Origin: a virus
DNA: 24,358 nt
Direction: 5' to 3' (one strand)
Virus record (IMG/VR): IMGVR_UViG_3300029263_000602
Span: 1 to 24,358 of that record
In this document: piece after piece, positions 1 through 24,358 of the stretch
How the letters are laid out: the number at the start of each line of letters is the position of its first letter
How positions within the stretch are numbered: the first letter of the stretch is position 1
The notes under the pieces: generated by a model
Database searches by the model: none
The model's input: only the letters and a program-made list of their open reading frames with translations
What the model was told of the DNA's origin: nothing
Position numbers and translations under genes: made by a program

Positions 1-263
1 CCGTCTACAGTGTGGTCATACATATGAATTGTATTGTTATAATCATTTGACATTTGAGTTTCCCATGAAACGTTTCTCCCAACGCCAAACGAGTACGCAA
101 TTCCATCTTTTTTAATGAAGTCATCTATCATAATGTAACCTCCATCATAAGGATTACCGATACGTTTTTGATTTACTTTTAATGGTTTACGTGGGTTGAA
201 ATGTTTCAAAGCGCTGATAAGCTTATCGTCAGGTATTAGTAAAAGCTTTAGTTCTGATAACAT
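1..263 (-). CDS. FkbM-like methyltransferase, N-terminal part (runs off window)
   Basis: Only the first 87 codons are inside the window; the gene continues beyond base 1. The start ATG (263-261) has a good Shine-Dalgarno sequence (CGGAG, 7 nt away). The visible protein contains RIGNPYDGGYIM followed by AYSFGVGRNVSWE, which resembles the start of FkbM-type SAM-dependent methyltransferases: a DGGY element, then the glycine-rich SAM loop. Family members methylate sugars or polyketides. It lies 4 nt after a DUF6165-like gene and a GT9-like glycosyltransferase, so sugar or surface-glycan methylation is the reasonable inference. The catalytic half is not visible, so the family call is moderate and the substrate unknown. 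Confidence 0.6.
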   Translation of the reverse strand, partial: MLSELKLLLIPDDKLISALKHFNPRKPLKVNQKRIGNPYDGGYIMIDDFIKKDGIAYSFGVGRNVSWETQMSNDYNNTIHMYDHTVD

Positions 264-267
264 AATA

Positions 268-633
268 TTACTCCGCCGCGTGTGATTTATATTCAATAAG
301 ATCTGAGTTAGTCAATTCATTTATTTTTCGTTTAACATCTGCTCGCATATCATTTAATATGTATACGGACCGCGATAATTCAATAAACGTTTCACCAAAA
401 TCCTTGGCTTTTTCACGTTCTCGCTTTCCATCTTCAATATCCCATAACTCATTATTAATAGTAAGAAGCACTTCAATTAATGAATCAAGAATCCTTGAAT
501 TGGGCTCGTTTGGTTTTAAGCTCAATAACATATCCAATTCTTTATTGTCACCTATCCCGTGGGCTTGCTTAATTTTAAGAATAGTTATCTTATCAAAGTA
601 TTCACCCATACTTACGTCTATACTAACTTTCAT
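268..633 (-). CDS. DUF6165-like conserved protein
   Basis: A 121-residue soluble protein beginning MKVSIDVSMGEYFDKITIL. The pattern of S(L/M)GE followed by DKITIL near the N-terminus, then a helical K/E-rich region, matches my memory of the DUF6165 family, usually found beside glycan or LPS biosynthesis genes; its function is not established. The start has AGAGG 5 nt upstream and overlaps the preceding GT9-like gene by 11 nt, so the two are probably translationally coupled. No membrane segment or signal peptide is visible. The assignment is by recognised pattern, not by a search. Confidence 0.65.
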   Translation of the reverse strand: MKVSIDVSMGEYFDKITILKIKQAHGIGDNKELDMLLSLKPNEPNSRILDSLIEVLLTINNELWDIEDGKREREKAKDFGETFIELSRSVYILNDMRADVKRKINELTNSDLIEYKSHAAE

Positions 634-1348
634 ATGAACCTCTTGAATAATTTAAAACTGCGCCGGCTTTTAAAACATTTTTCAGTTGTGTGCTATAGAA
701 TTGATGTGTATAGTTACTACTGTATATATGTATCTTATTAGATGGCATAACAATTTTAGCAAGATGCATAAAACCTGAATCCACACCAACATGTAAGTCG
801 GCTTTAGACATTATATATGCAACTTTATTCAAATCATGTTTTAAATCATAAACTTCAGCTTGACCCCCGACGCCAATAATGTTATAGCCTAAGTCTCGGT
901 AAAACTCTATATTACGTTTTATTTCTTCCTCACTACACCGCCTTCTTTGTTGCCCTGCATCCCATTGCATTGTAATAAATTTCTTAGGTAATCCAGGAAA
1001 ACTTTCTGAGTGATCTTTTACTTTTATTTTTGGAAAATCACCTAAAGAAGATAACAAGTCTTGATAAACTGAGTTCTTTAGACTAATATTATACCTAGGA
1101 TAATTTAAAAATTTCAAATTAGTTTTGAAATCGGGTGCCATTTCTAATATCATATGGCGTGGTTTGTATAAAGAACTTAGTTCTTTCCATCCAATGAATT
1201 CTTCAGCACCGTGCTGATGACGTGATTTGTATATAGTAACATAGTCATCATTGGCTTCTGATGCTAACATATTTGCGTAGCATAACCAATCTATTCTATC
1301 GCCTAAACCAACACCTTTTACGGATGTTTCTAATACTAAATGTTGCAT
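623..1348 (-). CDS. GT9-like glycosyltransferase (heptosyltransferase fold)
   Basis: A 241-residue protein. The C-terminal half contains a KFITMQWDAG strand, a nucleotide-sugar-type GVGG loop, and MSKADLHVGVDSGFMHLAK, a typical signature of GT-B family 9 enzymes, where an acidic residue and D-S-G-x-x-H-L-A contact the ADP-sugar donor. Family members transfer heptose or related sugars onto LPS. At 241 residues it is shorter than cellular heptosyltransferases (about 320-350), so the N-terminal acceptor domain is reduced. The start ATG follows the stop of the cytidylyltransferase-cupin gene directly (TAGATG), indicating one operon. Donor and acceptor are unknown. Confidence 0.7.
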   Translation of the reverse strand: MQHLVLETSVKGVGLGDRIDWLCYANMLASEANDDYVTIYKSRHQHGAEEFIGWKELSSLYKPRHMILEMAPDFKTNLKFLNYPRYNISLKNSVYQDLLSSLGDFPKIKVKDHSESFPGLPKKFITMQWDAGQQRRRCSEEEIKRNIEFYRDLGYNIIGVGGQAEVYDLKHDLNKVAYIMSKADLHVGVDSGFMHLAKIVMPSNKIHIYSSNYTHQFYSTQLKNVLKAGAVLNYSRGSYES

Positions 1349-2119
1349 CTATCTTCTTTCAATATCTGATTCTTCACATCTTTCTCCGAATTGAATTTCA
1401 ATAACATGGCAAGGTTCATTTCCTACACTTATTGCTTTATGCCATGTTCCAGCGTTTATCACCATAGTGTCATGGGGTTTCATTATAGTTGATTTCATAT
1501 CACCCGCATAATCTTCAGTAATCATAACCAGCTTACCTTTTATAACGTACCAATGCTCAGTACGATATTTGTGCTTTTGATCTGATAATGATTTGTCTGG
1601 ATCGATGACTAACTCTTTAGTTTTAAAGACTTCTTTGTCATCAAGTACACGATAGAATCCCCATCGGGTTTCTGTCTTTTGAGTCTTCCAATCATCAAGA
1701 ATTGTACTTGATGAATTCTTTTTATGTTCACCACCAACACCGAACTCAAATGCTAATGTATTATCACCTTTAAGTATCATGCCTTCTTCAGGAATATTAG
1801 TAGTGGTTCTATCACCACCATTCATGAATACAAGCTCTTTACCGATTTCAATGTTATTGACAGCATTAATTAAATCCATTGCGGATCCATCTTCATCATT
1901 AAAAGCTAAAACTTGAAAGTCACAATTAAGATTTAAATGTTTTAAAATGTATGCTCTTTCGACCCAAGGCATAAATCCTTGGCCCTTTTTACGTATTAAC
2001 CAATCATCACTGTTTGGCCCAATGTACAAAAAATTACAGCGGGACGATGCATCTACAATATAGTCTATATGACCAGAATGTAGAGGATCGAACCCGCCAG
2101 TAACTATTCCAATTTTCAT
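1349..2119 (-). CDS. Cytidylyltransferase-cupin fusion protein
   Basis: A 256-residue two-domain protein. Residues 1 to about 130 form a nucleotidyltransferase domain: GGFDPLHSGHIDYI (residues 8-21) carries the HxGH motif, and FMNGGDR resembles the second nucleotide-binding segment of RfaE/HldE-type transferases. Residues about 150-256 look like a cupin: RTEHWYVIKG, then INAGTWHKA near the end, the usual strand-turn pattern of sugar isomerase or epimerase cupins (type II mannose-6-phosphate isomerase-like). Such a fusion could activate a sugar phosphate and modify or bind the sugar, supplying the GT9-like enzyme encoded immediately downstream. The Shine-Dalgarno sequence is weak. Domain calls are fairly firm; the substrate is unknown. 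Confidence 0.75.
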   Translation of the reverse strand: MKIGIVTGGFDPLHSGHIDYIVDASSRCNFLYIGPNSDDWLIRKKGQGFMPWVERAYILKHLNLNCDFQVLAFNDEDGSAMDLINAVNNIEIGKELVFMNGGDRTTTNIPEEGMILKGDNTLAFEFGVGGEHKKNSSSTILDDWKTQKTETRWGFYRVLDDKEVFKTKELVIDPDKSLSDQKHKYRTEHWYVIKGKLVMITEDYAGDMKSTIMKPHDTMVINAGTWHKAISVGNEPCHVIEIQFGERCEESDIERR

Positions 2120-2146
2120 AATATAAAGTTCACTTTCACAATATGG

Positions 2147-2500
2147 TTATTTGCCTTTAGTATAACCTTCCTTTGCATAGAAGGCAGCAACTATAGCAGC
2201 AACTGATACAAAGTATGTTGGCGCCATATCACCTAGAATATTAGGGGCCGCTTCGAGCCCCATTACATTTGCTAACACAACAGCGAATGGATAAAGAAGC
2301 ATTCCAGCAAGAGCAAACCATGCCATTCCACGTTGAGCGTCTTCCTTCTTATCTTCGTTTTCTATTCTTTCACGTTTAGCTTCAAGATCCATTATCTGAT
2401 CCGCTCTTGCCATTTCTTCGTCTGAAACAATACCATCACCGTCTGTGTCTAAGTGAGCGTATTTCGAGTCAGCTTCTAGTCCTTTACTTTTCTTAGCCAT
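2147..2500 (-). CDS. EF-hand membrane protein
   Basis: A 117-residue protein. Residues about 18-30 (DTDGDGIVSDEEM) form a canonical EF-hand calcium loop with acidic ligands at loop positions 1, 3, 5 and 12 and glycine at 6. A charged, probably helical K/E/R stretch follows, then two hydrophobic segments (about 59-80 and 94-110) that should span the membrane. The start has AAGGA 6 nt upstream. Similar EF-hand plus transmembrane proteins occur in marine T4-like phages, as far as I recall, without known function. Calcium-dependent behaviour at the inner membrane is an inference from the motif alone. Confidence 0.7.
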   Translation of the reverse strand: MAKKSKGLEADSKYAHLDTDGDGIVSDEEMARADQIMDLEAKRERIENEDKKEDAQRGMAWFALAGMLLYPFAVVLANVMGLEAAPNILGDMAPTYFVSVAAIVAAFYAKEGYTKGK

Positions 2501-2536
2501 GTCTTTTCCTTATGTGTTTACATGACAAAAAATAAT

Positions 2537-2776
2537 CTATGCTGCAGGTGCAGACTCACCTTCAGCCTGTGGTTGAGGATTCTTCTTAATAAAATCTTCT
2601 ACGATTGCATTAACTTTATCAAATACACCACCTACTGTAGACATATCGGCGGCTTTAAAAATACCAGCAGTAGTAGCAGTATCTAAAACAGCTCTCATAA
2701 CCATGAGGTCATTCATGCTAATTTGAATGCTTGGGCTGTCGTCTACTACTTCAGCATCTTGAATTTTGTCAGTCAT
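2537..2776 (-). CDS. Conserved small phage protein, unknown function
   Basis: A 79-residue acidic protein starting MTDKIQDAEVV. I chose this ATG rather than one 15 nt upstream because GGAG lies 9 nt before it, inside the longer version. A central part (MNDLMVMRAVLDTATTAG) appears helical; the tail is rich in Pro, Ala and Glu. No domain is recognised. Upstream are a strong sigma70 promoter and a late-type box, so it is probably expressed both early and late and in quantity. It is the first gene of the transcription unit running through the EF-hand protein towards the glycan genes. Confidence 0.7.
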   Translation of the reverse strand: MTDKIQDAEVVDDSPSIQISMNDLMVMRAVLDTATTAGIFKAADMSTVGGVFDKVNAIVEDFIKKNPQPQAEGESAPAA

Positions 2777-2798
2777 TATTAAAGTCTCCATTGATTTA

Positions 2799-2806
2799 AA
2801 TTTATA
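2799..2806 (-). promoter_or_regulatory. Late-promoter-like box (TATAAATT)
   Basis: On the minus strand this reads CTATAAATT, one base off the T4 late consensus TATAAATA. It ends 22 nt upstream of the chosen start of the gene at 2776, a distance like that of the clearer late boxes in this window. It lies just downstream of a sigma70 promoter, giving tandem early and late control. Confidence 0.45.
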
Positions 2807-2824
2807 GTATTATATATACTTTAT

Positions 2825-2853
2825 ATTATAACACATTTTTCAGCTATTGTAAA
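2825..2853 (-). promoter_or_regulatory. Sigma70 promoter
   Basis: Minus strand: -35 TTTACA (2853-2848), 17-nt spacer, -10 TATAAT (2830-2825). Eleven of twelve consensus bases with ideal spacing, in the gap after the fibre gene and upstream of the gene at 2776. Confidence 0.75.
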
Positions 2854-2858
2854 CTAGT

Positions 2859-4868
2859 TTAAGCAATCTTTGTAATAGTAATCTGGCCAACTTGCTTTTG
2901 TGCCGTCAAACCTGCAGTATTCACTTGGTTTCCAGATGATGCGTCAGCATTGTAACTACCGGCACCACCGCCAACATAAGGACTCCCAAGTCCTCCACCG
3001 CCACCGGAATATCCACCGCCACCACCGCCGTGTGTGTTACCATGCGCACCACCTCCACCAAAGCCGCCTGCATAATTAGCATCTTTGACGCCGCCAGCAC
3101 CACCATTTTTCCAAGATTTTGCTGTAGTTCCCATGGTGGTAAATGTACCACCATCAGTTAAGAATCCACCACCACCACCACCGCCGGATGCATTGTTGGC
3201 ACCACCAGAACCATTAGTACCACCGGCGCTGCCGCCGTTAGAACCCGCATTACCGTTAGCAGTAGCGTTAGCACTACTAATACTATTAGCAAGACCTGCT
3301 TGGTGTCCACTACCACCAGCACCAGCAATTACAAGAATATCACCGACTACAGAAGCGGCACCAGTTTCTTTAACAACAAATGATCCACCACTACCCGAAT
3401 GTTCAGCACCCACTGTCCCTTTAGGTCTTTGTCCTACTATCATGTAAAGGAATTCACCATTTGTAAGAGTAAAGTCACCACGTATTGACGCACCATAACC
3501 ACCTTGAGAGGAAACGTTTGCGGCGCCATCTGCTTGAATTCTATATGTACCGTCTGCTGGTACAGTCCATCGTTGTATACCATTCGTAACTTGGAAAAGG
3601 GCTGTATCGTTTTTCCATGCAGAGTAACCAGTAATTGTCAATGCCGCAATAGCTTGTGCTTGAGATGGACCAACATTTCCTCTTATTCCACCATCGTTAA
3701 ATACTGCCGAGCCAAACGTGTAAAGCTCACTAAGTTGATTTAATATTGTTATATTAAAAACCCTATTGACGAAGTTTCCTATCGGGTCACTTGCTTTAAC
3801 TGTTTTACTATAAACCGTACTGGATGATATTGACGCTGTGGTAACAGCACCAGTAATAGCACCAGCAGTGTTTATAGAAGTTCCTGGTGGTAAATCCCCA
3901 GAAATCCCAGCATATGTAACTGTTTGTCCAGCATCTACATCGGTTGCTACAACAGTAAGCGCAAGAGTTGCATCTTTGTTAAATGACCCTAACGACCCTG
4001 CCGCGGTAGTCCACACTGGACTAGCGCCTGTAGAAACAACCGCAGCCAAGTCTACCGTAACTGTACCAGATGTGTGTCGAATAGTTAGTGGTCCATTGGC
4101 AACAGTAAATGCTTGAGGTGTGACTGCTACGAGTTGTGTGGTGCTGGTGAAAGAAGTAGAACTTGCCCTGTGGACTGAAGAAGTATCTGCTGTAACGAAA
4201 TCAATAACATCACCAACAACAAAACCTGTTCCGTTTATCGTAATAGATTGTCCAGTGTTACCACTATAACTTGTCGGTGTGACTGATGATAAAGTTGCTG
4301 GAGTTTTTCCAGAAAACTTATCCCATTCAGTGCCATCCCAAATATAACCCATCTTTAATGCAATATCAAACGCCATGTCACCTACATCATTTCCGCTTGA
4401 GGGAAATGCCGCATAATTAGCGTATGTGGTGACTGACGCACCTCCACCAACTGGAACCCATGCGCTACCATAATAAACGTATAAAATGCTGGTGTCTACC
4501 GCATATCCTTGATCACCAGCAGTATTTCCAGAACTAGGAAATGCCGCAAGATTTGCATATGTTGTGGTAGACCCAGCAGCACCTGCAGCACCTGCATCAC
4601 CATCAGTCCCAGCAGTCCCAGCAGGACCAGATACACCAACCCATTGAGAAGATGTACCATCGTCATAATAAACAAACAATGCCCCAGTTAATGAATTATA
4701 CCATAATTGACCATCAACTGGGTTTGCTGGGGCGTTGTCAGAAGTACTTCCTATATTAGAAATCTGATCTTTCCAGATACCCTTACTAGAGTTGTAAACA
4801 TACGTAAGACCGCCAATAATGACAGTTTGATTATTAGTAGGACTTGCTGGAAAATTTGCTTTTGCCAT
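2859..4868 (-). CDS. Glycine-rich tail fibre / adhesin-like protein
   Basis: A 669-residue modular protein. In order: an N-terminal module ending in an IWKDQI element (1-40); an aromatic-rich module (about 48-80); a short collagen-like Gly-x-x run (81-99); two copies of a 40-45-residue module beginning TTYAN (about 102-141 and 147-186); an IPT/TIG-like Ig domain (about 190-275); a second Ig-like domain (about 284-375) containing SGDLPPGTSINTAGAITG; and a very glycine-rich C-terminal region (about 450-655) with polyglycine runs. This fits a phage surface fibre or adhesin; the C-terminal part recalls the polyglycine adhesin tips (gp38-like) of T-even-type phages. No signal peptide is seen. The Shine-Dalgarno is weak; a late box lies 122 nt upstream. 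Confidence 0.8.
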   Translation of the reverse strand: MAKANFPASPTNNQTVIIGGLTYVYNSSKGIWKDQISNIGSTSDNAPANPVDGQLWYNSLTGALFVYYDDGTSSQWVGVSGPAGTAGTDGDAGAAGAAGSTTTYANLAAFPSSGNTAGDQGYAVDTSILYVYYGSAWVPVGGGASVTTYANYAAFPSSGNDVGDMAFDIALKMGYIWDGTEWDKFSGKTPATLSSVTPTSYSGNTGQSITINGTGFVVGDVIDFVTADTSSVHRASSTSFTSTTQLVAVTPQAFTVANGPLTIRHTSGTVTVDLAAVVSTGASPVWTTAAGSLGSFNKDATLALTVVATDVDAGQTVTYAGISGDLPPGTSINTAGAITGAVTTASISSSTVYSKTVKASDPIGNFVNRVFNITILNQLSELYTFGSAVFNDGGIRGNVGPSQAQAIAALTITGYSAWKNDTALFQVTNGIQRWTVPADGTYRIQADGAANVSSQGGYGASIRGDFTLTNGEFLYMIVGQRPKGTVGAEHSGSGGSFVVKETGAASVVGDILVIAGAGGSGHQAGLANSISSANATANGNAGSNGGSAGGTNGSGGANNASGGGGGGGFLTDGGTFTTMGTTAKSWKNGGAGGVKDANYAGGFGGGGAHGNTHGGGGGGYSGGGGGLGSPYVGGGAGSYNADASSGNQVNTAGLTAQKQVGQITITKIA

Positions 4869-4876
4869 TTTATGAT

Positions 4877-5089
4877 CTATTCTTTCTTATAGTAACTATC
4901 CAATATAGTTTTACAAATATGAACAGACTCATCATAACCTTTTCTGAATCGGTTTTTAACATGCCCATTATCTCTAAACCATATAAGGTTATTTATATGT
5001 CCAATTTTTTTATCTTTGGGAATTTCTAAGTTTTCTATGCAATTTTCGTATTGATATCTTAAATTTAGTAACGATGCGACAGATTTCAT
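4877..5089 (-). CDS. Small hypothetical protein
   Basis: A 70-residue protein starting MKSVASLLNLRYQYENC. The start is set by GAGG 7 nt upstream and a 4-nt ATGA overlap with the HAD phosphatase gene before it, so the two are likely translationally coupled; a longer reading from 5116 lacks this. The protein is charged and aromatic-rich with no membrane segment. I do not recognise it. A TATAAATA late box lies inside this gene and may serve the fibre gene downstream. Confidence 0.65.
   Translation of the reverse strand: MKSVASLLNLRYQYENCIENLEIPKDKKIGHINNLIWFRDNGHVKNRFRKGYDESVHICKTILDSYYKKE
4990..4997 (-). promoter_or_regulatory. Late promoter candidate for the fibre gene
   Basis: Minus strand TATAAATA, an exact T4-type late consensus, inside the 70-residue gene and 122 nt upstream of the fibre start. 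The fibre should be a late product and has no other visible promoter. Placement inside a coding region lowers confidence. Confidence 0.4.
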
Positions 5090-5655
5090 GTAATAACCTC
5101 GTATAATTCTTTCCAATTTTCGTATCTAGGGATAGAGGATTCTTTGTTATGGTCATGTGCTATAAGGACAGAATCTAAACCAGCATCACAACCATCTACA
5201 GCATTTTCCATTTTATCTTCGACCCAAAGGAGACCACTGTCTTTGTAGTTCCAAAGTTCTTCATCCTTATCATCACCAACGTCGAGGAATATATACTTTT
5301 CAAAAGCGGTTTTACCAAACAATCTCTCAGTGTTTTCGATGCGAAGTTTCCCTGCATACAAGTCTTTAGATAAAGAAGTTATCATATGAAATACATATCC
5401 ATGTTCTTCATGGAGTTTCTTAACATATTTAATAGCATCTCGTAATGGTGGCAAATAACCAATCCTAGAAGATTCGTTAAACTGTCTCACTAGTCTACGT
5501 TTCTTAACATCTCCTATGCTGTATTTTTTTGCCATGTTGTAGGAGTGTTTATATGCACTATCTACAACATAACCATTATCAATCATCCATTCGCTAAATG
5601 ATCGTTCCCAATCCATAAGGACTCCATCGCAGTCCGTAAGAATAATTTTATTCAT
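5086..5655 (-). CDS. HAD-superfamily phosphatase
   Basis: A 189-residue protein. Motif I is TDCDGVLMDW at residues 7-16 (D-x-D-G-V, the nucleophile and general acid aspartates), motif II is MITSLS, and motif IV is LWVEDKMENA. These define a HAD hydrolase, probably acting on a small phosphorylated substrate such as a nucleotide; 5'(3')-deoxyribonucleotidase-like enzymes share this size. I chose ATG 5655 because AAGG is 6 nt upstream; a start at 5670 would have none. The gene overlaps the next small gene by 4 nt. The superfamily is firm, the substrate is not. Confidence 0.8.
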   Translation of the reverse strand: MNKIILTDCDGVLMDWERSFSEWMIDNGYVVDSAYKHSYNMAKKYSIGDVKKRRLVRQFNESSRIGYLPPLRDAIKYVKKLHEEHGYVFHMITSLSKDLYAGKLRIENTERLFGKTAFEKYIFLDVGDDKDEELWNYKDSGLLWVEDKMENAVDGCDAGLDSVLIAHDHNKESSIPRYENWKELYEVIT

Positions 5656-5696
5656 AATATACCTTTTCATTAATTTTATACAGTTAGTTTATAATA

Positions 5697-5891
5697 TTAT
5701 AAAATCGTATCATTATCCTCATCTTCAAGTTCATCAATACCATCAAAAAGAACATAATTTATATTATCTCCACTTAGATTAAATCTTGCTCTTTCTTCAA
5801 CCTCACGGATTCTAGTATCTTTGTTTTGAGATTGATTTTTGTTTCGGTCACGTTTTTTGTTTCGTGGATCATATCTACCGAATTTTGCCAT
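5697..5891 (-). CDS. Small hypothetical protein with basic head and acidic tail
   Basis: A 64-residue protein. The first 30 residues are strongly basic and asparagine-rich (RNKKRDRNKN), the last 15 strongly acidic (DELEDEDND). No membrane segment or known domain is visible; it is probably largely disordered at both ends. An AGGAG lies 14 nt before the ATG, farther than usual, and a closer in-frame ATG is not available. It sits between the endolysin and HAD genes. Function unknown. Confidence 0.6.
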   Translation of the reverse strand: MAKFGRYDPRNKKRDRNKNQSQNKDTRIREVEERARFNLSGDNINYVLFDGIDELEDEDNDTIL

Positions 5892-5908
5892 TTTATTTCA
5901 TCTTGCTC

Positions 5909-6748
5909 CTATGAAAATATTTTATTTAAGGTTTGTGGTCCAGCAACCCCATCGGGAGTGCAATCGTTTTCTTTCTGCCATGCGCGTAGCGCATCTTCCG
6001 TACCAGAACCAAAATGCCCATCGGCGTTGATTCCTAATGCCTCTTGTAATTTTTTAACAGTATCACCCTTTGACCCCTGTCTAATCAAACTGTAGGTTAC
6101 ATCATCATTATCATCATCTGGTTCCCAGTGTCCACCAAGAACTTCTAACGCATGTGCATAATGCTTCTTACGATCTGCGAGACCAATAGTACCACCATTA
6201 ATACGTTTCGTCATTCTTACAATATCGTCGTTATCACAATACTTATTAATATTATTTGTTTTCCAAAACCAACACGCACTTTCGATTGCGCCCGGTCGTG
6301 TTCTAACAAAGTCGGTTGCTTCTTCAGCAGTCATATCTATAGTCTTACCAAACTCAGTGTAGTTGTAACGTCCTGTGAGTTGCAGAATGCCACCACCACG
6401 AAATCTCCAACCATCACCAGATGCAGTATCTCCATTGTCCATTCGACCAGCATAAATGCGATTTGCAATCTTTTCTGGTTGACGATGATATCCTTCAGCA
6501 TCTACTCCAGCGCGTTTGAAATATTTACCGAAGATAGCATCAAGTGCTTTAGATGAATAATTCAGATTTTCAGTAATAGTTTTGTAATTTGCGCTTTCAT
6601 GTGCAGTCTGTGCTAGAAATCCCGCTACACGATTTGGTGTTGTGATCTCATATTTTGGAAAGCAGTTTTGCATAGCATTATACCACTCCCCAGAATTATC
6701 ATTGCGAAGTATTTCTTTAACTTGTGCTTCTGTAAATTCAAAATCCAT
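5909..6748 (-). CDS. GH19 endolysin with C-terminal peptidoglycan-binding domain
   Basis: A 279-residue lysis enzyme. Residues about 1-205 form a glycoside hydrolase family 19 (chitinase class I-like) domain: AHESANY with Glu51 as the likely catalytic acid, and GWRFRGGGILQLTGRYNY (113-130), the substrate-cleft signature of phage GH19 lysozymes. Residues about 217-279 are a PG_binding_1 module (RQGSKGDTVKKLQEAL, then DGHFGSGTEDALRAWQ). It should cleave the glycan strands of peptidoglycan at the end of infection. There is no signal peptide, so export would need a holin; a small membrane protein two genes upstream is a candidate. It overlaps the glutaredoxin gene by 11 nt. Confidence 0.93.
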   Translation of the reverse strand: MDFEFTEAQVKEILRNDNSGEWYNAMQNCFPKYEITTPNRVAGFLAQTAHESANYKTITENLNYSSKALDAIFGKYFKRAGVDAEGYHRQPEKIANRIYAGRMDNGDTASGDGWRFRGGGILQLTGRYNYTEFGKTIDMTAEEATDFVRTRPGAIESACWFWKTNNINKYCDNDDIVRMTKRINGGTIGLADRKKHYAHALEVLGGHWEPDDDNDDVTYSLIRQGSKGDTVKKLQEALGINADGHFGSGTEDALRAWQKENDCTPDGVAGPQTLNKIFS

Positions 6749-6986
6749 CTTGTCCGTACTCCCTTGTGTTTTCTACTTCCACAACAAAATTTTCATACCC
6801 ACCAACGTGATTACCATTCCAAAATATTTGTGGAACTGTAGGAACTGATCCTATCTTTTCTAGTAGTTCTGTATAAATGTCCAAATCTGTTGCATCTTTA
6901 TATTCATATCTCAAATTATATTTTTGCGCTAAGTCTACTGATTTATCACAATATCCACATTTAGGTTTTCCGTAAATTTCAATCAT
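6738..6986 (-). CDS. Glutaredoxin
   Basis: An 82-residue thioredoxin-fold protein. The active site is CGYC at residues 9-12 of MIEIYGKPKCGYC; a TVPQIFW cis-proline loop and GGYENF, the glutathione-side glycine pair, follow. I start it at ATG 6986, where the reading becomes glutaredoxin-like and GGGA/AAGAAG lie upstream, not at 7031. It overlaps the small membrane-protein gene by 8 nt and the endolysin by 11 nt. Phage glutaredoxins typically reduce class I ribonucleotide reductase, which this phage also encodes (nrdA/nrdB), so it is the likely electron donor. Confidence 0.9.
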   Translation of the reverse strand: MIEIYGKPKCGYCDKSVDLAQKYNLRYEYKDATDLDIYTELLEKIGSVPTVPQIFWNGNHVGGYENFVVEVENTREYGQDGF

Positions 6987-7149
6987 CTTCTTTTTCCCAG
7001 ATACAATATGCCCCATAAAAAATTGCCCCATATGCTGCTAGTTTAGCAAGTGGACCCGCAATGAGAACGATAACACCAAGAGCAATCAATACAGCACCAT
7101 TCCAAGAAGTTTTTTCTCCGATTTTACTTGCAATCCATTTCTTAATCAT
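6979..7149 (-). CDS. Small membrane protein, holin candidate
   Basis: A 56-residue protein starting MIKKWIASKIGEKTSWNG, with an excellent Shine-Dalgarno (AAGGAG, 6 nt spacing). After the amphipathic, positively charged head, residues about 18-50 are almost entirely hydrophobic (one long or two short membrane segments), and the tail is acidic (WEKEDD). It overlaps the glutaredoxin gene by 8 nt, and the endolysin follows. The size, topology and position suit a holin, but small membrane proteins of other functions also occur here; this role is an inference. Confidence 0.75.
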   Translation of the reverse strand: MIKKWIASKIGEKTSWNGAVLIALGVIVLIAGPLAKLAAYGAIFYGAYCIWEKEDD

Positions 7150-7159
7150 ATTATTCTCC

Positions 7160-7843
7160 TTAAAGGTTTAACATTTCCTTTGTCATTATATAGTCACGAA
7201 CTAAATCAGACCTAACAATATCTTCCCATCCAAAATTGACAATACGAAAAGTGCTCATTTGTTCAATAATATTCACAAATTTAATAATGCCATCACTCTC
7301 ATCTTTAAATTTGAAATCGGTCTGCTTATGGTCGCCACAAAAAATAACGCGACAATCTTTACCAATGCGAGTAATAACAGAATCTAATTCATGAAAGTTT
7401 AGGTTCTGCATCTCATCAATAACAACAATTGCTTGATCGAATGTACAACCTCTTAGGAAAGATGTTGTCTCGAATTGTATTTTATTTGCAGTTTTCATTT
7501 TATTGTAGGCACCTTCAAACCCAAACAATTCGGAACACACTAGACGATATGGTGCTTCATATGAGGATTCCTTTTCCTCTTTAGTTCCTGGCAAAAACCC
7601 TTGATCGCGAGTCGTTACTGCTGAACGAAGAACGATAATTTTGCGATAGATATCTGGATCGTTTAGCATTGCCTCTAACGCAAGATATAATGCTATGAAT
7701 GTTTTCCCAGTACCAGCACTTCCTGATAATATTAAGTTTAATTCCTCATCCCAATAATCAAACGCAAGACGTTGATTGTGAGTGATTGGTTCTATTTCTT
7801 CAAGTTCATCTATATTGACGGTGAGTGAATTATTTTTTTTCAT
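7160..7843 (-). CDS. phoH: PhoH-like P-loop ATPase
   Basis: A 227-residue ATPase. Walker A is GSAGTGKT (41-48), Walker B is IVVIDEMQN (139-147), and the intervening LRSAVTTRDQGFLPG loop is characteristic of the PhoH family (helicase-superfamily-1-like ATPase). FCGDHKQTD is the sensor/motif III region. PhoH is very common in marine phages; its exact role is debated (RNA metabolism or phosphate stress). The gene starts with a 4-nt ATGA overlap with the preceding gene and lacks a clear Shine-Dalgarno, which implies translational coupling. The sigma70 promoter at 8108-8135 should make it an early gene. Confidence 0.93.
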   Translation of the reverse strand: MKKNNSLTVNIDELEEIEPITHNQRLAFDYWDEELNLILSGSAGTGKTFIALYLALEAMLNDPDIYRKIIVLRSAVTTRDQGFLPGTKEEKESSYEAPYRLVCSELFGFEGAYNKMKTANKIQFETTSFLRGCTFDQAIVVIDEMQNLNFHELDSVITRIGKDCRVIFCGDHKQTDFKFKDESDGIIKFVNIIEQMSTFRIVNFGWEDIVRSDLVRDYIMTKEMLNL

Positions 7844-8070
7844 GTTTTTATAGTATTACCAATTCCAGAACCTTTTTTGGTTCGCTTCATTAAATCTTTA
7901 AATCCGTCAGGAGTTTTCCCAAACATGTCTTTTACACCACCAACTAAAAGTGGTGACGATAGACCTTGGACTAATTCAGAATTTTTTAACATTTCTTGCA
8001 ATTCTGAATAACTACAGTCCACTTGGTATTGCTCTTTTGTCGTTATATTTTTTATGGTATAATTTGGCAT
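7840..8070 (-). CDS. Small conserved phage protein, FmdB-like relic
   Basis: A 76-residue protein starting MPNYTIKNITTKEQYQV. ATG 8070 has GGAGG 5 nt upstream; the longer start at 8091 would place that sequence inside the gene. The first 30 residues (Y-x-(F/I)-x-N followed by a short beta-hairpin) resemble the start of FmdB-type zinc-ribbon proteins, but the cysteines are absent apart from one; the tail contains KTPDGFKDLMKR. Similar small proteins are found in marine T4-like phages. It is the first gene after a strong promoter and is coupled to phoH. Function unknown. Confidence 0.7.
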   Translation of the reverse strand: MPNYTIKNITTKEQYQVDCSYSELQEMLKNSELVQGLSSPLLVGGVKDMFGKTPDGFKDLMKRTKKGSGIGNTIKT

Positions 8071-8107
8071 ATTCCCTCCAAAGACTTTCACTATATCTAT
8101 AAGAGTT

Positions 8108-8135
8108 ATTATACCATAAAAAAATATTTTGTCAA
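8108..8135 (-). promoter_or_regulatory. Sigma70 promoter for the phoH operon
   Basis: Minus strand: -35 TTGACA (8135-8130), 16-nt spacer, -10 TATAAT (8113-8108). All twelve consensus bases match. It lies 38 nt upstream of the gene at 8070 and just after the stop of the 54-residue gene, so it probably starts early transcription of phoH and its followers. Confidence 0.88.
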
Positions 8136-8139
8136 GCGG

Positions 8140-8304
8140 TTACGCCACCTTGACTCCCTTTGTAGTAATATAATTGTCCAAATATTGTTTTTTTGCTTTA
8201 ATTTTCTTTACAAGATCAAGTTTACCTTCAGACTTTAATTTATTAACGAACATTTGAAGTTGTGCGCTGTCTTGTTGTAGTCTTTGAAGTTGCTGATTGG
8301 ACAT
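8140..8304 (-). CDS. Small hypothetical protein (54 residues)
   Basis: A short gene with a textbook Shine-Dalgarno (AAGGAG, 6 nt before ATG 8304). The product begins MSNQQLQRLQQDSAQLQMF and continues as a Lys-rich, probably helical or coiled-coil peptide ending in KGVKVA. No cysteine or membrane segment. It stands alone between a hairpin (8329-8353) and the phoH promoter. I do not recognise it; coding is supported by the ribosome-binding site and the fit between neighbours. Confidence 0.65.
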   Translation of the reverse strand: MSNQQLQRLQQDSAQLQMFVNKLKSEGKLDLVKKIKAKKQYLDNYITTKGVKVA

Positions 8305-8328
8305 GAGGTTCTCCTTAAAGTAAAATAA

Positions 8329-8353
8329 CTGGACACTCTAAAAGAGCGACCAG
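8329..8353 (-). terminator. Hairpin, probable terminator or leader structure
   Basis: Minus strand: an 11-bp stem with one T-T mismatch and one G-T wobble, arms CTGGTCGCTCT and AGAGTGTCCAG, loop TTT, followed by TTATTTTACTTT. It lies 36 nt after the stop of the gene ending at 8389 and 25 nt before the start at 8304. The interrupted T tract makes termination plausible but partial. Confidence 0.6.
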
Positions 8354-8388
8354 CATTACAGATATTTAAATTAGTGTGGAAATCATAA

Positions 8389-8808
8389 TTAGGGTTTAAC
8401 TAATAATTTCGGAAATGCTTCTTGAACGACTGATTTTGGTACTCCTGTTATTGCTTTTTTGTTTGTCATTTGAATAACCAGTTTGGCATCGGATGGATGT
8501 ATAGATTCTAAAAGTTTAATGAATAACATCTCTCTTTTCGCTTTAGGTAACTTATCGCCTTCGAGACCAGATACAAAATATTTGAATTGTCTATTTTGTC
8601 TAAGTAGGTTTGAAGCATCATTGTAACCGTCACTTGGTTGATGTGGCGGTTCCCCTTTGGGTACGTTCCATACAACCAATTTATCATACGTACCTCTTAG
8701 AATATCTCGCAAGGCAGCAGTATTATTTCTATGCAAAATCTTAACTTTTTCTGGATTTGATTTTGCTTGCCTTGCTTCACTAATAACTTCATGAACTAAC
8801 TTCACCAT
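8389..8808 (-). CDS. Conserved phage protein (DUF6433-like)
   Basis: A 139-residue basic, mostly helical protein starting MVKLVHEVISEARQAKS. ATG 8808 has AGGAG 10 nt upstream; a start at 8835 would lie deeper in the upstream gene. I recall this family from cyanophages and other marine T4-like phages as DUF6433; no function is assigned. The central VVWNVPKGEPPHQPSDG stretch is typical of the family as I remember it. It starts 2 nt before the stop of rnh, and the two share the sigma70 promoter at 9687-9715, so a role in DNA metabolism is possible but only by association. Confidence 0.7.
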   Translation of the reverse strand: MVKLVHEVISEARQAKSNPEKVKILHRNNTAALRDILRGTYDKLVVWNVPKGEPPHQPSDGYNDASNLLRQNRQFKYFVSGLEGDKLPKAKREMLFIKLLESIHPSDAKLVIQMTNKKAITGVPKSVVQEAFPKLLVKP

Positions 8809-8809
8809 T

Positions 8810-9661
8810 TTATATAAACTCCTGTACACATTCAAGTAATAATCTGCATCTTTTAGATACCAAATATGGAAACACTTTACCCTTGTTAGAGCAAGGGTCT
8901 TGTGCTTCGTATGTATTTATAATTTCTTCTTGGATTTTTTGAGGTGTTTCAGTTAAATCTATAAGTTTTTTATTCCTACAATAGTTTCTGTACGTTTCCT
9001 CATTCATCACAGATTTTAAATCATCCACTTTCATCCAACCATCAATCTTTTTTTGTGTCATTGGTGTCTGACGAATTCCATCTGGAAATGCATTGTCTGG
9101 TGATAAGATATTTGGAACCTTATCACTCTTACATCCCCTAAAAATATGCTCCATTAAAGTTATCTTGGCATTTTTAGTTTCCAAATGTTTTTTAGTAACT
9201 GGAGAATATTGTTTGATGTTCGAATGTTTCTGCAATTGAACAAAATCTTTATCTGATGAAATAATCATCACATCTTCATGCTTTCCAAACTCTTGAGTTT
9301 CTAAGGCAATCTTAGCAATAACGTCATCTGCTTCGCAACCCCAAACACGCATAGTTTTGTATGGAAAGTTTTCGGTTATTTCCATAAAAATCATATTAAT
9401 AATTCTGAATGCCTCTTCCCAATCAATCGGGGATTCGTCACGCGACTTTTTACGTCCCAATTTATATTGGGGAAAAATATCCTTGCGCCAGTTACCACCC
9501 CCATCAGCAACAACGACAATCTCACCAAATTGCTTCTTATATTTACATCTGTACATTCTAATCGAATTCAAGATCATGTGGCGAATAATATTCTCATCCA
9601 AAACCATTTTTTGTGCCATAATATTAGAAATGGCAACGCCACTGTAATCAATCAAAATCAT
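8810..9661 (-). CDS. rnh: RNase H / 5'-3' exonuclease (T4 Rnh type, FEN family)
   Basis: A 283-residue flap-endonuclease-family nuclease. The metal-binding acidic clusters are in place: MILIDYSG (Asp5), VVVADGGGNWRK, VWGCEADDVIAK and MIISSDKDFVQLQ. This matches T4 RNase H, which removes RNA primers and adjacent DNA from Okazaki fragments during phage replication. Length is close to the T4 protein (305). The C-terminal ~100 residues carry the helical DNA-binding region. It is the first gene after a sigma70 promoter, so early expression is expected. ATG 9661 is preceded by CGGAG. Confidence 0.9.
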   Translation of the reverse strand: MILIDYSGVAISNIMAQKMVLDENIIRHMILNSIRMYRCKYKKQFGEIVVVADGGGNWRKDIFPQYKLGRKKSRDESPIDWEEAFRIINMIFMEITENFPYKTMRVWGCEADDVIAKIALETQEFGKHEDVMIISSDKDFVQLQKHSNIKQYSPVTKKHLETKNAKITLMEHIFRGCKSDKVPNILSPDNAFPDGIRQTPMTQKKIDGWMKVDDLKSVMNEETYRNYCRNKKLIDLTETPQKIQEEIINTYEAQDPCSNKGKVFPYLVSKRCRLLLECVQEFI

Positions 9662-9686
9662 AATATTCTCCGTTTAATTTAAAATC

Positions 9687-9715
9687 AGTATAACATACTT
9701 TATGCTATCTGTCAA
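9687..9715 (-). promoter_or_regulatory. Sigma70 promoter for rnh
   Basis: Minus strand: -35 TTGACA (9715-9710), 17-nt spacer, -10 TATACT (9692-9687), eleven of twelve consensus bases. The -35 overlaps the stop codon of the upstream nuclease gene. It lies 26 nt upstream of the rnh start. Confidence 0.85.
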
Positions 9716-10176
9716 TCCTCAATTACAACCTTACCTTCGTACAATAGTTTTTGCCGATTTGCTAAATGAGCAGTTTCAACATCTGCTTTGTTTTGACCGA
9801 AATACTTAACAGCATAACCTTCTTCAACTAGGATGCCTGTAACTCTAACATTTTGCTCATGCGACCCGCCAACTTTTCTTTCAATCAAAAAGTCACCAAG
9901 TACTCTGCCGAATTTACCTTTTTTATCTTCACCAGATTTATCTATTTCTGTTTTAAGAATTTGAATTGATCCAACAGGCAATAGTTCTTTCAATCGTACT
10001 TTACTTGCCAAACCGAACTGTTTTTCAACCAAGTCTCTAGTGCGAGATTCTGGTGTATCAATCCCCATCATTCGCACTCTTTCTTTATGAACCCAGATAC
10101 CAAATCCCAGATCAATATCAATGTCTACTGTGTCGCCATCAACGACTCTTAGAATTTTACATTTATATTCATACAT
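9712..10176 (-). CDS. Staphylococcal-nuclease-like (thermonuclease) protein
   Basis: A 154-residue SNase-fold nuclease. Visible signatures are RVVDGDTVDIDIDLG (the calcium-binding DGDT), RVRMMGIDTPE (the catalytic Arg and the D-T-P-E loop) and KGKFGRVLGDFL near the second catalytic arginine. Family members cleave DNA and RNA with calcium. No signal peptide is present, so it probably works in the cell, perhaps degrading host DNA for nucleotide salvage with the ribonucleotide reductase encoded upstream in the same operon. It overlaps the preceding micro-ORF by 8 nt. Confidence 0.9.
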   Translation of the reverse strand: MYEYKCKILRVVDGDTVDIDIDLGFGIWVHKERVRMMGIDTPESRTRDLVEKQFGLASKVRLKELLPVGSIQILKTEIDKSGEDKKGKFGRVLGDFLIERKVGGSHEQNVRVTGILVEEGYAVKYFGQNKADVETAHLANRQKLLYEGKVVIED

Positions 10177-10318
10177 TTTTTGGACCTTTATTTAAGTGAA
10201 TTTTAATTGCTTCTTTTTGTTTTTTTATAATTTCTGCTTGATTTTCAAGTTCTAAAAATTGTTTATCAGTTTCATTTAAAGATTCTGTTTTCGGAAATTC
10301 TAAAATATTATTCATCAT
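10169..10318 (-). CDS. Micro-ORF, 49-residue hypothetical protein
   Basis: A short gene squeezed between the GIY-YIG and SNase-like genes, overlapping both (4 nt and 8 nt). Two adjacent ATGs (10318 and 10315) follow AGAGG. The product, MMNNILEFPKTESLNETDK onward, is a charged, lysine/glutamate-rich helix without a recognisable domain. Its coupling to both neighbours, good ribosome-binding site and full use of the gap support that it is real. Function unknown. Confidence 0.6.
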   Translation of the reverse strand: MMNNILEFPKTESLNETDKQFLELENQAEIIKKQKEAIKIHLNKGPKNV

Positions 10319-10731
10319 ATTTTTCCTCTCACATGTTTTGAGTGTATTTTCATTCCTATGAACTCATTGTAATATTTATCACTTAGAAGAACTTCTTTAT
10401 CGAATTGCTCTTTTGCTTCAAAATAACTCATAACGCCTTTAGATTTACATAACCTAATAATATCTCTTTTGAACCTAGACGAACCTTCATTTTCTACAAG
10501 GAGTTTTACCTTTTCATTTGATCCATAGTAATTCATCCAATCACTTTGAACCCGTTTAATTCTTTTTCTTTTTTTCCCTTTCAATGGCGGCAATTTTTTA
10601 ACAGACCAAAATAGTTTTTTACCAATATATTTTTTATCGTTTACTAAATCTGTAATTTCATAAACGAAACCAACCCAAGGTTCTAAATACTCTGGGGTTG
10701 GTTCGAAAACTTTATTTTCAAATGACCACAC
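10315..10731 (-). CDS. GIY-YIG-type endonuclease-like protein
   Basis: A 138-residue protein with a GIY-YIG-like core: GFVYEITDL (21-29) and KKYIGKK (33-39) supply the two tyrosine strands, then DWMNYYGSN, a YFEAKEQF helix with the metal-binding glutamate, and a later Asn in YYNEFIG. Related T4-like phage nucleases (Seg type, or NrdA-adjacent proteins) cut DNA; some are homing enzymes. The start is GTG at 10731, sharing one base with the stop of the zinc-ribbon gene, so translation is probably coupled. A basic KGKKRKRIKR stretch (51-60) suits DNA binding. Whether it is mobile or domesticated is not clear. Confidence 0.7.
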   Translation of the reverse strand: MWSFENKVFEPTPEYLEPWVGFVYEITDLVNDKKYIGKKLFWSVKKLPPLKGKKRKRIKRVQSDWMNYYGSNEKVKLLVENEGSSRFKRDIIRLCKSKGVMSYFEAKEQFDKEVLLSDKYYNEFIGMKIHSKHVRGKI

Positions 10732-10886
10732 TATTCTTCATCATCATCTTCTGTGTGTAAGTCTATAGGACTCCCGCACATGGGACAACTTTCTGGTTCA
10801 GCATCGGTATCACCATTTAAAACTTCCACTTGTGTTTGATATTGACAAAGTGGGCAGTCAATGTAAAATGTTTCTTTTCTTGCCAT
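10731..10886 (-). CDS. Small zinc-ribbon protein (51 residues)
   Basis: The product starts MARKETFYIDCPLCQYQTQ and has two CxxC knuckles (CPLC at 11-14, CPMC at 34-37) about 20 residues apart, enough to bind one zinc ion as a ribbon, followed by an acidic tail (TEDDDEE). It sits 4 nt after nrdA and shares one base with the GIY-YIG gene. Zinc ribbons of this size often bind nucleic acid or protein; no specific function can be named. Confidence 0.75.
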   Translation of the reverse strand: MARKETFYIDCPLCQYQTQVEVLNGDTDAEPESCPMCGSPIDLHTEDDDEE

Positions 10887-10890
10887 GTGT

Positions 10891-12534
10891 TTAACCCTCG
10901 CATGATGCACAAGTCATAATATCACGTACTAATTCTTGTGCTGGGTTTGCAGAACGCTGATAGTAAAATGTTTTAACTCCCAGTTTCCAACCCTCTATTA
11001 TTAATGAATTTACATCTTTTGCCGAAACGTCTGGATGTATGAGTATATTTAGCGATTGAGATTGATCAATATATTTCTGCCTAGCACCTGCTTGCTGGAC
11101 AATTGATAGTGGAGTGATCTCACTAAATGTCTTAAATACATCCTTTTCCTTATCAGTCAGAAAGTCTAAGTGTTGAACTGAACCTCCACGAATAAGAATT
11201 GATTTCCAAGTTTCGTCATTATCCTTTCCATGATCATGCAAAACACCTTTCAGATGTGGATTGCGATATGTAAACTTACCTTTTGCCAAATCTTTCGTGA
11301 AATAGTTAGATGCTAGTGGTTCAATAGATGGTGATACTTGCCCCAAGATAAATGAGGATGATGTGGTAGGAGCAATAGCAGTTCTCGTAAGATTTCTTTG
11401 ACCTGTACCAAGCATACCTTTTGGTTCACCATATTCAACCGCCAAGTCTTGTGACGCTTCTAGTGAACGATCATCAATAAACTTGCTAATTTTAGTGGTC
11501 AACATATGCGCTTCAAATGATTCAAACGGGATCATTTTCGATTGTAAATACGTATGCCACCCAAGTTGACCAAGACCTAACGCTCTCCAATGAGTTGCGA
11601 AATTATATGCAGAGTGCATGAATTGAATATCTTTTGTTTTCTCACAATATTCTTCCATCACAGCATCAAGAAACCAAATCATCGTTTCTACCGCATCAGT
11701 GTTTTCCCAATCATCAAATGTTGCACAGTTCATTGATGCTAGATTACAAACAAAAGACCACTCATCACTTGACGGTAAACAGATTTCACTACATAGGTTA
11801 GACGCCCAGATGGAGATATTCTGATCTTTTAGAACTTGTGGTTTGTTCTCGTTTACAGTATCGCTAAAGAATAGATAGGGATATCCACTCTCACGGCGCT
11901 TACGCAATACTCTTGCCCAAACAGTTCTCTTATCAGAGTCCCCGTCAATCATGGAATGCATCCATTCATCACTGATACACACGCCAAGTGACAAGTGCAT
12001 AATTGAGGAACCCTCTTCCCTACATTCAAGAAACTCCATGATATCAGGAGAATCAATAGGCATATATGCTGCAAACGAACCCCTTCTAACTGAACCTTGT
12101 GCAACAACGTCAACTTGAGTTTCAGTCAAATTCATAAAGTGAACTGGACCATCAGCAGTGCCACCAGATTTGATTGGTTCGCCTCTGGAACGAATGGCAC
12201 CAAAGTAACCAGATGTACCAGCACCCATTTTTGTCTGCATTCCTACTTCCGCATTTTTCATCAAGATCGACGCCATGTCATCTTCAATGTAGACACCATT
12301 ACATGAAATAGGGAGTCCTTTTTTAGTACCAAAGTTTGACCAAACAGGGGATGAGAGGGAGTAAAACCCCCTGCTCATATAGTCATAAAACTTGTCAGCG
12401 AAACCTTCTTTGTCAAGAATAATTTCTGCTGTTTGAGCAATATTCCTCACCCTCTCTTCCACGGTCATATTACCGTCAATATAACCTCTACTTAGAAAAG
12501 TTCTCGCATCTGCATTCGCCCATTCAAAACCCAT
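10891..12534 (-). CDS. nrdA: Ribonucleotide reductase class I, alpha subunit (NrdA)
   Basis: A 547-residue catalytic subunit converting ribonucleoside diphosphates to deoxy forms for phage DNA synthesis. Key residues visible: SCNG with Cys78 (first redox cysteine), NLCSE at 246-250 (Asn, thiyl-radical Cys248, Glu250), Cys263 in FVCNLAS (second redox cysteine), and Tyr524-Tyr525 for radical transfer. The CASC tail (542-545) matches the cysteine pair reduced by glutaredoxin or thioredoxin. It is about 200 residues shorter than E. coli NrdA, and the N-terminal ATP-cone is absent. AGGAG lies 6 nt before the ATG. It follows nrdB by 9 nt. Confidence 0.95.
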   Translation of the reverse strand: MGFEWANADARTFLSRGYIDGNMTVEERVRNIAQTAEIILDKEGFADKFYDYMSRGFYSLSSPVWSNFGTKKGLPISCNGVYIEDDMASILMKNAEVGMQTKMGAGTSGYFGAIRSRGEPIKSGGTADGPVHFMNLTETQVDVVAQGSVRRGSFAAYMPIDSPDIMEFLECREEGSSIMHLSLGVCISDEWMHSMIDGDSDKRTVWARVLRKRRESGYPYLFFSDTVNENKPQVLKDQNISIWASNLCSEICLPSSDEWSFVCNLASMNCATFDDWENTDAVETMIWFLDAVMEEYCEKTKDIQFMHSAYNFATHWRALGLGQLGWHTYLQSKMIPFESFEAHMLTTKISKFIDDRSLEASQDLAVEYGEPKGMLGTGQRNLTRTAIAPTTSSSFILGQVSPSIEPLASNYFTKDLAKGKFTYRNPHLKGVLHDHGKDNDETWKSILIRGGSVQHLDFLTDKEKDVFKTFSEITPLSIVQQAGARQKYIDQSQSLNILIHPDVSAKDVNSLIIEGWKLGVKTFYYQRSANPAQELVRDIMTCASCEG

Positions 12535-12543
12535 TATATACTC

Positions 12544-13515
12544 CTAAAATAAATCATCTGCGGTAATTCCTTGCCCTTTAGCATACTCAACTGGACGCTT
12601 CTGGAAGAAATCAGTCATGTTAGCACCCAACAATTCTTCCTCAAACCAGAATGTTTCGTCAACTAGTTTCTGATCAAATTTAATTTCCTTACTGCTGAAA
12701 CCAATTTGATCAATAGATTCTGCCATACGATAAGCAATAAACGATTTAAGAATATTAGCATCTAAACCTTTCACTGCATAGTCACCCATGATCCAATCAA
12801 TTACTTTACTTTCTGCTTTCAATGAATCTACACATTCTTGTTCGATACGATCTTGCAATTCTTCATCAAAATATTCTGGATACTCATGTCGTAGAGTTTG
12901 AATCAACTTGATACCTACTTGTGCATGTAGCATTTCTTCGTTGCGCGTGTATTGTACCTGTTGTGCACAATCTTTCATTACTGCCTTGTTTCTATTCATA
13001 TGCATAATAATATAGAATTGCGAAAACAGACTAACATTTTCCACAAACAGTGTAAACAAAATAATTGAATAGATATACTGCTTTTTGTCATCTTCATAAA
13101 CTTTGTTATTATATTTGCGGAGATAATCCACTCGACCTTTAATAACTTCCTCGTTCATGTTTTCTTCAAATACGTGGTTCATATGAAGAACATCAAGGAT
13201 TTTCTCATATGCCATGTTGTGGATTACTTCAGAGTTTGCCATTGCATAACCCAAGTCTTTTATAGAAGGATGTGGTAGATTTTTACCAACATCTGCCCAA
13301 AAACTTTTAACAGCAATTTCGATCTGCCCGATAGCAGACATGGTGCGAACAACCATTTGTTGTTCTTGATCTGTCAAATCCGTTTTAAACTGCGAATAGT
13401 CTGATCTAAAATTAAATTCTTCTGGTGTCCAAAAACCTTTCCAAATTGCTTCTATGAACTGTTTAGTCCATGGGTATAGGTCTGGTTTTCGTGCAATTTG
13501 TTCTTCAAATAGCAT
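12544..13515 (-). CDS. nrdB: Ribonucleotide reductase class I, beta subunit (NrdB)
   Basis: A 323-residue radical-generating subunit. Metal ligands and radical site are in order: Glu66 (IEIA), Glu96-x-x-His99-x-x-x-Tyr103 (SEVIHNMAY; Tyr103 corresponds to the radical tyrosine 122 of E. coli), VENVSLFSQF with the third glutamate, and EEMLH with the last Glu and His. The first ligand appears to be Glu where E. coli has Asp. I prefer ATG 13515 (GGAG 8 nt upstream) to ATG 13521 (2 nt from it). It is the first gene after a sigma70 promoter and is followed by nrdA. Confidence 0.95.
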   Translation of the reverse strand: MLFEEQIARKPDLYPWTKQFIEAIWKGFWTPEEFNFRSDYSQFKTDLTDQEQQMVVRTMSAIGQIEIAVKSFWADVGKNLPHPSIKDLGYAMANSEVIHNMAYEKILDVLHMNHVFEENMNEEVIKGRVDYLRKYNNKVYEDDKKQYIYSIILFTLFVENVSLFSQFYIIMHMNRNKAVMKDCAQQVQYTRNEEMLHAQVGIKLIQTLRHEYPEYFDEELQDRIEQECVDSLKAESKVIDWIMGDYAVKGLDANILKSFIAYRMAESIDQIGFSSKEIKFDQKLVDETFWFEEELLGANMTDFFQKRPVEYAKGQGITADDLF

Positions 13516-13559
13516 ACGCATATCTCCGTTTCTTTTATCTTTTAATTCTTATTATGTAC

Positions 13560-13588
13560 ATTATATAGTATTTTCAGTTGGTTGTAAA
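13560..13588 (-). promoter_or_regulatory. Sigma70 promoter for nrdBA
   Basis: Minus strand: -35 TTTACA (13588-13583), 17-nt spacer, -10 TATAAT (13565-13560), eleven of twelve consensus bases. It lies 44 nt upstream of the nrdB start. The -35 overlaps one arm of a palindrome. Confidence 0.85.
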
Positions 13589-13605
13589 CACCACATTTGG
13601 TGTTT
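13586..13605. repeat. Palindrome overlapping the nrdBA promoter
   Basis: Perfect 8-bp inverted repeat AAACACCA / TGGTGTTT with a 4-nt loop, with a further GGT/ACC match outside it. One arm covers the first three bases of the nrdBA -35. On the minus strand no T run follows, so an operator is at least as likely as a terminator. Confidence 0.6.
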
Positions 13606-13657
13606 TACCAAGGTTTTTTTATACTATTATGATGCGACATATAGACTTTTTAGTGTA

Positions 13658-13686
13658 TTGACAGAATCATATTATCGCTGTATAAT
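13658..13686 (+). promoter_or_regulatory. Perfect-consensus sigma70 promoter on the plus strand
   Basis: TTGACA (13658-13663), 17-nt spacer, TATAAT (13681-13686): every base matches the consensus at ideal spacing. It points against all genes in the window and would produce RNA antisense to the spanin genes. No convincing plus-strand gene follows. Confidence 0.75.
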
Positions 13687-13697
13687 AAGTAGAGTCT

Positions 13698-14099
13698 TTA
13701 TTGGGGAGTGGATATACCATCCATAGTATCATTTGCTTCGATGTAATATTTTTTATATGCACCAATGATAGAGTGCTGTTGTGAGATATACATCCTAATA
13801 TCAGAAAGATTTAAAGCAATGTTTTCATATCCTTCATCTGTTAAACCGAAGAAAACTAGAGGTCTGCCGCTATCTTTTATTTGTGAGAATGCTTCTTCAT
13901 GATTATCTGGAGTAATTAGAATCCATTCTACTTTTCTTTGAACTAATTCATCTGCTACAGGTAAAACTAACTTAGGTTTTTCTATAGGTTTAGTTGCTAT
14001 CTGTATTGGTTCTGGAATATCATTCAGACCTAGACAACCCCCCAGAAGTAATAAGATCGTCATAGACCCAAGGACATTCGCTATTGAACGCTTTGCCAT
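13698..14099 (-). CDS. Outer-membrane spanin-like lipoprotein (Rz1-type)
   Basis: A 133-residue protein with a lipoprotein signal: MAKRSIANVLGSMTILLLLGGC, positively charged start, hydrophobic core, and lipobox LLGGC with Cys22 as the lipidated residue. Then a proline-rich segment (IPEP to PKLVLP) and a ~90-residue soluble domain containing GLTDEGYENIALNLSDIR. ATG 14099 has AAGGA 9 nt upstream; a start at 14108 would have no spacing. Its start lies inside the preceding spanin gene in another frame (80-nt overlap), as in Rz/Rz1 pairs. It is longer than typical Rz1, but similar proteins are seen beside marine phage spanins as I recall. Confidence 0.75.
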   Translation of the reverse strand: MAKRSIANVLGSMTILLLLGGCLGLNDIPEPIQIATKPIEKPKLVLPVADELVQRKVEWILITPDNHEEAFSQIKDSGRPLVFFGLTDEGYENIALNLSDIRMYISQQHSIIGAYKKYYIEANDTMDGISTPQ

Positions 14100-14505
14100 T
14101 TTTTGCATTCCTTTCTTTCACTGTCAATTCGGCACCAGATTGAATTTCAAAACATCTGAGTGCTTTATCACTTGCATTATTTATTACACGTTCAACTAAT
14201 TCTGGTTTTGCTTCGCCTAGCATACCTATATCATGATTTTGAATCTTTTTCAATAAAACTTTGTTTCTAGTTCGTGTTCTTCTTAGTTCTCTATTAAGTT
14301 TATTTAGTTCTTCATTAACTTTTTTTATATTACTTTCCATACTAGAAATAGTCGCTATTTGTGTTTCAACAGCACCTTCTAATTTTGAATTATTGTCTTT
14401 GAGAATTTCTATTTTTGCTTGCATGTTATTCCATGTCTTATAACCAGCAAACCCAACTGAACTTATTAGTCCTATAACAAAAAGCATAATATAAATTTTG
14501 AGCAT
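14020..14505 (-). CDS. Inner-membrane spanin-like protein (Rz-type)
   Basis: A 161-residue protein with a single N-terminal membrane anchor (about residues 3-21), followed by a long coiled coil (about 27-90) rich in K/E/L/N heptads, then a C-terminal domain with two cysteines, including ELTVKERNAKNGKAFNSECP. This is the usual architecture of an i-spanin: anchored in the inner membrane and crossing the periplasm to meet the lipoprotein encoded in its overlapping 3' end. Together they would disrupt the outer membrane after endolysin action, pointing to a Gram-negative host. Its start overlaps the previous stop (TAATG). Confidence 0.78.
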   Translation of the reverse strand: MLKIYIMLFVIGLISSVGFAGYKTWNNMQAKIEILKDNNSKLEGAVETQIATISSMESNIKKVNEELNKLNRELRRTRTRNKVLLKKIQNHDIGMLGEAKPELVERVINNASDKALRCFEIQSGAELTVKERNAKNGKAFNSECPWVYDDLITSGGLSRSE

Positions 14506-14693
14506 TATCTTCGCTTTGGGGCGACAGAAGTTTCGTCAGCAAATTCTCTAAATCTTTTGAGAAGAACTGTCTTACCTTCTTTTTGTTTTTTCTTATATCG
14601 TTTATCAGTAACATCTATCGGTTTGCCCAATGGGAAATTTCCATGACTTGCAACATTAGAAGTGTTATTAGCAGCAATTTCTTCGTTAGTCAT
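14505..14693 (-). CDS. Small hypothetical protein
   Basis: A 62-residue protein starting MTNEEIAANNTSNVASHG; the second half is basic (KRYKKKQKEGK, ending PKRR). GAGGA lies 9 nt upstream, and the start overlaps the preceding stop (TAATG), so it is coupled to the 194-residue gene. No domain, cysteine or membrane segment is seen. Function unknown. Confidence 0.65.
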   Translation of the reverse strand: MTNEEIAANNTSNVASHGNFPLGKPIDVTDKRYKKKQKEGKTVLLKRFREFADETSVAPKRR

Positions 14694-15277
14694 TAAACTA
14701 ATTCCTCTGATGAAATATATATCTTTTGATTTGTTTTTACATGTGTTGCCTCATATATATTCAGTCCAAATATATCACCAACTGGACCACAATCATGCGA
14801 AATTCTTATTTGATCTTTTGCCTTAACAACTTCTTCTATAGTACTGTTAACAACTTTATCATATTTTATCCTATAAACACCACTAGCGATAACATTACCT
14901 TCTAACATAAACCATGTGTTTTCTTCTGCCAAAAACAAGTCGGTGGTATGTCCAGACTTTTCTACTATCTGTTTTAGGGACTTATCACTCAACTCTAACT
15001 TTTCTTTTATTAAATAAAGTGCAGCAGCATAAGATGATATTGTACTTTTTCCACCTGGAAATTTTCCAAGTAGTTTTTTTACATTGAAAACCATACGATG
15101 AAAATGCGTATATGCACCTTTTTCTTGACTAGTGCTAACATCTTTTTCTTTTAGTCGTTTCCCGTTCTTATCGATGATTCCAAATTTATAAGCATTTGTT
15201 CTCTCGAAAGGTGTAACCAAAAGAGTTAAAAATCTAAATGTATATAATAGGTCACCTGCTCTTGCAATCATTCCCAT
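14693..15277 (-). CDS. Conserved phage protein, unknown function
   Basis: A 194-residue protein with N-terminal ARAGDLLYTFRFLTLL, an NAYKFGIIDKNGKRL element, then AYTHFHRMVFNVKKLLGKF and PGGKSTISSYAAALYLIKE. I recognise this pattern as a conserved protein of marine T4-like and other phages but cannot name a function. The second half looks like a small beta domain. GGAAG is 9 nt before ATG 15277; a start two codons later lacks spacing. It follows the 124-residue gene by 3 nt. Confidence 0.7.
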   Translation of the reverse strand: MGMIARAGDLLYTFRFLTLLVTPFERTNAYKFGIIDKNGKRLKEKDVSTSQEKGAYTHFHRMVFNVKKLLGKFPGGKSTISSYAAALYLIKEKLELSDKSLKQIVEKSGHTTDLFLAEENTWFMLEGNVIASGVYRIKYDKVVNSTIEEVVKAKDQIRISHDCGPVGDIFGLNIYEATHVKTNQKIYISSEELV

Positions 15278-15280
15278 AGT

Positions 15281-15655
15281 TTATATCTTCCTTAATTCTT
15301 CTACTACCTTCGCATTCATTTCAATGCCTATTAAATCGTCGTAATCTACATATTTTAAAAAAATTAAAAAAGGTTTAACTATTGACCAATGGTCATCGTC
15401 CAATTTTAGTTTTAATATTTTCAGCGCGGCATCAACTCCAAAAACATTAAATATGACTACAATATGATTTAAGATTAGGCGAACAGATAATTTTTTATCT
15501 TCAGTTCCAATATATCTGTTCACCAATCTTTTCACATATTTTATTCTATTCAAGTCTTCATGAAATTCTTCAACATCAATACATTTTGGATTGTAATAAT
15601 GCTTTGCTGCAAAAATAATAAGGTTATCTTCTTTAACTTCTTCAAAAATTTTCAT
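15281..15655 (-). CDS. Conserved helical phage protein, unknown function
   Basis: A 124-residue, largely helical protein: FAAKHYYNPKC, then FHEDLNRIKYVKRLVNRY, then a hydrophobic but probably soluble helix (LSVRLILNHIVVIFNVFG). Similar proteins are widespread in T4-like phages as I recall, always small and unassigned. The ribosome-binding site is weak. It follows the large motif-repeat gene by 16 nt. It might bind DNA or a virion protein, but nothing visible proves that. Confidence 0.7.
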   Translation of the reverse strand: MKIFEEVKEDNLIIFAAKHYYNPKCIDVEEFHEDLNRIKYVKRLVNRYIGTEDKKLSVRLILNHIVVIFNVFGVDAALKILKLKLDDDHWSIVKPFLIFLKYVDYDDLIGIEMNAKVVEELRKI

Positions 15656-15671
15656 TATATTTTATATAATC

Positions 15672-17411
15672 TTATTTTTTATTCATGCTGTCTAGAATAT
15701 TTTTCATATTAGTAAATACGGATTCTTCAGACTTAACATCAACTTCAACAGATTCTCCCATTCTCTTACCTTGTGTGGCACTAGTATTAGTTGGAAACTT
15801 GTTCATGCTTTCAAGACCTTTAAGTACCTGCGCCATTGTATGAAATGGTCCATCAACAGAACCTTTGCCCTTTATATGAAAATACCCAGATTTATCTTTG
15901 ACAACCTTTGGTGCGTCCTTGCCCATTGAGTTTAATTTCTTTTGAACTTTAGCAAGTGTTCCTTGATCAACCTCAGTTTTATTACCCAAAGATTCTTTTT
16001 TTACGTCTTCTTTGTCCCAAGGTGCCTTTTTAAGTGATACTTTATCTTTAGGTTTTGCTTTTACTTTATCCAATGCTCTTTGCATTGGTGTTGCCTCATC
16101 AAGTTCAACAGACTCACCAATATTACTGTCACCATTTCTTTTTGGACCTGTTTTGACAGACGCTTTTATAGCATCCATAGTTTTATTGGCAACTTTTGGA
16201 CCATCAACAAATTCTGGAGTCTCTGACTTGTGCATAGCAATAAATTCTTGCTCAGTCATTTCGGTATCAAGAACATCATTTGCTCTGCGACCAGCAACTT
16301 GCTTATCCCAAGTATCAACATTCTGTGGAGCGTCACCTACTCTTTTTTCATCAAGTTCTTCGACAGATTCCATGAAGTCTTTAACTTTTTTACCTTTGAT
16401 AATAAGAGTCGTCATCGCGGAAGTTGAAATCCACTTAATGTTTGCATTTGCAAGTTGGATCAGTTCATCATCAGGAAGTTTCTTTATCATCTTAGACAAT
16501 TTTTGTCCAAGTTCCATGGAGATACGATCACCAGTAGTTGCATACGACTTTTTCATTGCTGCGATTTGACCCGGAGATAATGCTTCGTCAAGAATATCAA
16601 CTTTAGTATTAAGAATTTTTAAACCAATAGAACGTAAATCTTCTGCTTCGTCAAGTTCAACAGATTCCTTAACCAAACTAGTCATACTTGCTCCCATATC
16701 ACCCATCGCCATTGATACTTTCCCATTTCTATCGTATAGGTAATGCTTTACTTTTGCAGCACCTTCGCCTTGTTTAACCAAAGTAATTTTTCCAACTTTT
16801 GCTTTACCAACAATGGATTTAAATGTTACTTTAAATGTTCCCTCTTGCTGTTTCTTAATTGAAGAACCGTATTTGATTGTAACCATGTCGCCTTTTTTCA
16901 GACCATCGAATGTCGATTTAAAATCTGCGCCTTCATCAAGTTCAACAGATTCTTTTTGTGCTTCATTAGTTTTCTTTTTATCAGTGTCTTTTTTAAGGAC
17001 AGAACCCTTTTCGTCACGATCATCATCATCGTCTTTTTCTGGAGTGGCATCAGTTACTTTTGGTTTAGACTGATCTAACTCTTTTCCATCATCCTTGTCA
17101 ATTTCTTTACTGACAGTTTTACGGCGGTTGTCCAGATATTCGTCAGACTTATCAACATCGCCATCGTTATCAATATCTTTGTCTTTACGATCTTTAAATT
17201 TCTTTTTCAGTGCCTTTGGTTGAACTTTATCAAGTCCCTCACCATCATCAGATTTATTATTTGTATTATCCTCTGACATAGAAGGATCGTCATCTTTCAT
17301 CATAGACCCATCTGGCATCTTGTGCTTGCCATTTTTTTTCTTTTCTTCTAGTGCCAGCATCTGCGTGTATGCGTTGGCAATATTGGTGTTTACTTCATTA
17401 TTCGGGTCCAT
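15672..17411 (-). CDS. Multi-domain internal/virion protein with ESVELDE repeats
   Basis: A 579-residue, highly charged protein. Residues 1-150 are low complexity and acidic/basic, with one EF-hand-like loop (DIDNDGDVDKSD, 79-90). Then follow compact modules separated by the motif ESVELDE or variants at 154-160, 249-255, 348-355, 433-439 and 553-559. One module (about 165-245) looks beta-rich, with KKGDMVTIKYG and HYLYDRNGKVSMAMGDM. The motif plus Ala/Gly (LDE followed by A or G) fits the T4 prohead-protease rule (I/L)xE, so the protein may be cleaved during head maturation. AGGAG lies 8 nt before the ATG. No enzymatic domain is recognised; the internal-head role is inferred. Confidence 0.7.
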   Translation of the reverse strand: MDPNNEVNTNIANAYTQMLALEEKKKNGKHKMPDGSMMKDDDPSMSEDNTNNKSDDGEGLDKVQPKALKKKFKDRKDKDIDNDGDVDKSDEYLDNRRKTVSKEIDKDDGKELDQSKPKVTDATPEKDDDDDRDEKGSVLKKDTDKKKTNEAQKESVELDEGADFKSTFDGLKKGDMVTIKYGSSIKKQQEGTFKVTFKSIVGKAKVGKITLVKQGEGAAKVKHYLYDRNGKVSMAMGDMGASMTSLVKESVELDEAEDLRSIGLKILNTKVDILDEALSPGQIAAMKKSYATTGDRISMELGQKLSKMIKKLPDDELIQLANANIKWISTSAMTTLIIKGKKVKDFMESVEELDEKRVGDAPQNVDTWDKQVAGRRANDVLDTEMTEQEFIAMHKSETPEFVDGPKVANKTMDAIKASVKTGPKRNGDSNIGESVELDEATPMQRALDKVKAKPKDKVSLKKAPWDKEDVKKESLGNKTEVDQGTLAKVQKKLNSMGKDAPKVVKDKSGYFHIKGKGSVDGPFHTMAQVLKGLESMNKFPTNTSATQGKRMGESVEVDVKSEESVFTNMKNILDSMNKK

Positions 17412-17423
17412 TGGTGTTATCTC

Positions 17424-17702
17424 CTACATCCAAATTTGCGCTGCAATTGCACTTGCGGCGGCAACGATTGCCGCCCAAAATAGTTTGTTTATTACTTGTA
17501 CTGTGTGGGAATTTTCATCCACTTTTTTCTCTATAGCATCCAACTTATCTGAGAATTTATTCATTCTCTCCCAAGACTCTGTCCTATATTCGTTATAAGC
17601 ATCCATTTTTTCTTCAAACCGTGCTATGGTAACGAGTGCCTCTGACAAGGTATCAATCTTTAATTCTATACGATCTAGTCTCTTGTCAGTTGCTGTTGCC
17701 AT
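17424..17702 (-). CDS. Coiled-coil, tail-anchored membrane protein (XhlA-like)
   Basis: A 92-residue protein: a regular helix/coiled-coil of D/K/E/L heptads (about 5-68), then a C-terminal membrane segment (LFWAAIVAAASAIAAQIW). This layout resembles XhlA/hemolysin-like or spanin-associated phage proteins, but the match is to architecture only. ATG 17702 has AGGA 7 nt upstream, and an exact late box lies 25 nt further up, so it is a late gene. It may assist membrane disruption or virion-membrane contact; that is a guess. Confidence 0.65.
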   Translation of the reverse strand: MATATDKRLDRIELKIDTLSEALVTIARFEEKMDAYNEYRTESWERMNKFSDKLDAIEKKVDENSHTVQVINKLFWAAIVAAASAIAAQIWM

Positions 17703-17726
17703 AGTACATTCCTATTTGTTACGTTG

Positions 17727-17734
17727 TATTTATA
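17727..17734 (-). promoter_or_regulatory. Late promoter (TATAAATA)
   Basis: Exact T4-type late box on the minus strand, in a non-coding gap and 24 nt upstream of the start at 17702. It would drive the tail-anchored protein and the 579-residue repeat protein. Confidence 0.75.
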
Positions 17735-17739
17735 TAATT

Positions 17740-18030
17740 TTAATTATTAACTTTAGCACTTCCACGCCATTGATAGCAACTCCAATATTTCGCTTTCCAC
17801 TTGGGTCCAGCATCTTTATCGCATCCATGACGCGCCCTAAATGCTGCCCTTCTTTTTGGGTCATCTCTTTTTATTTCCATGTTCGGGTCGCCAAAAGTAA
17901 CTTTAACTATATTACCCTTATCATTTTTTACATACACGCCAAACTTTTTGTTGGAACCAGAAGGTAGACGAAATGGATCGTTTAGTTTCTTATTGCTATT
18001 ATCTTCGCAAAAATTACTAAAACTAATCAT
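17740..18030 (-). CDS. Small conserved phage/virus domain (DUF5872-like)
   Basis: A 96-residue protein. The conserved core runs from KFGVYVKNDKGNIVKVTFGD through NMEIKRDDPKRRAAFRARHGC to KWKAKYWSCYQW. This domain is common in large phages and resembles what I remember as DUF5872; two cysteines and one His may bind metal. ATG 18030 overlaps the previous stop by 8 nt with GGA upstream; the longer reading would need a TTG start. Because the gene ends the internal-protein operon, it is likely a virion or packaged protein. Function unknown. Confidence 0.75.
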   Translation of the reverse strand: MISFSNFCEDNSNKKLNDPFRLPSGSNKKFGVYVKNDKGNIVKVTFGDPNMEIKRDDPKRRAAFRARHGCDKDAGPKWKAKYWSCYQWRGSAKVNN

Positions 18031-19822
18031 TAGATTTTTCCATGTGCTGTTTTGCTCTTTGGATTGCCAATCGCGCACTTTCTCCAATACGATAGAATTT
18101 ACTCATAGCAGATTCATATGGACCAGTTTCCGCTGATCTGGAACTAAGTCTGGGTTTCCCCTTCTTGTTGCCAGCAGATTCCTGCACATCTTTAACAACC
18201 CAATGACTACCATTCAAGTCACTATTGTCGTTTGGACATTCACATCCCTCTTTTGCTTGATTTGGCGCACATCCACAATCTTCACAAACCATTTCTGGTT
18301 TATTAGCATATTCGCTAAGTTCATCTCCTAGTGGAGTTAGAACCTTTTCACGAAGTTTTACACCAAACATTTTCTCAACATTCTTTTTGCCCATGCTTTT
18401 TGCCATAGCGGTAATAACATATTCTCTAGGTTCAGTGTCCATATCATCTACGAATTTTTTCAATTTCATATCTAAACCTTTACGCAGCAATTTTGCTGCA
18501 ATCATGAAATCTTTTTCATCAATTCCACCATGCGATTTTGCATATTTTTCAATCGCTTTGGCAGCAGATTCCATACCAAGCGCACCCACAGTCTCATCAA
18601 TCTCAACAGATTCCTTCTTCATGGATTTCTGAAACGCTTTGTATTCCTTACGTCTTGCATCGTTATCTGCTTTTTCTTTGGGAGTCATTTGCGATACTGG
18701 TTTAGTTTTGCCTTCTTTAATGATGTCGCCTACTTTATGTTTTTTAAAATTCATACTGAAAGAGCCACCTTTATTACCATCTTTTGCTTGCTTGATATTC
18801 ATCTTACGCATAGCATCTTTACTGCCTACTGCTTGAACAACTCCTTTAGGGTCTTGATAATAGTATTGGTTAATACTATTTTTCATAGAGATTGCTTCTC
18901 CCATTTTATTTGATCTTTTTTGTACATCTTTAATGTAATCTTGTGTGGCAGATGTTTTTTTGACAACCTTCTTATTTCTATTCATATGCGCTGCATATTT
19001 GTCAGAATCAATTTTAGGTGCTTTTTCATCAAGAGATTCTTTATGCCAATTTTTACTAGGATTTTTTTCCGCGAACTTTTCCGCTGCGCTTAAATTATGA
19101 AACTTATTACTAGCATATCCAGACTTATCAGCAGTGTAATTGTACTCTCCACTTTTGGGGAGTGTTGATATTTTCCAACCATTGATAGTACGTTCATCAA
19201 GTTCAACAGATTCTTTGTACATGTTCAATTCATACTTATTGCCCATGTTATACACTTGTACTTGAACGCCCTTTTCTTTACCACTCTTATCGCTACCCAT
19301 TAAACGATATGAATTGGTTTTACCGTTTGCGGGTTTGCGTGGACCCATGCCTACTTGATCCATTCTTTCATCGTCTGTGATTTCTATACCATATTGCTTT
19401 TTTGCATGGGAAATGGCAGTATCAATCGCACTACCTAATGTTTTGTGGTGTAATTCATAACCCGTAGATGATTTTTCTTCTGAAAAAGATTCGTCAAAGT
19501 CGCCGTTGTCAGAATCTAGTTGTGCATTGTCCCAACCGTCAAACCAACTATCGCGTTCCTGACCTTTCTTTTTATTTGGATTCTTATTCCGTTTGATGTT
19601 AGACATCCAAGCATCATAACCACTTCTTTCTGCATCTTTCCATGATTTTTTTGCTTCTGATACGTCTTCTCGCTCATCTGCCAGAATGTTGAGTTCAACA
19701 TCTTCTTCTAGTTCATCGGCAACATTATCTAACTCAGCAAGTGCTTCGAGAAATTCTGTTTTGGTTACGTCATTTGCATGACTACCACTATGTTCTTTTA
19801 TGAATTGAGATATACTTTTCAT
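18023..19822 (-). CDS. Large modular internal-head-like protein with T4 CTS-like start
   Basis: A 599-residue protein. The N-terminus MKSISQFIKEH closely resembles the capsid-targeting sequence of T4 internal proteins (MKTYQEFIAEA). An acidic helical segment follows (30-60), then several small modules separated by ESVELDE (204-210), ESLDE (262-266) and ESVEIDE (404-410). A cysteine cluster (Cys513, 516, 518, 527, 529) may bind a metal ion. No enzyme motif is seen. Shine-Dalgarno AAGGG precedes the ATG. It lies in the late operon between the nucleotidyltransferase and the DUF5872-like gene. I infer that it is packed in the head and processed by the prohead protease. Confidence 0.7.
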   Translation of the reverse strand: MKSISQFIKEHSGSHANDVTKTEFLEALAELDNVADELEEDVELNILADEREDVSEAKKSWKDAERSGYDAWMSNIKRNKNPNKKKGQERDSWFDGWDNAQLDSDNGDFDESFSEEKSSTGYELHHKTLGSAIDTAISHAKKQYGIEITDDERMDQVGMGPRKPANGKTNSYRLMGSDKSGKEKGVQVQVYNMGNKYELNMYKESVELDERTINGWKISTLPKSGEYNYTADKSGYASNKFHNLSAAEKFAEKNPSKNWHKESLDEKAPKIDSDKYAAHMNRNKKVVKKTSATQDYIKDVQKRSNKMGEAISMKNSINQYYYQDPKGVVQAVGSKDAMRKMNIKQAKDGNKGGSFSMNFKKHKVGDIIKEGKTKPVSQMTPKEKADNDARRKEYKAFQKSMKKESVEIDETVGALGMESAAKAIEKYAKSHGGIDEKDFMIAAKLLRKGLDMKLKKFVDDMDTEPREYVITAMAKSMGKKNVEKMFGVKLREKVLTPLGDELSEYANKPEMVCEDCGCAPNQAKEGCECPNDNSDLNGSHWVVKDVQESAGNKKGKPRLSSRSAETGPYESAMSKFYRIGESARLAIQRAKQHMEKSND

Positions 19823-21277
19823 TTAATTTCCCTTTACTTTTGCTGCTAAGTCTGAGTCTGCTTTGCCCCAAGTACCACTGGACTTAGTTACAAATGAATT
19901 TACCCTTGCCATACCCCATTGTTGAGGTGTTGTTCCTGGTCTATGTCCAGTGCGCCATGCTGCTACACCTCTATCATAAACTTTCTTTAAGATGCCCAAG
20001 GGCATTCCTGTTTTTTCTGCTTTGTTTTTGAGACCTTCAGTGTTTTCATTAACATCTTCTGGTACACAATTGGGAACGCTTTTTCCCTTTTTGTTCTTCA
20101 TTCCAACTTGCTTGTAACCATCCCAACAATCTTCATCATACATCTTCTTGAAATTTTTTGTATGCTTAGAAGGTTTTGTTTCAGCGTCAGAATCTCCTGG
20201 TGCTGGTTTATATGCGCTATTGTCATCATCATTTTTTGCCGCGCCCGCTTTGAAATGTGAATCTCTTTTACTTTTTGTAGATTTAGACATATCACCAGCA
20301 TAATACTTTGCTGGTTGAGTGCCTTTTTTATCTTTAATATCTTGGTCTTGTACTACTTCTTTTACTTTTTTCTTTGAGGGAATATAACTTTTCTCTGCGT
20401 GTTTACGATAAGAATCTGTGCCAATTTCTTGCTCATTTATTGCCTCATCAATCGACTCTACAGAATCTAACCATTTGCGGATAGTAGTGCCATCTTCTTT
20501 TTCGAGAATTAAATAATTCGGACCCCGAACTTGAATAATTGCTTTTTCTTGAATATCGGTAATCATGACCATATCGCCAACATTAAAGATATTACCCTCA
20601 ACAAATTTTTCTCTGATATTAGATACAGTTTCAAGTTTTACATGGTTATGAAACTCATGTGCCTCTTTAAGTCCCATACCTTTTCTTACTGCATTAAACA
20701 GTTCTTTGGCGTCTTTATCTGACATAGTGGAAGGCAGTGCTTGAGAAAATAATATAAAATCATTATCTTGTGCTGCTTTGCGTTGTTTAGTCCCAGAAGC
20801 ACCGTTGACACCTTCGCCATCGGCATCACGTTGCCCAGCACTAATAACATTTAGAGTTTTAAAGTTATAAAACCCATGCTTACCCTTCACACCATTATAT
20901 TTTTTAAGGCGATTATCTAGTTCTTCTACTCTATCACTTCCAGTTACCATAACAGCATTTAGGTAACCATCGGAATACAATGCACTCGCGGCATTCATTA
21001 CATCCTTTACAGAAGTATTCATCATTACACTACGAGATTGTTTGGGAAACATCTTACGTACAAATTTTACTTTATCTACATAGGATAACGGATTCTTCTT
21101 TGAGTCATTGGATTGAGAAAGGTAAATTCTATATGGATTATTACCTGCTTTTTTACTGAGAACACTTAGTAGAAATCCATGACCTATAGTCGGAGGATTC
21201 ATTCTACCGAAAGTGAAATATACAGTTTTTTCTTCTTCTACCAAATACTGTTTGAATGATGTAAAACTAACGTCCAC
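19823..21277 (-). CDS. Nucleotidyltransferase with DUF5824-like C-terminus
   Basis: A 484-residue protein starting at a GTG codon (AGGA 10 nt upstream). After a CTS-like head (SFTSFKQYLVEE), residues 18 to about 180 form an adenylyl/cytidylyltransferase domain: FGRMNPPTIGH (23-33, the (H/T)xGH motif), MVTGSDRVEEL (110-120), and SGTKQRKAA near 165, equivalent to the ISSTxxR motif. A middle basic/acidic region includes the motif DSVESIDE (271-278). The C-terminal ~60 residues (GILKKVYDRGVAAWRTGHRP to KADSDLAAK) resemble DUF5824. It is probably an NMN- or sugar-phosphate-type transferase; the substrate is unknown. Packaging in the head is inferred from the N-terminus and neighbours. Confidence 0.8.
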   Translation of the reverse strand: MDVSFTSFKQYLVEEEKTVYFTFGRMNPPTIGHGFLLSVLSKKAGNNPYRIYLSQSNDSKKNPLSYVDKVKFVRKMFPKQSRSVMMNTSVKDVMNAASALYSDGYLNAVMVTGSDRVEELDNRLKKYNGVKGKHGFYNFKTLNVISAGQRDADGEGVNGASGTKQRKAAQDNDFILFSQALPSTMSDKDAKELFNAVRKGMGLKEAHEFHNHVKLETVSNIREKFVEGNIFNVGDMVMITDIQEKAIIQVRGPNYLILEKEDGTTIRKWLDSVESIDEAINEQEIGTDSYRKHAEKSYIPSKKKVKEVVQDQDIKDKKGTQPAKYYAGDMSKSTKSKRDSHFKAGAAKNDDDNSAYKPAPGDSDAETKPSKHTKNFKKMYDEDCWDGYKQVGMKNKKGKSVPNCVPEDVNENTEGLKNKAEKTGMPLGILKKVYDRGVAAWRTGHRPGTTPQQWGMARVNSFVTKSSGTWGKADSDLAAKVKGN

Positions 21278-21282
21278 GATTT

Positions 21283-22176
21283 TTATTTCCTAGCATCTGT
21301 AGAGGGTTTGTTGATTTTTCCAAATCTTTCTTTTTCTCTCTGTCTAACTACTGGCATCATTTTCTTAGCGATTGCTTTGATCTTACCTTGCATTTTAGAC
21401 AGTCTCTTTTCGATTTCAATTTTACGAGAAGTACTCTGGTCTTGTTTATCAGCACCTTTTGTAAACTTTTTAATCAGAACTTTTTTTGCTGCCTTCTCTG
21501 CCCTTTTTAAAAGGTCACCTTGAGTTGCCTTACGGCGTAGTTTTCTTTCTCTCTTGACAGCATTTCTCTTGGCATGTCTTTTAAACATTCTGCCCCGCGC
21601 AATACGTTGCTGCATGTTTAAGACTTCATCAAGACTCTCATCAACTTCAGCAGATTCTTTTGCTGCCATTACTGGTTTTTTGTTAAGTTTATACTTATCA
21701 TAACTTTTAGGCAGTCCATCAAATTTGTCTCTGGAAAATCTTAAATCTTTTCTCTTTGAATTCTTTACTTCATTACTGTGATCTTCATCACCCTTATCAG
21801 CACTCTGACCGAAGGCAGAATTTCTCATAGAATCTAAATCTTTTTGAAGTTGTTTCATCCTACGCAAAGTTTGCGGATTGACCATTTTAGAACCTGGTCT
21901 CATTTGAGACAGTTCAGAAATTTCTTCGCGGATTTTTTTGATTTCGTCTTTATGTCTAAGTCGCGCTTTACGCAAATCGGCAGTTCTATCTATCCTATCT
22001 TGTTTTCGATCAAGCGGAGATTCTTCATTTACATCAGGTTTATCATGGGTATAACCCAGTTTCTTCATCCGTAAATGATCTGCTGCTTTTTTTACTTTGT
22101 AACCCTTACCACTTTTGGGGTCATACATCATATGTGGTAATTCTGTCTTCTCTGTTAACTGTCTAAATGTTTTCAT
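21283..22176 (-). CDS. Highly basic, DNA-binding-like internal protein
   Basis: A 297-residue protein starting MKTFRQLTEKTEL, another sequence resembling the T4 capsid-targeting start. The middle has a coiled-coil-like K/E/R/L region (75-125). The motif ESAEVDESLDE lies at 174-184, and the rest (185-297) is extremely rich in Lys and Arg (MFKRHAKRNAVKRERKLRRK). Removal of the acidic front by cleavage at VDE or LDE would release a very basic fragment, as in T4 internal proteins that neutralise packaged DNA. The start shares one base with the stop of the ligase-like gene and has AGGA upstream. Virion location is an inference. Confidence 0.72.
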   Translation of the reverse strand: MKTFRQLTEKTELPHMMYDPKSGKGYKVKKAADHLRMKKLGYTHDKPDVNEESPLDRKQDRIDRTADLRKARLRHKDEIKKIREEISELSQMRPGSKMVNPQTLRRMKQLQKDLDSMRNSAFGQSADKGDEDHSNEVKNSKRKDLRFSRDKFDGLPKSYDKYKLNKKPVMAAKESAEVDESLDEVLNMQQRIARGRMFKRHAKRNAVKRERKLRRKATQGDLLKRAEKAAKKVLIKKFTKGADKQDQSTSRKIEIEKRLSKMQGKIKAIAKKMMPVVRQREKERFGKINKPSTDARK

Positions 22177-23414
22177 TAGTTCCTACCTGCTTTGTCCCAT
22201 CCTTTTAAAATATTGGGTGAAAAGTTGTTGTATGAAAATTCCATACGATCAACAATTTTCACTGCATCACCACCAAGTTTATCAATTACTACATAACCCT
22301 CTTCTCCAGTTACCTTAAAACCATCTTTGGTCTGGACAAAAGTATTTATAGTTTTCATTCTATCAAGTATATTTATAAGTTTTAGTTTTACAACTACGAT
22401 TAATTTTTGCAATTCAAACATTTTTTTAAGGTTGGATTTGTTCTCATCAGAGAAAAACTTCAATAGTTCATCTCTTTTTGTCTCTTGTGCAGTCTTTCCA
22501 CGTTGAGTTTTGCGCTTGTCGATCTCTTTCTGGAATTTCATCTTATGCCATTCAATGAGTTTATCAACATGCTTGCTTGTATCACCAATCAATTCGCCCT
22601 TGCGAACATAAGTGTTATTAAATGTTTCTATGGATTGAGCAAGACTCTTATTACCTTCCAGAGATTTAAGAGTAGTTGCTGTGATAGAATTAAATACTTT
22701 ACCTATATTAGATAAATTATTATTCACATCATCTGTATCTTTTTTAGTCATTGTAACATGACTCATATCTCGCAACATAGCATCTTGACTCCATACGTTC
22801 TTAGATGCTTTGAATTTACTTACATCAACGTCATAGACTGCCTTCATATTCTCAAATGTATTACCTACATATGATGTATGCCATACGATACCAATCTGAC
22901 TACTCATAACATCTTTTGCCGCCTGTGAATCAGCATCTATTGCATATAGTATGGTATTGGGGTGGAAGGTGAGATATTTTTTTCCACCAATGACTTTTGT
23001 TGACAAATCGTTTCGGGAATATAAGAAGTCTCCTTGGACCACACCTGTGATACCCAACTCTGGCAAGTACTTGAGTGCACTTTTAAGCAAAGCATTAAGA
23101 TCAGCAGAAGTATCAGAATCGATGTCATCTGAAGATTTATAGACTTTAGGGTTTTTGTTGAATATTCCTTTTTTGGCAACGAAAAAGCGGTTATCGCTCG
23201 GATCAATACCAGCAAATATAGCAGGAGAACCATCCCATTTAACACTTATATTACCACCCTTTTTACCACTTAACATACCCCTCATATTTCGTAAGGCAAC
23301 TATTGCTTCTCTTGTTCCAGAAACCCCACCATATAGTACTTTATCTTCGATATGCGTCATATGCATATTCTTCGTTTCAGTAACAAAAGCATTAGAGTCT
23401 TTCAGGGGGTTCAT
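22176..23414 (-). CDS. Ligase-like nucleotidyltransferase (KxDG superfamily)
   Basis: A 412-residue protein with elements of covalent nucleotidyltransferases: VKWDG with Lys59 as the putative AMP-accepting lysine (motif I), VQGDFLYS near 127-133 (motif III/IIIa-like), EEGYVV at 371-376 (motif IV) and AVKIV at 384-388 (motif V). The ~180 residues between motif III and IV are mostly helical and unusual for small ligases. It may join DNA or RNA ends or repair packaged genomes; I recall similar unassigned proteins in T4-like marine phages. Start ATG has AAGGA 6 nt upstream and a late promoter 28 nt away. Biochemical activity is unproven. Confidence 0.68.
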   Translation of the reverse strand: MNPLKDSNAFVTETKNMHMTHIEDKVLYGGVSGTREAIVALRNMRGMLSGKKGGNISVKWDGSPAIFAGIDPSDNRFFVAKKGIFNKNPKVYKSSDDIDSDTSADLNALLKSALKYLPELGITGVVQGDFLYSRNDLSTKVIGGKKYLTFHPNTILYAIDADSQAAKDVMSSQIGIVWHTSYVGNTFENMKAVYDVDVSKFKASKNVWSQDAMLRDMSHVTMTKKDTDDVNNNLSNIGKVFNSITATTLKSLEGNKSLAQSIETFNNTYVRKGELIGDTSKHVDKLIEWHKMKFQKEIDKRKTQRGKTAQETKRDELLKFFSDENKSNLKKMFELQKLIVVVKLKLINILDRMKTINTFVQTKDGFKVTGEEGYVVIDKLGGDAVKIVDRMEFSYNNFSPNILKGWDKAGRN

Positions 23415-23442
23415 GGGGTATCCTTCACTTGTTGTTGCATAC

Positions 23443-23450
23443 TATTTATA
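23443..23450 (-). promoter_or_regulatory. Late promoter (TATAAATA)
   Basis: Exact T4-type late box on the minus strand, 28 nt upstream of the ligase-like gene and directly after a Rho-independent terminator, so it re-starts transcription for the internal-protein module. Confidence 0.8.
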
Positions 23451-23452
23451 AT

Positions 23453-23479
23453 AAAAAAACCCTCAATGATTAGAGGGTT
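23453..23479 (-). terminator. Rho-independent terminator
   Basis: Minus strand: 7-bp stem AACCCTC / GAGGGTT, 8-nt loop, with the second arm running into seven T residues. It ends transcription from the micro-gene cluster on its right, or from the promoter at 23535-23563. Confidence 0.85.
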
Positions 23480-23528
23480 AATTATAAAGTATAGTGTAAT
23501 ATATTACGATAGTAGTGATTCTATTTCT
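23453..23528 (-). ncRNA. Candidate small RNA (about 75 nt)
   Basis: A promoter-like element (23535-23563) and the terminator at 23453-23479 bracket a short stretch without an open reading frame. A start site about 7 nt after the -10 would give a ~75-nt RNA ending in the terminator hairpin; it also contains the self-complementary GTAATATATTAC. It could equally be a leader or a mere gap. Confidence 0.35.
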
Positions 23529-23534
23529 ATAACC

Positions 23535-23563
23535 ATATTAGCATGGTATTGAACTAAAGTCAA
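23535..23563 (-). promoter_or_regulatory. Possible sigma70 promoter with extended -10
   Basis: Minus strand: -35 TTGACT (23563-23558), 17-nt spacer, TGC then -10 TAATAT (23540-23535). Five of six -35 bases and four of six -10 bases match, with the TG of an extended -10. The -35 overlaps a stop codon. Confidence 0.45.
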
Positions 23564-23706
23564 GTAATTAAATTGGTTATCATAACACAAAAGTTAGTTG
23601 TTGCACCTATCCCTAGGACTGAACCCATCATCCAATCCTTAGTGTGTGTGAGTTGCCATAGACACATAATACCTACGAACATATTAACAATATTTAAAAC
23701 ATCCAT
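23560..23706 (-). CDS. Micro membrane protein (48 residues)
   Basis: The last of four overlapping tiny genes. The product MDVLNIVNMFVGIMCLWQ continues through a short polar turn (THTKDW) to a second hydrophobic stretch (GSVLGIGATTNFCVMI), so two membrane segments are likely. ATG 23706 has GGAGG 6 nt upstream and shares one base with the preceding stop; an ATG at 23709 is an alternative. Two-helix hairpins of this size are seen in small holins and in membrane regulators. Function unknown. Confidence 0.6.
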   Translation of the reverse strand: MDVLNIVNMFVGIMCLWQLTHTKDWMMGSVLGIGATTNFCVMITNLIT

Positions 23707-23792
23707 CATCTGCCTCCCACATCTATACACATTATTATAATAGCAAATACCACAGGAATTGCAACTGCTATGATTATAAGTTCATTAGTCAT
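23706..23792 (-). CDS. Micro membrane protein (28 residues)
   Basis: The product begins MTNELIIIAVAIPVVFAII and consists almost entirely of one hydrophobic helix with a short tail (DVGGR). GAGGA lies 8 nt before the ATG, and the gene overlaps the previous one by 8 nt and shares a base with the next. Such peptides are easily missed; the regular overlaps and ribosome-binding sites in this cluster are the main support. Function unknown. Confidence 0.5.
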   Translation of the reverse strand: MTNELIIIAVAIPVVFAIIIMCIDVGGR

Positions 23793-23940
23793 TTTCATAT
23801 TCCTCATCATTAACACGGTTCAGATCAAAGTGTCCTTCACTATGCTTCCACTTTAAGATAAGCACAATAGCAGCAATACAGACCCAAATTAAAGTGGTAG
23901 AAATAGGGGCATACGAAAAGTTAAAAAAGATATCACTCAT
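23785..23940 (-). CDS. Micro membrane protein (51 residues)
   Basis: The product starts MSDIFFNFSYAPISTTLIW, has one membrane helix (about residues 14-31) and an acidic cytoplasmic-type tail (NRVNDEEYEND). ATG 23940 has AAGGA 8 nt upstream; in-frame ATGs at 23946 and 23991 have poorer spacing or none. It overlaps both neighbours by 8 nt. No family is recognised. Confidence 0.62.
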   Translation of the reverse strand: MSDIFFNFSYAPISTTLIWVCIAAIVLILKWKHSEGHFDLNRVNDEEYEND

Positions 23941-24067
23941 TGTCATTTTCCTTGTTTGATTTTGTCCAACGCCCGTCAGTTCCGAAATCACCGTTATTGA
24001 GTAAGATGAATACTGAATGGCATACTATGTAAAAAGCAGCAATGTTAGTAAAGATATGAGCAGTCAT
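23933..24067 (-). CDS. Micro membrane protein (44 residues)
   Basis: The first of the four-gene cluster. The product MTAHIFTNIAAFYIVCHSV has one hydrophobic helix (about 5-23) and a polar tail (GRWTKSNKENDNE). AAAGGA lies 7 nt before the ATG. It follows the stop of the partial gene by 32 nt and overlaps the next by 8 nt. No family is recognised. Confidence 0.6.
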   Translation of the reverse strand: MTAHIFTNIAAFYIVCHSVFILLNNGDFGTDGRWTKSNKENDNE

Positions 24068-24099
24068 TTGTGAGTCCTTTCAAGACTGAGTTTCTGTTT

Positions 24100-24358
24100 C
24101 TATGGTAATTCTTCAATAAACTCTTTTCTTTTAAGTCTTTTATTCATCATTTTAACGGCATCGACAAAGGATAGTCCAGTTTTCTTTCCAGTGTACGCTG
24201 GTGCAACTTTAACCCATGACCATGCCATTTGATCTTGTGCACCTTGCCGATAATTTGCTTTTCTTTTCCAGACAGAATACCCACCATCGATGGGTTGTTT
24301 TCCATGATCAGCATCATTCCTACCTATAGCATAGGTTGCCTTGTTTTTGTCATTTGTC
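24100..24358 (-). CDS. Hypothetical protein, C-terminal part (runs off window)
   Basis: Open reading frame entering from the right edge and ending at TAG 24102-24100; 85 codons are visible. It contains YAIGRNDADHGKQPIDGGYS, VWKRKANYRQGAQDQMAW and a basic tail (MMNKRLKRKEF, ending IEELP). There are no stops in this frame up to the edge, and the residue composition is protein-like and basic. I do not recognise it. It may belong with the basic internal proteins downstream, but that is only proximity. Confidence 0.65.
   Translation of the reverse strand, partial: TNDKNKATYAIGRNDADHGKQPIDGGYSVWKRKANYRQGAQDQMAWSWVKVAPAYTGKKTGLSFVDAVKMMNKRLKRKEFIEELP

Follow-up and report, generated by a model that had tools for sequence, protein, structure and literature searches.

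ESVELDE-type peptides between modules of late proteins in marine T4-like phages: predicted prohead protease cleavage sites in putative packaged cargo

The window analyzed here, a stretch of viral DNA of 24,358 nucleotides, carries a block of late genes in which four proteins (ORFs A to D), all encoded on the minus strand, contain 12 sites of an ESVELDE-type peptide (Table 1). This pattern is absent from all other minus-strand ORFs of the window. The T4 prohead protease gp21 cuts after (I/L)xE, often before Ala/Gly, and 10 of the 12 sites fit this rule, the exceptions being ESVEVDV and ESAEVDE. The initial annotation had counted ten copies in four neighboring proteins; the repeats are real, with a number that depends on the variants included, and the proteins do share a block, "neighboring" being loose because two small motif-free genes sit between ORFs A and B. 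ORF C is annotated as a cytidyltransferase and is NMNAT-like by our analysis. Pfam searches recovered no peptidase domain in ORFs A to D, and the prohead protease gene is absent from the window, which is a 24-kb fragment.

Table 1. Genes, motif sites, and capsid-targeting-like stretches of the late block (window coordinates)
Feature	Position	Strand	Basis or remark
ORF A, 579 aa, multimodule, six sites	15672..17411	-	Sequence analysis
Site A1, ESVELDE then G	16932..16952	-	Fits (L/I)xE
Site A2, ESVELDE then A	16647..16667	-	Fits (L/I)xE
Site A3, ILDE then A	16581..16595	-	Mapped copy in ORF A
Site A4, ESVEELDE then K	16347..16370	-	Fits (L/I)xE; K is a less usual next residue
Site A5, ESVELDE then A	16095..16115	-	Fits (L/I)xE
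Site A6, ESVEVD then V-K	15738..15755	-	Outside (L/I)xE
Small coiled-coil/membrane-type protein, no motif	17424..17702	-	Relative in C48C1
Small block protein, no motif	about 17740..18030	-	Internal start gives capsid-targeting-like MISFSNF
ORF B, 599 aa, multimodule, three sites	18023..19822	-	N terminus MKSISQFIKE
Capsid-targeting-like N terminus of ORF B, MKSISQFIKE (IxE type)	19793..19822	-	Residue roles as given in sections of PMC9026906
Site B1, ESVELDE then R	19193..19213	-	Marks the right edge of a module that is widely shuffled
Site B2, ESLDE then K	19025..19039	-	Mapped copy in ORF B
Site B3, ESVEIDE then T	18593..18613	-	Mapped copy in ORF B
ORF C: NMNAT-like nucleotidyltransferase, beta module, site, DUF5824	19823..21277	-	
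Capsid-targeting-like stretch of ORF C, SFKQYLVE	21236..21259	-	Alignment of 14 relatives
Site C1, SVESIDE then A	20444..20464	-	Small beta module ends, low-confidence stretch starts
ORF D, 297 aa	21283..22176	-	Basic module has its own gene in C48C1 and Melnitz
Capsid-targeting-like N terminus of ORF D, MKTFRQLTE (LxE type)	22150..22176	-	Sequence
Site D1/D2, ESAEVDESLDE then V	21622..21657	-	ESAEVDE (21637-21657) overlaps ESLDE (21625-21639)
DUF6267 protein, first gene of block, no internal motif	22176..23414	-	

When the four proteins were shuffled 2000 times, VELDE, observed four times, appeared with a mean of 0.003, and the wider motif pattern (11 observed) with a mean of 0.0065 and never more than once per shuffle. 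Plain (L/I)xE[AGS] showed only mild enrichment (9 against 2.8 expected, with up to 10 in a shuffle); the non-random part is the extended motif and not the plain rule. A chance or low-complexity linker was ruled out by these shuffles, the absence of the reversed pattern, and the confinement of the motif to a few ORFs. The earlier reading of the next residues (G, A, and A behind exact ELDE copies and A behind SIDE) was correct, as was its caution that some copies fit less well: a fourth exact ESVELDE copy, B1, is followed by R, others have K or T as the next residue, and site A6, one of the two outside the rule, is probably a decayed copy or a mere linker. A predicted structure places the start of a folded module directly behind site A1; it was obtained from a short alignment, folded in place of a whole-ORF-A alignment that misplaced fragments, and its lower confidence beyond the module may be due in part to rows missing from the alignment. 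Around site C1, residues 278-310 of ORF C have a predicted pLDDT under 50. The counterparts of site A3 at three other loci (L033, L060, and L048) read IIE/N and IEE/S, with the same SPxQI module behind them.

Across 85 proteins, one-residue variants at the seven positions E, S, V, E, L, D, and E number 0, 9, 6, 12, 3, 10, and 1, respectively, so that, as expected from (L/I)xE, P3 and P1 are tight and P2 is loose. Not accounted for by the rule is the invariance of the first Glu, which counts against a plain cut-site reading. It speaks for an alternative in which the motif is an uncut tag for docking to, or packaging into, the prohead core (via the scaffold gp22 or the protease), with the proteins staying whole: both the unvarying Glu and the length of seven residues exceed a three-residue protease rule. 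Yet such a tag accounts poorly for a loose P2 between tight P3 and P1 or for the residue directly behind the motif, which is Ala in 51 of 144 copies (4.2 times background, against 2.0 times for Gly). A small residue (A/G/S) follows only 1 of 22 chance copies in bacteria. Within the same proteins, it follows 97 of 173 motif copies against 194 of 428 other (L/I)xE sites, a preference that the motif thus shares with those sites.

The peptide KESVELDE is present in at least 119 IMG/VR stretches and its reverse in none. Among the matches listed, the motif is in frame at 117 of 119 loci, and these motif ORFs fall into two main settings: 54 of the 117 lie in a DUF6267/cytidylyltransferase block like that of the window, and 21 adjoin gp20/gp21, the position of T4 genes 67/68, with a further 9 elsewhere and 33 on loci without a marker gene. 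Fourteen loci hold both gp20 and gp21; the motif ORF is situated between these two genes in 13 of them, and at the 14th (L074), a motif ORF at 2606-3820, which an overlap filter had removed from the count, lies there too. These proteins and gene settings would be equally expected of a docking tag. Exceptions to both settings are the motif ORFs of two sequences (G002 and G007) and one of the two in a third (G006). In nine long genomes or contigs that carry the motif, it is confined to one to four ORFs each. The first pattern did not find the exact motif in C48C1, the nearest sequenced relative, where the wider pattern finds one NESVELEE. Bacterial genomes yielded 30 motif stretches, 22 of them in frame, mostly in unrelated proteins and including one phage-block contig. 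We found no report of such a motif in the open-licence literature, supplements aside.

The phages concerned have different hosts, as seen from a Methylophilales variant, a Bacteroidetes MAG contig (L241), and many metagenomes. The linkers of Melnitz (EXVC044M), a cultured Methylophilales phage among the relatives, read EEIEIDE, EEVELDE, and EEFQLDE. This distribution bears on the suggestion that a repeated acidic-hydrophobic peptide in probably injected proteins binds a host protein after ejection or serves as a degradation signal. Given that diversity of hosts, and the presence of the motif in a gene that adjoins gp21 and has T4 counterparts with roles in assembly, we regard such a role as very improbable.

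Of the roughly 115 distinct motif contigs from IMG/VR, we searched 80 for protease and capsid genes. The gp21-type S77 protease (PF03420) and the gp23 capsid protein (PF07068) were found in the same 20 contigs, such that all 20 motif contigs carrying gp23 also carry the protease, in line with the expectation that the motif and a gp21-type protease cooccur in related phages. As to whether the motif also occurs in phages lacking a prohead protease, an HK97-type capsid (PF05065) was found in 0 of the 80, and the 60 with neither gp21 nor gp23 are uninformative because they are presumably fragments. One of these (G006, 92 kb), considered as a counterexample, is a T4-like fragment that has DNA polymerase, gp41, gp32, gp2, and gp4 but neither portal nor terminase. 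Among 35 random contigs (those of at least 10 kb from 59 sampled), S77 occurred in one, a 221-kb contig that is the only one above 74 kb, so that long contigs have no length-matched control; below 74 kb, S77 is present in 11 of 70 motif contigs against 0 of 34 random ones (Fisher p 0.015). In C48C1, the capsid protein retains FLTE at the position where T4 gp23 is cut (full chain of 521 and mature chain of 456 residues).

The modules of these proteins are shuffled among proteins, with borders enriched at the motif: 21% of segment borders lie within 5 residues of it against 8.6% under random placing (23% against 8.4% unmasked). At the DNA level, copies within one ORF share codons at 0.865 against 0.476 expected from the codon use of the locus, while their flanks are unrelated (identity of 0.316 and 0.278; 76 pairs from 27 ORFs). 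Copies thus have DNA letters in common beyond codon usage, and part of their sameness may reflect recombination rather than protease choice. One could go further and take the motif to be mainly a recombination seam that, as a peptide, is a flexible acidic linker, as the codon sharing and the clustered borders would suggest. However, between loci, codon identity drops to 0.587 with the peptide kept, and variants change D but retain L/I and E; a seam also leaves the place next to gp21 and the alignment with stand-alone modules (below) unexplained. We therefore consider it improbable as the main role, though compatible with cutting as a second one.

Modules found behind the motif also open separate genes, and in phage Melnitz, that of the 17740..18030 gene forms part of a long protein. 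We aligned such pairs on the module alone and scored the frequency of Glu at the column of the last Glu of the motif (P1). With filters picked after an earlier result was seen, 19 of the 35 good pairs have Glu in this column, against an average of 10.5% for neighbor columns, as do 16 of 31 when motif-bearing starts are left out; for unfiltered pairs, the values are 23 of 77 and 13%. Where the start spans at most 16 residues, the range of true targeting peptides, Glu is found in 6 of 14, and in the rest the Glu lies further in. Site D2 illustrates the coincidence, its SLDE/VLN aligning with stand-alone gene starts such as MLSFKQFVSE/VLD of C48C1. That the last Glu meets the start Glu more often than neighbor columns do argues against an uncut docking tag, for which copies at module borders would also be superfluous. 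Sections of PMC9026906 describe targeting and processing as separable in T4, which favors the tag; on balance, we judge it unlikely.

Capsid-targeting-like starts are plain in ORFs B and D, appear after a few residues in ORF C (with L12 and E14 nearly invariant among 14 relatives), are partial in the DUF6267 protein and the 17740..18030 gene, and are not clear in ORF A. A strict targeting pattern is less favorable, matching only 5 of the 15 motif ORFs (and 26 of 1277 other ORFs). Published mass spectrometry places relatives of block proteins, namely of ORF C, in virions. The putative cytidylyltransferase T4-GC190 is listed for S-SM1 virions in parts of PMC3037559; S-CREM2 virions contain ORF154, which starts with MKNFSSFLTE/A, and the multimodule ORF160 (PMC10665884, Table 3); and the S-SZBM1 cytidylyltransferase, with the start MRFRQFIIE/A, was detected in virions (PMC9146016). 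The ORF C orthologues of P-HM2 and S-MbCM7 have no targeting-like start, though S-SM1 virions hold the product of this gene cluster.

Taken together, we consider it probable that the ESVELDE-type peptide is a gp21 cut site that splits packaged, shuffled cargo polyproteins. The proposal of prohead protease cuts in packaged multimodule proteins, made in the initial annotation, is supported, not proven, by the S77 protease in 20 of 20 gp23-bearing contigs, the gp20-gp21 setting, the P3/P1 pattern, the stand-alone Glu, and the relatives found in virions. The targeting-like N termini, the module shuffling, and the likeness of the copies in their DNA go beyond what that annotation had noticed. On this proposal, the targeting-like N terminus would take the long precursors into the prohead core of the window's phage, and gp21 would cut after LDE/IDE during head maturation, so that the virion would contain each module as a small protein of its own; the released modules would presumably be ejected with the DNA into the host and might function there. 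The genes would act as cassettes whose modules are swapped between proteins and phages, and the near-identical linker DNA may help this shuffling. A broader version, to which we give slightly less than an even chance, is that marine T4-like phages use a plug-in cargo system in which the linker combines a gp21 cut site, a targeting-peptide derivative, and a recombination seam, so that any module between two linkers would be packed, released, and injected without a targeting peptide of its own.

If correct, cleavage at the motif would account for many unnamed multimodule proteins of marine T4-like phages, predict the precise termini of dozens of packed peptides, indicate new injected effectors, including the NMNAT-like enzyme, and supply a naturally occurring linker with which several proteins could be loaded into T4-type heads. 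What such phages inject besides DNA is a long-standing question that would become testable from existing virion mass spectra.

What would be new relative to known systems is a gp21-processed, shuffled cargo polyprotein as a form of T4 internal-protein packaging. As portrayed in sections of PMC9026906, T4 IPI-III and Alt start with a short targeting peptide that ends in (L/I)xE, are packed into the head, and are ejected, a course that we infer for the proteins described here; Alt is a packed enzyme, with the NMNAT-like domain as its counterpart, and the same protease family is present in the relatives. In those accounts, IPI-III are cut once near the N terminus (Alt also near the C terminus), whereas the proteins of the block have repeated internal sites between modules. 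A closer precedent for multiple cuts is given by T4 gp22, gp67, and gp68, which the same sections describe as cut by gp21 into several fragments, the position of genes 67/68 being the motif's home in relatives. The T4 core fragments are described there as mostly cleared from the head; in contrast, the pieces predicted here are folded modules that form separate genes elsewhere and are therefore more likely to be kept as cargo. In the SPN3US/phiKZ systems, as treated in parts of PMC10052503 and PMC9026906, a single protease (gp245/gp175) likewise makes many cuts after Glu under a three-residue rule in large packed cargo; those parts describe the removal of long N-terminal propeptides and do not mention several modules being released and kept. 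Polyvalent proteins such as P1 DarA/DdrB resemble the present ones in having several shuffled domains per injected polypeptide, and portions of PMC5512222 compare them with viral polyproteins. Their release is attributed in those portions to embedded peptidase domains, whereas ORFs A to D would be cut in trans by gp21.

The recurrence of an ESVELDE-type peptide in four neighboring multimodule late proteins of the 24,358-base window (ORFs A to D), remarked on in the initial annotation, is borne out: they hold 12 such sites, far more than shuffled versions of the same proteins, and 10 of the 12 fit (L/I)xE, the cleavage rule of the T4 prohead protease gp21 as given in the accessible part of PMC9026906. 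The same annotation had read these peptides as prohead-protease cuts in packed multimodule proteins. We still rank a gp21-type cut site in such proteins as the best reading and think it fairly probable; of its two parts, packaging is better supported than cutting. Among annotated proteins, the closest relative of the DUF6267 protein of the surrounding gene block (see the table) is that of phage C48C1 (62% identity), with further relatives in Stenotrophomonas phage DLP_6, the Methylophilales phages Melnitz, Pelagibacter phage HTVC008M, and cyanophages. All the phages examined that carry these relatives are T4-like by annotation.

Features of the window and of related loci (L and G numbers denote loci, contigs, or genomes with the motif or related modules; a slash marks the presumed cut)
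Feature	Position	Strand	Description
Block	15672-23414	-	Gene order: DUF6267 protein, ORF D, ORF C, ORF B, two small proteins, ORF A
ORF C	19823-21277	-	NMNAT-like "cytidyltransferase" plus DUF5824
Small gene pair	13698-14505		Two overlapping genes resembling a spanin pair; one begins with a lipobox-like LLLGGC sequence, and the other carries a membrane helix at its N terminus plus a coiled coil
Single ORF	1349-2119		Nucleotidyltransferase-like start (GGFDPLHSGH), apparently fused to a cupin-like end
P-loop protein	L046 1999-2727; G004 42334-43005; L034 1012-1725; L065 4560-7889		
Module pair			L065 VELEE/GVNDPGIFKA; separate-gene start L046 MKSFKTFLDE/GVNDPAIFKA
Module pair			L111 KESVELDE/ATRVSRKDFDKL; separate-gene start L087 MKSFFTLRENTQVTE/AVRVSRKDFDKL
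Module pair			L010 KESVELDE/KAVSKSQQK; separate-gene start L024 MIDFFQLRE/KAVSQAQQK
Module pair			Window SLDE/VLNMQQR; separate-gene start C48C1 MLSFKQFVSE/VLDATQR

A degenerate pattern scan recovered KESVELDE in at least 119 IMG/VR stretches, and the same kind of scan recovered the reversed peptide in none. Among the matches listed, 117 of 119 loci encode the peptide in the reading frame of an ORF of at least 50 aa; across the 139 copies there, the next residue is Ala 52 times, Gly 19 times, Ser 14 times, and Val 13 times. Each of nine long genomes or contigs has the wider motif in just one to four ORFs, against 0.0 to 0.15 expected from shuffling. Across 84,980 bacterial and archaeal species genomes, there are just 30 motif stretches; the 22 in frame fall largely in unrelated proteins, several being related recombinases, and A, G, or S follows in 1 of 22. 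One lies in a DUF6267/cytidyltransferase block on a contig binned as Bacteroidetes (L241; DGBH01000105.1), a phage sequence that was either binned with this genome or present in the cell.

Among the matches listed, 21 of 117 KESVELDE ORFs are no more than two ORFs away from gp20 or gp21, 54 lie within four ORFs of a DUF6267, basic protein, or cytidylyltransferase gene, 9 are more distant or near other markers, and 33 are at loci without any marker. Where both gp20 and gp21 are present, the motif ORF stands between them in 13 of 14 loci, and by ORF coordinates in the 14th too. This is the place of T4 genes 67 and 68, whose products, like gp22, are broken into several fragments (accessible part of PMC9026906); in Melnitz, the scaffold gp22 is itself one of the motif ORFs. 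Across the nine long genomes or contigs, a marker lies at most five ORFs away from 12 of 15 motif ORFs and from 10 to 20% of all ORFs; the exceptions are the motif ORFs of G002 and G007 and one in G006. Co-occurrence with a gp21-type protease was examined in 80 of about 115 motif contigs: PF03420 (gp21, S77) is present in 20 and PF07068 (gp23) in exactly the same 20, the remainder being mostly short and thus uninformative on protease absence. Both occur in C48C1, in Melnitz, and in 9 of 10 motif contigs of at least 74 kb, a length at which the random-contig control is weak. DUF6267 is found in 48 of the 80 and the HK97-type capsid PF05065 in none. At the position where T4 gp23 is cut, the C48C1 capsid protein reads FLTE.

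In 85 nonredundant motif proteins, single changes from ESVELDE at positions 1 to 7 number 0, 9, 6, 12, 3, 10, and 1; the Leu is replaced solely by F, V, or I, and the last Glu changes once and the Asp ten times. This variation is the (L/I)xE pattern plus a fixed first Glu that the rule leaves unexplained. Among 144 distinct copies, 51 have Ala as the next residue (4.2 times background). Since A, G, or S follows not only 97 of 173 motif copies but also 194 of 428 nonmotif (L/I)xE sites in these proteins (P = 0.019), the small-residue preference is general to such sites.

In the ten-residue T4 targeting peptide, positions 4 and 7 serve targeting and positions 8 and 10 processing (accessible part of PMC9026906). 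Many block proteins begin similarly (ORF B, MKSISQFIKE; ORF D, MKTFRQLTE; G003, MKSFKQYIDE and MKSYKQFINE), and L12 and E14 are nearly invariant across 14 proteins of the ORF C family. Of 15 ORFs that contain the motif internally, 5 have a targeting-like start by a strict pattern, versus 26 of 1,277 others. Modules found behind the motif also begin separate genes elsewhere. When nonredundant pairs were aligned by the module alone, with the motif masked, its last Glu fell opposite a Glu in 23 of 77 unfiltered pairs (other columns, 13%), and in 19 of 35 at ≥40% and 16 of 25 at ≥50% identity, filters chosen after the unfiltered list was seen; excluding motif-bearing starts gave 20 of 73, 16 of 31, and 13 of 21, and starts of at most 16 residues gave 6 of 14. 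The coincidence is real, but the matched Glu is often a second site behind the targeting peptide, not that peptide itself. At some N termini, the motif directly follows a targeting-like stretch (G005, MKRFSKFIQESIELEE; G004, MKSFKDIRLSESVDLDE), which suggests a relation between the two.

ORF C is a candidate packed protein with a predicted NMNAT/NadD-like fold and relatives in cyanophage virions. The S-SM1 virion proteome includes the putative cytidylyltransferase T4-GC190 (accessible part of PMC3037559), a cluster that adjoins a DUF6267 relative in P-HM2 and gives a 40% match to ORF C. S-CREM2 virions contain ORF154 (3 peptides), ORF155, ORF156, and ORF160 (7 peptides) (PMC10665884, Table 3), with ORF154 33% identical to ORF C over 260 residues and ORF160 36% over a short stretch. 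S-SZBM1 virions contain that phage's own cytidylyltransferase (accessible part of PMC9146016), 33% identical in comparison with ORF C. The ORF154 and S-SZBM1 proteins have a targeting-like start; the P-HM2 and S-MbCM7 proteins have none. In the ORF C model, built from 14 sequences (mean pLDDT, 70.6), residues 1 to 14 and 278 to 310 are disordered; the first stretch reaches to the presumed N-terminal cut, and the second begins at the presumed internal one. The enzyme part of the model resembles NaMN/NMN adenylyltransferases (Foldseek; best E, 9.3e-5). A phage-injected NAD-related enzyme, if true, would be of interest for NAD-depleting defenses. A modeled 207-residue piece of ORF A (nine sequences) has a beta module between low-confidence stretches (1 to 11 and 101 to 129) that contain both ESVELDE copies, a confidence loss that may partly stem from missing alignment rows.

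Local similarity between motif proteins stops within five residues of a motif in 21% of cases when the motif is masked (random placing, 8.6%) and in 23% when it is not (random placing, 8.4%); in these figures, similar protein pairs are nonindependent, and masking can itself end an alignment. ORF B residues 113 to 202, ending right before a motif, are found in more than 20 proteins at varied positions. The DUF5824 end of ORF C reappears in gp20-gp21 genes of four loci (L042, L100, L093, and L095), and C48C1 encodes it as a gene of its own. In P-HM2, the counterpart of ORF C is split, with the enzyme part closing one gene and the part after it opening the next. Motif copies inside one ORF share codons (0.865 versus 0.476 expected) amid unrelated flanks, and between loci, codon identity is 0.587, indicating that the linker is conserved or propagated at the DNA level. 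Across 27 ORFs (IMG/VR loci and window), codon use accounts for far less similarity than the motif copies show in their DNA, and serine TCC and leucine CTG are overused. Isolates and contigs (L017, L026, L119, L235, and L236) share a small basic module (KKGLYANIHAKRKRGESPAKPG and variants) located after (L/I)xE-type linkers. A P-loop (GGPGSGKS) protein is encoded on its own, with a targeting-like N terminus, and elsewhere forms a module behind VELEE, suggesting a possible injected kinase-like enzyme.

No report of a motif-based packaging variant was found in the open-licence literature searched; cargo cut at ESVELDE sites would vary the packaging of internal proteins known from T4 in a new way.

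Follow-up and report, generated by a model that had tools for sequence, protein, structure and literature searches.

In a 24,358-bp piece of a T4-like marine myophage genome (record IMGVR_UViG_3300029263_000602; hereafter the window), three adjacent genes encode proteins that begin like the capsid-targeting sequence (CTS) of the T4 internal proteins, and proteins of the same locus are strings of small modules joined by a short repeated separator of the type KESVELDE. We consider it probable that this is a T4-like head-cargo locus, with CTS-led import, trimming by a gp21-type protease, polyproteins cut at their separators, and separators that also serve as homology seams. The enzyme of the set has homologues in the purified virions of other phages, and the separators resemble prohead-protease sites in peptide and are near-identical in DNA within arrays.

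Gene order and relatives of the window

The nearest named relatives of the window are phage C48C1, Methylophilales phage Melnitz and Pelagibacter phage HTVC008M, all Kyanoviridae. On the minus strand, in the direction of transcription, the locus runs A (DUF6267), B, C, D, E, a coiled-coil protein and G (Table 1). In Pfam and PHROGs, D matched no family, and the modules of D and G matched no known enzyme domain; for the D modules, a PDB sequence search and Foldseek against the PDB and viral models returned nothing at E ≤ 0.001 (weak PAS-like matches were ignored), and a PDB profile search with C gave no match. A prohead protease gene was found in all three named relatives and in five of the related contigs searched; the 24-kb window holds none, and the gp21 and gp23 homologues of the window phage are both absent from it. 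Elsewhere in the window, an overlapping minus-strand pair (13698-14108 and 14020-14505) resembles Rz/Rz1 spanins, a coiled protein with a membrane anchor preceding a lipoprotein (LLLGGCLG), and a second HxGH-type nucleotidyltransferase (623-2119, minus strand; MKIGIVTGGFDPLHSGH) with a cupin-like C-terminal half adjoins a possible glycosyltransferase, the last two judged by eye only.

Table 1 Features of the probable head-cargo locus in window coordinates (a slash marks the predicted cut).
Feature	Position	Strand	Basis
Gene A, DUF6267 protein	22176-23414	−	PF19782, 7e-97
Gene B, basic protein	21283-22176	−	ORF
CTS-like N-terminus of B, MKTFRQLTE/K	22150-22176	−	top score among all N-termini tested
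Separator KESAEVDE in B	21637-21660	−	sequence, DNA pattern
Gene C, nucleotidyltransferase (cytidylyltransferase/NMNAT-like) with C-terminal DUF5824, GTG start	19823-21277	−	phrog_3041, 5e-96; DUF5824, 1e-20
CTS-like N-terminus of C, (M)DVSFTSFKQYLVE/E	21236-21277	−	sequence, alignment, score
Separator-like SVESIDE/A in C	20444-20464	−	sequence
Gene D, 599-aa modular array protein, CTS-like start	18023-19822	−	module-swapped orthologues
CTS-like N-terminus of D, MKSISQFIKE/H	19793-19822	−	score, sequence
Separator KESVELDE in D	19193-19216	−	sequence, DNA pattern
Separator KESLDE in D	19025-19042	−	sequence
Separator KESVEIDE in D, helical rather than disordered in the model	18593-18616	−	sequence, DNA pattern, model
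Gene E, small Cys-containing protein, starts MISFSNFCED	17740-18030	−	internal ATG is the true start
Gene G, 579-aa second modular array protein, N-terminus not CTS-like	15672-17411	−	sequence
Separator KESVELDE in G	16932-16955	−	sequence, DNA pattern
Separator KESVELDE in G	16647-16670	−	sequence, DNA pattern
Separator ESVEELDE in G	16347-16370	−	sequence
Separator ESVELDE in G	16095-16115	−	sequence

Capsid-targeting-like N-termini and virion-detected homologues

The initial annotation had read the starts of B, C and D as resembling T4 capsid targeting, and the three adjacent minus-strand frames and their N-termini were recovered as it had described them. Its T4 reference sequence, MKTYQEFIAEA, had been given for both IPI and IPIII; it is correct for IPIII (and for IPII), whereas IPI begins MKTFKEFTSTTT (MKTFKEFTST) in the T4 sequence. 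N-termini were scored by BLOSUM62 against the real IPI, IPII and IPIII starts, with 5,201 internal-Met windows and 1,198 phage N-termini as backgrounds. The start of B (MKTFRQLTEKT) scored 34, a value reached by none of the sequences in either background, and that of D (MKSISQFIKEH) scored 24, reached by 0.04% of internal-Met windows and by 1.4% of N-termini, of which many are themselves CTS-like. C, which from its GTG start reads (M)DVSFTSFKQYLVEEEKTVYFTFGRMNPPT, carries the CTS-like SFKQYLVE/E after extra N-terminal residues; aligned in register, FTSFKQYLVEE scored 15, reached by 0.4% of internal 10-mers. Residue for residue, the three starts thus align with the T4 CTS well beyond chance, bearing out the likeness: D and C have hydrophobic residues at 4, 7 and 8 and Glu at 10, which is the T4 register, B has F4 and L7 with its Glu at 9, one residue earlier, and phi-x-E stands at the expected place in all three. 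In IPIII, residues 4 and 7 are needed for targeting and residues 8 and 10 for processing (Mullaney and Black, reviewed in PMC9026906).

By the same register test, in which B, D and C were significant, E was weak (score 13, reached by 2.6% of internal-Met windows) and A and G were not significant; the start of A (...AFVTE/TKN) scored 8, not significant alone, and DUF6267 homologues in other phages start MISFKKFITEQ or MNSFKQFISEQ. Across seven related genomes, the CTS-like pattern was enriched 15-fold at N-termini relative to internal Met residues (19 of 1,198 versus 5 of 5,201; P = 2 × 10−10), the pattern used having differed between counts and looser versions catching false positives. Such starts cluster near the C gene only marginally (P = 0.048, small numbers). 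A P-loop kinase-like protein (FLAGGPGSGKS) with a CTS-like start (MKSFKNYLSEG, MKTFAELQEG) occurs at G001:C1:16191-16904 and at 65855-66523 of Melnitz; the window is without it at the matching place.

A search for the same start in relatives, which the initial annotation had proposed, showed that about 50 distinct C orthologue N-termini, nearly all of those compared, keep the CTS register as [ST]F-x-x-x-[FY]-L-[VI]-E-E-E or a close variant, with a Phe that does not vary in an alignment extending to sequences of 34% identity. The S-CREM2 homologue has a 17-aa linker inserted after the tag, and that of HTVC008M (MKTLKELLRKKVGRK) has no Glu at the predicted site. Published mass spectrometry reports C homologues in the virions of at least five T4-like cyanophages, with a warning by the proteomics authors of possible co-purification (PMC10665884, PMC9602691): purified virions of S-SM1 (PMC3037559), S-CREM2 (PMC10665884), S-SZBM1 (PMC9146016) and S-SCSM1 (PMC9602691) contained one, as did those of S-CBWM1 according to a citation within the S-SCSM1 paper (PMC9602691). 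The three virion-detected homologues that were compared start MKNFSSFLTE/A, MRFRQFIIE/A and MKSFLQFLKE/A, and linkers of differing length lie between these starts and the enzyme fold, so the tag is separable from the enzyme.

Neighbouring genes show related features. S-CREM2 ORF155, 156 and 160, around the C homologue, are also virion proteins (PMC10665884), and ORF160 has a CW-GY module in common with C (E = 1 × 10−5, single comparison); the S-SCSM1 genes around the NMNAT gene (gp089, gp282, gp280 and gp279) carry virion-protein annotation, and gp280 contains EEVELDE together with a DxDNDG module that weakly resembles G (E = 0.019). S-SZBM1_139 was detected in virions yet has a start that is not CTS-like, so the CTS is not the sole way in. 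The claim that this phage packs a set of proteins including an enzyme inside its head is, on these comparisons, well supported for the nucleotidyltransferase C, from the virion-detected homologues and the conserved CTS register, and B and D are likely to be packaged with it. We infer that the packaged proteins would lose their N-termini and be injected into the host.

Separator-joined modules

KESVELDE-type separators occur three times in D, four times in G and once in B, with the related SVESIDE in C; allowing up to two mismatches, the DNA pattern of the tag has five matches in the window and none in 100 shuffles. Orthologues of D keep the CTS-bearing start and differ in their modules, which are gained, lost and swapped at the tags, and one module is found in D of one phage and in G of another, indicating swaps both within and between genes. 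Neither the repeated separators nor the exchange of modules figured in the initial annotation. Modules of the window were seen in up to 60 distinct ORF contexts (19 for the N-terminal and 60 for the C-terminal module of B). Boundaries of relocated modules fell at a tag in 54 of 153 cases, compared with 20.4 expected (s.d. 4.3, maximum 40 in 2,000 trials), so about a third, not all, coincide with a recognized tag.

When viral contigs were scanned with the tag DNA alone, at least 119 stretches were found. Among the matches listed, 59 of the 96 ORFs examined had two or more tags, and many ORFs start CTS-like (for example, MKTFRKILSEVA, MKSFKQMVSEVA and MRFKDFLSEK). On the contigs found by their tags, CTS-like starts head 27% of separator-bearing ORFs versus 10% of others (P = 3 × 10−4), in a comparison with a high background and related sequences. 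Two KESVELDE arrays lie directly after the portal gene, where T4 has gene 67, which encodes a prohead core protein: L189:8740-10494 (minus strand), on a contig that also bears scaffold and gp23 genes, and L224:2641-3882 (plus strand). Judged from this position, the N-termini of both arrays would be gp67 homologues; PHROGs returned no core-protein match for them. A search of the open-access literature, with subscription papers, supplements and preprints outside its scope, found no description of CTS or separator arrays in marine phages.

Possible cleavage and recombination, and alternative explanations

The T4 prohead protease gp21 cleaves after Glu within a short motif. The separators contain L-x-E, matching the T4 prohead-protease consensus (L-x-E/) and the apparent gp23 sites of T4 and seven relatives, which, as placed by alignment to T4, read L-x-E followed by A, T or I; the separators are therefore candidate sites for cleavage by the prohead protease. 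It is unlikely, in our judgement, that the arrays are packaged in the head and stay uncut there, acting whole like polyvalent proteins, with KESVELDE serving as a flexible linker or as a short motif that binds, for example, the scaffold core. Such a role would account for the conservation of the ES prefix beyond what a phi-x-E protease site needs, and for the 28 of 76 distinct ES[VLAI] contexts that have no phi-x-E within seven residues; the other 48 have one, whereas the frequency in a matched control is 21%, and each of the length variants ESVELDE, ESVIDE, ESVDE and ESLDE terminates in phi-x-E. Residue preferences also speak for cleavage: Leu predominates at P3 and Ala is frequent at P1', which resembles the gp23 site. 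Structure models, of modest quality (mean pLDDT 58 and 71) and built from alignments that exclude annotated phage records, place all four G tags in or beside stretches with pLDDT under 50, which favours cutting; in D, the first tag adjoins a disordered stretch, the second lies within one and the third is in a helix, the last in keeping with an uncut linker.

We give very little credence to the idea that the tag has no role in the protein and is instead a DNA element, or a remnant of recent duplication and gene conversion that joins modules. Tag DNA is indeed near-identical within arrays beyond codon usage: separators of one array use the same codons at a frequency of 0.82, versus 0.51 expected from codon usage, in 17 of 17 arrays (P = 1.5 × 10−5, the arrays of related phages not being independent). 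Two groups of phages, however, encode the identical peptide with distinct tag DNA versions (GAATCTGTTGAACTTGATGAR and GAATCCGTTGAACTGGATGAR), and the length variants of the peptide retain phi-x-E. The codon pattern is consistent with selection on the peptide together with homogenization or exchange at the DNA level. Because recent duplication of tag-bearing segments would mimic the sameness of codons, the comparison suggests, at the strength of an inference, that the tags may act as recombination seams. Least probable of the readings weighed, and only barely credible, is that the N-terminal likeness is coincidental and the proteins are intracellular products of the replication region, carried along with virions during purification. 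In relatives, the locus does come after uvsX and primase-helicase, and the DUF7207 protein of the window (15281-15655, minus strand) has a start, MKIFEEVKEDN, that is CTS-like by score (18), yet its apparent S-CREM2 homologue, ORF159, is missing from the reported virion proteins, so CTS-like patterns can mislead; against coincidence stand the virions of at least five phages in which C homologues were detected, and the 15-fold N-terminal enrichment.

A proposed model of head-delivered polyproteins

In the head-cargo explanation that we favour, the CTS would draw C, B and D, and possibly E and the DUF6267 protein A, into the prohead core, where the prohead protease, a gp21 homologue, would trim the imported proteins after phi-x-E. 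In this view, D and G (and B and C in part) would be polyproteins of small modules joined by KESVELDE separators; because the separators fit the L-x-E consensus of the same protease, a single precursor might enter the prohead and be split there, so that several proteins would travel in the head and be delivered into the host. The start of G, not being CTS-like, counts against its entry by the CTS route. Modules would be swapped as cassettes between arrays and between phages through the separators, which, being near-identical in DNA, could also act as homology seams. More tentatively, and here we remain on the doubtful side, marine T4-like phages may deliver polyproteins from their heads as a cassette system, with a single 21-24-nt separator doubling as prohead-protease site and DNA seam. 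By analogy with T4 IPI, which inhibits a host restriction enzyme (PMC3012670), one might guess that the modules serve early counter-defence or host takeover. If the explanation is correct, the heads of abundant ocean phages contain a set of proteins that is rapidly re-assorted and is made as cleavable strings. The combination of a CTS start with KESVELDE separators would then be a sequence rule that predicts virion cargo among uncharacterized proteins of T4-like marine phages, and one could test how this cargo affects the host during the earliest minutes of infection.

Comparison with known systems

Among the systems closest to this one are the PeSLs, short repeated DNA elements that were reportedly proposed (by Arbiol, in 2010) to mediate module exchange in T4-type genomes; they are intergenic and regulatory, whereas the separators of the window form part of coding sequences and specify a peptide. 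Polyvalent proteins (Iyer et al. 2017, PMC5512222) are likewise multidomain and mosaic, are thought to be packaged and injected, and have been proposed to release their domains by proteolysis, but they have known enzymatic domains and often a peptidase of their own, in contrast to the small, unassigned modules of the window and their uniform separator fitting the prohead protease; the modules of D and G match no known enzyme domain in Pfam or PHROGs, and the similarity is in concept only. In the giant phages phiKZ, 201phi2-1 and SPN3US, several proteins of the head interior are cleaved on the C-terminal side of x-x-E; propeptides are removed there, and the portions of the source that bear on this describe no swappable modules strung between repeated sites (PMC5694885). 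Also close are T4 IPI, IPII and IPIII, with the same N-terminal register (Phe, Tyr or Ile at 4, Phe, Leu or Tyr at 7, then phi-x-E) and variable cargo behind a conserved tag; they are single small proteins, whereas the window has a tagged enzyme, multi-module arrays and repeated internal separators, and the arrays are, in this sense, an extension of the T4 internal-protein theme and a new form of it.
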